Part shown: in pieces, positions 1 to 64,000 of the stretch
Layout of the letters: each line of letters opens with the position of its first letter
How positions within the stretch are numbered: the stretch's first letter is position 1
Assembly (NCBI GenBank): GCA_963576735.1
Contig: OY755191.1
Location: forward strand, 13,235,608-13,299,607
Source: Bedellia somnulentella
Taxonomy: Eukaryota > Arthropoda > Insecta > Lepidoptera > Bedelliidae
DNA length: 64,000 nt
Direction of reading: 5' to 3'
Made by a program: the position numbers and the translations under genes
The notes under the pieces: generated by a model
Told to the model about the DNA's origin: nothing
Databases searched by the model: none
Seen by the model: only the letters and a program-made list of their open reading frames with translations

Positions 1-160
1 GTTTCCTCACGATGTTTTCCCTCACCGTTAACAACCATGATAAATTAACCACACATATGTCTTTAGAAAAGACAAATTGGTGTAGGCCCGACCCAGGATT
101 TGAACACTAGTCGCTTGCACGATAACCGAGTGTTCTACCCACTGGGCTATCACGGTTGCT
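1..160 (-). mobile_element. SINE-A copy, cut by the window edge
   Basis: This is the 5' part of a tRNA-derived SINE, read on the minus strand. The head carries a box-A-like stretch (GATAGCCCAGTGGG) and a box-B-like stretch (GTTCAAATCC), the internal RNA polymerase III promoter of a tRNA. A body motif shared by all copies follows (CACATATGTCTTT, GTTAACGGTGAGGG). The 3' part lies outside the window. Full copies end in (TTATG)n. Confidence 0.85.
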
Positions 161-164
161 GGAA

Positions 165-258
165 AACTAACTGGAAGTTAATAGGGTACAAGATGGTAGA
201 AATAAAATATCGTTGGGATAGGTCTCCAACCGCATTGCACGAAGACCACGATGGGAAG
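165..258 (-). repeat. SINE-B relic
   Basis: Degenerate middle part of SINE-B on the minus strand (AAGATGGT, then GGTCTCCAACCGCAT). It directly abuts the head of the SINE-A copy. Both SINE-B ends are missing. Confidence 0.6.
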
Positions 259-837
259 AAATTTTGTTATACTATGTGTTATTTAAAATCATGGGGGGGT
301 CTTCTAAAATATCATTCAGCCGGATTAATGAGAACGCTAGAGAAGATTTTTATAAACGTACTAAAGTGGCTTAAGTCATTATCTTTGTCACTAACTTTAC
401 CTAAAATAGTAACATATTCGTAAATTATTGGCCAAATTAATAAATTATATTTCTTTTAGAAAATTCAATTCAGTAACCCACATTTTTCCAACTGCAAATT
501 GAGTTAAAATTATTTCATGATCCGTTTCAAAACTTGCAAAGTATGGCTTTTTCTTCAAAGAATATATTTGAATTGAAAAGTCCGGTTTAAAATACTACCT
601 AGCTATGTTTTAAAATTAATTCTTCTTCCAACTTTCTTTAGCTTTCCGTTCTTCGAGGAAAATTCATTTCTTTCGCGTGCTGACTTATTTTGCAAAGCTA
701 TTTTTTATGCTTGCAATACTGCTATTGATTTCTTTTTTATTTGTTAAGGAATAGGAAAGCTGCATATAACTGCAATTATCCATTTTTTAGTTTTTTACAA
801 TATTATTCGGTTGAATATACGGAATTAAGTTGTATCG
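259..837. other. AT-rich stretch without recognised gene
   Basis: I see no coding signature, splice-bounded exon or repeat match to the rest of the window here. The short open frames are in AT-rich sequence and look like chance. Confidence 0.5.
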
Positions 838-839
838 TT

Positions 840-925
840 GAGCACACTCTAATAAAATAAGTTTATTTATTAGAGTGTGCTCAAAAAGGCAGGCGTCCGT
901 AGTATGAAGAATTAAAGAGGATGTG
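840..925 (+). repeat. RTE LINE fragment with a perfect hairpin
   Basis: A 17-bp perfect inverted repeat (arms 840-856 and 866-882, 9-nt loop) runs into RTE-like LINE sequence (GAGTGTGCTCAAAAAGG, 873-925) that in longer copies encodes the ENVLKKAGVRSMKNK region. The left arm repeats the start of the LINE piece in reverse, which looks like a very short 5' inversion at the truncated end. Confidence 0.6.
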
Positions 926-930
926 CACTG

Positions 931-1139
931 ATGATGTGAGTATAATTTATGTGGAAACAGCAAAGATATACTGGCCAGTACACCCTGCTGTGTACCAACT
1001 TATAATTTGTATCTATGCTTAACTCGAAAAACATATACACTTCGCGATGTAGGAATATGAGTGAGACGCTGCTATGTGCGAGTGAGTCCGCAGTAGTGTG
1101 CGCTCTAACATGACTCCCACATGTACATATGTAAGTTTC
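931..1139. other. no recognised gene
   Basis: No ORF or repeat family that I recognise in this stretch. Confidence 0.4.
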
Positions 1140-1258
1140 ACCAACAAAACTTTATTTTTACCATCTTGTGACCTATCAATAAATGGCTGAGTAGTTTCTA
1201 GGGCTGAAGCTCTTGCTACGCCCTTTTTGAGATTTACGGCCGTGAGAATATAAATGTG
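1140..1258 (+). repeat. SINE-B 3' relic
   Basis: Diverged 3' half of SINE-B: CTTTATTTTTACCATCTT, then TGGCTGAG, then GAAGCTCTTGCTACGCCC, ending in GGCCGTGAGAATAT. The TATG tail has decayed. Confidence 0.6.
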
Positions 1259-2143
1259 AGTCAGAGAATATGTAAGAATAATGTATGTATGTACCTTTAA
1301 AATATATTTTCAATTATCAATCTTTTCGCCAACGCCCTTGATTTTCCCAAACTTCGGAAGCTGTATCTAAATGCATCCTCCGCGATCTACTGTCATTACC
1401 AACCACATGTTTATCCAATTTAAATATGCAAATGTTTAAATTTAAATCGTGTTCGTACTTCCATCCACTCCGGAGTGCAAACTTAATGTGACTTGTCGTT
1501 CGGAGCATATTTTTTCGTTTTTCATTCGGCCAAAGTGAAAATTCAATTTCGTTCGACTTAGTCCGTATCGCGAGTCACAAAGAAATTCCAATTAGAGCTA
1601 AATTAAATGAGTGTGATCGCAACGGCAATTTGCCGATAACCAAACTATTAGTCTGCGAACAGTGTTATATATTTACAGGGAGTTTGTACTGTATGAATGT
1701 TATTTAGATCTAGGTTTGTAAATTTAATTTGATTGTATTGATACATTTTGATGGTTGTATATATTTTGATTTACTTTTTGTGATAAAACCATTTACTTCA
1801 TATCGATTCTTAAGGCTTTAAATTCCAATTATTGGTGTTGGGTCGCATCACCCATCCAAACACCCCAAAAACCTAAGTCGCATCTAAGGGCAGACGCGGG
1901 AAGGAATAGATATTTTGCTACAAACATTTATCGACACTTCAAAGCAACCGTTTTTGTTATACATAATTGTTATTATAAAAAAGAAACAAAAAAGAGATTC
2001 GGCTATTTTTTCGGCTCTCTACCAGCAGAAAAAGTGTTCAAATAAACAGAATCTATATTACAAAAATAATTTCAAAAGCCACTAAAATCATAAGACGATC
2101 CACTAACTCTCAAAAATAAGACAGCACTATTTTGAGCCGACAC
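1259..2143. other. non-coding stretch with two weak SINE-B relics
   Basis: No gene is recognised. Positions 1835-1900 resemble the middle of a minus-strand SINE-B (GCATCACCCATCCAAACACC, then CCTAAGTCGCATCT). Positions 2120-2150 resemble its 5' end (AGCACTATTTTGAGCCGACAC). The frame on the minus strand at 1317-1508 has no recognisable domain. Confidence 0.5.
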
Positions 2144-2154
2144 ACTACACGCAA

Positions 2155-2416
2155 GTTGTCGGTGTGAGTTGTCGGCTTGATATAGCACTACCCCAATTTT
2201 TCCCATGGATGTACAGAGAGGCGACCAAGGATATTGAGGCTTTTAAGGGATTTTTGGGAAATGTGGTTGGAGACTCATCACCAACTACCTATATTTTATC
2301 ATCTTTTTCCCGCTCAACTTCCACTGAGGAACTGAGGAATTTCTGATTCTCAATTCTGGCTACCCTTTTTAGGAATTTATAGCCGTGAGTATATATGTAT
2401 ATGTATGTATGTATGT
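2155..2416 (+). mobile_element. SINE-B copy with target-site duplication
   Basis: Full-length SINE-B from the TGTCGGCTT 5' region through the conserved core (GTGGTTGGAGACTCATCACC, related to a box-B) to GCCGTGAGTATAT and a TATG tail. It is flanked by an 11-bp direct repeat, ACTACACGCAA, at 2144-2154 and 2417-2427, the footprint of target-primed insertion. Confidence 0.9.
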
Positions 2417-2427
2417 ACTACACGCAA

Positions 2428-2869
2428 ATACATTTGACACAGGCTAACATCCCAGCCAATCTGCTCTCGCCAGTAATTTACAGTCCGAAAAGCCAGTCAC
2501 AAATTTCATTCAAAATCGCAGTCAAACGCGAGCTCATAAATAAATTAACCCTCGCAGGAAATTCGAATATACGGACTATCCGAATATTTAACAGTAACTT
2601 TTACACGTTCAGGATCTACGTTATCTATGGAGCGCTGTTTTAACTTGATACGGATATTTGGAATGAAGCGAGATTTTGGTTGAATATAAATGCAATTTTG
2701 ATGTTTTAAGGAAATATTTAGGTTAAATAAAATTTAACAAATGGAAGAAAAGATGAGCTAATGCGGATGGTGATGACAATTTCAATATTAGATAAAAATA
2801 GAGGACACATTCAGAGCAAAAAGTATCAGTGAACAAAGTAAAGTAAAAAAGGCATGGGTGTAAAGATTG
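2428..2869. other. no recognised gene
   Basis: The plus-strand frame 2395-2643 starts inside the SINE-B tail and has no recognisable domain, so I treat it as chance. Confidence 0.4.
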
Positions 2870-2884
2870 ATGTAAATAATTGAA

Positions 2885-3271
2885 CATACATACATACATA
2901 CATATCCTCACGCCGTTAGTTCCCATTGGGGTAGGCAGAGACTATCGATCGCCACTTGGTACGATCAGAATCAGAATCTTGATTGAATCAGAAAAGTGTG
3001 TAATGTAAGGTTATGTGATCGTGTGAGGAATGATGTGATTCGTGAAAGGTGTGGTGTAAAAGATGATATTGTAAGAAAGATAGAAAAAGGATTATTGAGA
3101 TGGTCTGGGCACATAGAGAGGATGGATGACAGTAAATTGGTGAAAGAGATATATAGAGCCAATGTGGAAGGTAATGTTAGTAGAGGACGAACTCGGAGGA
3201 CACATTTTGATCAAATAGAAAATGTGCTCAAAAAGACAGGTGTCCCCAGTATGAAAAATAAAAGAACATGT
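2885..3271 (-). mobile_element. RTE LINE copy with inverted 5' part
   Basis: The left part (2885-2967) is the LINE 3' end on the minus strand with a (CATA)n tail. The right part (about 2988-3271) is the upstream LINE segment on the plus strand and still encodes KVCNVRLCDRVRNDVI and later residues of the reverse-transcriptase C-terminal region. This is the structure made by twin priming. A 15-bp target-site duplication, ATGTAAATAATTGAA, flanks the whole unit (2870-2884 and 3272-3286), so both pieces came in one insertion. Confidence 0.9.
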
Positions 3272-3286
3272 ATGTAAATAATTGAA

Positions 3287-3592
3287 ATATCTATAATGTC
3301 AACCTACCCTCACGAACTCTAATACCGTGAGTAACGTGTAAACAAAAATTAACTACTTGGCAAATATCCAATTTATTAAAGCATCGAAACGTTTCAATTT
3401 AATATTCGTTTTTTCAGTAAAATTTTACTAGTGATTGGTACGTGAGGGTTGAAATAAGTTAGAAAACTCGATTTATTTCAGCCGATTGCATGACAGTGTA
3501 ATTTTTGTATCGAACCCAATTAACCTTTTCAGTATTTTACATAAAGATGACTTGCTAGAAGTTTACCACGAGAATTAACACTTTTGGTTGAA
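3287..3592. other. no recognised gene
   Basis: AT-rich sequence. Nothing recognised. Confidence 0.4.
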
Positions 3593-3850
3593 TACATACA
3601 CATATACATTCATATACTTACGGCTATAAATCCCTTAACGGGGTAGCCAGAGCTTTGGAATGAAAAATTCCTCAGCCACTTTTGGAAGTTGATTGAGGAA
3701 AAGATGGTAATAATAAACGTTTTTGGTGACGGGTCTCCAACCACATCGCCCGAAAATCACTTAATAAGCCCCTATACCCTTAGTCGCCTCTTACGATCAC
3801 CCACGGGTAGAAATGGGGTAGTGTTATTCTAAGCCGACACTACACACTAC
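3593..3850 (-). mobile_element. SINE-B copy
   Basis: Full minus-strand copy: degraded CATA tail, TACTTACGGCTATAAATCCC, core GGTCTCCAACCACATCGCCC, and 5' end CCGACACTACAC. The flanks TTGGTTGAAT and TTGGTTTAAT form a 10-bp target-site duplication with one mismatch. Confidence 0.85.
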
Positions 3851-4310
3851 TTGGTTTAATAAAAATCTTTATAGTGTCGGTTGAGAATAGCACTAATCCA
3901 ATTCAATACAAGTAAGGCACTTTAATAGGGTGTAAAAAGTTATAGGTGTTTACCCTGAGGTATAATAATCACACCACACGGTAACGTAAATAGCAAATAA
4001 AATGAATTTGCATTTGAAATAACTATTAACAAATTTTCATCTATTTTAACTTTTATATGCGTATTCAACTCGCACTGGCCCATTTTAATTTACTGAATTA
4101 CAAATGTCCGTGAAAAAAAAGGAGCCCTTTCCATCAATGAAATAAAGTAATGGTGTTTTGACACGGCCATGTGAGAATTTTCTAAAACTGGAATAATTTG
4201 TTGTTCGTGTTAATTCGATGTATTAGATACTCTGCGCTAGCGACGACGCACGGATGTTTTTTAAGTATATTGTCTTTTGCATTATTAACATTTTGTACAG
4301 CTTTGAGCTG
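3851..4310. other. no recognised gene
   Basis: AT-rich sequence without ORF or repeat similarity that I can identify. Confidence 0.4.
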
Positions 4311-4551
4311 TGTAGTGTCGGCTTAGAATAGCACTACCCCATTTCTTCTAGTGGGTGTACGTAAGAGGCGACTAACGGTATTGGGGCTTTTAAGGGATTT
4401 TTGGGCGATGCGGTTGGAGACCCATCACTAAAAACCTTTATTTTTACCATCTTTTCCCCACTCAACTTCCAAAAGTGGCTGAGGAATTTATAATTCCTTA
4501 GCTTTGGCTACCCCTTCTAGGGAAATATAGCCGTGAGATATGTATGTACAG
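4311..4551 (+). mobile_element. SINE-B copy
   Basis: Full plus-strand copy of the GCTGTGTAGTGTCGGC subfamily, ending in GCCGTGAGATATGTATGTA. Confidence 0.85.
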
Positions 4552-4606
4552 TTTTGAACCTGGCATAGTTTTTTAGACATGTCTGTCTGTCATCTTTATT
4601 TCCACA

Positions 4607-5630
4607 CTAGCTGACCCCACAGACTTCGTACTGTCAAAAGTGTAGACTTTCACGTCGTCAAACTGAAATATTTAACTGACCGGTTGAGGGTCTCTGTCAT
4701 GCGATGAGAAAAAAGGTGTTAATCATAGCGTCCTCACAATTTTTTCACTTCATAAGTTTTAAGTTTATAAGTATAGTAGTTTCGGCTGAGCATTGATTCT
4801 TAGTCAGTTAGTCTATTTAACCATTTTTTAAGAATATTTATTGATCTCTTAATTTTTCTGGGATAAAAAGTGTCCTATTGTGTTAATTAGATCATTATCT
4901 GGCTTTCTGTAAATTTTATTTTAAATGCGTTTTGTGAATAAGTCTTCATTTAGCTACAAACAAACAAACATCTAAACTTTCACATTTATAATATTAATAG
5001 GATTAGGCTTAAACATAAGCTTCTCGCGCAGGTGACCTCGCTCGCCGGCCAGCGCAGCGTATGGTCTTGCGCTTCATGCACGCGTGTAAAATTTGTTACG
5101 GAGTAATTTTAAAATTGTATTATCTTCTAAGATGTTTATTTAAATTAAGTGATGTCAAGGACAATTTTGTTCTCAATTAAATACTGTCAATCAACGACAT
5201 ATTTATTTGGATAAAGATTAATATTATGTTGATAAAACATTATGGCAATTATGCATTAAATTCGACCAAATTTATTTCACATAAAAATGGTTATAGTAAG
5301 TGAAACTTAAAAGGTAGACATATCCTATCGCGGGCATTTTTTTAGATCATTCAAAGAGAAATAATTCATTATACATTTTTTTTGGGTAACTTAAACCGTT
5401 TACGCAGCGCACACAACGGAAGCCTTAGTATGAATAATTATCCCCGTTTTTGCAACATTATTCGCTGATAGTTTGCTCCTGTTGGTCGCAGCGTGATGAT
5501 ATATAGCCTATAACCTTCCTCAATAAATCGACTATCCAACACAAAAATAATTTTTCAATTTGATTGGGTAGTTCCTGAGATCCTAGCGTTCAAACAAACA
5601 AACTCTTTAGCTTTATAATATTAGTATAGA
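4607..5630 (-). mobile_element. non-autonomous Helitron
   Basis: On the minus strand it begins TCTATACTAATATTATAA after an A and ends GGGGTCAGCTAG before a T. These are the TC start, CTRR end and A/T insertion site of Helitrons. No Rep or helicase frame is present. The same family recurs at 14807-17900, and a 3' end at 12500-12660. Near 5040 it contains GC-rich sequence (CGCTCGCCGGCCAGCGCAGC) unlike its surroundings. Confidence 0.85.
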
Positions 5631-5633
5631 TTT

Positions 5634-5800
5634 GGAAGTGTGGAAAAGATGGTGAAATAAAGTTTGTTGGTGATGAATCTCCAACCGCAACACCAATAAT
5701 CTCTTAAAAGCTCCAATACCGTTAGTTGCCTCTTGCGTACACCCACCGGAAGAAGTGGGGTAGTGCTATACTAAGCCGCCACTACACTGCTCGAAATATA
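5634..5800 (-). repeat. truncated SINE-B copy
   Basis: 5' two-thirds of SINE-B on the minus strand, directly next to the Helitron 5' end. The expected 3' part is not on the other side of the Helitron, so this copy was truncated independently or lost sequence later. Confidence 0.75.
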
Positions 5801-6000
5801 ACTTATTAGGAACTCTACTAAGGAAAAGTAAACTTTAAATAGGAATTCTTAGGAACTCTGTCTAATAAAAAGGCTTCTTTTCTGAAGGACTCGACAGAAT
5901 TGCTCGCGTAGGACCCACTTTAGATTAAATGATGAACTGCATGCAGTCTTGAGGCTAACAAGTTTTATATTGAATCGTAATATAATATAATAAAATGCGT

Positions 6001-6108
6001 ACATACATACATATACTCACGGGTATAAATCCCTTAACGGGGTAGCCAGAGCTTGGAATGAGAAATTCCTCAGCCACTTTTGGAAGTTGATTGGGGAAAT
6101 GATAAAAA
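6001..6108 (-). repeat. 5'-truncated SINE-B copy
   Basis: Minus-strand 3' end with a clear (CATA)n tail, ending in the AAATGATAAAAATA region. The 5' half is absent. Confidence 0.8.
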
Positions 6109-6149
6109 TACTGCTACAAAATTCATATTATAATCATATTTAGACTAAA

Positions 6150-6267
6150 GACGCCAACGTTCAAGCCGTATATCCCCGAAGGGGTATGCAGAGGTATTAA
6201 TACTTCTGGACATCACGTGGTGTTGTCACCTGGTATTCAGAAAACCCACGTTTTGCTTGGACAGTGC
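6150..6267 (-). repeat. SINE-A 3' relic
   Basis: Minus-strand SINE-A 3' region (TATCCCCGAAGGGGTATGC, then ATCACGTGGTGTTGTCACC). It is interrupted by the next SINE-A insertion. Confidence 0.75.
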
Positions 6268-6280
6268 ATAACCCTATTAA

Positions 6281-6621
6281 TATAAACATAAACGTTCACG
6301 CCGTTTATCCCCGAAGGGGTTGGCAGAGGTACCAATACTCCTGAACTCACATGGCAAGCGCCATCTAGTTTCCAGAGAAGGTACCCACGTTTTGCTTAGA
6401 CAGTGTACTCACGTGATAGGGGGCAGGCCTATCGCCGTTTTGTACGAATACACTGTCACATGACTAAGTACAACTCAGCCATGTGGGTTTCCTCACGATG
6501 TTTTCCCTCACCGTTAGCAACCATGATAAATTAACCACACATATGACTTTAGAAAAGACAAATTGGTGTAGGCCCGTCCCAGGATTGGAACTCACGCCCT
6601 TCTGTTTTTCGGGCGGGTGTT
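6281..6621 (-). mobile_element. SINE-A copy inserted next to an older one
   Basis: Subfamily with TTTCCAGAGAAGGTACCC. The tRNA-like head is truncated at its 5' end. A 13-bp target-site duplication, ATAACCCTATTAA, lies at 6268-6280 and 6622-6634. Confidence 0.9.
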
Positions 6622-6754
6622 ATAACCCTATTAAAAATATAGAAACTATAGTTGACATATATAAATAAAAAAACTACTGTGTGAAATACACAGACACAGG
6701 GACACAATACAGGGCTCGGTCACGCAAGAAGTTCAAATTCTCAACTCAACATAA

Positions 6755-6967
6755 AATCAAACATTCACGACGTAAATCTGCGAAGGGGTTGGCAAAGGGA
6801 ATAATACCTTTGAAAATTATGTGACTTTGTCACCTGGTGTTCAGAGTACCCACGTTTTGCATGGACACTGTACTCACGTGATAGGGGGCAAGCCTTTCAC
6901 CGTTTTGTACGAATACACTGTCACATGACAAAGTACAACTTAGCCATGTAGGTTTCCTAACGATGTG
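6755..6967 (-). repeat. SINE-A 3' part
   Basis: Minus-strand SINE-A body without the tRNA head. It has drifted more than its neighbours (GCGAAGGGGTTGGCAAAGG). Confidence 0.8.
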
Positions 6968-6980
6968 AGTTAGTAAAACA

Positions 6981-7106
6981 ATGTTGGGTCTCTATTTCCT
7001 CTTTACTGGAAACATTGATACTGAATGGAGATTAGGCGTCCCACCTACACCTTTTGCTATACACGGCGCAAACGAATTAGATGGATTTATTTTTGAAAAC
7101 TATGAA
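6981..7106 (+). CDS. unidentified open segment of 42 codons, possible exon fragment
   Basis: An open frame beginning MLGLYFLFTGNIDTEWRLGV and running to NYEMI lies between a SINE-A relic and an inserted LINE end. Its amino-acid mix (PPTPF, HGANELDG) looks more protein-like than the AT-rich noise nearby, but I do not recognise a family and see no clear splice acceptor. The frame continues into the RTE insertion at 7118 only by chance. It could be a decayed host exon or random. Confidence 0.2.
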
Positions 7107-7117
7107 ATGATACCTAA

Positions 7118-7484
7118 TGATGTGATTCGTGAAAGGTGTGGTGTAAAAGATGATATTGTAAGAAAGATAGAAAAAGGAATGTTGAGATGGTTTGGGCACA
7201 TAGAGAGGATGGATGACAGTAAAGTGGTAAAAGAGATCTATAGAGCCAATGTGGAAGGTAATGTTAGTAGAGGACGACCTCGGAGGACACATTTAGATCA
7301 AATAGAAAATGTGCTCAAAAAGGCAGGTGTCCGAAGTACGAAGAATAAAAGAGCATGTATGAAAAGTTTGATGGATGTGAATAAAGCTAGGGAGGTTTGC
7401 TAGGATCGTACAAAGTGGCGATCGATAGTCTCTGCCTATCCCAATGGGAACTAACAGCGTGAGAATATGTATGTATGAATATGT
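7118..7484 (+). mobile_element. 5'-truncated RTE LINE copy
   Basis: The LINE 3' end encodes DVIRERCGVKDDIV, then GMLRWFGHIERMDDSK, then DRTKWRSIVSAYPNGN of the reverse-transcriptase C-terminal region, with a stop from drift. It ends GCGTGAGAATATGTATGT. An 11-bp target-site duplication, ATGATACCTAA, lies at 7107-7117 and 7485-7495. Confidence 0.9.
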
Positions 7485-7699
7485 ATGATACCTAAAAATT
7501 TACAATTCAAAGCGCTACTTAGTTTCAAACGATAAACATTCAATAAAATAAGTCGTCTATTGAATCCATAAATTCAGGAAAACCAGGTGTATCCGTTCAA
7601 AGAAAATAAAAGAAAAAAAAGCAAGCAAGAAGACCGACTAACAAAAAGTTTATCGAAACGGCCATTAGAGGACTCCTGTCGAAACACAGAGGTGTTTTT

Positions 7700-8190
7700 A
7701 CTTGTGAAAGATTGAGCTCGTAAAATCGAGTGTACTTTGGGTATCTTTGTCGGACATAATAATAATTGTCTTTTTCTTGTAACCACATAAGTTCGAGGAA
7801 AATAAATGAAACATTCCATTCCAGACTTTACGATTTGCCAACGTGGGGTTTTCTTGCCTGATCAAGTTAACCCCAAACTAAGTAAGACTTTTTTATTATT
7901 TAATATTATATTATACACACATAAATAAGACCCAAGACTAAGAAACAATCATTTTGCTCATCACATAAATGTTGCTCTCAGCGGGGATCGAACCCGCAAC
8001 CTCCGGACCAAGAAGCTAGTCACCTATCCACTAGGCCACGGCTTTCGTTGTGAAATATTGAGATTGTAAAAATGACATAATAATAATTGTCTTTTTCTTG
8101 TTACCACGTAAGTAGCTCGAGGAAAATAAATGAAACACTCAATTGCAGAGTTTACGATTTGCCGACGTGTGGTTTCTTGCCTTGGTTTTC
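7700..8190. repeat. direct duplication of about 130 bp flanking a SINE
   Basis: Sequence from about 7703 to 7862 (TAATAATTGTCTTTTTCTTG ... GAGGAAAATAAATGAAACA ... TTTACGATTTGCC) is repeated with changes at about 8048-8180. A tRNA-like SINE lies between the arms. This is much longer than a target-site duplication, so it is probably a tandem duplication or two copies of another repeat. Confidence 0.7.
7885..8046 (-). mobile_element. SINE-D, tRNA-like head
   Basis: On the minus strand: AGCCGTGGCCTAGTGGATAG (box-A-like), then GCGGGTTCGATCCCCGC (T-arm and box-B), then GAGAGCAACATTTATGTGATG and an AT-rich tail. The head matches a tRNA better than SINE-A does. It is the only copy of this family in the window. 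Confidence 0.65.
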
Positions 8191-8633
8191 TTTTAAATAA
8201 TTGAAGGTATAATGTCTTTTCGTGATTATTTACAGACTTATGACTTATGACTTTATATACTTATGACTCCAAATACCGAAAAGGGGTGGCCAGAACTTTA
8301 GAGTTAAATATCACTTAGTCACTTAGTTACATTACATTGCAATTTTGATTATAAAATGTTATTTTCTAAGCGGAAGTCTGATTAAGAATTATTATTGTAT
8401 TAGTATTTAATGGTTTCTTTTGTCCACAATATATTATTGCTTTACCCAGTCTTATAAACTTCGTTCTGCTTTTAATGGGAAAACTGACGGAAGAATGAAT
8501 GAATGTAGTGGTTTATAAGTTATATTATGCTGTTAGTCTTCTAAATAAAAAACAAAAAAACAAGCATTAGAGGCTAGTAATAAGCTTTTTTTTCAGTACA
8601 GAGAAGCAGTACAAGTAAGAGAGAGTGGTCTGT

Positions 8634-8812
8634 TATTGTCGGCTAAGAATAGCAATAACCCATTTCTACCCGCGGTTGTCGTAAGAGGTGACTTAGGGTG
8701 ATGGGACTTTTTAAGTGATTGCTCAGCGATGCGGTTGGAGACACATCAATATCACCAAAAGATTCCCAATTCTGAAGCTCTAGCTATCCCATTCTGCGAT
8801 TGATATGTATTG
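8634..8812 (+). repeat. degenerate SINE-B copy
   Basis: TGTCGGCTAAGAATAGCAATA, GCGATGCGGTTGGAGACACA and GAAGCTCTAGCTATCCCATT are recognisable. The middle is shortened. Confidence 0.7.
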
Positions 8813-10658
8813 ATGTACAAAGAAAACTATTCTAGCAATTCAGGAACTACTTTCTTAAAAGATGTAATTGGCAAACTGCTCCTTTCTTGGTCCTTTCTTT
8901 CTTAGACCCCTAACTAAGCAGTTTTCGTTCACGATTCAGAATATCAAAGAATAGAGCAAATTCAGCAAATGCAGTTGTTTTCATAATAAAATCATTGTAA
9001 AATGTCAATTAAATGAAATGCGTGGAAGACGCGAAAAGCGATAATTAAGACAATGATTTTTTAAAGTATGTATAAGTGTTTGATTTTTATTTTCTTTGTC
9101 TTCTTCGTGGGATTTTAAAATGTACGAATAATGATAATAAATATGCATATAAAATACTTTTTATAATTCCTCTTTTTTATTGATTATTTTAAACTAATTA
9201 GTAGTTATATTATTTGCTTTTTATTTCATAGTAAGTAAATATAAAGTGATTCAACCATTAATTGCTTGTTTTGGTGTTCAACAACATTATGAGCGAAGTC
9301 CGTGGACTAGTGGATCGGAGATCACGGGTTTGAGTCCTGTGGAGTGAAGGCTGTGGGCAACATTTTTATGGTGAGTAAGAATAATTGTTTTTTTTGTTTG
9401 TTTGGGTCGCCTCATATTAGTGTTTCACGGCAAATGCAAAACCGTTAAGTCCTTATCGTGTACTTAAATTTTATTGCCTATCTGGCTTCTATGCTAACAT
9501 ACATAACTAAAAGAAAGAAAGAAAAAAACTTAATTCAGTGAAATTATGTTGTCATCTCTCGTAATATAAAATTTATGGTAACGAGACTTTTTGCTTAGTC
9601 GTAAGGCTGTCGCGGTGGACTATGGCTTCACTTTCCCTATTAGGGTGGTACGGTTACCTACATAAGCTGTGGAAATGATTTTATGATGAAGGGGAAATGA
9701 AACCGATGGGAAAGACAGGAATATGCTTTTAAAATTAACCAAAACAAATTTTCTAAAAAATATAATATTTTCTTACATTCCATGGTATTAAAAGACCTAT
9801 GGAAAACAAAACTACACAAAATATCCAAATATAAATACGATTTAGCAAGGAAATTTCCATAGTGAAAACTTATATCACATAATAACCCCCAATATATATA
9901 TATAAAAAACTTACCAATAATTACGGATTACTGAAACATATTTTCCATTCAACACAAATAAGTTAACCTTGACTAAAATTCAACACTACATTATCCACTT
10001 TTATATTTCCACGAAAAGCTCATTACTTCTCAAAAGTTTAATTTCCGAACAATTTTTGACACGTAAAAGCAAAGTTCGAGAGAAAATAAGTACAGCCTTC
10101 TACCGTGATGTCTGTTCAGCGTTACCGCTGAAGCCTTACTGACTGTCTGAAACAGTGAAACTAAGGATGATATTAGGATATTGGTACACTGAAAGCTATA
10201 CTTTTTTATATTATGTGTTGAGTGTCTGAAATTAATTTTTGCAAATGTATACAAAATTGCCAAAACTTAACTATTCTGAAATAAATAAAAAATGATAAGA
10301 GATTAAAAATAACAAAACAAAATTAAAGAAGCATTTTCTTTAGATATTCATTAACTTGTCTTGTAATTTTTTTATGCCCACATTTTATTAATAGTGTGAA
10401 GGTTAGAAAGGTTTATGAATCATGGAATGATTTTAATCATATTGATATTATGTTCCAGCCACTCAAAAAAAAAACTATGTTTTGGGTTTTTTGAGATAAC
10501 TGAAGTTGGGCGTTTATGTATCTGAAATATGTATGGAATAAGAATTAAATAGAAATAGAGCAATACTTGCATTTCTGCTAAAATAACACAATTTTCTTGG
10601 ATCTTACTTCACATTGTTCTAAGCGGACGTGTATTAAGTACTTATACGAGTACTTAAG
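8813..10658. other. long AT-rich stretch, no recognised gene
   Basis: I find no domain-bearing frame. Near 9290-9360 a weak tRNA-like piece (GTCCGTGGACTAGTGGATC, then CGGGTTTGAGTCC) may be a decayed SINE head. The 77-codon minus-strand frame at 10030-10263 has no recognisable domain. Confidence 0.5.
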
Positions 10659-11022
10659 GCAACCGTGATATCTCAGTGGGTAGAACACTCGGTTATCGTG
10701 TAAACGACTAGTGTTCAAATCCTGGGTTGGGCCTACACCAATGTGTCTTTTCTAAAGACATATGTGTGGTTAATTTATCATGGTTGTAAACGGTGAAGGA
10801 AAACATCGTGAGGAAACCCACATGGCTGAGTTGTACTTAGTCATGTGACAGTGTATTCGTACAAAACGGCGATAGGCCTGCCCCCTATCACGTGAGTACA
10901 CTGTCCATGCAAAACGTGGGTACTCTGAACACCAGGTGATAAAGTCACGTGATGTTCAGAAATTCTAGTACCTCTGCAAACCCCTTCGGGGATATAAGGC
11001 GTGAACGTTTATGGTTTATGGT
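10659..11022 (+). mobile_element. full-length SINE-A copy
   Basis: It has the head GGCAACCGTGATATCTCAGT, box-B GTTCAAATCC, then the body. The 3' hairpin CAAACCCCTTCGGGGAT is followed by GGCGTGAACGTTTATG and a degraded tail. Confidence 0.9.
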
Positions 11023-11090
11023 AATGGTTAATGCAACTGTGTAAAATGTTCTGCCAAAAACTTATACGTACAGTCTTTTTGAATTATTTA

Positions 11091-11209
11091 TCTATACTTA
11101 TAATAAATCTGTAGAGAGGTCAATTCTGTACATGAAATATATTTTCAAAATAACTATCAGGTGGTGATTAGGGATCGATACTGATGCCAAAAATGCAATC
11201 AGTAAAATT

Positions 11210-11247
<38 letters not shown>

Positions 11248-12038
11248 GGTTTGTATGTTCCTTATGGAAACAAAAACTACTCGACGGATTTTAACGAAAC
11301 TTGGTACAATTATTTTCCATACTCCTGGGCAGGTTTTTGTATACTTTCCAACAGAGTAGTAAAGGGGAATTTTGGGGAATTTTGGGAAAACGGGAGAAGT
11401 TACTACATTTTTTAAGCTTCCGTCGCGTGTGCAGCCTTAATGGTTAAACTTACATAGAAATCATGTATGACGGAAATATTCTTCATAAAAAAAATCTAAA
11501 AAAAAATCCTCAACAGTTTATGTATATCTTTTACGGTTGACTCACAATAACACATGTAATTACTGATAGCTTAACAGTTCGGAACATTCTTATTATATTT
11601 GTTCATCCCTAATTTAAAAAAGAAATAATACCTATTTAATAAAAAAAGAATCATAGAAATCGGTAGGCAAACACCGAAATTATACATAAAATAAGCCATC
11701 GCGCCCGTGACCAAAACCGAATCGTTACTAATTTACATATAACATACTAGATGGCGCCAGTAGTTGCATCTTACAACACGTAATGATTTATTTTTTAGAT
11801 TGTTATAAATACTTCATAGAGTTTTATTCCAAAATTTGCTATTAAACGGAAATACTGAACCGTTCATTAAAGCGCATTAAAAATCACTAAACTACCTTGT
11901 TTAGTTAGGGAGTGCTATAAATTTAATAAATTGAAAACATTGCGCTGAATTTCACAATGCTTGAGCAGTGACTAAAGAAAGAAACCTCAGATATTTAAAA
12001 AACAACACTATCCGTGCGAAGCTGGGACGATCCACTAG
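11091..12038 (+). mobile_element. non-autonomous Helitron with (GTCT)n
   Basis: It starts TCTATACTTATAATAAATC after an A and ends ACGATCCACTAG before a T. The internal text CAAAAACTACTCGACGGATT is typical of lepidopteran non-autonomous Helitrons. It has no coding capacity. Confidence 0.8.
11213..11247. repeat. (GTCT)n microsatellite
   Basis: About eight uninterrupted GTCT units inside the Helitron. Such arrays are a usual part of the 5' region of this Helitron group. Confidence 0.9.
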
Positions 12039-12450
12039 TCATAACTAAAATAATATAGCGTATCTACAACTGGAATACAAGTTTAATTTTATTGTTACAG
12101 GATGTTTTCCCGCTATTTTGCTTTCACCCGTAACATCGTATAGTGAAACATCCATTGCTTCTTTAGTATCAAAACAAACAGTGTAAACTAATACTAAAAC
12201 AGCAGTGTATTTTAGTGAAATTGTTTTACAGATGAGTGATTTTTAGCTTTCTCTCGTTTAATTTAACGAGGTATTTTCGTGGTATTTTCAATGAGCCAAG
12301 AAAATGAATATCCATTATATTTTCAGATCTTGAATAAGGCTTTATATATGTCTAAAATATATTTGTGCTTGTTTTGATTAATCATTTAATTCCTAGAAAC
12401 AGAATATTTTTGTTATTATTTTAGTAATTTCATAAATATAAAAAAAAAGT
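12039..12450. other. no recognised gene
   Basis: AT-rich sequence without identified content. Confidence 0.4.
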
Positions 12451-12451
12451 C

Positions 12452-12660
12452 AAGCGTGATGATCCAATGGGTAGAACACCCGCCAAAAAATTTGGCAGAA
12501 TGCTAGATAATGACCCAAATTATAACATAGGATACTTTTCATCCCGGAAAAATTTGTACAATTAAATATTCACGTCTGATTGAACTAAGAGTACCGGAAA
12601 AAACGCATTAAGCTTTGTTATAAGCAAATTTGACAGTAAGAAGTCTGTCGGGTCGGCTAG
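12452..12660 (+). repeat. SINE-A head piece next to a Helitron 3' end
   Basis: AGCGTGATGATCCAATGGGT and AGAACACCCGCC (12455-12485) match the SINE-A tRNA head. From about 12500 the sequence follows the 3' part of the 4607-5630 Helitron family and ends GGGTCGGCTAG at 12660, a CTAG Helitron terminus. Its 5' part is missing. Confidence 0.65.
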
Positions 12661-13110
12661 CACGGCTATAAATCCCTAGCAGGGGTAGCCAGAGCTTAGG
12701 AGTATTATATTCAGGAGTTCCGGAATTTCAGTTATGGGCTCCAACCACATCACCCAAAACATACATAACATAAACGTTCACGCCGTTTATCCCTGAAGGG
12801 GTTGGCAGAGGTACCAATACTTCTGAACTCACATGGCAGCGCCATGTAGTGTCCAGAGAAGGTATTAAATTATATTAAATAATGTATCATGGTTGTTAAC
12901 GGTGAGGGAAAACATCGTGAGGAAACCCACATGGCTGAGTTGTACTTAGTCATGTGACAGTATATTCGTTCAAAACGGCGATAGGCCTGCCCCCTATCAC
13001 GTGAGTACACTGTCTAAGCAAAACGTGGGTACCTTCTCTGGATCACCCAAAACTCAATTGAAAAGCCCAATACCGTCGCTCTTACGAACACCCTTACACA
13101 CACAGTGTGG
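12661..13110 (-). repeat. SINE-B copy split by a SINE-A insertion
   Basis: SINE-B 3' part at 12661-12760 (CACGGCTATAAATCCC, then GGGCTCCAACCACATCACCC) continues at 13043-13110 (CACCCAAAACTCAATTG, then AAAGCCCAATACCGTCGCTC). Confidence 0.85.
12761..13042 (-). mobile_element. SINE-A copy with inverted 5' part
   Basis: 12761 to about 12865 is the SINE-A 3' part on the minus strand. About 12884-13042 is the adjoining upstream part on the plus strand. Both pieces meet the same body motif, GGTACCTTCTCTGGA. The 11-bp target-site duplication TCACCCAAAAC lies at 12750-12760 and 13043-13053. This is the twin-priming outcome, seen here in a SINE. A filler of about 20 AT-rich bases sits at the switch. 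Confidence 0.9.
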
Positions 13111-13111
13111 T

Positions 13112-13182
13112 GGCTTGGGAATATATTATTCAGAAGCTCTGGCTACCCCTTTCTGGAATTTATAGCCGTGAGTGCATGTTTT
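13112..13182 (+). repeat. SINE-B 3' relic
   Basis: CAGAAGCTCTGGCTACCCC, then ATTTATAGCCGTGAGTG, with no TATG tail. It faces the next, opposite SINE-B copy. Confidence 0.7.
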
Positions 13183-13195
13183 ATAACATAACATA

Positions 13196-13436
13196 ATATA
13201 ACATATACTCACGGCTATAAATCCCTTGAAGGGGTAGCCAGAGCTAAGGAATTAGAAATTCCTCAGCCACTTTTGCAAATGTGAGTGGGGAAAAGATGGT
13301 AAAAGTGAAGGTTGTTGGTGATGGGTCTCCAACCGCATCGCCCAAAAATCCCTTTAAAGCCCCAATACCGTTAGTCGCCTCTTACGTACACCCACCGGAA
13401 GAAATGAGGTAGTGTTATTCTAAGCCTACACTACAC
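13196..13436 (-). mobile_element. full SINE-B copy
   Basis: TATACTCACGGCTATAAATC to CTAAGCCTACACTACACAGC on the minus strand, with all core blocks present. Confidence 0.85.
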
Positions 13437-13586
13437 AGCAATGTTTTATGTAATGTTTATATTTGTAATGGTATATGATTATGGTGATGGGTCCAGATAC
13501 ATCACCCAAAACTCCGAAACCTCAAACCCTAACCCACCCCCCTTTTGAAACACCAGCGAGAAAAATTTGATTAGTGTTATTATAAA

Positions 13587-13832
13587 AGGGATCTGTAGAG
13601 CTAGTGTGGATGGTAATGTTAGTAGAGGACGACCACGGAGAACACACTTGGACCAAATTGAGAGTGTGCTCAAAAAGGCTGGCGTCCGAAGTATGAAGAA
13701 TAAAAGAGCATGTATGAAAAGATTGGTGGATGTAAACGAAGCTAGAGAGGTTTGTCAGGATCGTACAAAGTGGCGATCGATAGTCTCTGCCTACCCCGAT
13801 GGGAATTGATGGCGTGAGTATATGTATGTATG
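13587..13832 (+). mobile_element. 5'-truncated RTE LINE copy in family R
   Basis: Encodes VSRGRPRRTHLDQIESVLKK to SIVSAYPDGN, stop, then GGCGTGAGTATATGTATG. The target-site duplication TATTATAAA lies at 13578-13586 and 13833-13841. The reading frame is intact over 80 codons, so the copy is young. Confidence 0.9.
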
Positions 13833-14165
13833 TATTATAAACCGACACGGCATATTTAAACCTTACTTTTCGTAGTCGGTTAAAATATCTAACTACAAAG
13901 AAATACAGGTCAATCCATACAGTGAGTGTTGCTAACCGTTATAAATCTGCCACAGACTAACTAAGTTGCGTGCAGTTTCATCTGGCGCGTGGATTTAACC
14001 CATTGATTGTAGAATGTAATCTATCGGATTGTTTCTTGATACCGTACTATGGATATCGGGTAGAATGCTTTTAACAGATTTTTATTTTTTTATGAAGGTT
14101 TTAGTTCTTTTTTATGTTAGTTTTGTCACCCGAGAATCAGATTTTATATCGTTACATACACTTAC

Positions 14166-14407
14166 CGTGTAGTGCCGGCTTAGAATGTCGCTACCCCTTT
14201 CTACCCACGGGTGTCGTAAGAGGCGACTAAGGGTATTGGGGCTTTTTATTGGATTTTTCGGCGATGCGGTTGGAGACCCATTACTAAAAACCTTTATTTT
14301 TACCATCTTTTCCCCACTCAACTTCCAAAAGTGGCTGAGGAATTTATAATTCCTTAGCTCTGGCTACCCCTTCTAGGGAAATACAGCCGTGAGTATATGT
14401 ATGTATG
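14166..14407 (+). mobile_element. SINE-B copy of the GCCGTGTAGTGCCGGC subfamily
   Basis: Subfamily marks: AGAATGTCGCTACCCC, TACCCACGGGTGTCGTAAG and GCTTTTTATTGG. A 13-bp target-site duplication, TACATACACTTAC, lies at 14153-14165 and 14408-14420. Confidence 0.92.
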
Positions 14408-15661
14408 TACATACACTTACATAAAGTAAATATGCTTATAATTGCACTGTCCCATTTCCACCCGTGGTGGTAAGTAAGGTTGGAGACCCATCACTTCCGC
14501 TTCCGCTTAAAACACCTGCGAGAAAATATTGGTTAGTGTTATAATAAGACGACATCACACAGAATACCTTACTATACCTTACCTTTTTGCAGTCGGTTAA
14601 AATACCCTACCTCAAAGTGTACCGTGCAGTGCCGGCTTAAAATTTCGCTACCCCTTTCTACCCACGGGTTTTGTAAGAGGCGACTAAGGGTATTGGGGCT
14701 TGTTATTGGATTTTTGGGCGATGAGGTTGGAGACCCATCACCAAAAACCTTTATTTTTACCATCTTTTCCCCACTCAACATCCAAAAGTGGCTGAGGAAT
14801 TTATAATCTATATTATATTATAATATTATAAAGCTGAAGAGTTTGTTTGTTTGAATGCTAGGATCTCAGGAACTACCCAATCAAATTGAAAAATTCTTTT
14901 TGTGTTGGATAGTCCATTTATTGAGGAAGGTTTTAGGCTTTATATCATCACGCTGCAACTAACAGGAACAAACTATCGGCGAATAATGTTGCAAAAACGG
15001 GGATAATTATTTATACTAAGGCTTCCGTTGTGTGCGCTGCGTAAACGGTTTAAGTTACCCAAAAAAATGTATTAAAGAATTATTTCTCTTTAAATGATCT
15101 AAAAAAATGCCCGCAACAGTATATGTCTAACTTTTAAATTTCACTTACTATAACCATTTTTATGGTAAATAAATTTGGTCGAATTAAATGCATAATTGCC
15201 ATAATGTTTTATCAACATAATATTAACCTTTATCCAAATAAATATGTTGTTGATTGAGAGTATTTAATTGAGAACAAAATTGTCCTTGACATCACTTAAT
15301 TTAAATAAACATCTTAGAAGATAATACAATTTTAAATTACTCCGTAACAAAATTTACACGCGTGCATGAAGCGCAAGACAAGACGCTGCGCTGGCCGGCG
15401 AGCGAGGTCACCTGCGCGAGAAGCTTATGTTTAAGCCTTATCCTATTATAAGTTTGTGTGTTTGTAGCTAAATGAAGACTAATTCACAGAACGTATTTAA
15501 AATAACTTTTACAGGAAGCCAGATAATGATCCCAATTAATACAATAGGACACTTTTTATCCCAGAAAAATTAAGAGATCAATAAATTTTCTTAAAAAATG
15601 GTTAAACAGACTAAGAATCAATGCTCATCCGAAACTACTATACTTATAAACTTAAAATTTA

Positions 15662-17754
15662 TTGGAGCGAAGCGAGCGTAGCGAGCGAAGCTCCATTTAC
15701 CCCCGACTTTTGCATTTCTTTGTGATCGTACTCCTCCCAAACGGCTCAACTCAGAACCCTGAAATTTTGCATGGTTGTCAAGGACTATGTTTAGATGGTT
15801 TATGTCAATTTTGATAAAAATCGGAGGAAAAATCACCATTTTAAAAATTTTAATGTTAGTATATGGAAAAATTACGTAAACAATGTCAGCGCGTGAAAAT
15901 AGAAGCTATATTAATCATTTCGTCACGGGGTACGGTAGACTCGATCGAAACCTTACCTGAATAATAATACATAAAAAAATAATGATTTTGAGTCGACAAC
16001 ATGTATCCGCAAAATTCGGATTGTCGAGTATTTTGCTAAATTTTAATGGTGCTGATTGCTGACAAACAAATCTTAGTCGCCATATTGACTGTCACCCGAT
16101 GACATAAACGTTCCGTTTCATAATGTTATTCAATCGTTTCGCAAAGGACAAGGAGGTTTCGATTGAGTCTACCATACTCCTTAACGAAATTATTATTATA
16201 GATACTATATACTTCAGTCGTTGTCGTTTCTCGATAATATTGTTTTTGCCACTTTTGTATCCGCTTTAGTGCATCACCACAAACTGTAAAGAGATTACTA
16301 CGTAATCAGACTAACCACTGCCCAAGCTATAGACAAGACTTTAGTCTATGACGTGCGAACGGTTGCTTTTGGCATGTTTTGTTTTTGTTTTAACGAAAGA
16401 ATGACTAAATGGCTCTCCAATGCGTTATAGTGGTAAGTTATGCCAGCTGCGAACTAGAGGGACCACATAGGCCCTTGGGGGAAAACACCCAAAAATTCAT
16501 TGACATAAATTCATATACTCACGGCCATAAATCCCAAAAAGTGGTAGCTAGATACATACATATAAAGAAAGAAAATGTGCACTCATTATAAAATAAATAG
16601 AACATAATGATAATTATAAGTAGCGTCGAAGAGTGTACCGGACTATTTTAGTGCCATAGGTTCTTACACAGCCAACATTTTTATGCATACGACAAAGATT
16701 ACCTTCCTTGAGTTAGTTTTGGTTTATATTTAAACATCTAGGATTTATGACTCACTGAACAATATAGGCTGCATAATTTATATCTTACCCTGTTCTAAAA
16801 TGAAACAAGGATACAAACAAATAATACTGTCAGTATCAATCTACCCTAAGGTCAAGAACAAACTAGAGGACTCATAAGGCCGTGGTGCATCACCCAAATT
16901 GTAGTGCAGACTTCCAAACTACAATAAGCTTATAGCAAGCAGGAACTTAGAACACGTTTATTCGAATTCATGACTTATATCTATTCCAGTCAGTAATGAC
17001 AGTTTCTGCGTCTCTATTTGTATTAATTTGTTCTGATTGTACTCATTATGCCGAATATCGTATTGAAGTAGTCGAAGTATTTCATAAAGTCTTTCATTGG
17101 TCGTGTATTTGTTTGTTGTTTCTCCTTGTATTTGGTAAATATTGTCACAATTCTGGCAAGTGGATGCAGCGAAGGGCTCTTCGTAACGATGGCAAATTTA
17201 GTATGTATGTCGGTATTCAGCCATACGCTAGGATACCCCTTATTGTTCGATAGGCCCCCTTAGGCCGCGCGCAGTAAGAGCTACCATGGGGTGTCCTAGA
17301 CTGTTGCCGTCTACCCAGGCAGTTTGTGCTGACTGAAGAAAAGAGTATCTATAATAATAATTAATAGATAAAATCAATGAACGAATCTAGACGAATCTAT
17401 GCCTTGCTTACCTTTAATATTCCTTGAGAACAGATGACTACAAAAGTATACTTGCTTACTTACTTACTTATACTCACTGCTTTAAATCCCTAGAAGGGGT
17501 GGCCAGAGCTAAGGATTTAGAAATTCCTCAGCCATTTTTGGAAAATTGGGTGGGGAAAAGATCGTGAAGTGAAGATTGTTGCTAATGGGCCTTTAAACGC
17601 ATCGCCCAAAAATCCCTTGAAAGCCCCAATACCGTTAGTCGCCTCTTACGTACACCCATCGGTAGAAAAGGGGTAGTGCTATTCTGAACCGACACTATAT
17701 ATATATATAGCTTCGCTCCTATTATTGGCATACGACGGTCCCATGCCAACCTAG
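15662..17754 (+). mobile_element. second Helitron-like element nested in the first
   Basis: This block is absent from the sister Helitron at 4607-5630. Its right end has a 7-bp stem hairpin (TTGGCAT ... ATGCCAA) followed by CCTAG and a T, which is a Helitron 3' terminus. The left end follows an A but begins TT rather than TC, and then has the palindromic, GC-rich GGAGCGAAGCGAGCG ... GCGAAGCTCC. It has no transposition gene. A relic SINE-B 3' end lies at 16505-16560. Confidence 0.65.
17441..17700 (-). mobile_element. SINE-B copy with TAAG-type tail
   Basis: Full minus-strand SINE-B whose tail reads CTTACTTACTTA, that is (TAAG)n in its own orientation, instead of (TATG)n. The (TAAG)n tail also occurs on RTE copies at 24305-24545 and 39990-40240. 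It is the innermost of four nested layers. Confidence 0.88.
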
Positions 17755-18275
17755 TAAATTGAAAAAATTGTGAGGACACTATGAAAAACACCTTTTTTCT
17801 CATCGCATGACAGAGACCCTCAACAGGTCAGTTAAATATTTCAGTTTAACGACGTGAAAGTCTACACTTTTGACAGTACGAAGCCTGTGGGGTCAGCTAG
17901 TTACTTAGCTATGGCTACCCCTTCTAGGGAAATATAGCTGGAGTATATGTATGTACCTCAAAGAAAACAAATGAACCCACGCAGTGAGTGTTTCTAACCG
18001 TTATAAATCTGCCACAGACTAACTAAGTTGCGTGCAGTTTCATCTGGCGCGTGGATTTAACCCATTGATTGTAGAATGTAATCTATCGGATTGTTACTTG
18101 ATACCGTACTATGGAGATCGGGTGGAATGCTTTTAACAGATTTTTATTTTTTTGATGAAGGTTTTAGTTCTATTTTATGTTGGTTTTGACACCTGAGCCT
18201 CAGATTTCAAACATTTACACATATATAAAGGAAATATGCTGTGTGGTGTCGGCTTAATAAGGTAAATAAGGGTTT

Positions 18276-19658
18276 AATAATATAATAATATAATAATAAA
18301 TCATTTATTTTCAGACAACAAGGTCCATATAATATTAGTAAACTTAGTCTATGTTAGTATTTTACAACTTGGTAGGCAGAGGCTTTGATTTCTGATGCGC
18401 AGCTCTGAAGCGCCGGAACACTATTCCCTCAGGCAAAAAATTCTCTCCTAGCAGAATCTTCTCGTGGACTGCGGGAACCTGGAGCCAGTAGGATTTGAAG
18501 TTAGTAGGCCTACTGGGCTCCAGACGTGAGATGTTGAGCACGGTTATGGGACCGAGGCTCGTCTGCTCAATGTGACGCAAGATATCATTGTGCGTCATCT
18601 GTGGAGCTACTCGTGATATATAAATATCCAGTACCGGTGTTGCAGCCTTCAAGGGGCACGAGGCTGCTGGGACGGTACCACGCTTATTCCTGTTGTTAGC
18701 ACGACGTTTGGGTTTTTTCCCAACCAGGGTAAATCCATCGTCGTCTCCAACAGTCTTCGGCGCGGCACGAACGGGCGCGGCTCGGTTCTCCTTTCCCTCC
18801 CTCCGTCTGGTAGTCGCGGCGGGTGGCGGGGGGTTCGGGCCGCGACGACGGGAGCGTGGTTGGCTACCTGACTTCAGCACCTGTGCGAATGAACCCTTAT
18901 GAGCCACCGATGTCGATGGCGCGTCGGGTTTCCAAACAGGTGCGGATGGGCGCAGCGAACTCGTTCCATCACAAATTCGCTGAGTTGTCGGAGGATCACA
19001 GTCAATGACCGGGCGGTTTACTGGGTCAGTTGTCACAGTTATTTTGCTGCGTTGCGAAGTATCGAGTGGCGGACGCTTCTGCCGTTTGCGCGGCGGCGAT
19101 ACTTGGGCGAGCGCGACGTCAGCATTTCGCAACGATGCCACCTCGCGCTGCAACTCGGCGCTGGCACGTTCCGAAGCCACGAGTTTGGCTTTGATATCTT
19201 CAACGCTGGACTTCAGCAACTGGATGTCCTTCAACAGTGATGTTACGTCCACATGGTCGAAGGTCACTGGAGGCAGCTTGTTAAGGTCCCGCGCTACGTA
19301 AGTGGGGATGTCATCCGGATCCGTCTCCTTGAAAGCTCGGAAGATGTCCTGGATATTTCTTTTCCCGCTGCCGTCGGCCCTCCTCGAGGCGAGGCGCACG
19401 GCGGTGACGGCGGCGGTGTCGGCGAGGAACTGTCTCGCGGCGGCTATTTCGGCGTCCGTGTAGCTGGTCGCGCAGATCTGCTCAAGGCTGAGCTCGTCCA
19501 TCACGTCCAGTTTATTCTGCACGAAGGCAAGCAGCTCCTGCACCAGGATGGTGTCGGAGCGCTTCACGCTGGCAGGGGTCGCCATTGGTTAAACACACAA
19601 TGACGCACATTTATTGCTGATTCGGTCGCTGCTAGGTAGCTTCCGATCGAGCCGGGCG
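18276..19658 (-). mobile_element. GC-rich ORF1-only retroelement
   Basis: The block interrupts family R. The empty counterpart at about 23412-23445 reads GGTAAATAAAGGTTT then GGTTTTGTCACC. Here GGTAAATAAGGGTTT and TTTTGTCACAC are separated by 1.38 kb. On the minus strand the block is a short 5' leader, one ORF, AATAAA, and an AT-rich TTATTATA-type tail. No reverse transcriptase or endonuclease is present. No target-site duplication longer than a few bases can be seen. Confidence 0.75.
18362..19585 (-). CDS. 407-residue gag-like ORF1 protein
   Basis: The frame is complete and undamaged, from ATGGCGACC to a stop, and far richer in GC than its AT-rich surroundings. Residues about 1-95 are acidic and helical. 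Residues about 115-155 form a heptad-like coiled coil (LLKDIQLLKSSVEDIKAKL). Residues about 160-305 are a basic, proline-rich linker (RRRGPNPPPPAATTRRR). Residues about 315-395 look like a folded nucleic-acid-binding domain (LDIYISRVAPQMTHNDILRH). This order fits ORF1 proteins of non-LTR retrotransposons, which coat the element RNA. I see no CCHC zinc knuckle. The missing ORF2 means it would need enzymes in trans. The exact clade is unknown, and a retrocopied host gene is less likely but not excluded. Confidence 0.7.
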   Translation of the reverse strand: MATPASVKRSDTILVQELLAFVQNKLDVMDELSLEQICATSYTDAEIAAARQFLADTAAVTAVRLASRRADGSGKRNIQDIFRAFKETDPDDIPTYVARDLNKLPPVTFDHVDVTSLLKDIQLLKSSVEDIKAKLVASERASAELQREVASLRNADVALAQVSPPRKRQKRPPLDTSQRSKITVTTDPVNRPVIDCDPPTTQRICDGTSSLRPSAPVWKPDAPSTSVAHKGSFAQVLKSGSQPRSRRRGPNPPPPAATTRRREGKENRAAPVRAAPKTVGDDDGFTLVGKKPKRRANNRNKRGTVPAASCPLKAATPVLDIYISRVAPQMTHNDILRHIEQTSLGPITVLNISRLEPSRPTNFKSYWLQVPAVHEKILLGENFLPEGIVFRRFRAAHQKSKPLPTKL

Positions 19659-19712
19659 TTTTGTCACACGGATTTAAGACCCTTACATACATATAAACTA
19701 CAAAACATATAA

Positions 19713-19909
19713 TATGCTGAGTAGTATCGGCTTAGAAAAACACAGCTCCATTTCTACCAGTGGGTGTTCGTAAGAGGCGACTTAGGAAATTGGGACTTTT
19801 TAAGTAATGTTGGGCGATGCGGTTGGAGAGTGGAGACCCATCACCATCAACCTTTATTAACACTTAACTTCCAAAAGTGGCTGAGGAATTTTTGCTTTCG
19901 AAGGCTACC
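19713..19909 (+). repeat. old SINE-B copy belonging to family R
   Basis: GCTGAGTAGTATCGGCTTAG to GAGGAATTTTTGCTTTCG. The same diverged copy recurs at 23490-23690, so it was already present when the units duplicated. Confidence 0.75.
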
Positions 19910-19920
19910 CCTTGGTTCGT

Positions 19921-20171
19921 ACATACATACATACATATACTCACGGCTACAAATCCCTGAAAAGGGTAGCCAGAGCTGAGAAATTAGAAATTCCTCAGCC
20001 ACTTTTGAAAGTTGAGTGAGAAAAAGATGGTGGAATAAAGGTTGTTGGTGATAGGTCTCCAACCGCATCGCCCAAAAATCCCTTAAAAAGCCCCAGGTCC
20101 GTTAGTCACCTCTTACGTACACCCACCGGAAAAAAATGGGGTAATGCTATTCTAAGCCGACACTACACACT
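19921..20171 (-). mobile_element. SINE-B copy with empty-site proof
   Basis: Full minus-strand copy. The flanks CCTTGGTTCGT (19910-19920) and CCTTGGTTTGT (20173-20183) form the target-site duplication. The paralogous unit at about 23699 (CCCTTGGTTTGTGCTATT) shows the uninterrupted site. Confidence 0.92.
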
Positions 20172-20387
20172 CCCTTGGTTTGTGTTATTATAAGCCCATA
20201 TACACCTTACTTTTCGCAGTCGGTTAAAATCAAACTAACTAAGTCGCGTGCGTTGCTTGATACATTACTATGGAAATCGGATTGAATACTTTCAACAGTT
20301 TTTTATTTTTTATGAAGGTTTTAGTTCTATTTCATGTTAGTTTTGTCAACCGAGATCAGGATTTTTTACCCTTACACTTAGCTTAGC

Positions 20388-20594
20388 GGTGGATGTACGT
20401 AAGAGGCGACTAACGGTATGGGGCTTTTAAGGGATTTTTGGGCGATGCGGTTGGAGACCCATCACCAACAACCTTTATTTTTACTATCTTTTCACCACTC
20501 AAATTTCCAGAAGTGGCTGAGGAAAATCTAATTCTTTAGCTCTGGCTACCCTTTCCTGCCTGATTTATAGCCGTGAGTATATGTATGTATGTAT
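20388..20594 (+). mobile_element. 5'-truncated SINE-B copy
   Basis: Starts at AGCGGTGGATGTACGTAAG and runs to GCCGTGAGTATATG and a (TATG)n tail. Confidence 0.85.
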
Positions 20595-20954
20595 GTATTC
20601 CTAGGCATAATTGTGCAGTGAGGCACAATATTATTGTATTTGACTTTCTAGCGATAAACTTTTTTTATTCATGTCAAGCTGGCATCGTTTGGCCGTTTAT
20701 GAAACCTCGCTCATACTTGACTGTAAAGTTTAATATTTTTGTAGAAATTTTGCATATAGATTATTATTGCTTTTTTATTTCAAAACTTGCATAAATTAAG
20801 TTATTTCAATTAAATAACCACAACTATATTTTTTGTTTAAAACTTTAATACATACTATGGTGTTATTATCACTTCTTGGTGTTGTTTATGTACAAATCAC
20901 AGCATATTCATACCTTACTTTTAAAGAAGGCTTACTTTTGACAAAGGTCAGTAA

Positions 20955-21052
20955 AGGTAGCTTAAGAGGTTTTCCAGGATCGTACAAAGTGGTGATCGAT
21001 AGTCTCTGCCTACCACAATGGGAAATGATGGAGCGAGCATATGTATGTAGGT
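20955..21052 (+). repeat. old RTE LINE 3' end
   Basis: GATCGTACAAAGTGGTGATC, then CTCTGCCTACCACAATGGG, then GCGAGCATATGTATGTA. The copy is shared with 25556-25660, so it predates that duplication. Confidence 0.8.
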
Positions 21053-21326
21053 CCAGAAAATATAATTGTTTAAAACTTAAATAAATACTATGGTGTGATA
21101 ATAAAACCATGGTAGGCACTTACAAATAAAGTGGAACTTAACGCAACCCATTGTGTTTGCAATCTAAGAAAATGAATATTGACTACACTTGAACACCACT
21201 GAAACCATCTCGAAAGAGAGAAATAATGATAATTAAATCAAGGTGTGATGAAATAGTAAAGCAAATACATTTTCATCTCTTAGTGTTTTTAATGTTATTT
21301 GGACTGATAGGTTGCTATGATTAGTC

Positions 21327-21525
21327 TTTGCTGTGTAGTGTCGACTTAGAATAGCACTACCCCATTTCTTCCGGTGGGTGTACGTAAGAGGCGACTAACG
21401 GAATTGGGGCTTTTAAGGGATTTTCGGGCGATGCGGTTGGAGACCCATCACCTTCAACTTTTATTTTACCATCATTTCCCCACTCAACTTTCCAAAAGTG
21501 GCTGAGGAATTTTTAATTCTAAGAT
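21327..21525 (+). mobile_element. 3'-truncated SINE-B copy
   Basis: TTGCTGTGTAGTGTCGACTT to GAGGAATTTTTAATTCT. The last hairpin and tail are missing where Penelope-like sequence begins. Confidence 0.85.
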
Positions 21526-22116
21526 TTTCACGATTGCACATTATAATTGAAACAACTTTTGATTTTCGGATATTTTAATCGCGTATTATTACATTATTTT
21601 TAAAGCCCGACGTTTCGAAAACTTTTCAGTTATCATGGTCACGGGAAGACTGAGGTGTTATTTGTCATTATACAGTACTATAAAATTATTAATACTAACT
21701 ACCTTCACAAAATTTTAAGTTACATTTGCGTTTAATATTTGCTATGTACAAAAAGAGCTAATGTTATCTGGAGTCTTGCTAGTGTTCTTCCCTCGCTTGG
21801 TTGTGCTAATGATCGGGTTCCAAGCAGGTGGTAATTGCCAACCATCATATCTATTGAAGTTTGGATGTTTCTTTATTTCAATAGACTCGCGTATCATTCT
21901 AGGTATCAATCGATTCTCTTTTGCTAGAATTGTAGGTTTGTCAAAACGCATGTGGTGGTTTGGCTTATCGAAGGTGTGTTCACACAAAGCAGATCTTCCA
22001 GGACGCCTATTCTTCATATCAGCAATATGTTCTCTAACGCGAGTTGCTACACTACGCTTTGTTTGGCCGATGTATGAAAGACCACACTCACAGTCTAGTT
22101 TATAAACGCCTGCATC
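21526..22116 (-). mobile_element. Penelope-like retroelement 3' part
   Basis: GIY-YIG coding sequence is followed, on the minus strand, by non-coding sequence with CTTCCCGTGACCATGATAAC and AACGTCGGGC, a phrase also found at 36085-36315. The rest of the element, including the reverse transcriptase, is lost in the assembly gap or truncated. Confidence 0.8.
21742..22116 (-). CDS. Penelope-like element GIY-YIG endonuclease domain (partial)
   Basis: The open frame reads DAGVYKLDCECGLSYIGQTK at its known start, then RSVATRVREHIADM, then LCEHTFDKPNHH, and later FNRYDGWQLPPAWNPII to a stop. It is the C-terminal nuclease of Penelope-like elements: GVY and YIG form the GIY-YIG core, the downstream Arg and the REH motif fit, and the CxCG cysteines before YIG are characteristic of the family. 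The domain nicks DNA to start target-primed reverse transcription. The frame runs into the run of N bases, so the reverse-transcriptase half cannot be seen. Confidence 0.85.
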   Translation of the reverse strand, partial: DAGVYKLDCECGLSYIGQTKRSVATRVREHIADMKNRRPGRSALCEHTFDKPNHHMRFDKPTILAKENRLIPRMIRESIEIKKHPNFNRYDGWQLPPAWNPIISTTKRGKNTSKTPDNISSFCT

Positions 22117-22316
22117 NNNNNNNNNNNNNNNNNNNNNNNNNNNNNNNNNNNNNNNNNNNNNNNNNNNNNNNNNNNNNNNNNNNNNNNNNNNNNNNNNNNN
22201 NNNNNNNNNNNNNNNNNNNNNNNNNNNNNNNNNNNNNNNNNNNNNNNNNNNNNNNNNNNNNNNNNNNNNNNNNNNNNNNNNNNNNNNNNNNNNNNNNNNN
22301 NNNNNNNNNNNNNNNN
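22117..22316. other. assembly gap, 200 N
   Basis: Exactly 200 undetermined bases. The left flank is a Penelope-like coding frame and the right flank is mid-family-R (ATCGGATTGTTACTTG), so at least one junction is missing and the true size is unknown. Confidence 0.99.
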
Positions 22317-22734
22317 ATCGGATTGTTACTTGATACCGTACTATGGAGATCGGGTAGAATGGGTAACATTTCGAAAATTCGAATATCTCAAATCCGAAAT
22401 TCACTATTCAGAAAACTGTTCACATAATTTACGTATCACAGATGCTTTATTTTCCACAACTTCATTAGAACATAAATACATTTTCTAGAAGTATCACTTC
22501 CCAGAAAAACTAAAACCAGATTATTAAAATGAATTTTTTGCTTTTACCAACTACATCTTTTACTATAATCTCATTATTCCAAAGGTTTAAAAGACCGAAG
22601 TAACTTTATCTATAGTCTTACATATCGTAAATCTCTTTAACCAGATATTTTTTATGTTAGAAAAATTGTATAAATAGAACGCGGATGCATGCCTGTTTGT
22701 ATGTATACTTGCTTGCTTGTTTGCATGCTTGGTT

Positions 22735-22905
22735 GCATGTAGGGGGGTTGCAGGGGGGCAGAGCCCCCCTGCTTGGGGGGGTCGGGGGGCGAAAGCCCCC
22801 TGCAGACAAAGAAAAGTTAGGTTACATTCAGTTAGGTTAGGTTAGGTTAGATTATGTATAAAACGAGCGAGCGTAGCGCAGCGGAGCGAGCACCTAAATG
22901 TCTGA
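22735..22905. repeat. G-rich palindromes and short TTAGG array
   Basis: GGGGGGCAGAGCCCCCC and GGGGGGCGAAAGCCCCC are two strong GC hairpins within 50 bases. They are followed at about 22828-22854 by GTTAGGTTAGGTTAGGTTAG (the insect telomere unit, nearly four times) and at about 22862 by CGAGCGAGCGTAGCGCAGCG. All this sits in AT-rich sequence. The latter motif recalls the left end of the block at 15662. Confidence 0.75.
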
Positions 22906-23275
22906 TGCATGGTATACTACTAAGCGGGGTATACTATTACTTAAAATATGCCTGCAAAATTATTCATAGCAGTGGGTATCATTCAATACATCTGTATTTC
23001 AAATATATGGAAAATGATTTTTTGGTATAGTGATTATTCGGAAAAGCAATATTGCGGAATTAAGGTATATCTGGTTTTCGATTCTTCGGAAATCCGTTCT
23101 AGTGGTTAATCAAAATGATAGTAAACAAAAACAAAAACCAAACAATAATCTGGAATGTCAGAATATGGTATATGAAATTTTGATGAAACAATATTATGGC
23201 AATTAAAAAAAAGGCGATTAGTTTTCGGTAAAACAATATTCGGGTTTAAAAGTTTCGGATATACAGTATGTAACC
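22905..23275. other. no recognised gene
   Basis: AT-rich. Nothing recognised before family R resumes at about 23275. Confidence 0.4.
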
Positions 23276-23489
23276 GGTAGAATGCTTTTAACAGATTTTT
23301 ATTTTTTTATGAAGGTTTTAGTTCTATTTTATGTTGGTTTTGACACCTGAGCCTCAGATTTCAAACATTTACACATATATAAAGGAAATATGATGTGTAG
23401 AGTTTAATAAGGTAAATAAAGGTTTGGTTTTGTCACCTGAGAAACGGATTTTAGACCCTTACATACATATAAACTACAAAACATATAGT

Positions 23490-23690
23490 ATGCTGAGTAG
23501 TATCGGCTTAGAAAAGCACAGCTCCATTTCTACCAGTGGGTGTTCGTAAGAGCGACTTAGGAAATTGGGACTTTTTAAGTAATGTTGGGCGATGCGGTTG
23601 GAGACCCATCACCATCAACCTTTTTTACACTTAACTTCCAAAAGTAGCTGAGGAATTTTTGCTTCCGAAGTAGCCTTCGCAAAAAGCAAG
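23490..23690 (+). repeat. old SINE-B copy of family R
   Basis: Paralogue of 19713-19909. It carries the uninterrupted CCCTTGGTTTGT site. Confidence 0.75.
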
Positions 23691-23828
23691 GGGAAGCCCC
23701 CTTGGTTTGTGCTATTATAAACCCCTTATACACCTTACTTTTCGCAGTCGGTTAAAATCAAACCAACTAAATTGCGTGCAGTTTCATCTGGCGCGTAGAT
23801 TTAACCTATTGTTTGTAGAATTGAATTG

Positions 23829-24074
23829 AAATTTGCTGTGTAGTGTCGGCTTAGAATAGCACTACCCCATTTCTTCCGGTGGATGTACGTAAGAGGCGAC
23901 TAACGGTATTGGGGCTTTTAAGGGATTTTTGGGCGATGCGGTTGGAGACCCATCACCAACAATCTTTATTTTACCATCTTCTTCCACACAACTTTCCAAA
24001 AGTGGCTGAGGAATATCTAATTCCTTAGCTCTGGCTACCCCTTCTAGGGATTAATAGCCGTGAGTATATGTATG
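23829..24074 (+). mobile_element. full SINE-B copy
   Basis: TTGCTGTGTAGTGTCGGC to GCCGTGAGTATATG and tail. It splits family R at GTTTGTAGAATG (GTTTGTAGAAT before and TTTGTAGAATG after), which gives a target-site duplication of about 10 bp plus about 12 unmatched bases at the 5' end. Confidence 0.88.
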
Positions 24075-24304
24075 TATGTTTGTAGAATGACATCTATCGG
24101 ATTGTTGCTTGATACCTTACTATGGAAATTGGATTGAATACTTTCAACGGTTTTTTTATATTTTTTATTAAGGTTTTAGTCCTATTTTATGTTAGTTTTG
24201 TCAACCCAGAAACGGATTTTTTACCCTTACACATATATAAAGCTTTGAGACAACAGACGCAAAGTATATAAATTGGTATCTGTAATTAGCATATAAGACT
24301 CTGA

Positions 24305-24545
24305 CGACGTAGTATGCAAGATAGAAAAAGGAATGTTGAGGTGGTTTCGGCATATAGAGAGGATGGATGAAAATAAAGTAGCGAAAGAGATATACAGAGC
24401 CAATGTGGATGGGATTGTTAGTAGAGGAGGAATAATGAATGTAAGGGAAGCAAGAGAGGTTTGTCAAGATCGTACTAAGTGGCGATCGATAGTCTCTGCC
24501 TACCCCAATGGGAATAATGGGTGTGAGTATAAGTAAGTAAGTAAG
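24305..24545 (+). mobile_element. RTE LINE 3' end, TAAG-tail subfamily
   Basis: Encodes GMLRWFRHIERMDENK, then ANVDGIVSRG. An internal deletion then joins to NVREAREVCQDRTKWRSIVS. It ends GGGTGTGAGTATAAGTAAG with a (TAAG)n tail. Confidence 0.85.
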
Positions 24546-25288
24546 TACTCTGTTCTTAGGCATAGAAATCTTCTCTAGGTATTCCTAGGCATAATTGTGC
24601 AGTGAGGCACAATATTATTGTAGTTGACTTTCTAGCGATAAACTTTTTTTATTCATGTCAAGCTGGCATCGTTTGGCCGTTTATGAAACCTGGCTCATAC
24701 TTGACTGTAAAGTTATATATTCTTTGAGAAATTTTGCATATAGATTATTATTGCTTTTATACTTCAAAACTTGCATAAAGTCAAGTTATTTCAATTAAAT
24801 AACCAAAAGTATATTTTTTGTTTAAAAATTTAATACATAAAAGAAATCTAGGCATTACAAATAAAGCGCAACTTAACACAACCCATTGTGTTTGCAATCT
24901 GTGAAAATGAATAATGACTATACTTGAACACCATTGGAACCATCTTGAAAGCGAAAAATAAGGATAATAAAATGTCTACGAAAAACAGAAAATGTTATAC
25001 AATTAAATTATCACTTCTTGGTGTTTTTTATGCTCAAATCACAGCATATTCATACCTTACTTTTCTTTGTCGGTTTAAATACCCAAAATCAAGAAAAAAA
25101 AGGTCAATCCATGCAGTGATTGTTCGACATCACATAGCATATTCATATCTCGTTTTTCGCTGTCGGTTAATTATAATATTTATCCAGGCCCAAGGAAACA
25201 TGGGTCTATGCATGCGGTGAGTGTTGCCCTAACCCTTATAAATCTACCACCGGCAAACTAACTCATTACATTTATCTAGTATATTTTA

Positions 25289-25533
25289 CGATCACCCACG
25301 GGTAGAAATGGGGTAGTGCTATTCTAAGCCGACACTACACGACAACGGACTAAGGGTATAGGGGCTTTTTAAGTGATTTTTGGGCGATGTGGTTGGAGAC
25401 CCATCACCAAAAACGTTTATTATTATCATCTTTTCCCCAATCAACTTCCAAAAGTGGCTGAGGAATTTATCATTCCAAAGCACTGGCTACCCCATTAAGG
25501 GATCTATAGCTGTGAGTATATGTATGTATGTAC
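25289..25533 (+). mobile_element. SINE-B copy with inverted 5' part
   Basis: 25289-25340 is the SINE 5' end on the minus strand (CCACGGGTAGAAATGGGGTA, then CCGACACTACAC). From 25341 the remaining SINE runs on the plus strand (CGGACTAAGGGTATAGGGGC) to its tail. The 10-bp target-site duplication GTATATTTTA lies at 25279-25288 and 25534-25543. Confidence 0.9.
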
Positions 25534-25555
25534 GTATATTTTAAAATACTTTCGA

Positions 25556-25660
25556 AGAGGTCAATAAAGGTAGCTTGAGAGGTTTGCCAGGATCGAACAA
25601 AGTGGTGATCGATAGTCTCTGCCTACCACAATGGGAAATGATGGCGCGAGCATATGTATG
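25556..25660 (+). repeat. old RTE LINE 3' end (paralogue)
   Basis: Same copy as 20955-21052: GTAGCTTGAGAGGTTTGCC to GCGCGAGCATATGTATGTA. Confidence 0.8.
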
Positions 25661-25895
25661 TATTTCCAGAAAATATGATTGTTTAAAACTTAAATAAATA
25701 CTATGGTGTGATAATAAAACCATGGTAGGCACTTACACATAAAGTGGAACTTAACGCAACCCATTGTGTTTGCAATCTAAGAAAATGAGTATTGACTACA
25801 ATTGAACACAACTGAAACCATCTTGAAGGAGAGAAATAATGAAAATTAAATCAAGGTGTGATGAAATAGTAATTCAAATAAATTTTCATCTCTTA

Positions 25896-26675
25896 GGGCC
25901 AGTTTCACCACTCACAGATAAACTCTCTGATAGTCTATTCGGCACTTATCTGCCGGATAAACAACAAGTTTCGGTTTCACAGGTCTCAGATAGAAATATC
26001 TTGCAGATAAACTCCCCGGTATCTTATCAGTCACATCAAGTGGCTGTTAAATTCTTATCCGGCAAATAAGAAACTTTTTTCACAATTTTTTCATAATTTA
26101 CCGCCACTTGTAGACGGTAAATTATGAGCTGCTTTACCAATGTTCAAATTGTAATAAGAAGTGCTCTAATATGGACCTATTTGAATGTTTGGAATAATTT
26201 TTAATATATATTTTTTGGCCTCTGGAAGCAACACCAACAAGTCCGTTTCTTCCTGAGTGAAGTTAACATTCCTGTCACGATTTTTTTCCATAGTGAATTA
26301 TAAAAACGAAATTAAACACAGCAAAAATGCAAAACAAAGTTGAACAAACAAACACTTCACTCGGTTACCCAACAGCATTTGCGTTGCGTTTCGAGATTCT
26401 ATTTCTCACTATTTAACTGTTGGTTTTATGACAATTCAAAATGTTTTTAATAAGACTTAATTTACAAATATTAAAACTAAACGCATAAAATCGACGTTGC
26501 CGTCTTTTTTATTCTTATCTGGCAGGTAAATTTAACTAACGCGTAATTTATCTAATAGATAGATGGTGAAACCTACAAAATATATCAGCCACTTTTATCC
26601 ATCAGATAACGTGATGTGGCGCGTTTAACTATCTGTAAGTGGTGAAACTTTATCTGTAAGTGGTGAAACTGGCCC
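25896..26675. mobile_element. PIF/Harbinger-like element, internally deleted
   Basis: Terminal inverted repeats of about 27 bp: GGGCCAGTTTCACCACTCAC on the left and GTAAGTGGTGAAACTGGCCC on the right. The empty counterpart near 21284 (CATCTCTTAGTGTTTTTAAT) confirms the insertion. TTA to the left and AGA to the right are compatible with a mutated 3-bp TTA duplication. Extra copies of CTGTAAGTGGTGAAAC lie near the right end. It encodes a Myb/SANT-type start but no transposase. Confidence 0.75.
26166..26291 (-). pseudogene. truncated Myb/SANT-like protein of a Harbinger element
   Basis: A 41-codon frame starts MEKNRDRNVNFTQEETDLLV. The segment NFTQEE..LLVLL matches the opening helix of Myb/SANT-like DNA-binding proteins that Harbinger elements encode beside their transposase. 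The frame then leaves the family pattern and stops at 26166, so about three quarters of the protein is missing. In intact elements this protein brings the transposase to the terminal repeats. The short length makes the assignment tentative, but the terminal repeats support it. Confidence 0.55.
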
Positions 26676-26769
26676 AGAGTCTTTTTAATGTTATTAGGTA
26701 GTTTGCTATGTTCTGTCTTTAAAACGAAATTCCTAGCTCAATTATCATTAAAATAAAATAAAATAATCA

Positions 26770-27253
26770 TTAATGACAAAGTAAAAAGATGAATCTTTGT
26801 TTTTCAAACGTCAAATTTTGACTTAATGTTTACTTCGGATTCGGAAGGTGTTTTGTTGATAGAAGAACCCGTAAGAGACTTGTCAACACACATCTTTTTT
26901 ACGTCCATTACAATAGGCTGTTTGACTAAGTTTGAAAACTATCTTATGGTGTTAATTTGTTTAAAAGTAGCCTTAAAAAAATATTTTTCTGTCTTCATTT
27001 TAGCTATTTTATTAAAAAACCGAAAAAGGAAATGATGTGAATATTGTCAAATGTGCCACGAAAACGCGACTTTAAGTAATATGGCGGCTGTAACACAAGT
27101 GACGTCAATTCCGCATTAAACACCAATGAGCGAAGCGATACACAGTCTGTTAAGGCGCGATCTACGTTAAAAATAGCCAATCACGGTCGTTTTTAGTCAC
27201 GTGACAGTTGCATCAAAAATACCTATTATAGAAGACGGAGTTTAGTGAAATAA
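26770..27253. other. no recognised gene
   Basis: A 69-codon plus-strand frame (26826-27035) has no family match that I recognise. The rest is plain AT-rich sequence. Confidence 0.4.
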
Positions 27254-27263
27254 TGCAAAAATT

Positions 27264-27630
27264 TTAATATAAACATAACATAACATAAACGTTCACGCTG
27301 AATATCCCCGAAGGGGTTGGCAGAGGTACTAATACTTCTGAACATCACGTGACTTTGTCACCTGGTGTTCAGAGTACCCACGTTTTGCATGGACAGTGTA
27401 CTCATGTGATAGGGGGCAGGCCTATCGCCGTTTTGTACGAAAACATGACTAAGTTTCACTCAGCCATGTGGGTTTCCTCACGATGTTTTCCCTCACCGTT
27501 AAATAACATGATAAATTAACCACACATATGTCTTAAGAAAAGACAAATTGGTGTAGGCCCGACCCAGGATTTGAACACTAGTCGTTTGCACGATAACCGA
27601 GTGTTCTACCCACTGGGCTATCACGGTTGC
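27264..27630 (-). mobile_element. full-length SINE-A copy
   Basis: Tail (CATAA)n to head TATCACGGTTGC. The 10-bp target-site duplication TGCAAAAATT lies at 27254-27263 and 27631-27640. Confidence 0.93.
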
Positions 27631-27640
27631 TGCAAAAATT

Positions 27641-28250
27641 ATATCTCACATTATTACATATTGCTCCAAAAAAGAAATATTAAGACTAATGAAATAAAAG
27701 ATTTATTTATTTTTATTACAGTCAAATAGCCTATTTCGGTGTAAGCCTGGAACATCCTGCACAGAGTCCTGATGATACCAAGTCATTTTATCTTTAATGT
27801 AATCATTAACATTGTAATAGGCTTTCGAACTAAGATTTCTTATACTACTGCTTTAAAAAATACCCAATATAATGTGTGTATGTATGTCTGTGTATATTGT
27901 TAAATTAGTATTCCAATGCATGGATATGTTCTTTCTTTACTGTGGAACTCTACCTGTGTTCTGAACCCGCGTGCATATTTTTCAGTTTCAATTTAAAAGT
28001 TTCGATGTTCCGAAACAGCTGTTTTCGTAACATCATTAGCGCTTGTTTTCAAAGTTTTTTTTGTATTTTTTGTTGTTTTATAATTAATTTCACGTAGTAT
28101 TTGTGTGTTGTTATTAGTAGCGGGCCGCACTGACTTCGTTCGGGTGTTGTGCTGTATTGTGGTAGTCGATCAATTCGGTATACAAAGTTATCGACTTAAA
28201 TAAACTCTGAAATTTAATATTATAATAATTTGTTCTCGGAAAGTTACAAA
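27641..28250. other. no recognised gene
   Basis: No repeat match. Sequence near 28100-28160 is slightly GC-richer (GCGGGCCGCACTGACTTCG) and precedes a small ORF. Confidence 0.4.
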
Positions 28251-28370
28251 ATGAATAAAAAAAAACCCCGAGAAGAAATTTTATCTACAAAAAGGAAAGC
28301 TAGCAGAAGGCGCTATGACAAAATATTCATCCCAGAACTAAGTCGGCTTAGAAAAACAAAATATTTGTAG
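28251..28370 (+). CDS. small basic ORF, 39 residues, unidentified
   Basis: The frame MNKKKPREEILSTKRKASRR continues through RYDKIFIPELSRLRK to a stop. It is strongly basic. KRKASRRRY resembles the N-terminal basic stretches of several transposon-encoded DNA-binding proteins, but no domain is complete. The upstream AATTTGTTCTCGGAAAGTTACAA does not show a clear promoter. It could be a first exon, a transposon remnant, or chance. Confidence 0.25.
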   Translation: MNKKKPREEILSTKRKASRRRYDKIFIPELSRLRKTKYL

Positions 28371-29220
28371 AGAAAAAAAAAACAATGAATAATAATAACA
28401 ATTACTAAAAAGTAAAAAATATTGGTAAATATAACAGGGGTCTCCAAACAATAAACGTGTTTTTTTCCGTATTTTTTTGCTTAATATTATATCGGTTATA
28501 AGTAGACATTTCAAATTTTCATAGAGTATATACTTCGTTTTTTCTATACTGGAAATAAAAAAAACAAAGTAGAGCAACAAAGTCTTGAACATTTGCTGAA
28601 TATATAGAATTATCAAAAGCAGTAACAGAAAAAAAAAACTCAGTTGTGTAATGAATGATGCCTTTACTAATGTTTGAAAACCAGTTAAAATCTATGAAGA
28701 TAATTCAGCAGCTGTAGCTATTTCCAAGTAAAGAAACTTTACAAAGAATTCTAAGCACATTGAAATTCAATATCAATTTGTAAATAAAAATGTTAAGCAA
28801 GGAAGTAATAAGCAAATATATTTACAAAAGCTGTGGGAAATGTTAAAGTTACTTAATTTAGAAAAATTTTAAATTCAAAGGAGCACAGTTCCCTAATTGA
28901 TAATTATAATTATTGTAGTGTTTAAAAAGCTTTGTCTTATTGTTATTATTTTAAATTATAAATGTAAGGCGTGTTGGTGTATATGTACATTTATATTGGC
29001 AACACTGAGTGAAGGAAGGAACTAAAAGAGCCGACTCATACCACATGTTAAGAAATGTAGCTTAGAGAAAAACGTGTAACTAAAATTGAACTGTTCTTTT
29101 ATTAAATAAATGGGTGAATTTCAACAAATGCTGTTTTTTTTATCATGTTTTTATACATGTTTTCCAACTGTTATGTATTCTTCTATGGGTATTTATATCG
29201 TTACAGTTACTTACATATTA
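28371..29220. other. AT-rich stretch, no recognised gene
   Basis: The 92-codon minus-strand frame at 28338-28616 is low-complexity (Phe, Leu, Tyr) and looks like AT-rich noise. Confidence 0.5.
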
Positions 29221-29265
29221 GAATTTACTTAAACTAAGGAGATATTGAGGTTTAAGTTTTGATGG

Positions 29266-29383
29266 CCACCGATATGATACAATATCCAGCGATCGTTTTT
29301 CATGTACACCGATATGAGAAGACTTGGCACCGACATGAAAAGTCGAATCACCGATATGATAATTCTATCCACCGAAATGATAA
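29266..29383 (+). repeat. 21-bp-period minisatellite, locus 1
   Basis: Five copies of CACCGATATGATAA-like sequence. The last four start every 21-22 bases (29306, 29328, 29349, 29370), and the gaps also resemble one another (AAGTCTATC). The second locus is at 33808-34020. Confidence 0.8.
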
Positions 29384-29520
29384 GTCTATCAATTTTAAAA
29401 ACATTAATGAATAACCTAATTTAAATCTTTTTGGTCATGAAAACCTCATGTGGGGATTATTACTAATAAATAAAGAATAAATAGTTAAAATTCGGAGGTA
29501 GGAAACGCAAACACTACTTA

Positions 29521-29670
29521 AACTTGTAAAAGAAATAAAGGATAGAAGAATTTCGCACTGGCAGCCAATTGACACGGTGGCTCAGTTGGCAGAGCGTCGG
29601 GGCGTATACCCGAGGTCGCGGGTTCGATTCCCGCCTGTGTCGAAATTTTTCTTTCCTTTATTTATTCTTT
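29521..29670 (+). mobile_element. SINE-C copy with a tRNA-Tyr-like core
   Basis: The core is preceded by AAGAATTTCGCACT and followed by AAATTTTTCTTTCCTTTATT, both shared with the copies at 45543, 61762 and 62060. A stray reversed 3' end of the family (AACCTCATGTGGGGATTATT) lies at 29437-29480. Confidence 0.75.
29571..29642 (+). tRNA. tRNA-Tyr(GTA)-like sequence, probably the SINE-C core
   Basis: It folds as a full cloverleaf: acceptor GACACGG with CTGTGTC (one G:U pair), anticodon stem TCGGG/CCCGA around loop GCGTATA (anticodon GTA), and T-arm GCGGG-TTCGATT-CCCGC. Loop position 33 is C instead of the nearly universal T. There is no intron, although eukaryotic tRNA-Tyr genes usually have one. 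Diverged siblings with shared flanks point to a SINE rather than a working tRNA gene. Confidence 0.55.
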
Positions 29671-29800
29671 ATTCATTACTAGCAGCCCGTCCCGGCTTCG
29701 CTCGGGCATGAATTATCATTAACATTTTGTTTTTTATTTTATTACATGTATTATTATTTTAATATATTTTTTTAAGTTTTAAGCTATGCTATATTTTTTT

Positions 29801-30045
29801 GCTGTGTAGTGTCGGCTTAGAATAGCACTACCCCATTTCTTCCGGTGGGTGTACGTAACAGGCGACTAATGGTTTTGGGGCTTTTGAGGGATTTTTGGGC
29901 GATGCGGTTGGTGACCCATCACCGACAACCTTTATTTCACCATCTTTTCCCCACACAACTTCCAAAAGTGGCTGAGGAATTTTGGATTCCTTAGCTCTGG
30001 CTACCCCTTCTAGGGATTTATAGCCGTGAGTATATGTATGTATGT
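29801..30045 (+). mobile_element. SINE-B copy in the Helitron
   Basis: GCTGTGTAGTGTCGGC to TATG tail. The 11-bp target-site duplication TATATTTTTTT lies at 29790-29800 and 30046-30056. Confidence 0.93.
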
Positions 30046-30130
30046 TATATTTTTTTGTATTTATATTTAGATATATTTTTTTATTTTTTTTATTTTTTAT
30101 AATGAGTAATTACATCAAAAGCCATTCAAT

Positions 30131-30392
30131 TTATAGAGTTAGAGCTTCCCTGTAAACAATATTTGACGTTGTTGTATTTTGGGGCAGCAAAATAAATTGA
30201 TGTTCAGGGGCTCCCACCCGCGACAGGCCAACGTACAGTTGACCGTGAGTAAAACAATTCTTTCGCAGATGTTTTAACCGGAAATTGTAGCCGTTTAAAT
30301 GGAATTGGCAGATCAGTTGGGATCATCGGTATCCTCGGTATATGAGCTAATTGACCAGCTGCTGGGCCAGTGATAATAGTCGCTACAATCAA
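30131..30392 (-). pseudogene. Helitron Rep/helicase C-terminal remnant
   Basis: Frame one reads ATIITGPAAGQLAHIPRIP then FKRLQFPVK, the helicase stretch before its last motifs. It then jumps over a deletion and a frameshift. The adjacent frame reads KNCFTHGQLYVGLSRVG then APEHQFILLPQN, the HGQLYVxLSR motif of Helitron Pif1-type helicases. The loop that normally joins them (around AxTINKxQGQT) is missing. In intact elements this protein unwinds DNA and carries a rolling-circle nickase. This piece is inactive. Confidence 0.75.
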
Positions 30393-31033
30393 ATTTTGCT
30401 TTTACTCTTTGATAAGCAGCCTCCCGTACCCCTTCGTGACGCCTGCAACAACTTACTATGCATAGCTAATCGAGCGGAGTTTTATCTATTTTTTTAATTC
30501 GAGATAACTTTCGAATGGAATGTTCGAATTGAATAATTCAAAAAGGGTATTGAAGTAGTCTAAAATAATATATACGTTTTTAATAAGGATTAGATAGGTA
30601 CAAATAAAGAGCCTTTTCTAAAGCAGGATTTTAATTTAATTTTTAAATAATTTTATATAATGACGCTTGTTGTGAGATAACTATAATAGTTAGAGACATG
30701 CTGTCTGGGCATTTTTTTTAGATAATAATGTGTTCTATAAAATTGTAGTCCATAATTTTATTCTATTGTCAATAGTTTTCGCAGCGCACGCGATGTAAGG
30801 ATTTTTTTTGGTATTTCTTTAACACCTTGGGTTACATTTTTGAAGTTTACGTAAGGATCCCTAATTTTTTGAAAATGAAATATAGCCTATGTCACTCGGA
30901 AATAGTGTAGCATTAAAACAGTGAAAGAATTTTTCAAATCCGTCCAGTAGTTTTGGAGCCTATTCAATTCAAACAAACAAACAAACAAACAAACAAAAAA
31001 TCAAACCTTTCCTCTTTATAATATTAGTATAGA

Positions 31034-31636
31034 TTAATGAATAACCTGTTTTACAAGGTGTTTTAATAACAAACCATTTATTAATATCTTGTTCACTCAA
31101 CAGAACATACGTCCTTAAATACCCTGACCCTAATCCTACATATCCCAATTTATATCGTGTATACGCTTTATATATGCATACTTTATTGTTTATGAATTCT
31201 AAATATATCATTATATACGTGCATTTTACACTTTTAATAGAATATAATTATATGTATTCATGTATACATATGTGTATTTATGTAAAGGTTTTCATTAAAT
31301 AGTGTACCTATGCAATTATTATATTTATTTATTTTTATCTTTTATTATCAGTATTTTTCTTTATTTGTTTATTATGTGGTTTTTTTTAAGTAATAGTGCA
31401 AGTTATGTGTGCGGGTATGGCCAGATTATTGATCGACTTTTTTGTATTTCGTTTTTAGTTAACTATTATTTTGTTGTCAATCATTTTATGTATCATGAAA
31501 TGTATGTTTTATGTGTCACTCCAAATGGGTCCTGACTGAAAATCAGTGTTGTGTGTAAAACGCACAAAAAAAAGCTGAGGCAGGACCTATTCACATTTGT
31601 TTCATTTATTTTATTTTATTTTGTATTGTTTTTTAA
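31034..31636. other. AT-rich stretch, no recognised gene
   Basis: Hydrophobic open frames here (for example 31302-31535) are low-complexity and unsupported. Confidence 0.5.
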
Positions 31637-32668
31637 CATACATACATACATACATATTCTCACGCCGTTAGTTCCCATTGGGGTAGGCAGAGACTATCGA
31701 TCGCCACTTTGTACGATCCTGGCAAACCTCTCTGGCTTCGTTTACATCCATCAATCTTTTCATACATGCTCTTTTATTCTTCATACTGCGGACACCTGCC
31801 TTTTTGAGCACATTTTCTATTTGATCCAAATGTGTCCTCCGAGGTCGTCCTCTACTAACATTACCTTCCACATTGGCTCTATATATCTCTTTCACCAATT
31901 TACTGTCATCCATCCTCTCTATGTGCCCAAACCATCTCAACATTCCTTTTTCTATCTTTCTTACAATATCATCTTTTACACCACACCTTTCATGAATCAC
32001 ATCATTCCTCACACGATCACATAACCTTACATTACACACTTTTCTGAGGGATCTCATTTCTACTGCATTCACTCTACTTTCATGCTTCTTCTGCCACACC
32101 CAACATTCACTGCCATACATAAGCGTAGGAACGAGGACAGCATCATGCACAGCCATTCGGGCCTTTTCAGACACCGACTGACTAGACATTAGACTATCCA
32201 GTGCTCCATTTACCGCATTACCCTTTTTCACTCTTCTCTCGATATCTTCATCACATTTTCCATCCCTAGTAAACAAACTTCCCAAATATACAAACTCTTT
32301 CACTTGTTCCACTTTCTTACCATTAATCTCAATCACGCATTCGGTCATATTCACCTCTCTCTCAAAAACCATAGTTTTTGTTTTATCCACATTCACCCTC
32401 ATTCCCTTTTTTTCAAAAGACGCACATACAATATTCATCATCTCTTGCAGCTCTTCTACCGATGATGCAAGTAGCACTTGATCGTCGGCATATAAGAGGC
32501 ATTTAATGATGAATCCACCCATTCTCAATCCATAATCACTTTCACGCAACTCTGTTAAACAGTCATCCATGAACAAATTGAAGAGCCACGGGGAAGCTAC
32601 ACAACCCTGTCGGACACCCCGAGAGATCCCGAACCAGTCAGTATTTTCCCCGTTTACTCTCACACACT
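31637..32668 (-). mobile_element. longest RTE LINE copy in the window
   Basis: 5'-truncated copy with tail (CATA)n at 31637-31658 and the full 3' hairpin (TTCCCATTGGGGTAGGCAG on the plus strand). Flanks TTTTTAA on both sides suggest a target-site duplication of at least 7 bp. This copy is the reference for the other LINE fragments. Confidence 0.9.
31668..32663 (-). CDS. RTE-like LINE reverse transcriptase, 5'-truncated, 331 codons open
   Basis: The visible protein starts inside the reverse-transcriptase palm: GVRQGCVASPWLFNLFMDD (motif B), CLLYADDQVLLASS (catalytic YADD, residues about 57-60), then VNVDKTKTMVF and FVYLGSLFTRDG. The C-terminal region follows with CWVWQKKHE, GMLRWFGHIERMDDSK and DRTKWRSIVSAYPNGN, then a stop 24 bases before the tail. 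The frame has no stop or shift, so the copy is recent. The endonuclease and the first half of the palm are missing, so this copy cannot move itself. The Met at the start is internal. The GHIERM-type C-terminus and tetranucleotide tail fit the RTE group. The clade is inferred. Confidence 0.85.
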   Translation of the reverse strand: MRVNGENTDWFGISRGVRQGCVASPWLFNLFMDDCLTELRESDYGLRMGGFIIKCLLYADDQVLLASSVEELQEMMNIVCASFEKKGMRVNVDKTKTMVFEREVNMTECVIEINGKKVEQVKEFVYLGSLFTRDGKCDEDIERRVKKGNAVNGALDSLMSSQSVSEKARMAVHDAVLVPTLMYGSECWVWQKKHESRVNAVEMRSLRKVCNVRLCDRVRNDVIHERCGVKDDIVRKIEKGMLRWFGHIERMDDSKLVKEIYRANVEGNVSRGRPRRTHLDQIENVLKKAGVRSMKNKRACMKRLMDVNEAREVCQDRTKWRSIVSAYPNGN

Positions 32669-33805
32669 TTTTAAGTCTCTTTTATAATTTTAATATTCAA
32701 GTAAACTGTGTTGTAGTTAATATTTCAAATGTGAATAAACGTCTCTTCTTTCTTTCTTTCTTTTGTATTCAAAAATTGCGTACGTTTATTTACATCTACC
32801 GTCATACCGTTTAGATTCTGAGTGCAGCCGTACCTACCAATCTAGCTGTATTACATATGTTATAAGCAATCTGTATTTAAGGCAATGTATTAAATAATAT
32901 TTATGTACACCTTGCCTAGGCATTCTAAAGAATGCCTAATAAACATTAGGCAATGTGTTAAAAATAAGTGAAAAATATACCTTGCATTTTCGGTCGTAAA
33001 TTTTTCAGTGTCTGATAATAACCAAACACGCGAGGCTTCATTTCACTGCGCTGCACTTCACTCCGTTCCACGAAGCTCCACTTCACCAGCTCCGCAAACT
33101 CCCCATCATCGTTCCGTGTTCTCCGCTGGCTCCGTAGAGCTTCGTTTTACTTTGTTCAGCTTTGCTTTGTCTATTACGCACTTGCATTTATTTTTACCCC
33201 TCTTTCTTACTTCCCATTGTAGCATAGGTATTAAATTTCATAGTTTACCAGTGATTCAACAGGCATTCTATAGAATGCTTAGGAATTCTTTACATTGCCT
33301 AGGAAAAGTATGAAATAGAGTTAAGATGATATATAATTTCATAAATTTCCTACAGGATCAAGGCCCCTACACCTATAGATTGCCTATGTATGGACATTGT
33401 TAGTTATCTTTCTAAGGTTATACATGCGAGAGTTTGTAAGGATGGATGGATCTTTGTTACTCTCTCACGCAAAAAGGGCTGTATGGATTTCAATCAATTT
33501 TGGTGGAAAGATAGAATATAACCTGGATTAACTCATAGGCTATGTTTTATCCTGAAATTCCCACGGGAACCATTATATAACTAAAAATACCTTGTTACCT
33601 TTATTCTAAAGATTACACAAAAAACACCAATTTTCTAATGACTAAAATAAAGTGAGCTACAACGGGCTTATGCTGCAAATAAATGCTCTTCCTCTGGACC
33701 AGTTTACATTAAATTATCATTTCTCGTTCCCGCGCTCTGTTCATTTTTGTAAAGAAAAACGAATCGTTAATCTATGGTAACTACACACGGATGCTAATAA
33801 TAGGA
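32669..33805. other. no gene; scattered TE-like pieces
   Basis: GTGAATAAACGTCTC followed by (TTTC)n at 32733-32763 resembles a LINE 3' end. GAGAGTTTGTAAGGATGG to AAATTCCCACGGGAACC (33428-33573) resembles the interior of lepidopteran Helitrons. The CACTTCAC/GCTCCAC-rich stretch near 33040-33140 is unexplained. Confidence 0.45.
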
Positions 33806-33807
33806 TA

Positions 33808-34020
33808 CACCGATGTGATAAATCAATCCACCGAAATGATAAAACCATCCACCGACATGAGAAGTCCATTCACCGATATGATAAAACTATCCGTTGTTTA
33901 CAATTCAATGCACCGATATGAGAAACAAGCCACCGATCCAAGTTTCTTTATCATATCGGTGGAATTTATCACATCGGTGGGGAAAAAAGCCACCGATTCC
34001 ACCGATATGAGAACACCGAC
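33808..34020. repeat. 21-bp-period minisatellite, locus 2
   Basis: CACCG starts at 33808, 33829, 33850 and 33871 are exactly 21 bases apart. Further copies lie at 33911 and 33931. Two copies are inverted (TTTATCATATCGGTGG near 33948 and TTTATCACATCGGTGG near 33968), then forward copies resume to 34020. Single copies lie near 34169 and 34553. Confidence 0.85.
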
Positions 34021-35625
34021 TTGAGAAAATGCACAATTTTTCGCGGTTTACTGAAAAAATATTATATCTAGGCACTATTCAAAAACAGTTATGAAAACTA
34101 GTATGATAAATGCCTTTGTTAAAAGTAGAAAACTGTAAAATTTCCAGTAATTAAGCAAGATAAAGCAACCACCGATAACTTGAAAAAAATGTCCAGGACC
34201 CAAAAATTTTAATACTTACGTTTATGGCGAGAAAACGCAGCGATCTTGTACACGTCCGACCTGATTGCGCTTACGCACGTCACTAAATCTGAGCAAATTT
34301 GCGGCAGGGGAGGCCATAGGACTGGTTTATACAAGATTGGAGAGACTTAAATTTTACCCACCGATTTGCTACATTATTCCAAGACAAGTATGTTTGTGCC
34401 ACTCAGTAAAAAACATCGCTAGTTATAAAGTAAAATCTATCATTTACTAATAAAATGATTTATACACTATCGATTAGAATAATTTTTAAGCTACATTTAA
34501 CATTATTGGTGGTCTTACAAGCACATTTGTCTGTAAAAAAAGTAGGGGGACAGCACCGATGTGAGAAAAAACTGGGTTTAGGTCTTAATTTCTACCTAAA
34601 GACATAGACTTAGCCAAATAATCCTTTTGCCCCAGTCAGGTAACTACCTACCCTATACGTTGATAAATAATTGAAAACGGTATTCTCTTTTTGAAATATG
34701 AATTTCAACGAGGACAAAAAAAATCATCACTTGGGAAATTCACCCAAATACAAAGTTAAAACAAGACTATCCCAATTAATTATTTAACAGAAACATTGTA
34801 GTAATAATAATATTCTAGATAAATAGAACACCCATCGCGAATATTATCATTTCTCTGTTTCCAAAATAGTTACGTTAGTTAATACGGCTATAATTTTATT
34901 TCTTTTATATCTTGGAATTAGTGTGTACGAGTATGACATTGTCTTTTTATTATTATTATTTTTCTGTGTGTTTGTATTTACTTATTTTTGTGATGTGTCT
35001 TCCTTTGTACGTGTGTAGCAGCGAATAAATGTTTTTCTTTTTCTTCTTCTTCTTCTTCAAAATCGATTAGAATTAGAATCGAATACAACTTACTGTACAG
35101 ATACAACACAATCTGCTTAAAATACAGAAATATGGCAATAGCTACCGTACCATGAAGCTGATTGACAAGTGAAAATATCGTTCAGTTTAATGTTCATTGC
35201 GTGTTTTAATAGACAAGCCATCTAAATATAATCTAGTGATAGCTTTGTAACTAAAAGCGGCAATGTATTATAAATTATGCAATACACACTCGGTTAAATG
35301 TTTTTTAGTGTATAACCACAATGAACATGAAATAATTGATTTTGCAATAAAAACAAACCACATGATTTAATAATAAAGTGACCTACCAATGAAAGGAAAT
35401 CTTTCCATTAATTTGTCCCGCTTTATTTGGATATTTTTTGCAACTCAATACGGCACGATGAGGCATTTTTTATATTTGGCTTGACATCCGTCACCGAGAA
35501 CAGTTCGAGCGCGGACTCAATCAAATGGCGCTAAACTAAGATGATTTCACTCAGTTTTTACACGCGAAGTACATGCACTTGCGTCATTTATTCAAATATA
35601 TTATTTTTAATTTATTTATTTATTA
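34021..35625. other. no recognised gene
   Basis: Near 35020-35060, GCGAATAAATGTTTTTC and a (TTC)n run look like a LINE 3' end. Nothing else is identified. Confidence 0.45.
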
Positions 35626-35990
35626 GCAACCGTGATAGCCCAGTGGGTAGAACACTCGGTTATCGTGCAAACGACTAGTGTTCAAATCCTGGGTCGGGCC
35701 TACACCAATTTGTCTTTTCTAAAGACATATGTGTGGTTAATTTATCATGGTTGTTAACGGTGAGGGAAAACATCGTGAGGAAACCCACATGGCTGAGTTG
35801 TACTTAGTCATGTGACAGTGTATTCGTACACAACGGCGATAGGCCTGCCCCCTATCACGTGAGTACACTGTCCATGCAAAACGTGGGTACTCTGAACACC
35901 AGGTGACAAAGTCACGTGATGTTCAGAAGTATTAGTACCTCTGCCAACCCCTTCGGGGATATTCGGCGTGAACGTTCATGTTTATGTTTA
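35626..35990 (+). mobile_element. full-length SINE-A copy
   Basis: GCAACCGTGATAGCCCAGTG to GGCGTGAACGTTCATG and a (TTTATG)n-like tail. The sequence is close to the 27264 copy. Confidence 0.92.
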
Positions 35991-36084
35991 TTTATGTTTT
36001 TAATTAATTTAAAATTTTAAAGAAATCTGAATTAATTTAAAAGAAATTATTTTCAAAACTTATGTAGTAAATTTATTACTTAAC

Positions 36085-36315
36085 TAAGGTAAAGTTCAAT
36101 TAAAACAACTATTAATTTTTGGATATTTAACGTGTTATTAAATGTTTTTTAACGTCCGACGTTTTAAAAAAAACTGTTATCATGGTCACGGGAAGACTGA
36201 GCTGTTATTTGTCACTTTACAGTACTTTAAAATTATTAATACTCACTACCTTCACAAAATTTGAAATTACATTTGTTGTTTTAATTGTAATGTGCAATTG
36301 CGAAAGTCTTAAAAA
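36085..36315. repeat. Penelope-like element non-coding end
   Basis: AACGTCCGACGTTTT, then TATCATGGTCACGGGAAGAC and TTATTTGTCACTTTACAG, match 21590-21730. Its right end (AATGTGCAATTGCGAAAGTC) is the reverse complement of a piece near 21530. Terminal repeats in both orientations are known for Penelope-like elements. Confidence 0.65.
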
Positions 36316-36376
36316 AATACTAACTAAGGTATAGCTGTGAATGTTAAGTTTAGAATAACTTTGATATTTTTTTCCC

Positions 36377-36634
36377 TGTAGCTGTGTAGTGTCGGCTTAG
36401 AATAGCACTACCCCATTTCTTCCGGTGGGTGTAAGTAAGAGGCGACTAACGGTATGGGGGCTTATTAAGGGATTTTTGGGCGATGCGGTTGGAGACCCAG
36501 CACCAACAACCTTTATTCTACCATCTTTTCCCCACTCAACTTCCAAAAGTGGCTGAGAAATTTCTAATTTCTCAGCTCTGGCTACCCCATTTAGGGATTT
36601 ATAGCCGTGAGTATATGTATGTATGTATGTATGT
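36377..36634 (+). mobile_element. full SINE-B copy
   Basis: GCTGTGTAGTGTCGGC to (TATG)n. The target-site duplication ATTTTTTTCCC lies at 36366-36376 and 36635-36645. Confidence 0.93.
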
Positions 36635-36645
36635 ATTTTTTTCCC

Positions 36646-36760
36646 CTTAGGTGTTGTATGAGGCGACAAAGATTTTCGGGCTTTTAAATCATTGTTGGGC
36701 GATGCGGCTTGGGACCTTCACCATCCGTTATTTGCCTTAAAATCTTTTCCCTATTAAAAA
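36646..36760 (+). repeat. SINE-B relic
   Basis: TGAGGCGACAAAGATTTTCG, then GGCGATGCGGCTTGGGACC and CTTTTCCCTATT. Both ends are lost. Confidence 0.65.
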
Positions 36761-37012
36761 AAATGTTTCCTTCTAAAATTATGCTCTGTCTATTCAGGTC
36801 ATAGCTATACAGGTGATTAAAAAAACCTGTTTTTACAACATTGTAAACAGACATCTCATAAAATTGCATTCAATTTTGCAACACGAATTTATTAACGCCT
36901 GTCTATATATGTAGTAACAAGCTTATTTTTAAATTGGAATTCTGATAATACCGAATGAAAATGGGAACAAAATGTATTCGCAATAAATGTTGTTTACTAA
37001 ATAGACTCTTAA

Positions 37013-37986
37013 CCCTAGAAAGATAATCTGCGCCTCTGAGGCGCACGCTAAACCTAAATATCGTCGTCTCTTTTCAACGGTCACGTGCCCGAACCTACGA
37101 GTATTCTTTCTTGTAATCTCATACGCCACCGAGTTGGACAGCGGGACGGAAGTGCGGAGTCGGTAATTACTTTAGTTTCGCTTTTTTTAGAGGCCGATGC
37201 GCTCGCGAAGCGCAAGATTATCTTTTGTGTAACTTTTAACACTTTATGTGATGTACGATTTATTGTTTATTTTGTAACTTTATGTTGTTTTTACTTATAT
37301 ATTATAAGTCAGTCAAGAACGAGAAGCCCTTGAACCGTAGGCAATATATGAAAATGTTGAGTAGTCAACTCACAGAACCCTGGATGAGAAGTCGATTGGG
37401 CAAACCGACCCTGAAACGTTCAGCCCGGACCGCTATACAGAGTGCATTGCCAATTTCTACTGAAGAAGTTCCTGAGGATGTCCAAAATGAACCAGTGCCC
37501 AAGAAAAGGCGATATTGTGACATATGCACCTCGACAAAAAAGCGGATGTCAAAAATGACTTGCGCTGAGTGCAAGAAGTGTGTCTGTGGAGAGCACAAAA
37601 AAGATATCTACATATACTGCATATAATGTGGTAAATATTGTGCCAAAATCTTTTATTTTTATAAGTAATTATGTTCCTATAAAAAAACAAAAGTTTTGTG
37701 ATTGTTATAAACGATTAAAAATAATTATAGCGTACTTAAAAAGAAGTCTGATTTTTTTTGTTAATTTTCTAAGAGGTTCAGAGTTTTTAGTATTTTTTCT
37801 AGAATAATATAAAAAAAAAAAAAAAAAATGCCTTTTATTTCTTTAATAAAGTATGGAAGTGACGATTAAAAGAAATAATTATAATAAGCAAATCATTTAC
37901 GACCACTAGGGGGGTCACTATATCGTGCGCTCCAGAGGCGTAAGATTATCTTTCCCGCACATCAAAATATGATTATCTTTCTAGGG
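37013..37986. mobile_element. piggyBac-like element, internally deleted
   Basis: 974 bp between TTAA duplications (37009-37012 and 37987-37990). The terminal repeats begin CCCTAGAAAGATAATC on both ends. The right end repeats AAAGATAATC internally, after GATGTGCGG. Subterminal CGCCTCTGAGGCGCAC (left) and GTGCGCTCCAGAGGCG (right) are inverted to each other. This end layout is that of the piggyBac group. Only the transposase C-terminus remains. Confidence 0.92.
37282..37626 (+). pseudogene. piggyBac-like transposase, C-terminal remnant
   Basis: The recognisable part starts near KNEKPLNRRQYMKMLSSQLT, continues WMRSRLGKPTLKRSARTA, then a linker, and ends with the cysteine-rich DNA-binding domain KKRRYCDICTSTKKRMSK to CAECKKCVCGEHKKD. 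The CxxC, CxxC and CxEH zinc ligands are present. One late Cys appears replaced (DIYIYC instead of a CxxC pair). The DDE catalytic core is gone, so the element depends on an intact relative. The cysteine-rich domain normally binds the terminal repeats. The first residues of the open frame lie upstream of the homology and are not real protein. Confidence 0.85.
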
Positions 37987-38116
37987 TTAACGAAAATATT
38001 TTTTTGTTTTATTTCGCCAATATTTAGTTGGGTTAAGCCATTAAAAATAACAAATAAAAAAACGTTCAATACAAATCTTTTTCCGGGCTGCACCAAATAT
38101 TGTTATATTTTCTGTT

Positions 38117-38221
38117 GCAGTTCTGGTTAAAACCTTTGGTCAGAGCTAAACATGCAACTGGTAAATGTATTTTATTTGGCAGTGAATTTATGGAAGAGAT
38201 ATATTCAGCCAAAGCCGATTA
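38117..38221 (+). other. possible exon-like segment
   Basis: After a good acceptor (TATTTTCTGTTGCAG) an open stretch FWLKPLVRAKHATGKCILFG runs to a TAA at about 38219-38221, 33 codons. It lies outside the piggyBac ends. I recognise no family, and no partner exon is visible. It may be coincidence. Confidence 0.2.
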
Positions 38222-38456
38222 AGACCACAGGAGGGAAAGCAAAACGAATAAAAAACGTGCAAAAAAAGGGAGACATCTGAAGTAAAGATATAAATAGCCT
38301 GTATGAAAAAAAAAATAGACAGGAAGTTCGTATGATTTTATTTTATTTTATTATATATTTATGGTTTGCGACGAAGCTGTCGATAGTTTTTGTCTACAAT
38401 CACAGGAAGTAGCTTTCATTGTAATTAAATGATATATTTTCATTGGATAATTGTAT

Positions 38457-38706
38457 GATGCCGTGTAGTGCCGGCTTAGAATGTCGCTACCCCTTTCTAC
38501 CCACGGGTGTCGTAAGAGGCGACTAAGGGTATTTGGGCTTTTTATTGGATTTTTGGGCGATGCGGTTGGAGACCCATCACCAAAAACCTTTATATTACCG
38601 CCTTTTTCCCACTCAATTTCCAAAAGTGGCTGAGGAATTTATAATTCCTTGGTTCTGGCTACCAATTCTAGGGAATTATAGCCGTGAGTATATGTATGTA
38701 TGTATG
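38457..38706 (+). mobile_element. SINE-B copy, GTGCCGGC subfamily
   Basis: CCGTGTAGTGCCGGC to (TATG)n. The target-site duplication TAATTGTAT lies at 38448-38456 and 38707-38715. Confidence 0.92.
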
Positions 38707-38717
38707 TAATTGTATAT

Positions 38718-38880
38718 GGTGGTGTAGTGTTGGCTTAAAATAGAATTACCCAATTTCTTCCCGCTCGTTGACTAGGAATTTGTGTCTTTTTAAGTGCTTG
38801 TTGGGTGATGCGTCTCTAGTCCTATTACCGACCACCGTTTATTTAACATTCTCATTCCAACTCAACTTTAATTTTAATTA
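38718..38880 (+). repeat. degenerate SINE-B copy
   Basis: GGTGTAGTGTTGGCTTAAAA, then TTGTTGGGTGATGCGTCTC, then CCAACTCAACTTT. No 3' hairpin remains. Confidence 0.65.
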
Positions 38881-38889
38881 AAAATTTTA

Positions 38890-39117
38890 TGTAATGTTAG
38901 TAGAGGACGGCCTCGAAAGACACACTTGGACCAAATTGAAAGTATGCTCAAAAAGGCAGGCGTCCGAAGTATGAAGAATAAAAGAGCATGTATGAAAAGA
39001 TTGATGGATGTAGACGAAGCAAGAGAGGTTTGCCAGGATCGTACGAAGTGGCGATCGATAGTCTCTGCCTATCCCAATGCGAATTAACGGCTTGAGTATT
39101 ATGTATGTATGTAAAAT
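38890..39117 (+). mobile_element. 5'-truncated RTE LINE copy
   Basis: Encodes NVSRGRPRKTHLDQIESMLK to SIVSAYPNAN with an intact frame, then CGGCTTGAGTATTATGTATG. AAAATTTT occurs on both sides. Confidence 0.85.
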
Positions 39118-39631
39118 TTTTAGGCCTTAGTTACCATATTTTGTATTTATAGCTGGGAGTATATGTATGGATATGGATAGATACTAGATTTCCACAAAAC
39201 TTTACTCATTATGCTCATGTTTTGATTAAAATGTCACTTTCACCTGTCACTCTCAGTCAAAGCTTGAAGAGTCATGCAATATATTAAGTTACCCTAACGA
39301 AGCTAGTGTGAATCATGTTAAAGCTGTGACTAAGTGCTATGATTTAGCCTTTAATCAAGCTAAACTCAGGTGTGGCTCGGAATTTCACAAGCATACGAAC
39401 GTTTGGTCTAATTCAACAGCGTTTGTTCAATACTTAATTTACATTCATACTAATATGCACATGGCTATGTCTCCAAATAAGGGGAAACGGAAATTCTTCA
39501 ACAACTTTTGGATGGGTCTCCATCAACAACGCCTAACAATCATCTAAAGATCCTTTGAACATCTCTTACACTCTTTTTCACCCGCGCCGCGTTTATTGTA
39601 TTTTAAGCTTTTATTAATAAAGTGAACCCGG
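39118..39631. other. no recognised gene
   Basis: A 79-codon plus-strand frame (39308-39547) has no family match that I recognise. Confidence 0.4.
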
Positions 39632-39861
39632 TTTGCTGTGTAGAGTCGGCTTAGAATAGCACTACCCCTTTTCTTCCGGTGGGTCTACGTAAGAGGCGAC
39701 TAACGGTATTGGGGCTTTTTAAGGGATTTTTGGGCGATGCGGTTGGAGACCCATCACCAAACCTTTATTTTACCATCTTCAACTTCCAAAAGTGGCTGAG
39801 GAATTTGTTAGCTCTGGCTGCCCCTTCTAGGGATTTATACCCGTGAGTATATGTATGTATA
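39632..39861 (+). mobile_element. SINE-B copy
   Basis: TTTGCTGTGTAGAGTCGGC to TATG tail. The target-site duplication TGAACCCGG lies at 39623-39631 and 39862-39870. Confidence 0.92.
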
Positions 39862-39989
39862 TGAACCCGGCTATAAATCAATTGCCAGCCCTTCGAGGAT
39901 ATAAGTGATCGTAGGAGTTTGAGTCATTTTATTTGAGAAATAATTATAATTAAATATCCCTCTTTCTATCTTTTTTACAATATTTACTA

Positions 39990-40240
39990 TTTATATGTGC
40001 CAATGTGGATGGGATTGTTAGTAGAGGACGGCCTCGTTAAACGTTTCTTGACCAGATAGAAAACGTTCTTATAAAGGCGGAGGTCCGAAGTGAGAAGAAT
40101 AAAAGAGCATGTATGAGAAGAATAATTAATGTAAGTGAAGCAAGAGAGGTTTGTCAAGATCGTACTAAGTGGCGATCGATAGTCTCTGCCTACCCCAATG
40201 GGAATAATGGGCGTGAGTATAGGTAAGTAAGTATTTATAT
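39990..40240 (+). mobile_element. RTE LINE 3' end, TAAG-tail subfamily
   Basis: ANVDGIVSRGRPR to SIVSAYPNGNNG, with frame damage, then GGGCGTGAGTATAGGTAAG and a (TAAG)n tail. About 95 AT-rich bases follow before the host LINE resumes at 40337. Confidence 0.8.
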
Positions 40241-41017
40241 TAAGCATAACACAAGCTGCTCAGTTTATAAATACTTTCTGCAAAAACTGTAAGTTTTATA
40301 AAACATGTTTTTCAATATAACTTCAGTATATCGATCCTCTTCCACACCGCATCTTTCACGAATCACGCTATTTTTCACTCGATAGCATAATCTAACATCA
40401 AAAACTTTTCTGAGAGACCTCATTTCTACTGCATTTACTCTAATTTCATTCTTCTTCTGCCACACCCAACATTTGCTGCCATACATAAACGTAGGAACAA
40501 GAACAGCATCATGCACAGCCATTCCAGCCTTTTCAGACACCGATTGACTAGTCATTAGACCATTTATTGCTCCATTTACCGGGGGGTATCCATTACTCGC
40601 GTCCGTAGGAATCACCTTTCACAACCCTACACGTGCTCCCTGGGTGGTGCCAAAGAGTAATCAACGTCGAGTATCGGGCGACGGTTAACTAACCTGATAG
40701 AGCTGGCCTTCCCAGTCAGCTAACGTGACAGATAGGAAATGATCTTCAGAACTCGTAACCAATTGTCACACCAGTGGCAGGAGGCCGAGAGTTTTGGCTT
40801 TATTGTCTAAACTACGAGGATGCAAAACCTCTATAAAACAATGACCCCAATCCTAAGGTGTGGACCGTGCCAAAAGGATGAATGGCTGAGGGCAATCAGT
40901 CGCTAGCGCCAACTTCGATGGACCAGGCAATCATCGTTGTATAAGTGCCTTCTCATAGGAAAGGGCGTCACCCTATGAGCGACTCTTTACATCAACCCGA
41001 CTCGTGGGAACGAAAAC

Positions 41018-42361
41018 ATGAATGAAAACTTAAACCTAAATAAAAACCACAAAACTCCACCACAACAATCCGCTCCGGCAGAAAGTAGCCGTAAAGTCTA
41101 CACTCAACAAATTTTTCACAAAAGTCTATTTGATGCAAGACCTCGCAGTAATTCTGTTCCTGATATTACTTCGAATGACAAGAATACTCCTAAACAAACC
41201 CAAACAACTTCATCTGCCAATGAGACTGAAGCAGCCAACGTTACTAACGACCTTTCTTTCCTAGAACCTCCGCCATGGCAACGAGTACCAGGCAGTAAGA
41301 AAAGAAAACTGGTAAATTCTCCACCATCCCCCACCACCTCTACTCACAATAGGTAAGGCGGTCTACCTGTCGACCAAGAAGAAGAATCAGCCAACAAACC
41401 AAGACAAATCAACAAGCCTCCCCCAATTGTTCTATATGGCGTAGATGACGTAAATCAGCTCACTAAACTTCTAACAGAGGCAGTAGACTCCGAATCATTC
41501 AAATACAGGATAGTCAACAAAAACTTGCTTCGAGTTATGGTAGACTCCTCAGAGAACTACAAGAAAGTAATTGATGTCATTCGGCAAAATGGACTAATTG
41601 GACATACCTTTGCAAGAAAAGAATCTAGATGCTACCGTATTGTTATCAAAAATCTTCACCATACAACACCCCACAGTGCCATCATTGCGGCAATGGAACA
41701 AACTGGGAATATGGTGAGAGGCGAAATAGTGAATTCTCGACATGGTCCCGATAAAACTCCCACATCAAACTTCTTTGTTAACTTAGAACCAGGTGATAAA
41801 AACAAAGAAGTTAAAAGGATTGAATATATTTATCATCAGCGTGTAAAAATTGAAGATCCTCGAAAGTCGAAAACTAAAGTCCAGTGTCAAAGATGTCAGC
41901 AATACGGCCGTAGAAGAAATAACTGTATGAGGCCATATAGATGTGTTAAATGTGGATTAGGCCACAAAACTTCTGACTGTCCCATGAAGGATAGGAACAC
42001 CCCAGCTAAATGTGCTCTCTGCTCCTGTGACCACCCCGCGAACTATAAAGGCTGTCAAGTCTACAAAGAGATACTAGCCAGAAAATCGAACCCCCGACCT
42101 TCTAGACCGAATCAAAAGTTTACCCCGAACAGTGCACCTCTACCGGCACGTAGTAACAAGGTTAACCAAAAAACTTACGCTGAGGCTACGGCTAGTGCTC
42201 CCCATGAAAAAGAAAACGTCAATAATGATCCTACTGACAACACACAAAAAACTATGATGCAACTAATTATTAAGCAGAACGAAAAAGTAGATCAGCTCAT
42301 TCAACAAATAGGTACTCTCTTAAACCTATTGACAACAATGATAACAAAAATAGCTCCGTAA
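41018..42361 (+). pseudogene. Jockey ORF1 (gag-like, zinc knuckles) with one in-frame stop
   Basis: The reading frame starts at ATG 41018, is broken by TAA at 41354-41356, and then continues in the same frame to the stop at 42359-42361, about 447 codons in all. The N-terminal third is polar (PPQQSAPAESSRKVYTQQIF). A middle RNA-binding region (YRIVIKNLHHTTPHSAIIAA) precedes three knuckles: CQRCQQYGRRRNNC, CVKCGLGHKTSDC and CALCSCDHPANYKGC. In the first the ligand His is Arg (GR for GH), a likely loss of zinc binding. The C-terminus is a helical MMQLIIKQNEKVDQLIQQ. ORF1 proteins package LINE RNA and deliver it to chromatin. The last stop base overlaps the ORF2 start (TAATG). Confidence 0.88.
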
Positions 42362-42705
42362 TGGCTGCTTACATACGAATAGCTACCTGGAACATCAATG
42401 GGCTCTCGGCAAATATACTTGAGCTTGAAGCATTCATCAACACAAATAAACTGGATATTGTGCTCATATCTGAATCCCATACCACTGTAAACAAATCTTT
42501 TCTATTAAGAGGCTTTAACATTTATCACACCTCGCATCCTGATGGCAAGGCTCATGCTGGTGCAGCTATTGCAATTAGATCAATCCTCAAACACTCCTTG
42601 TTGGATCCTTTTATATCTACACATATCCAAGCCACTAAATTTGTAGCTGGAGGTTATTGGAATTCCAAGAACACATTTTTGGGGCTCGCGACTTACTCTG
42701 GCTAG
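42361..42705 (+). pseudogene. Jockey ORF2 endonuclease, N-terminal part
   Basis: ORF2 begins at the ATG overlapping the ORF1 stop. IRIATWNINGLSANILELEA and LDIVLISESHTT hold the first catalytic Asn and Glu of the apurinic-type endonuclease. After FVAGGYWNSKNTF the frame shifts at about 42682: the other frame continues SRLTLARGRKLKKSLDKN, which belongs near the end of the domain. By comparison with the usual domain length, about 100 codons including the central GDFN-type motif are deleted. The element can no longer cut DNA. Confidence 0.85.
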
Positions 42706-44911
42706 AGGCCGTAAACTAAAAAAATCCCTGGATAAAAACCAAATTTTGCCAATTTCATCCGGTGAGCCTACCTACTGGCCAACCGATCCGAACAAACTTC
42801 CAGATTTGCTAGACTTCTTCCTAACAAAAGGAATTAGCCAGCTCTGCACCAAGGTTGAATCAAATTTGGACGGATCTTCTGACCATACCGCAGTTATACT
42901 AACCCTCAGCTCCACGGTACTTATAAGAGAGCCCAATGAGTCTCTTTACAATAGAAAAACCGATTGGGAGGGCTTCCGGGACTACGTAGACGACAATCTG
43001 AACTTGAAAATTCCTTTAGCACAGCCTAATGACATTGAGAATGCATTTATGCACGTGACCAACCTCATCCAGGTTGCAGCTTGGAAAAACACTCCTGCGC
43101 TTCTTCACAAAGTCGGGTCTATTCTGCAGCCACCCAACATTAAGAGCAGTATACTGGAAAAACGACGATTACGAAGAGTATGGCAAACATCACGTCACCC
43201 AAAAGACAAATCTGCCTATAATAAAGCAGCCAAACAGCTAAAGATCCTCCTTGAAAACTCGGCTCAAGAGGAAATGAAGAAGTTTCTCTCAAACTTATCT
43301 CCTCAAAATAAAGGTGAACTTTCTCTTTGGAAGGCCACAAACATCTCTGGCAAACCTCAAGTATCTTTTCCACCACTGCGATCTGAATCTTCCTGGGCGA
43401 GAACAGACTCTGAAAAGGCTGAAGTCTTTGCAGCCCATCTCGCTACTGTATTCAAACCGAATCCCTCCAGTAGTCATGAAGAGCCTGCTTCAATAGGTGA
43501 AATATTGAATCGAGATTTTAAACTATGTCCACCTCTCCGAACAATTTCACCTAAAGAAGTAGGTGAAGAAATACGTCGCATGGATGCAAATAAGGCACCG
43601 GGTTACGATCTTATAACACCCAGAGTCCTTAAAAAACTCCCACGGAAATGCTTAACGTACCTGGCCAGTGTGTTTAATGCAATACTTCGTGAATTTTATA
43701 TCCCTCGTGTATGGAAGATCTCACAAATAATTCTTATCCACAAGTATGGCAAACCTCTTTATGAACCTACGTCTTTTAGACCTATAAGTCTTACTCCAGT
43801 TCTTTCCCAACTGTGGGAGAAGCTATTCCTAACTCGTTTATCCTGTGCTATAGAAGAGTGTCACATTGTACCATCGCATCAGTTTGGATTCAGGAAGTCG
43901 CACTCTACAGTGGAACAAATGCATAGAGTGTACCACACCATTCGCCAATGCTTTGAAGCCAAGCTTTACTGCAGCGCAGCATTTTTGGATGTCCAACAAG
44001 CATTTGACAAAGTCTGGCATCGAGGTCTTCTAGTCAAGATTAAGGAACGGCTACCACATCCTTATTTTTGTATAATTAAATCCTACCTATCCGACCGTCA
44101 ATTCTTCGTCATACAGGGTGATGCAAGATCAAAGCTATACGACATAGAAGCAGGTGTTCCCCAAGGGTCCGTCTTGGGTCCCGTACTGTACAACATCTTC
44201 ACCCATGATCTTCCAGTAACAGATGCTGTGACGGTGGCTACTTATGCCGATGACATTGCTCTGCTATCGTCTGACTCAAACCCAGCAAAAGCTAGTGCCA
44301 ATCTGCAAAGTCAACTAAATAGGGTACACTCCTGGATGTTAAATTGGCGAATACAGGCAACTGCTTCGAAATCTGCTCATATCACCTTTACCCTGAAACA
44401 AGATGACTGCCCATCGGTCAAACTAGGCACAGATACCTTGCCCCATACTGATTGCGTCAAATACCTTGGCTTCCACTTGGACAGAAGATTGACTTGGAAA
44501 AACCATATTAAAAAGAAAAGAGATGAGATCAATACTAAGTTCAAATCACTCTATTGGCTATTAGGGAGAAATTCTGTTTTGTCAACAGACAATAAACTTC
44601 TAATATACAAAAGTATACTAAAGCCAATCTGGACATACGGTGCTCAGCTATGGAGTACAGCTAGCAATAGCAACATTGTTTGCCTGCAACGGGTCCAAAA
44701 TGCTATCCTGCGAACAATTGCCAAAGCTCCCTGGTTTGCAAGAAACGATGAGATCCACAGTTACCTTAACATACCCACAGTGGCTGAAGAAATAACAGAG
44801 TTAAAAGCTAAATATACTGACCGACTAGTCGCACACCCAAATATTCTAGCAAACCAACTACTGGTCACTTCTCGCTCTGTACGGCGACTGAAGAGGAAAG
44901 ATGTTTTGTGA
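42680..44911 (+). CDS. Jockey ORF2, endonuclease end plus reverse transcriptase
   Basis: The frame is open from the deletion point to TGA at 44909-44911; the first Met is 42746 (721 residues from there) but is internal to the original protein. The end of the endonuclease is recognisable by DGSSDHTAVILTLSS, whose SDH is the last catalytic motif. The reverse transcriptase follows: FRPISLTPVLSQLWEK, HQFGFRKSHSTVEQ, AAFLDVQQAFDKVWH (motif A), GVPQGSVLGPVLYNIF (motif B), VATYADDIALLSS (catalytic YADD at about residues 500-503), and CVKYLGFHLDRRLTW. The C-terminus has LQRVQNAILRTIAKAPW. No RNase H is present, as usual for Jockey. The RT frame is undamaged, so the inactivating lesions are recent. 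Confidence 0.9.
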   Translation, partial: WGSRLTLARGRKLKKSLDKNQILPISSGEPTYWPTDPNKLPDLLDFFLTKGISQLCTKVESNLDGSSDHTAVILTLSSTVLIREPNESLYNRKTDWEGFRDYVDDNLNLKIPLAQPNDIENAFMHVTNLIQVAAWKNTPALLHKVGSILQPPNIKSSILEKRRLRRVWQTSRHPKDKSAYNKAAKQLKILLENSAQEEMKKFLSNLSPQNKGELSLWKATNISGKPQVSFPPLRSESSWARTDSEKAEVFAAHLATVFKPNPSSSHEEPASIGEILNRDFKLCPPLRTISPKEVGEEIRRMDANKAPGYDLITPRVLKKLPRKCLTYLASVFNAILREFYIPRVWKISQIILIHKYGKPLYEPTSFRPISLTPVLSQLWEKLFLTRLSCAIEECHIVPSHQFGFRKSHSTVEQMHRVYHTIRQCFEAKLYCSAAFLDVQQAFDKVWHRGLLVKIKERLPHPYFCIIKSYLSDRQFFVIQGDARSKLYDIEAGVPQGSVLGPVLYNIFTHDLPVTDAVTVATYADDIALLSSDSNPAKASANLQSQLNRVHSWMLNWRIQATASKSAHITFTLKQDDCPSVKLGTDTLPHTDCVKYLGFHLDRRLTWKNHIKKKRDEINTKFKSLYWLLGRNSVLSTDNKLLIYKSILKPIWTYGAQLWSTASNSNIVCLQRVQNAILRTIAKAPWFARNDEIHSYLNIPTVAEEITELKAKYTDRLVAHPNILANQLLVTSRSVRRLKRKDVL

Positions 44912-45542
44912 AAAAGAGTTTCAGAGGCAATATTCTCTGCTACACTCTAAACGTCAAGACAATTCACTCAAATCATCCGCTTATGGTCCACCGACTGATT
45001 GCAGATTCAAAACACAAAAAAAAAAAATACCGAATAACCCTTTTTCAATTGTTCTACTCTGAGATGACTTTTATAATATGGCAAAACAACATTTCCTAAG
45101 TGCATATATCATCTATTTTTTGTTATGTCCTTTTATTTATTCCACTTTATCTCTGCAGATTGATTTTGACGGGATTTTAAGTAAGTAGAGCCATTTTTAT
45201 TTACTGTAAACAACCGTGAAAAGCTGGTCTGTTACTTGAAACACAACTTCACCTTGCACCAAACCACGCAACTCACAAGTGACCCGTCTTGAAGGCTGTG
45301 CTGTGAAGTTGAAGATTCTGTTACCTTAACTGAGTCGTCGTGTGTTGTGTGCATCAGCTCTAATTATTATCATTTGTTACACGTTAAACGCTGAACGGAT
45401 ACTTTATTATGGTAGGTTTGGGAGCTATTTAGTAGCAGTGTCGTGGCAGCTTAGAATTACGATATGATATATAATTAGAATGTATTACAACTTCGGAAAG
45501 GATGAAGGGAGCTCTGACGCCACTAAGGTGTTAAGAAAACAA

Positions 45543-45665
45543 AGCAAAGAAGAATTTTGCTTCAGTAGTCACTTGACACCATAGCTCAATTGACAGAGCG
45601 ACAGGTCGCGGGTTCGAGTCCTGCTGGTGCCAATAAAATTTTCTTTCCTTAATTGATTAGTGATA
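45543..45665 (+). mobile_element. SINE-C copy with shortened tRNA core
   Basis: AAGAAGAATTTTGCTTCAG, then GACACCATAGCTCAATTGAC, then GGTCGCGGGTTCGAGTCC, with the anticodon arm deleted, then AAAATTTTCTTTCCTTAATT. Confidence 0.7.
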
Positions 45666-45825
45666 TGATATATGTTTTGTACATACATACATAGCATACA
45701 TACATAAGCATGTTTTGTGAAACGCTGAACGGATACTTTATTATGGTGTGTTTGGGAACTATTTAGTAGCAGTGTCGTGGTAGTTTGGAATGATGATAAG
45801 ATGTCTGTTTTGAACATACATAATG

Positions 45826-45985
45826 TGTAGTGTTGGCTAAGAATAGCACTACTCCTTTTTTTCCTGTGGGTGTTTGTAGCGACTGAAGAGTATTGGGGCT
45901 TATTTTACAATATTTTCCCCAATCAACTTCCAAAAGTGGCTGAGGATTTACTTTTTGTGAAGCTTACTCCTTAGCTTCTTTTTTT
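45826..45985 (+). repeat. degenerate SINE-B copy
   Basis: GTGTAGTGTTGGCTAAGAAT, then CAACTTCCAAAAGTGGCTGA. The core block with the box-B-like motif is deleted. Confidence 0.7.
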
Positions 45986-46268
45986 TGTTTTCTTAATATC
46001 CGAATACATTTATTACGTTAGTTTAAATATAAATTCACCTTGCGCCAAACCACGCAACTCACAAGTAACCCGTCTTGAAGGCTGTGCTGTGAAGATTCTG
46101 TTACCTTAACTGAGTCGGTGTGTGTTGTGTGCATCAGCTCTAACTATTATCATTTATTACACGTTAAACTGAACGGATACTTATTATGGTAGGTTTGGGT
46201 GTTATTTAGTACGTATAGTGTCACGGCAGATTGGAATAACGATATGATATCTCTTTTGTATTTACATA

Positions 46269-46570
46269 TGTCGTAGGATGATTTGATGTTTAGGTTTTTT
46301 GCAAAAAACCTAGGGATTTTGCAAAAATCCGGATAATTAGACAACGGTTATAATACTTCTAATCTTACTAGGTATTTTGCAAAAAACTAGTTGGTTTAGT
46401 AAGATTTTACTTTTTTAATCCTGATTGGCTGATTTCTAATTGCTCGCCTACACTTATTCTGATTGGTTCGTCATTGTGGTATTGAGGTATTATAGCTTGA
46501 GTTATAAAGGAAAATGACAAAATCCCTAGGACTTTTGCAAAAATCCTAAACATCAAATCATTCTACGACA
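46269..46570. mobile_element. 302-bp MITE with internal palindromes
   Basis: Long terminal inverted repeats: TGTCGTAGGATGATTTGATG on the left and CATCAAATCATTCTACGACA on the right, extending about 60 bp with mismatches. A CATA duplication lies at 46265-46268 and 46571-46574. Four copies of a TTTTGCAAAA-type palindrome occur, two near each end or inside (GGTTTTTTGCAAAAAACC is a perfect 18-bp palindrome). No coding capacity. I cannot place it in a superfamily. Confidence 0.85.
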
Positions 46571-46579
46571 CATACATAA

Positions 46580-46750
46580 GCAGCCGTGATAGCTCAGTGG
46601 GTACAACACCGCTTGTCGTGCAGACGATGCGGGTTCAGACCCCGGGTCGGGCTTATACCAATTTGTCTTTTCTAAAGACATATGTGTGGTTAATTTATCA
46701 TGGTTGATAACGGTGAGAAAAAACATCGTGAGGAAACCTACACGGCTAAG
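46580..46750 (+). repeat. SINE-A 5' part
   Basis: Head AGCAGCCGTGATAGCTCAGT and box-B GGGTTCAGACCCC, then the body to CATCGTGAGGAAACC. The 3' half is missing and a SINE-B-like 3' relic follows to about 46818. Confidence 0.8.
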
Positions 46751-46818
46751 AGATGAGAAATTGCTGTTTCTAAAGCTGTTACTAGCCCTTTTAAGTATTT
46801 ATATACGTGAGTACATAT

Positions 46819-47070
46819 AGTGCCGTGTAGTGCCGGCTTAGAATGTCGCTACCCCTTTCTACCCACGGGTGTCGTAAGAGGCGACTTAGGGTATTGGGGC
46901 TTTTTATTGGATTTTGGGCGATGCGGTTGGAGACCCATTACCAAAACCTTTATTTTTACCATCTTTTCCCCACTCAACTTCCAAAAGTGGCTGAGGAATT
47001 TATAATTCCTTAGTTCTGGCTACCCCGTCTAGGGAAATATAGCCGTGAGTATATGTATGTATGTATCTAT
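46819..47070 (+). mobile_element. SINE-B copy, GTGCCGGC subfamily
   Basis: GCCGTGTAGTGCCGGC to (TATG)n. The target-site duplication GTACATAT lies at 46811-46818 and 47071-47078. Confidence 0.9.
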
Positions 47071-47081
47071 GTACATATTTA

Positions 47082-47158
47082 TAGTCACGGGTATAAATCC
47101 TATGAAAGGGTAGCCAGAGCTTAAGAAATGGAATTCCTTTGCCACTTTTGGTGAACTT
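47082..47158 (-). repeat. SINE-B 3' relic
   Basis: AGTCACGGGTATAAATCC to TTTGCCACTTTTGG. The rest is lost. Confidence 0.7.
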
Positions 47159-48935
47159 AAAAATACTGTCAAATAAAGGATGTTTGGTAGAATAAGGAAT
47201 AACGTAGTTTTACCTAATAACGGATGTTTAGAGCATCTCAAGAAGTCTTCAAAATACAAAAAATACGCTAAAAAAATGTGATTCAGTTAACACTCTTTTT
47301 TAAGGGCCTCCCCGCATTTTGCAGCTATTGCGCTCACTCTTACGTCAAATTTAATGAGAGTGACAGGGACGGAAAAAACGCGCGCGCAGGATAAATGAAG
47401 TTTATTTAGTTTTATTGAATAACTATAATGTTTAAATGAAAAGTTAAACATCAAAGTTACAGATCTTAAAGCTACGCGTATATAGACACATAATGAGTTC
47501 ACATGTATGTTATGCCAATGAAGCCTATACGGTTTTTATGAAAACAAAGCATGTTCCAATTCATTTTTTTCATCATATTTTTCAACAAATTATTAAAATG
47601 TTAAACATCAAATTTTAACACCATGAACTAATCACCAACATATATTTTATTCATGTCATATCAATATCATGAAATCAGACTTTATAGAATTTCCAAACAA
47701 TCAATATCAACCTATTTTTCCGGGATAGCCCTTAAGCAAACATAATTCTTTATATTTGACGAAACTTACTATGTAAATTGTGGAGTTTTTTTTTTCTTTA
47801 CGTTCATAAAACACGTGGCAACAGCGAATTGAATACTGAGATTGTAATAAATAAACAATTTGCAAACATTTTCCGAGCCATTTAAAACGTCTTTCAGCAA
47901 TTTATAAAGCTCTCTCACAAAAGGTTGGAGAAATGTTGAAAATATAAATTTTAGGCATATGTCGTAATGTGCTGTGCTTTCAACGGGCTTAAGAAAAATG
48001 GTTTCGGTTTTTATGACACGAGTCAGAATTAATATTTTAGGACTGCATAAAAGGTTTACGCTTACTTGTTATAATCATTATAAATAAGTCAGCTTAGAAT
48101 AGCACTGTCCTCACTTTTTATAAAGTCAGTATGATCGTAGTACTGGGTTTTTTACGATCTTATGCCTGTAATATTTCTTTCACAAAATTTTTTTTAAATA
48201 TTATAATTAATTAATATATATTATGACAGAAGTGTTATTGAGTCACACGTCAGTAATTTAGCCATCAAAACTTACACATTTTCCAACAATAAAAAATATT
48301 TTATTAAGTTGGTAAATGGTCTTATTAAAGAAGAAAAAAATTAGAATAGTTTTAGGTGCAATAGGTGTTTTTAAAGTAACTTCTTAGTATAGCAACAAAA
48401 TGATCAAAATATTGATTTATTAGAGAACTTTTTTTTATTTGTATCATAACGTAATATTAAACATTCAATGAAGTATTTAAAATTCAACATGAGCTGAACA
48501 TATAACAATAATATTTAACAACATACAACTATTAACTTAATAGCGGTATCAAAAGTTCTGAAAAAGCATTAATGTTTATAATGGCACTAAAATCCCTTCT
48601 ATGCTAACAAAAGCCTAAAATTACTATTTTATTTTTGGCCAACTGCCAAAATCAAAGCCACCAAAGTTACCGCAACCGAGCAGTGGAAATAAACTAAAAA
48701 CTGGCCAAGCGCGAGTCAGCTCTCGCTCAGAGGGTTCCGTACCATTATTTACGAATATGCCAAATAAATTATTTCGGTTCTATTTACTTTTATTTCCATC
48801 CTTTATATCACAGTCTATTTCTCAATCATCTTATGAAATTGACTGAAGAATATGCTATTCTGAAGCTCTAATGACCCATTTTTGAGATTAATGTTGAGTG
48901 CAGGTAGGTATGTACTTGGGTAGGTATTTCTACTC
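47159..48935. other. AT-rich stretch, no recognised gene
   Basis: CGCGAGTCAGCTCTCGCTC followed by AGGGTTCCGTACC (48708-48750) is a phrase common in insect transposons, here without further context. Nothing else is identified. Confidence 0.45.
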
Positions 48936-48939
48936 TAGG

Positions 48940-49272
48940 GCGTTTCGTAAGAGTCAACTAAGGGTCCTGGGCTTTTTAAGTAATTTTTCGGCGTTGCGGT
49001 AGGAGACCCATCACCAACAACCTTTGTTTTACAATCCTTTCTCTCATTTTAATCGGCGATAAGGCGGACCTATCGCGTTAAGAAGATAAGTCCGCCTTTG
49101 TGTACATTTACTGTTTTGTAATTCTTAAATACTGTTTTTGTGTTGTGTATTTGTATGCAATTAAGTGTTTATTATTATTATTTCTCTTTTCTCTCTTCCA
49201 AAACTGACAGGAATTTCTAATTCCGATAATCTGGTTACCCCTTCCAAGAAATTATAGCCATGATTGTATGCA
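48940..49272 (+). repeat. old SINE-B copy split by a LINE tail
   Basis: 48950-49050 (TTTCGTAAGAGTCAACTAAG to CTTTCTCTC) continues at 49192-49272 (TTCCAAAACTGACAGGAATT to ATTATAGCCATGATTGTATG). Confidence 0.7.
49051..49190 (+). mobile_element. 3' end of another lepidopteran LINE or SINE
   Basis: AATCGGCGATAAGGCGGACC, then GTCCGCCTTTGTGTACATTT, then GCAATTAAGTGTTTATT and (ATT)n. It resembles CR1-like 3' ends common in Lepidoptera. The short length prevents a firm class. Confidence 0.55.
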
Positions 49273-49635
49273 AAATAAAAAAAATAATTCGTCTCTGAAG
49301 ACTGAAAAACAAAACTATATAGTAATCATATACATTCTACCTATACGTTTTGGGTATGGAACCTTAAAAAATAGACTAATATTCAATTGCTTCGTTTGTA
49401 ACATGACAATTTTTGAACAAAGACTTTTGATTGCCGTTGAAGCAAACAGAGATGAACATCGAAATATTTCTGAACTGCCTAAAATATTGGTGGCCTGTAA
49501 AGTCGGTATTCTTACGATTAGTTTCTACTTCAACTATTACACAATAAATCTTAGTTATCCGAATAAATATAATTACATACATACTAGTATTTATTCTCAA
49601 TATCAGACAGAACAGGATCGTAAGAGCATTTTTTT

Positions 49636-49815
49636 TAATCAGCCTCTTTTGAAAGTAGAATGGGGAAAGAGATTGTCTAATATTAAGGTAATTATAGGAT
49701 AGGTGATGGATCTCCATTCTGAGTTCTCCACCCGCATCGCTGAAAAATCACTTAAATAGCCCCAATGCCGCTTGGAATAAAAGTGTTTGTGTGATTCAAA
49801 GCCGACAATACACAC
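49636..49815 (-). repeat. degenerate SINE-B copy
   Basis: CAGCCTCTTTTGAAAGTAG, then GGTGATGGATCTCC, then AAAGCCGACAATACAC. A small insertion lies in the core. Confidence 0.7.
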
Positions 49816-49986
49816 ACAACATTCAATAATCTGTGGCACAACTACTGCAACATCAATACAATTAAAACGCTTTATTTGTCCGGGAATGTAACAAACCATC
49901 TTGTTTGCGTATTCGCAAGGTTGGGTAGTATTTAAACTGCTTGTAATTAAAATACGTAATTGAAAAACAAATACGTATAGGTTTTA

Positions 49987-50462
49987 ACAACCGCGATAGC
50001 TTAGTGCAGTACAGTAGTAGTAGTGGGTAGAACAACGCTTATCGTGTAGGCGATGAGGGTTCAAATCCCGGGTCGGGCCTACATACATACATACATATAC
50101 TCACGGCTATAAATCCCAAGAAAGGGGTAACCACAGCTAAGGAATTAGAAATTCCTCAGCCACTTTTGGAAAGTGCGTGGGGAGTAGATGGTGAAATAAA
50201 GGTTCTTGGTGATGGGTCTCCAACCGCATCGCCCAAAAATCCCTTAAAAGCCCCAATACCGCTAGTCGCCTTTTACGTACACCCACCGGAAGAAATGGGG
50301 TAGTGCTATTCTAAGCCGACACTACATAGCAATTTGTTTTTTTTCTAGAGTCATATGTGTGGTTAATTTATCATGGTTGTTATCGGTGAGGGAAAATATC
50401 GTAAGGAAACCTACATGGCTAACCTCTGCCAACCCTATCAGGGATATACGGTGTGAATGTAT
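49987..50462 (+). repeat. SINE-A copy split by SINE-B
   Basis: Head CAACCGCGATAGCTTAGTG to box-B GGTTCAAATCCCGGG (49987-50082). The head has an extra GTAGTAGTAG stretch. The body resumes at 50330 (CAATTTG, then GTTATCGGTGAGGG) and ends near CAGGGATATACGGTGTGAATG. The middle of the body is deleted. Confidence 0.85.
50083..50329 (-). mobile_element. full SINE-B copy inside SINE-A
   Basis: (CATA)n tail to CTAAGCCGACACTACATAG. It separates GGGCCTAC from CAATTTG, which adjoin in intact SINE-A copies. Confidence 0.9.
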
Positions 50463-50492
50463 ATACCGTTGAGTTTTGATTTGTTAAAATAC

Positions 50493-50703
50493 GTTTGCCG
50501 TGTAGTGTCGGCTTAGAAGAACACTACCCCATTTCTACCCATGGGTGATCGTAAAAAGCGACTAAGGGTATAAGGGCTTTTTAAGTGATTGGGCGATGTG
50601 GATACCCGTCACCAAAAACATTACTTATTACCATCTTTTGCCAATCAACGTCCAAAAGTGGCCCGTTAAGGGATTTATAGCTGTGGGTATATGTACGTAT
50701 GTA
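50493..50703 (+). mobile_element. SINE-B copy with core deletion
   Basis: GCCGTGTAGTGTCGGC to TATG tail, lacking part of the box-B-like core. The target-site duplication TGTTAAAATAC lies at 50482-50492 and 50704-50714. Confidence 0.9.
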
Positions 50704-50714
50704 TGTTAAAATAC

Positions 50715-50918
50715 ATACATACATATACTCACGGCTATAAATCCCTAGAAGGGGTAGCCAGAGCTAACGAATTAGAAATTCCTCAGCCACTTTTGGAAGT
50801 TGCGTGGGGAAAAGATGGTAAAATAAAGGTTGTTGGTCATGGGTTAGTCGCCTCTCACGTACACCCACCGGAATAAAAGGGGTAGTGCTATTCTAAGCCG
50901 ACAATACACACATTACGT
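50715..50918 (-). mobile_element. SINE-B copy with core deletion
   Basis: Tail (CATA)n to CCGACAATACACAC. The segment between TTGTTGGTCATGGG and TTAGTCGCCTCTC lacks the box-B-like motif. Confidence 0.85.
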
Positions 50919-51324
50919 GTAGGTTTCGTACTTTGATTACCGTTTTTGGGTCGGCTTATAGTAGTACTAACCTATTTCTAACCGAGACGCAAGACGAAAG
51001 GGTTTTGGGGTTTATTATTATTAGTTAGTATTGGACGATTTTCATCACTTACCTTTGAAACTGGCTGAATGTTAATCTAAGTTTCTACTGATTTTAGCCT
51101 TTGTGGACACGTTTGTTCTTTTGATAAGGGTTTACATAAAAATGAGACTGCTTAGTAAATTTTTTTATTATCATACGAAAGGCCCTAGCAAAAAAATATA
51201 TATGAATCTGTTTTAAGAATACCCTTAAAATTAATACGGCGTAAATGTAAAACATTTAGTTGATTTCTGTAGAAAAGTAGACAACATTTGTTGTTTATCC
51301 AAATAAATAAATAAATAAACATTT
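50919..51324. other. no recognised gene
   Basis: 51000-51090 may hold a very old SINE-B (GACGCAAGACGAAAGGGTTT, then GAAACTGGCTGAATG). Nothing else. Confidence 0.4.
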
Positions 51325-51380
51325 AGTTGCCTGTCTCTGCCTACCCCAATGGGAACTAACGGCGTGAAAATATGTATGTA
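51325..51380 (+). repeat. very short RTE LINE 3' end
   Basis: Only the terminal CTCTGCCTACCCCAATGGG, CGGCGTGAAAATATG and tail remain, the shortest LINE copy here. Confidence 0.85.
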
Positions 51381-51475
51381 TGTTATTTCATCTCTGAAAT
51401 AGTAATAGAGTTTACCTTATTTTGTTTATGCAATATAGTTATACCTTCATATGAAAATAATACAAAACAAAATAT

Positions 51476-52105
51476 TTGCATGAGTGCAGAGCAAATATTT
51501 GCCGTGTAGTGCCGGCTTAGAGTGTTGCTACCCCTTTCTTCCCACGGGTGTCGTAAGAGGCAACTAAGGGTATCAGGGCTTTATATTGGATTTTTGGGCG
51601 ATGCGGTTGGAGACCCATCACTAAAAACCTTTATTTTTACCATATTTTCCCCACTCAACTTCCAAAAGTGGCTGAGGAATTTCTAATTCCTTGGCTCTGG
51701 CTACCCCTTCTAGGGAAATATAGCCGTGAGTATATGTATGTATGTATGTATGCAGAGCAAATGCAGTAGAAATGAGGTCTCTCAGGAAAATTAGTAATGT
51801 TACGTGCTCGAGTGAGAAATAGCGTGATTCGTGAAAAGTGCGGAAAAAGAAAAAGGTATGTTGAGATGGTATGGCCCATAGAGAGGATGGGCGAGAGTGA
51901 ATTGGTGATAGAGATCTAAAAATCCAATGAGGAAGGTAATGTTAATAAAGGATGACCTCGGATTACTCAATTGGACCAAATAATGTGCTCAAAAAGGCAG
52001 GTTTCCGAAGTATGAAGAATAAAAGAGCATGTATGTAAAATATTGACGGATGTGAACAAAGCTAGAGAGGTTTGCCTATCGTACAACAACGTGGCGATCG
52101 ATAGC
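51476..52105 (+). mobile_element. RTE LINE copy split by SINE-B
   Basis: LINE sequence (CATGAGTGCAGAGCAAAT) is cut at 51496 and resumes at 51751 (NAVEMRSLRK-type coding, then RNSVIREKC). It carries several frame-breaking changes and lacks the final hairpin (ends GTGGCGATCGATAG). Confidence 0.8.
51497..51750 (+). mobile_element. SINE-B copy in an RTE LINE
   Basis: GCCGTGTAGTGCCGGC to (TATG)n. The 12-bp target-site duplication TGCAGAGCAAAT lies at 51485-51496 and 51751-51762. Confidence 0.93.
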
Positions 52106-52394
52106 AACATAAAATATGGAATTCAGAAAATAAATTTGACTTCTGAGAAAGCTATGTTATGGATTAAAACTTCTTAGACCATTCATTAACTGGACTTATT
52201 GGAAAGTGACTAAAAAGCCGTCACAAGCGAAAAATTCGCTGTTCCTATATATTTTTTTCGGTGAATTCCTGCAGTAATTTTAATCTATTGAATTCATACG
52301 CAAAGCACGACAAGTTGATTATAGTAATAATTGCTGAAGATGTTTTTTGCTGCACTTGTAACAAGTAAATATATTTTGTGTATACTCTAAAGGG
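52106..52394. other. no recognised gene
   Basis: AT-rich, unassigned. Confidence 0.4.
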
Positions 52395-52600
52395 TGGCGT
52401 AGGTACTATTTGTGAAAATCACGTGATATCCTGTTAGGTGGTGTTCTAAATACCCACTTCTTGCATAGACCGTGCATTTACTTGACATTGGACATGCTTA
52501 TCGCCGCATTGTACGAATACTCTATCACATGAATAAGTTCAACTGAGCCATGTGGGTTTCCTCACGATGATTTCTCTGACTCCTTGAACCTATTACTTTC
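52395..52600 (-). repeat. degenerate SINE-A copy
   Basis: ATCACGTGATATCCTG to AGCCATGTGGGTTTCCTCAC. The 3' hairpin and tRNA head are lost. Confidence 0.75.
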
Positions 52601-52703
52601 TGCATTCGAGGCGGTGTCTTTTCCCACTGAGTTACTTAGGTAAGACTGAGTTATTTTTTAAGTTTTTTTAGTTGGTAAAAAATATCAGCGCCACATTACT
52701 ACA

Positions 52704-52809
52704 TGATGATCTTTTCCCCACTCAACTTTCCAAAAGTGGCTGAGGAACTTCTAGTTCCTTAGCTCTGGCTACCCCTTCTAGGGATTTATAGCCTTGAGTA
52801 TATGTATGT
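52704..52809 (+). mobile_element. 5'-truncated SINE-B near the GST 3' end
   Basis: CTTTTCCCCACTCAACTTTC to GCCTTGAGTATATGTATG. The 11-bp target-site duplication ACATTACTACA lies at 52693-52703 and 52810-52820. It lies about 50 bases beyond the GST stop codon and is antisense to the gene, so it may be in the 3' UTR. Confidence 0.92.
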
Positions 52810-52861
52810 ACATTACTACAATAAAACAAATTAAAAGTTTATACATTCTATATTATAACGA

Positions 52862-52979
52862 TCAAGGTAGAGCCACGTGTTTGAAAATAGCCGCAAAGCC
52901 TTCCAAGCCTGGAACGTTTTTCTTTACAAAGAAATCTTGTTTAGAACACCTTTCCAACCAAGCTGAGAGCTTCGGGAAC
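52862..52979 (-). CDS. GST coding exon 5 (residues 179-217 and stop)
   Basis: Acceptor TTCGTTTTCAG, then FPKLSAWLERCSKQDFFVKK to FAAIFKHVALP and TGA. FPKLSAWLERC is a typical GST C-terminal helix motif, and the phase matches exon 4. Confidence 0.92.
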
Positions 52980-55900
52980 CTGAAAACGAAATTAATACAC
53001 TTGAAAATAACAAGATTAAACTAAATTAAAAAACTATAAAACTAGATCTCAAAAATAATAATATTAACATAAAGAATATTCGCAAAATATTGGGTCATGA
53101 AGGCCTTTTTAACTTATTTTTTTTGCAAATGAAAACACTTAAATATTTTAAATAAATCCTACTAACTTTTGCCAGCATTAAACATCAACAATTGTAGGAT
53201 AAAACAAAACATAGAAATCTTTATGGCCCATCGTAATAAATACATTTTACCGGTATTGAAACAGCATAAGCGTAACATAAGCATAAACATAAACGTTCAC
53301 GCCGAATATCCCCGAAGGGGTTGGCAGAGATACTAATACTTCTGAACATCACGTTACTTTGTCACCTGGTCTTCAGAGTACCCACGTTTTGCATGGACAG
53401 TGTACTCACGTGATAGGGGGCAGGCCTATCGCCGTTTTGTACGAATACACTGTCACATGACTAAGTACAACTCAGCCATGTGGGTTTCCTCACGATGTTT
53501 TCCCTCACCGTTAACGACCATGATAAATTAACCACACATTTGTCTTTAGAAAAGACAAATAGGTGTAGGCCCGACCCAGGATTCGAACACTAGTCGTTTG
53601 CACGATAACCGAGTGTTCTACCCACTGGGCTATCACGGTTGGTTTTGAAAGAGCGATAAGAGAATATAATAATTAGCTATTATCGGTTGATATCATAGTC
53701 ATTTATGACACGAATAACATTGGCAGTATTATATTAGAAATAGTTACTCCTTATAGTGATAGCTCAGTGGGTAGAACACCGCTTATAGTGCAGAAATAAG
53801 CGGATCGGGTCACACTAATTTGTCTAATAATAAGTCACATGTGTGGTCAATTTATTATGGTTGTTAACGGTGAGGCAAAAAAACATCGTGAGGAAATCTA
53901 CATAGCTAAGTTGTTCTTAGTCATGTGACAGTGTTTTCGTTCAAAACGGCAATGGGCCTACCCCCTATCACGTGAGCACACGGTCCAAAGAAAACGTGAC
54001 AATGTCACGTGATGATTAGAAGTACAAGTAGTACCTCTGCCAACCCCTTCGGGAATTTACGGTATGAACTTTTAAGTTTGAGGTTCTTTATATGTGCACT
54101 AATGATTGCTATTCTATTCTATATTCGTATCGTAAAGCCAAACATGAAAATAAATTACTATGTCTACTTACTTCTTGCCATCAATCGGTATCAAAGCGTT
54201 AAGAGAGCTGACAGTAGCAACACAATTGATATCGGCCAGTGTAAGTTGGTCTCCAGCTAGCCATTCCTTAGTTAAGAACTTCTCAAGAAATTCATAACTT
54301 TCGAGGATCTTGTCAATACCTTCTTTGCGGTATGACTTTTCACCTTGGTAGAATATTGGTTTCTGTAAAATATGTAACGAATAGCTTGAATAGGGTATCC
54401 AGAGCAGAAGAATAAGAAACACCTTTGGCATTATTTGATGTTCAGTGAGGAAAAGTTAGTGTGGAATGGGCACTCTAACCATATCGCCCCACGATAACTT
54501 AACAATATCCTTAATACCCTAAGTTACCGCTTACGACACTCACAGAATAAAATCGACTAGTTCTATCATAAACCAGCTCTACAGCACTGCTGAGTGAAAC
54601 TGGCTAAGAAGCTTATTGACGAACATTTAGATTTGTGTGAACATAAGCTTTTTGGCATAAGTAAAAGGCGAGTATATGGCCTAATAACTTTAAATTGATA
54701 CTGTTTTGTTTTGATAAGATATTATCATCTATCTTATAAAATATCAATTGTGGTTTAAAAAGTGGCGACATGATAGTCCAGTGGGTAAGAACACCCGCCC
54801 GAAAAACAGAAGGGCGTGAGTTCCAATCCTGGGACGGGCCTACACCAATTTGTCTTTTCTAAAGTCATATGTGTGGTTAATTTATCATGGTTGCTAACGG
54901 TGAGGGAAAACATCGTGAGGAAACCCACATGGCTGAGTTGTACTTAGTCATGTGACAGTGTATTCGTACAAAACGGCGATAGGCCTGCCCCCTATCACGT
55001 GAGTACACTGTCTAAGCAAAACGTGGGTACCTTCTCTGGAAACTAGATGGCGCTTGCCATGTGAGTTCAGGAGTATTGGTACCTCTGCCAACCCCTTCGG
55101 GGATAAAACGGCGTGAACGTTTATGTTATGTTATGTTATGTTTAAAAAGGATTAATTCTGAGTTCTCCCTACTAGAGGCTCTGGTTAAACTATTTTCGAG
55201 TTTATAGCCTTTCTCGGTTGGAGTAAATATTGGGTATGAGAAAAAAGTAGGTAGTGAATAACAAAAAAAATATAGTTATTAAACTTACCACAGTAGTCGC
55301 AAGAGCTGGGAAGAGCACTCCAGTATCGAAATGCAATCTCTGGTCGACAACCGCTCTTTGTTTTGGATCCGATGGTAGCAGGGAGGATGACTGACCATAT
55401 TTGGTAACCAAATATGGATTAATTGCGTGACTGAAATGTAAAAAAATATCAGGAAGGTGCCAACCCGCAGCTTGTTGGATTGTGGCGAGATGAACCTCAA
55501 GGGCATATATATATGGTCTGTGAAGAGTTAGAAAGTACAAACATATACTCACGCCCTTATTTCCCACGTTTGACACGTACTCTGCACGTGATCGGCTGTT
55601 AAAGTGTTAAGGTTGGTAAGGTAGGCAGATATCGATTGCCACTTTGTACGATCCTGGTGAACTTCTCTTGCTTTCATCATTCTTTTCATACATGTATTTT
55701 TATTTGACAGTACACATATGCATGTTAATTCATTAAGCAGGCAAAAACTAGGGGCTCTGAAAACCAGGAGCTATAGCGCGCTCGCAAATGTATCGTGAGC
55801 TCGTCGGTTAAAAAGAGATAAAAATATACGATAGTTTTGAAGTGTGACAGAGACAGCTGTTTTACACCCCGAGATTTGGTAGTTAAATTGTGCTACCATT

Positions 55901-57360
55901 TGCAGGTGCCAAATATTTGACGTGATATTCAGAAGTTTAAGTAATGCTGCCGACTGCTGCCATAAATCCCAAAAAGGGGTAGCCAGAGCTTCAGGGCTAG
56001 GAACTCCTCATCTAATTTTGGAAGTTGATAAAGAACAATATGTTACAAATACAGCGACATGATAGTCCAGTGGGTAGAACACCCGCCCGAAAAACAGAAG
56101 GGCGTGAGTTCCAATCCTGGGACGGGCCTACACCAATTTGTCTTTTCTAAAGTCATATGTGTGGTTAATTTATCATGGTTGCTAACGGTGAGGGAAAACA
56201 TCGTGAGGAAACCCACATGGCTGAGTTGTACTTAGTCATGTGACAGTGTATTCGTACAAAAACGGCGGTAGGCCTGCCCCCTATCACGTGAGTACACTGT
56301 CTAAGCAAAACGTGGGTACCTTCTCTGGAAACTAGATGGCGCTTGCCATGTGAGTTCAGGAGTATTGGTACCTCTGCCAACCCCTTCGGGGATAAACGGC
56401 GTGAACGTTTATGTTATGTTATGTTATGTTACAAATATCATAAAGTATCGCTGGTAAGGGGTCTCCAAACGCATCACCCAAAGTGTATTTAAACAGCCCC
56501 ACACATTAGTCACATCTTACGACACCCGTGGGTAGAAAGGGGTAGTGACATTCTAAGCCGGCACTACACGGCAATGTAAGTGATAAGATTAGATGAGGTA
56601 ACTAACCTGTCCCATATGACAAAGTCATCGTCTTTCAAGGTTGGCACTGTGTGTTGTGGATTCATCTGTAATAATTCAGATGTTTAGTAATTTGATAACC
56701 GAATGGAAGCATATTTGTGAAATACATTTGTATACATACATACATATATAGACTGTCGGCTTTAAAACCCAAAACTTGGTAGTCAGTATTTAGAATTATA
56801 AATTTCTCAGCCAGTCCTGGATGTTCATTAGGGAAAAGATACATATTTTAGAGATACACACTTCATACATACATATACTCAAAACTATTAGTCCCTAAAA
56901 GGGGTAGCCAAAAACTCAGAATAATAATTCCTCAGCCTCTTTTGGAAGTAAAGTGAGGAAAATATTGTAAAATAAGAATCTTGGTGATTTCTCCATCCGC
57001 ATCGCCCAATAATCGCATAAATGCCCCAAAACCCTTAGTCACTTCCTACAATCACCCACGAGAAAAAAGGTAGCGCTATTCTAGGCCGTCATTACGCAGC
57101 TCAGGCTATATTAGGGTTCAATAGATTTATTTTAGGTATCTTTTCAGTCAAATTATAATTATTTTATGGCTACACATTATTTCATAATTCTCTTATAATC
57201 AATCATGACGTATTACCTTTAAATAAGCTTCCGTAAAATGGTCTTTCTTCAAAAGGTTAACCTCGACGTAGTTTACATCCTTAATTTTCAAGGCCTCGAT
57301 GGTCATCAGAACTGCTCTGACGGGCGGGCTCAAGTCGGTTTTGTAAACAGTTAGCACCAT
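52862..57360 (-). CDS. glutathione S-transferase, probably epsilon class (five coding exons)
   Basis: Coding exons (minus strand) 57217-57360, 56607-56665, 55289-55430, 54172-54362 and 52862-52979 join to 654 bases, 217 residues and a stop. All junctions are GT/AG and the phases agree. The enzyme couples glutathione to electrophiles in the cytosol; epsilon members in insects often detoxify plant toxins and insecticides. Visible marks: N-terminal thioredoxin-like fold with catalytic Ser11 (KTDLSPPVRAV), cis-Pro56 (NPQHTVPTL), glutathione-binding D67-S68 (WDSHAI), and in the helical C-terminal domain the N-capping box T156-L-A-D159 (LTLADINCV). The length is normal for the family. An acceptor (TTTTTCAG) at 57366 puts a 5' UTR intron ahead of exon 1. 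The introns carry six SINE-A copies and several SINE-B copies, but no exon is hit. Epsilon is favoured over delta by the DSHAI motif, not proven. Confidence 0.93.
53268..53641 (-). mobile_element. full-length SINE-A in GST intron 4
   Basis: Tail ATAACATAAGCATAAACAT to TATCACGGTTGG. Same orientation as the gene. Confidence 0.9.
53753..54078 (+). repeat. degenerate SINE-A in GST intron 4
   Basis: GTGATAGCTCAGTGGGTAG to CAACCCCTTCGGGAATTTAC. The tRNA head has lost most of its box-B. Confidence 0.8.
54172..54362 (-). CDS. GST coding exon 4 (residues 116-179)
   Basis: Acceptor ATTTTACAG, then KPIFYQGEKSYRKEGIDKIL to SSLNALIPIDGK, ending AA of a split Lys codon, then donor GTAAGT. Confidence 0.93.
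54390..54600 (-). repeat. degenerate SINE-B in GST intron 3
   Basis: AATAGGGTATCCAGAGCAG, then TCTAACCATATCGCCCC, then TAAGTTACCGCTTACGAC. Heavily diverged. Confidence 0.65.
54763..55140 (+). mobile_element. young SINE-A in GST intron 3
   Basis: Subfamily with AGAACACCCGCCCGAAAAAC and a (TTATG)n tail. The target-site duplication TTTAAAAAG lies at 54754-54762 and 55141-55149. It differs from the copy at 56052 at about four positions. Confidence 0.94.
55289..55430 (-). CDS. GST coding exon 3 (residues 68-115)
   Basis: Acceptor TTACATTTCAG, then HAINPYLVTKYGQSSSLLPS to FDTGVLFPALATTV, then donor GTAAGT. It closes the glutathione-binding domain and opens the helical domain. Confidence 0.93.
55535..55705 (-). 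repeat. RTE LINE 3' end in GST intron 2
   Basis: CATATACTCACGCCCTTATT and later GGTAGGCAGATATCGATTGCC to CTTTTCATACATGT. About 50 unrelated bases (TTTGACACGTACTCTGCACG) interrupt the terminal hairpin. Confidence 0.8.
55963..56575 (-). repeat. SINE-B split by SINE-A in GST intron 2
   Basis: Left part GCCATAAATCCCAAAAAGGG to GTTACAAATA. Right part 56427-56575 runs to CTAAGCCGGCACTACACGGC, the GTGCCGGC subfamily. Confidence 0.85.
56052..56426 (+). mobile_element. young SINE-A in GST intron 2
   Basis: Nearly identical to 54763-55140. The target-site duplication TGTTACAAATA lies at 56041-56051 and 56427-56437. Confidence 0.94.
56607..56665 (-). CDS. GST coding exon 2 (residues 49-68)
   Basis: Acceptor TTATTACAG, then MNPQHTVPTLKDDDFVIWD, ending in AG of the split Ser68 codon, then donor GTTAGT. 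It is only 59 bases. Confidence 0.93.
56868..57098 (-). repeat. degenerate SINE-B in GST intron 1
   Basis: CATACATATACTCAAAACTAT to TAGGCCGTCATTACGCAGC. A CATACATACATATA tail relic at 56733-56750 may mark a second old copy. Confidence 0.8.
57217..57360 (-). CDS. GST coding exon 1 (residues 1-48)
   Basis: MVLTVYKTDLSPPVRAVLMT to DHFTEAYLK, then donor GTAATA. Five untranslated bases (TCATA) precede the ATG after an acceptor at 57366. Confidence 0.92.
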
Positions 57361-57410
57361 TATGACTGAAAAATTACAAGAGATCATATATTCATCACAC
57401 TAGTGTGGCA

Positions 57411-57588
57411 TTAGTGTATTCGTACAAAACGGCGTCAGGCCTGCCCCCTATCACGTGAGTACACTTTTCATGCAAAACGTGGGTACTCTGAACACCAGGT
57501 GACAAAGTCACGTGATGTTCAGGAGTATTAGTACCTCTGCCAACCCCTTCGGGGATATTCGGCGTGAACGTTTATGTTATGTTATTTT
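57411..57588 (+). mobile_element. 5'-truncated SINE-A just upstream of GST exon 1
   Basis: TTAGTGTATTCGTACAAAAC to a (TTATG)n tail. The 12-bp target-site duplication ACTAGTGTGGCA lies at 57399-57410 and 57589-57600. It is 45 bases from the exon 1 acceptor, so it sits in the 5' UTR intron. Confidence 0.93.
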
Positions 57589-57664
57589 ACTAGTGTGGCA
57601 GAAATACTAAGAGTAATACTGCTGAATATTATGTGATATTTTGATAACGGACTCAAAAGACTCA

Positions 57665-58015
57665 AACGTCCACACCGAATATCCCCGAAGGGGGCTATTA
57701 ATACTTCTGAACAACACGTGACATTGTCACCTAGAAATCGGAGTACCACGTTTTTCTTGGACAGTGTTCATTGTACGTTATAGGGGGCAGGCCTATCGTT
57801 TTGTACGTATACACTGTCAATTGACTAAGCACAACTCAGTCATGTGGATTCTGTCGGGAAGTTTTACGTCACCGTTAACAATTATGATAAATTAACCACA
57901 CATATGTATTTAGAAAAGACAAATTGGTGTAGGCCCGACCCGAGGTTCAAACCCACGCCTGTCTGCATGACGGACGGGAGTTCTTATCCATTGAGTTATC
58001 ACGGTTGTTATTTTA
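57665..58015 (-). repeat. SINE-A copy with small deletions
   Basis: ACGTCCACACCGAATATCCC to GAGTTATCACGGTTGTTATT. Several internal deletions are present. Confidence 0.88.
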
Positions 58016-59027
58016 AGAACTGCCCGGCTAGTACGAGCGGTGTTTAAACTAGTTATCGCGTGGAATAAAGCAGCCATCTCTTACGCACTTACATCGTATC
58101 GTATACTGCAATCTCATTCTAACCGTTATCGTGTCGATAAAATAGCGCTCGTGCTTGTTCTGCTGACATTTTAAAATTTCGTTATCAAGATGCAGGCCTA
58201 TTGCCATGGCTATGTTCGATAAGCACAGGTAGATTTACTCACGATGTTTTTCCACACCTTTAACACCAGTGTTAAATTAATTTTATTTATACAATACAGA
58301 TAAGTTATATCTACACTATCCTATGAACGACGAAATGTGCAGAATGATATAATGAAAGGTTCCGCGCCATTATTTATAAGAAAGACAAAAAAAGACGTTT
58401 GTTTTATGTGAATCTAAGGGATATTTGTGACTTCTTCTCTTTACGAACACCTTTCAAAACAACGGTAGAGGCAGTAGATTTCAACATTGGAAAGTGTCCG
58501 AAATAAAAATAATTAAAGTTCCTTTAAAGTTAACCTAACCTACCCCAACGAGAATTGATGGCGTGAGTGTAAATAAATATTTGTAGGTCCATGTAAACAC
58601 TTCATTTGTGTATCAACTGATAAGACAAGGCATATTGCCGCTCGAAATGAATCCATCTGTATCCAAGGTTATTTTTCAATTTAAACTGATTTTAAAGAAA
58701 GAAATAACTTATTATTTACTTTTTGTTTATTGATTTAATACTCAGAGGGAAAAGGTCTGTTGATAGAGGCGTGAGTTCAAATTCTGAGTCAGGTCTACTT
58801 CGATGTGTCCATTTTTAAGTCACAACTTTCATTCTAAATGTCAAATTACTTTAATTAGCTGACTTTACTACGTCAAATTACTGAAACAGAATCCATTAAC
58901 AATATTATTTGTAAAGGACAAATACTGAAAAAATTAGAGCTACGAAAACTAAATACAGTGTTTGCCCTAGTGCCTAACGTCTATATGTTGATTTATCAGC
59001 ATCTTATTTGATATATATTTACGCATT
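58016..59027. other. no gene recognised; upstream side of GST
   Basis: This should hold the GST promoter and 5' UTR exon, but I cannot point to them. Relics: a SINE-A body near 58190-58265 (GATGCAGGCCTATTGCC, then TTTACTCACGATGTTTTTCC) and a 35-base LINE 3' end near 58540-58572 (CTACCCCAACGAGAATTG then GGCGTGAG). Confidence 0.5.
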
Positions 59028-59029
59028 AC

Positions 59030-59275
59030 ATACATACATACATATACTCACGGCTATAAATCCCTTAACGGGGTAGCCAGATTTTTGGAATGAAAAATTC
59101 CTCAGCCACTTTTGGAAGTTGATTGGGAAAAGATGGTTATAATAAATGATTTTGGTCTCCAACCACATCGCCCGAAAATCACTTAAAAAGCCCCCTATAT
59201 CCTTAGTCGCCTCTTACGATCACACACGGGTAGAAACGGGGTAGTGTTATTCTAAGCCGACACTACACGGCAATA
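59030..59275 (-). mobile_element. SINE-B copy
   Basis: (CATA)n tail to CCGACACTACACGGCAATAC. TACGCATTAC occurs just before the tail (59021-59030) and again about 15 bases beyond the 5' end, so the 5' end may extend to about 59290. Confidence 0.85.
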
Positions 59276-59506
59276 CCTATCGTTAAATATTACGCATTAC
59301 CTATCGTTAAATATATACACTGAAGAACTCACTTACTCAATTAGTCTTACTCACCCACGCACAAACACATTACATACTCATTCATGCTAACTGTTTAGAT
59401 TTAAGCTTAATTAAAAATTTAATTATTCATACTAGACTATACAATGTTGAATTTCCTAAATTATTTAATTTTACTTCCAAATTACACGTCAATTGTATAA
59501 ATTACT

Positions 59507-59800
59507 AGAAAACCGCCCGATCTTTGCACGGGTAGCGTTTTTATTTAAACATCTAAGGTTTGTTCAATCACTGCTCATTCTTCTCAATATTTTGCTTTAA
59601 TACAAATACTAACAAATACTGTATCTAGTAAAAACTGCGACCGGTGGTTAGTAGACGAGTGGTTAAATTTCAAAAGCCTTAGATACAAAAAGAAATCAAG
59701 TTCTAACCGAAATCCAATTTAAGTCTGATTCTCTCAGTTGATTTTCAAGACAACCTAAGAAAAGAAAAGCTTTAATACTTCTCAAAAATTTACTCATACA
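59507..59800 (-). repeat. Helitron 3' end, extent unclear
   Basis: On the minus strand the element ends CGGGCGGTTTTCTAG before a T, with an upstream CCCGTGCAAAGATCGGG hairpin. I cannot find its 5' TC end. The right limit is a guess. Confidence 0.5.
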
Positions 59801-60052
59801 TACATACATACATACATATACTCACGGCTATAAATCCCTAGAAGGGGTAGCCAGAGCTAAGGAACTTGAAGTTCCTCAGCCACTTTTGGAAGTTGCGTCG
59901 GGAAAAGATAGTGAAATAAAGGTTGTTGGTGATGGGTCTCCAACCACATCGCCCAAAAATCCCTTAAAAGCCCCAATACCGTTAGTCGCCTCTTACGTAC
60001 ACCCATCGGTAGAAACGGGGTAGTGCTATTCTAAGCCGTCACTACACGGCGA
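59801..60052 (-). mobile_element. full SINE-B copy
   Basis: (CATA)n tail, TATACTCACGGCTATAAATC, to CTAAGCCGTCACTACACGGC. Confidence 0.9.
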
Positions 60053-60239
60053 ATTATCAAAATACAGTATGATTTTTATTATCAAGTATCACGAGTTTTA
60101 GCAGCCAGAGTGTTTTACTAATACGTTTTTGAAACGTATCTTTTATACATATTTCACGACATCATGTAAAAGCCAAACAAATTAATCCTATATTTTTATA
60201 CTTTGTTATTTATTTAAAGTAATCTTTATTATTGTACAA

Positions 60240-60390
60240 AATCGGTTAAAAATCCTAAAAAAGGGTAGCTAACCCATTCCTCAGGTACTTTTAGAATAAT
60301 ATCATTTTGTGAAATATACAAAAAAATTGTGGTCATTTGTTTTTAGCCAAATCGTCCAACATTAACTTGAAAAGCCCCAAAACCCAATTA
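60240..60390 (-). repeat. very old SINE-B
   Basis: TAAAAAAGGGTAGCTAACCC, TTCCTCAGGTACTTTTAG and GAAAAGCCCCAAAACCC are all that remain. Confidence 0.6.
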
Positions 60391-60435
60391 AAAGTAATAT
60401 TTAAATTTCCCTTTACGCCGATTTACTAAAACTAA

Positions 60436-60698
60436 CATACATACATATACTCACGGCTATAAATCCCTAGAAGGGGTAGCGAGTGCTAAGGAATCAGAAA
60501 TTCCTGAGCTACTTTTGGAAGTTGCGTGGGGAAAAGATGGTAAAATAAAGGTTGTTGGTAATGGGTCTCCAACCGCATCGCCCAAAAATCCATTAAAAAG
60601 CCCCAATACCGTTAGTCGCCTCTTACGTGCACCCACCGGAAGAAAAGGGGTAGTGCTATTCTAAGCCGACAGACACTACACAGCAACTACACTACACT
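60436..60698 (-). mobile_element. full SINE-B copy
   Basis: CATACATACATATACTCACGG to CTACACAGCAACTAC. The 11-bp target-site duplication ACTAAAACTAA lies at 60425-60435 and 60699-60709. Confidence 0.93.
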
Positions 60699-60709
60699 AC
60701 TAAAACTAA

Positions 60710-61027
60710 GTAAGAGAATATTCGGTACTCACAAGTTATACGGCCACACTACCAGAGTTGAAATCGAAACTGAATGTAAATGATAAGTATAGCTCAAAAC
60801 TACAACCAGATAAATAATGATAATGACATAACAATGAATTGACAGTTTTAAATTTAAAAGTAACATACAATTTGAACCTTATGTGGTTGCGTTAAAGGTC
60901 AGAAAAATAACAGGTTATATTTAGCATCGACCTTGAAAACTAGTATGATAATGCATGCCGGTTAAACTAGACATTATTGTTTACTCTTAAGGTAAAGATT
61001 AATTGCGATAATATAAGGATCGTAGGA
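60710..61027. other. no recognised gene
   Basis: AT-rich, unassigned. Confidence 0.4.
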
Positions 61028-61029
61028 TA

Positions 61030-61288
61030 TACATACATACATACATATACTCACGGCTATAAATCCCTAGAAGGGGTAGCCAGAGCTAAGGAACTAGAAG
61101 TTCCTCAGCCACTTTTGGAAAGTTGAGTGGGGAAAAGATGGTAAAAGAAAGGTTGTTGATGATGGGTCTCCAACCGCATCGCCCAAAAATACCTTAAAAG
61201 CCCCAATACCGTTAGTCGTCTCTTACGTGCACCCACCGGAAGAAATGGGGTAGTGCTATTCTAAGCCGACACTACACAGCAGCTAAGC
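61030..61288 (-). mobile_element. full SINE-B copy
   Basis: (CATA)n tail to CCGACACTACACAGC. Few changes from the 60436 copy. Confidence 0.9.
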
Positions 61289-61382
61289 TAGAATCATACC
61301 AAATATGAGCTTATTATGTTTTCTCCTCTAAATTGCCCAAAATGGCAGTTTTTTTCTTAATCATTAAACTCAACTCGAAAAT

Positions 61383-61440
61383 ACAACGATCACGCCGTTT
61401 ATCCCCGAAGGAGTGGCAGAGGTACAAATGCTTCTGAACA
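61383..61440 (-). repeat. SINE-A 3' fragment
   Basis: GATCACGCCGTTTATCCCCG, then AGAGGTACAAATGCTTCTG. Confidence 0.75.
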
Positions 61441-61493
61441 TTGAATTCTTAAGAATAAGTTATCACGTTTATTTAAAGAGATCTCTATTTAAT

Positions 61494-61745
61494 TTGCTGT
61501 GTAGTCTCGGCTTAGAATAGCACTACCCCATTTCTTCCGGTGGGTGTACGTAAAAGGCGACTAACGGTATTGGGGCTTTTAAGGGATTTTTGGGCGATGA
61601 GGTTGGAGACCCATCACCAACAACCTTTATTTTACCATTTTTTCCCCACTTTACTTTCCAAAAGTGGCTGAGGAATTCCTAATTCCTTAGCTCTGGCTAC
61701 CCCTTCTAGGGATTTAAAGCCGTGAGTATATGTATGTATATCTAT
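61494..61745 (+). mobile_element. full SINE-B copy
   Basis: TTTGCTGTGTAGTCTCGGC to GCCGTGAGTATATGTATG. Confidence 0.9.
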
Positions 61746-61761
61746 TTATTTGGAATGTATT

Positions 61762-61960
61762 GTTCGTGAAAACCTCATGTGGGGATTATTACTAATAAAT
61801 AAAGGAATGAAAAATCTCGACACCAGCGCGAATCGAACCTACACGACCTCCGGGTATACGCCCCCTCCGCTCTGCCAAGTGAGTTATAGTGTCAAGCACT
61901 AGTAGAGTGCGAAATAAAATTTTTTCTTTGTTTCTTTTACACTTTTTAAGTAGGGTCATC
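61762..61960 (-). mobile_element. SINE-C copy, minus strand
   Basis: On the minus strand: GTGTAAAAGAAACAAAG, AATTTTATTTCGCACTC, the tRNA-like core (GACACTATAACTCACTTGGC to GGTTCGATTCGCGC), then TTCCTTTATTTATTAG and CCCACATGAGGTTTTC, which is the true 3' end of the family. Confidence 0.75.
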
Positions 61961-62059
61961 ATTCCCTTCCCTCGATTTTTTTTTTCAAATTCGGAAGGCC
62001 TCTCGTATATCTTTTCAGATAGAATACAAAAGTTGAGAACGCTTGACTAGCACATAATT

Positions 62060-62175
62060 AGAATGTTATTAATTAATGTAGCTCAATTGGCAGAGCGACG
62101 GGGGCGTGAATACCCGGAGGTCGTGGGTTCGATTCCCGCTAGTGTCGAAATTTTTCTTTCCTTTATTTATTAGAT
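62060..62175 (+). mobile_element. SINE-C copy, plus strand
   Basis: GTAGCTCAATTGGCAGAGCG to CGTGGGTTCGATTCCCGC, then GTGTCGAAATTTTTCTTTCC. The acceptor 5' strand is lost. Opposite orientation to the copy 200 bases to its left. Confidence 0.75.
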
Positions 62176-62421
62176 CTCTGTCTATTTTTTGAAGAACTGA
62201 ATTTTACTTTGTCATGTCCTAGTTAGTCCAAGCAAAGTTCATTTTTTGTTTTTTTGTGCTTAGCTTTTAGAATGTTTTTTTCTGCCTTTTTGGCTATTTT
62301 GGTCAATGTGAAGCTTTTATATTTTTGCCATGTCCGACTGTGTATCACTATGTATGTCCGCGGCATAGCTCGTTGTTATTTAGAATGCGCTCACATAATT
62401 TGAAGTTAGAGATATTTGTAC

Positions 62422-62544
62422 AATTGGCCTAGACCTCGCTTTTATAACATACCCTTTTTATATTATAAATCGATAAAGGACATCAAACTAAACAACTTTG
62501 CCCATGGAATGCCTATAGTTATAAAAGCGAGGTCTAGGCCAATT
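62422..62544. repeat. 27-bp perfect inverted repeat with 69-base loop
   Basis: Left arm 62422-62448 begins AATTGGCCTAGACCTCGC. The right arm 62518-62544 is its exact reverse complement. No flanking duplication can be seen. Possible small MITE or hairpin RNA source. Confidence 0.85.
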
Positions 62545-62661
62545 ATCATAACAATGGTACCTACTCTACACAAAAAAGAGTGCTTGATAGTTTTTTCTCA
62601 TCAAATCAAATCATGGATGGTATCATTAGAAACTCAGCTGAACTTTACGTTCGCTTCTTAA

Positions 62662-62805
62662 TATTTTCGAATATCACGTGACTTTATTGTCGCCTGTGTC
62701 CAGACTACCCAAGTTTTGCTAAGAAAGTGTATTCCCGTGTTAGGAGGCAGATCTATCACAGTTTTTATAAAATACACTACATCATGACTAAATACAAGTT
62801 GGTCA
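62662..62805 (-). repeat. degenerate SINE-A
   Basis: ATATCACGTGACTTTATTGTC to CATGACTAAATACAAGTTGG. Confidence 0.7.
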
Positions 62806-63012
62806 TGTTATGGGAGAGCCAGAGTTTCAGAACTAGAAACTCCTCAGACACATTTGGAAGTTAATAGGGGAGAAGATGGTAAAAATAAAGTATCGTTGGT
62901 CATGTGTCTACAACCTTATCGCCCAAAAACAACTCAAAAAGCCCCATACCCTTAGTCACCTATTACGACCACCGTGGTTAGTGAGGGGTAGTGACAGTCT
63001 AAGACGACAAAG
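62806..63012 (-). repeat. degenerate SINE-B
   Basis: GAGAGCCAGAGTTTCAGAAC, then TCTACAACCTTATCGCCC, then CCCTTAGTCACCTATTACG. Confidence 0.75.
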
Positions 63013-63097
63013 AGAGTATATTCGTGAAAATAACTTTAATGTGAACTCTGATAAGCTGGCCAGATAAATATCTGTACTTTGAACTTAAGTTACTAAT

Positions 63098-63160
63098 ATA
63101 GAATAGAATAGAAAATACTTTATTGCACATCATCAAAACATAATACGTGAAAAATATAAT
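63098..63160 (-). repeat. LINE 3' tail, ATTCT type
   Basis: On the minus strand GTGCAATAAAGTATTTTC and (TATTC)n, a usual 3' end of lepidopteran CR1-like LINEs. No coding part is attached. Confidence 0.5.
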
Positions 63161-63565
63161 ACGTTATCTTCACAATTGCAAGTTCCACTGCCACCCCTTT
63201 GGATATAAATGGCTAAACGAAACAAAATGATTACTTTCTCTGAAAAAACGGCAAAAAAATAGCAACTAAAAACATTTATTACGACTCTAGCCTACACCTT
63301 TGACTTATTCATAAAGTTTATTATCCACGTACATAAAATGCATGGTATCTCAATGTTACCAAACATAACCTTGGTAGTTCAGTGAAAATGAGCACCATTT
63401 CTAATACTAAGAGGTGTAGGTTCAAATCCTGTGCCTTTTATCAAGTCATATATTCGGATTTTTCCACAATGTTATAAACTGCGAGGTTAAACATCTCATG
63501 AAACCTTTCAGTGAATTCCTACAAAAACAGCGACGCTACAATACTATAATAAATTATAACTAGTG
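63161..63565. other. no gene; possible SINE head
   Basis: ACCTTGGTAGTTCAGTG and GTAGGTTCAAATCCTG (63368-63434) look like a decayed tRNA-like SINE head, followed by ACATCTCATGAAACC. Confidence 0.4.
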
Positions 63566-63570
63566 GGTAA

Positions 63571-63955
63571 CCCTGGCGCGACTACGTCGCGTCCTATAAA
63601 ATGATTTTATTTTGAAATTTTCCGACCAATCACAGCGCAGCTTTTTTGAATTTCTAAAGTTTTTTTCTGATTTGCCGGTTTGAAAAAATTCCGACCAATC
63701 ACAGCGCATCTCTGATCGACTAAAGTTTGCGCGCGCTTATGTCACTCAAGCAAAGTCTAATGGCCAAAATCGAAACTTTGAAATTCTGTAACAATTAACT
63801 TAATCCAGTTACATCAGATGTCTGAATTTTGTGCACACCACGGCCGCGAACTGTACAAAACGATACCTGAACCAAATTTCTAGCTTAACTCATCGCGTCA
63901 CAGGCTTCCGGGCAAGAAAGAGGCTTACAGAAATAATAACTAAAGATAATACCTC
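63571..63955 (-). repeat. Helitron 3' end, other end not seen
   Basis: On the minus strand the element ends GGACGCGACGTAGTCGCGCC (perfect stem around GACGTAGTC), then AGGGTTACCCACTAG before a T. The sequence GACCAATCACAGCGCA occurs twice inside (near 63625 and 63694). The 5' end is unidentified. Confidence 0.55.
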
Positions 63956-63959
63956 GACA

Positions 63960-64000
63960 AATATGTCAGAGGTTCAGAAGTATTAAAAACTCTGCCACCC
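63960..64000 (+). repeat. SINE-A 3' fragment at window edge
   Basis: GTCAGAGGTTCAGAAGTATT, then CTCTGCCACCC, cut by the window end. Confidence 0.5.

Follow-up and report, generated by a model that had tools for sequence, protein, structure and literature searches.

LINEs of the RTE type are widespread, as are their SINEs, and to our knowledge it is poorly known how the enzyme of an RTE-type LINE chooses its RNA. Among the closest described systems, PxLINE1.1 is a LINE of about 3.2 kb with an endonuclease and a reverse transcriptase (RT), an ATGT tail and a 13-nt target duplication, and the 43 bp at its 3' end are 84% identical to PxSE5, which is 89.6% identical to SfSE1 over 56 bp; Spodoptera SINEs with ATGTT tails, like the SINE-A family described here, are listed in the same paper (PMC8010984). 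In Helicoverpa, the RTE LINE HaRTE1.1 has a short 3' untranslated region (UTR), and its 3' end is shared by HaSE1 and HaSE3, two SINEs of different origins (PMC3272025). According to the review of Ohshima, L1 elements and SINEs of plants share about 50 nt, which form a hairpin with compensatory mutations (PMC3747384). In the L2 clade, a stem-loop near the 3' end of UnaL2 and ZfL2 is recognised by the LINE protein, a partnership of the stringent type (PMC4176376).

Here we analysed a stretch of 64,000 nucleotides from Bedellia somnulentella (contig OY755191.1; hereafter the window), which is densely populated by a LINE, SINE-A and SINE-B, three families with similar 3' ends of about 41 nt. The LINE ends in CTCTGCCTACCCC-AAT-GGGAACTAAC-GGCGTGAG, SINE-A in CTCTGCCAACCCC-TTC-GGGGATATTC-GGCGTGAAC, and SINE-B in CTCTGGCTACCCC-TTCTA-GGGATTTATA-GCCGTGAG. 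The three ends quoted in the initial annotation are real, and the window holds many copies of each family, but the LINE copy at 31637-31720 (minus strand; CTCTGCCTACCCCAATGGGAACTAACGGCGTGAGAATATG(TATG)n) has GAATATG, while the noted GTATATG occurs in other LINE copies. A 268-kb sample gave 104 hits, from which three were removed as chance hits, and the family of each of the remaining 101 was assigned from the flanking sequence (58 SINE-B, 22 LINE and 21 SINE-A). Genome-wide (549 Mb in 486 contigs), the loose LINE-type pattern CTCTGCCTACCCC-N{3,12}-GG-N{3,12}-GTGA matched 20,350 times (10,107 + 10,243), and the reversed control pattern matched 0 times. At E <= 5, 155 matches were obtained in 268,264 nt with a covariance model built from all three families; the 130 below 1e-3 all fell, by eye, to LINE, SINE-A or SINE-B, with no fourth family carrying the hairpin among them. 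Two motif patterns had 0 and 0 matches in a viral contig collection, where no relative was found by protein either, and a genome contig collection returned one distant match of 27% identity.

The minimum-energy folds of these ends show two stacked stems, an outer one in which CUCU-GCC pairs with GGC-G-(U)-GAG and an inner one of CCC with GGG. Across the families the outer stem reads CUCU-GSC ... GSC-G(U)GAG; it has seven pairs and one bulged U (six pairs in SINE-A) and encloses an inner C-run/G-run stem of three to four pairs, and the short repeated tail follows directly. The hairpin that had been annotated initially corresponds to the inner stem, which is real, but the outer stem enclosing it had been missed. 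In the LINE copy mentioned above, this element (hairpin II) and the start of the tail occupy 31652-31692 on the minus strand, with the outer 5' arm CTCTGCC at 31686-31692, the inner stem formed by 31680-31682 with 31674-31676, the outer 3' arm (GGCG, a U bulge and GAG) at 31663-31666 and 31659-31661, 3' of the stop codon, and the (TATG)n tail at 31637-31657.

The clearest compensatory change between the families concerns the middle pair of the outer stem: LINE and SINE-A have C-G there, and SINE-B has G-C. The inner stem closes its loop with C-G in LINE and SINE-A and with U-A in most SINE-B copies, and the counts of these two key pairs across copies are GC 31 to CG 26 and CG 25 to UA 19, respectively. 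All pairs of the 11-pair structure are formed in SINE-B and ten each in LINE and SINE-A, as C1-G37 is broken in the SINE-A consensus and pair 12-22 is absent in the LINE consensus. In a LINE subfamily with a (TAAG)n tail (24494-24534, plus strand), an altered linker allows two more outer pairs; in the second copy, at 40184-40224 (plus strand), this linker would extend the outer stem by pairing GCCUA with UGGGC. The SINE-A copy at 50424-50464 (plus strand) has a loop-closing U-A instead of C-G (CCCTATCAGGG), a double change as in SINE-B. The hairpins of LINE and SINE-A do not exceed their shuffles in stability (z -0.08 and -0.10), and in longer SINE-A folds the outer stem is lost to other pairings in the minimum-energy structure, in subfamily A2 to AUAAAC with GUUUAU.

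A full SINE-A copy (35626-35990, plus strand) starts with a possible tRNA-like head and has hairpin II from 35939, followed by a T(T)TATG tail; motifs like A and B boxes were seen by eye against the consensus, and Rfam gave no match at the SINE-A heads at gathering score. SINE-A additionally has a long hairpin I of its own (for example at 35877-35938, plus strand, and 6329-6390, minus strand), which differs by paired changes between subfamilies A1 (GTGAC-AAA-GTCAC) and A2 (ATGGC-GCTT-GCCAT); hairpin II of an A2 copy lies at 6288-6328 (minus strand). A full SINE-B copy (29801-30046, plus strand) comprises hairpin I, an upstream stem, at 29975-29991 and hairpin II from 29995, followed by (TATG)n. 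No tRNA-like or 5S-like head was seen in SINE-B, and the Rfam search at SINE-B starts was empty at gathering score. About 160 bases upstream of this copy lies a tRNA-Tyr gene (anticodon GTA; 29570-29643, plus strand), and weaker Rfam tRNA matches at 45575-45632 and 62077-62141 (plus strand) are possibly heads of another SINE.

Direct repeats flank both SINEs. In a test that drew on 21 SINE-A and 58 SINE-B copies, the 5' start could be recognised in 12 and 35, of which 9 and 22, respectively, had target-site repeats of at least 10 nt, compared with 17.5% and 11% in the controls, and the repeats were of similar length in the two families. Three tail-to-tail pairs of SINE-B within 80 nt (13137-13243, 47014-47119 and 50656-50763) were noticed among 37 ends, where 0.43 are expected at random (P 0.008, tested post hoc), as if the tails were preferred insertion targets. 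The window also contains an inverted repeat of 521 nt with arms 94% alike (5108-5628 and 14816-15336).

The pairing was tested on 70 of the 101 hits of all families, on 30 of the 43 LINE and SINE-A hits, which align in 41 columns free of gaps, and on all 72 SINE-B copies listed, with shuffles that ignore the relatedness of copies, and with a register that was fixed after the slid control, the inner register having been picked after inspection of all families. Across the 70 copies, 89.0% of the cells of the 11-pair structure were paired, compared with 83.0% in shuffles (0/500 as high) and 33-48% in slid versions; 51 cells were changed on both sides versus 22.6 (0/500), and the covariation score was 0.204 versus 0.112 (0/500; slid 0.026-0.101). 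Pairs changed on both sides were not unusually numerous in this set (5 versus 3.8, 109/500; slid 1-5), and further pair types fell below the shuffles (11 versus 12.1). Among the 30 LINE and SINE-A copies, four pairs were changed on both sides versus 1.2 in shuffles (0/500; slid 0-3). For SINE-B, whose tested 3' region included hairpin I, both-side changes were found in 13 of 20 pairs versus 6.5 (0/500; slid 4-11), with 33 pair types versus 25.5 (0/500; slid 19-23), and hairpin I itself had them in seven of its seven pairs.

A model trained on LINE and SINE-A was then applied to seven identical held-out copies of the SINE-B consensus, and it scored 38.6 bits (E 2.6e-7) with the structure included and 17.9 bits (E 4.4e-4) with sequence only; the gain from structure was 20.7 bits for these copies versus about 14 for the training members, 11 of the 27 sources having been searched for the comparison. 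Two old copies (58539 and 57663) scored higher without the structure than with it. When the five LINE-to-SINE-B changes were placed randomly on the 22 paired sites, equally many pairs and compensated pairs arose at P 4.8e-4, rising to 9.7e-4 when a transition bias was allowed for. RNAalifold, run unguided, returned both stems for the seven family consensuses (-8.0 kcal/mol, one compensatory pair, a covariation term of only -0.2), and three inner pairs only for all 70 copies (-0.82 kcal/mol). Genome-wide, 43 exact double forms of the middle pair of the LINE inner stem (C-G to U-A) were found; the four loci inspected are degraded copies, and we claim no compensation from these forms.

According to these results, a common hairpin plan for the three families, as proposed in the initial annotation, is supported by the pairing, the covariation and the held-out model scores, and the covariation of stem pairs between families, on which that proposal had been staked, is seen in two pairs that change on both sides. 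The proposed compensatory conservation was right in that paired changes go beyond chance, but most of the C-run/G-run stem is unchanged between families, and only its loop-closing pair is two-sided. Because the families differ by no more than two double changes, individual copies do not count as independent evidence, and since the shuffles ignore relatedness as well, we regard the case for the fold as good, if not yet conclusive.

The 3' part of the LINE RT reading frame lies at 31668-32681 on the minus strand (Pfam RVT_1, E 7.6e-20) and ends in ...DRTKWRSIVSAYPNGN-stop, with the TAA at 31668-31670. Open frames of the LINE reach 1058 aa, and an 889-aa part matches RVT_1 (E 2.7e-36) and, under the curated cut-off, an endonuclease model (E 2.6e-5). 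The clade name RTE is that of the initial annotation and of the literature on similar elements; among homologues with a species name, the best are RTs of Lepidoptera (Plutella, Phthorimaea, Pectinophora, Parnassius and Cydia), and other high hits are nameless. In a protein search of the genome, the ten best-scoring LINE loci all had an identical hairpin, and because these loci end identically and open frames of such length exist, the LINE was probably active recently. Another LINE, which we take to be jockey-like, lies at 41357-44911 (plus strand), with an ORF containing a PRE_C2HC zinc-finger-associated domain followed by a 754-aa ORF with an RT and a weak endonuclease match, and a different RT fragment (L010:8604-9182, plus strand; 32% to P0078) has a 3' end that by eye is unlike the shared module.

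The last codons of the LINE copy are TCT GCC TAC CCC AAT GGG AAC TAA (S-A-Y-P-N-G-N-stop), which places the 5' arms and the inner stem inside the coding sequence and the outer 3' arm beyond the stop codon, which itself falls in the linker. The 3' UTR is very short, as the repeat begins at about 31657. In other species the homologues end in SAYPxGxxA, SAYPSGK and similar sequences, and SAYP is found in 25 of the 53 homologues (120 in the set) that have a DR..W motif within the last 70 residues. It appears that moth relatives read through the outer 3' arm in another frame, with variable C-terminal peptides; judging from proteins, from which the last codons of the homologues (GAR GCG TGA) were deduced, GGCGTGAG may once have been GAG-GCG-TGA(stop)-G, and the LINE frame would have shifted with the bases kept and the peptide not. 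Among 16 sampled LINE copies, which were picked by upstream sequence only, divergence from the majority per site was 0.107 in the outer 3' arm and 0.295 in the adjacent linker, whose rate is inflated by the TAAG subfamily; for all 17 LINE copies the values were 0.151 and 0.311. We restricted the comparison to these two segments, because divergence at upstream codon positions is an unclean control, with copies selected partly on the hairpin or rates inflated by indels.

Whether the RNA signal for the RT spans the end of the LINE's own gene, with a 5' arm that is coding (S-A-Y-P-N-G), a linker containing the stop and an outer 3' arm beyond the stop, is to us an evenly balanced question. Since the relatives appear to read the outer 3' arm in another frame with variable peptides, what is retained there would be the RNA element rather than the peptide. 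This suggests that a LINE may do almost without a 3' UTR by letting the recognition hairpin span its own stop codon. If this is true, the SINEs, freed from the coding constraint, would expose the structure by base-pair swaps, a natural separation of the coding and the RNA constraint.

We consider it probable that SINE-A and SINE-B have retained for their mobility a homologous hairpin module, which is derived from the LINE and bound by its RT. The 3' module of the three families would be homologous and would stem from a LINE with practically no 3' UTR; its RNA would fold into the outer and the inner stem ahead of the short repeated tail. The LINE RT most likely binds this hairpin and begins target-primed reverse transcription at the tail, and the two SINEs may persist through retention of the same hairpin. 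The last four to five bases of each template seem to be copied again, which would allow TATG, TAAG and TTATG tails without different enzymes.

It is conceivable, but in our judgement unlikely, that shared descent is the whole story, that is, the SINEs took over the end of the LINE, the enzyme responds to the linear sequence or to the tail, and a C-run opposite a G-run gives the hairpin as a by-product. The LINE sequence would then be kept because it codes for S-A-Y-P, and the occurrence of this motif in the relatives fits this, as do the ordinary fold energies of LINE and SINE-A, the inner stem alone that RNAalifold gives for all copies, and the fact that the three family consensuses agree in seven of the 11 pairs, with two more missing in one family. 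However, two pairs are altered on both sides between families, the structure gains more bits for held-out SINE-B than for the training members, and the outer 3' arm lies past the LINE stop codon, yet it is less diverged than the linker; besides, the SINEs are not known to code. The earlier wording that the likeness is "not only shared descent" calls for caution, as the ends are homologous and half of the LINE hairpin is protein-coding. Recent exchange of 3' ends by template switching, in which case the similarity would be young and silent on function, is less probable still. In two cases the upstream junction coincides exactly with the first base of hairpin II (CTCTG), namely in the LINE copy at 51335-51375 (plus strand), which consists of hairpin II and tail alone with non-LINE DNA upstream, and in the deleted SINE-A copy at 50424-50464; nevertheless, family-specific differences are common to diverged copies and subfamilies, and the pairing is kept.

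The tails bear on an account with two enzymes, in which a further LINE from this lineage, with a TTATG tail and extinct, divergent or missed, would mobilise SINE-A; we think this improbable. In its favour, SINE-A precedes nine of the ten TTATG arrays in the sample, and SINE-A read in the LINE frame gives SANPFGD.RRER, as if it came from a LINE variant. A LINE that matches SINE-A better was nevertheless not found, with 0 LINE copies carrying the SINE-A tail genome-wide (one exact pattern) and none in about 280 kb: within 280,348 nt, 32 sites fit the SINE-A tail start (at most two mismatches), 20 of them have hairpin II upstream, all of these resembling SINE-A more closely than the LINE, and the other 12 lack such an end. 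The 130 model matches below E 1e-3, among which no fourth family was seen, also speak against it. Moreover, tails change within a family, because one SINE-B copy has a TAAG tail (17466-17508, minus strand), as one LINE subfamily does, and one has a TTATG-like tail (13201-13243, minus strand), as SINE-A does. The tails repeat the last four to five bases of their own ends (GTATATG to TATG, GTATAAG to TAAG, GTTTATG to TTATG), so the differing TTATG of SINE-A, which had been noted, can be accounted for by the same enzyme. Such tails are what slippage by one enzyme would be expected to leave, and it is plausible, on our reading of the sequences, that one enzyme serves all three families and that it is the LINE enzyme that would recognise the hairpin; this would explain how families with different tails could share it.

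Compared with the known systems, the families described here show three features of a stringent-type LINE/SINE partnership, namely a 3' end shared by SINE and LINE, a conserved 3' stem-loop with compensatory changes, and target-site duplications of the SINEs. UnaL2 and ZfL2 belong to another clade and have another hairpin, and its function was shown experimentally there (PMC4176376), whereas here we offer, from sequence analysis, a two-stem candidate with a natural compensatory pair for RNA recognition by RTE-type elements. The plant L1/SINE hairpin is similar in its shared end and its compensation and differs in its L1 clade, and the passages on it in the review mention no overlap with the ORF (PMC3747384). 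PxLINE1.1, PxSE5 and SfSE1, as far as their published description allows comparison, are a lepidopteran LINE and SINEs with a shared 3' end like the present families, and the main text of that report uses neither "hairpin" nor "stem-loop", nor was a discussion of ORF overlap found in it (PMC8010984). HaRTE1.1 is like our LINE in its short 3' UTR and in the two SINE families on its end, and unlike it in its TGA-repeat tail; "hairpin", "stem" and "stem-loop" are absent from the main text describing it (PMC3272025). A literature search, mostly within openly accessible papers, returned no hairpin for RTE-type moth elements. Common 3' ends of lepidopteran LINEs and SINEs are thus already in the literature, and the hairpin appears to be new for such moth elements.
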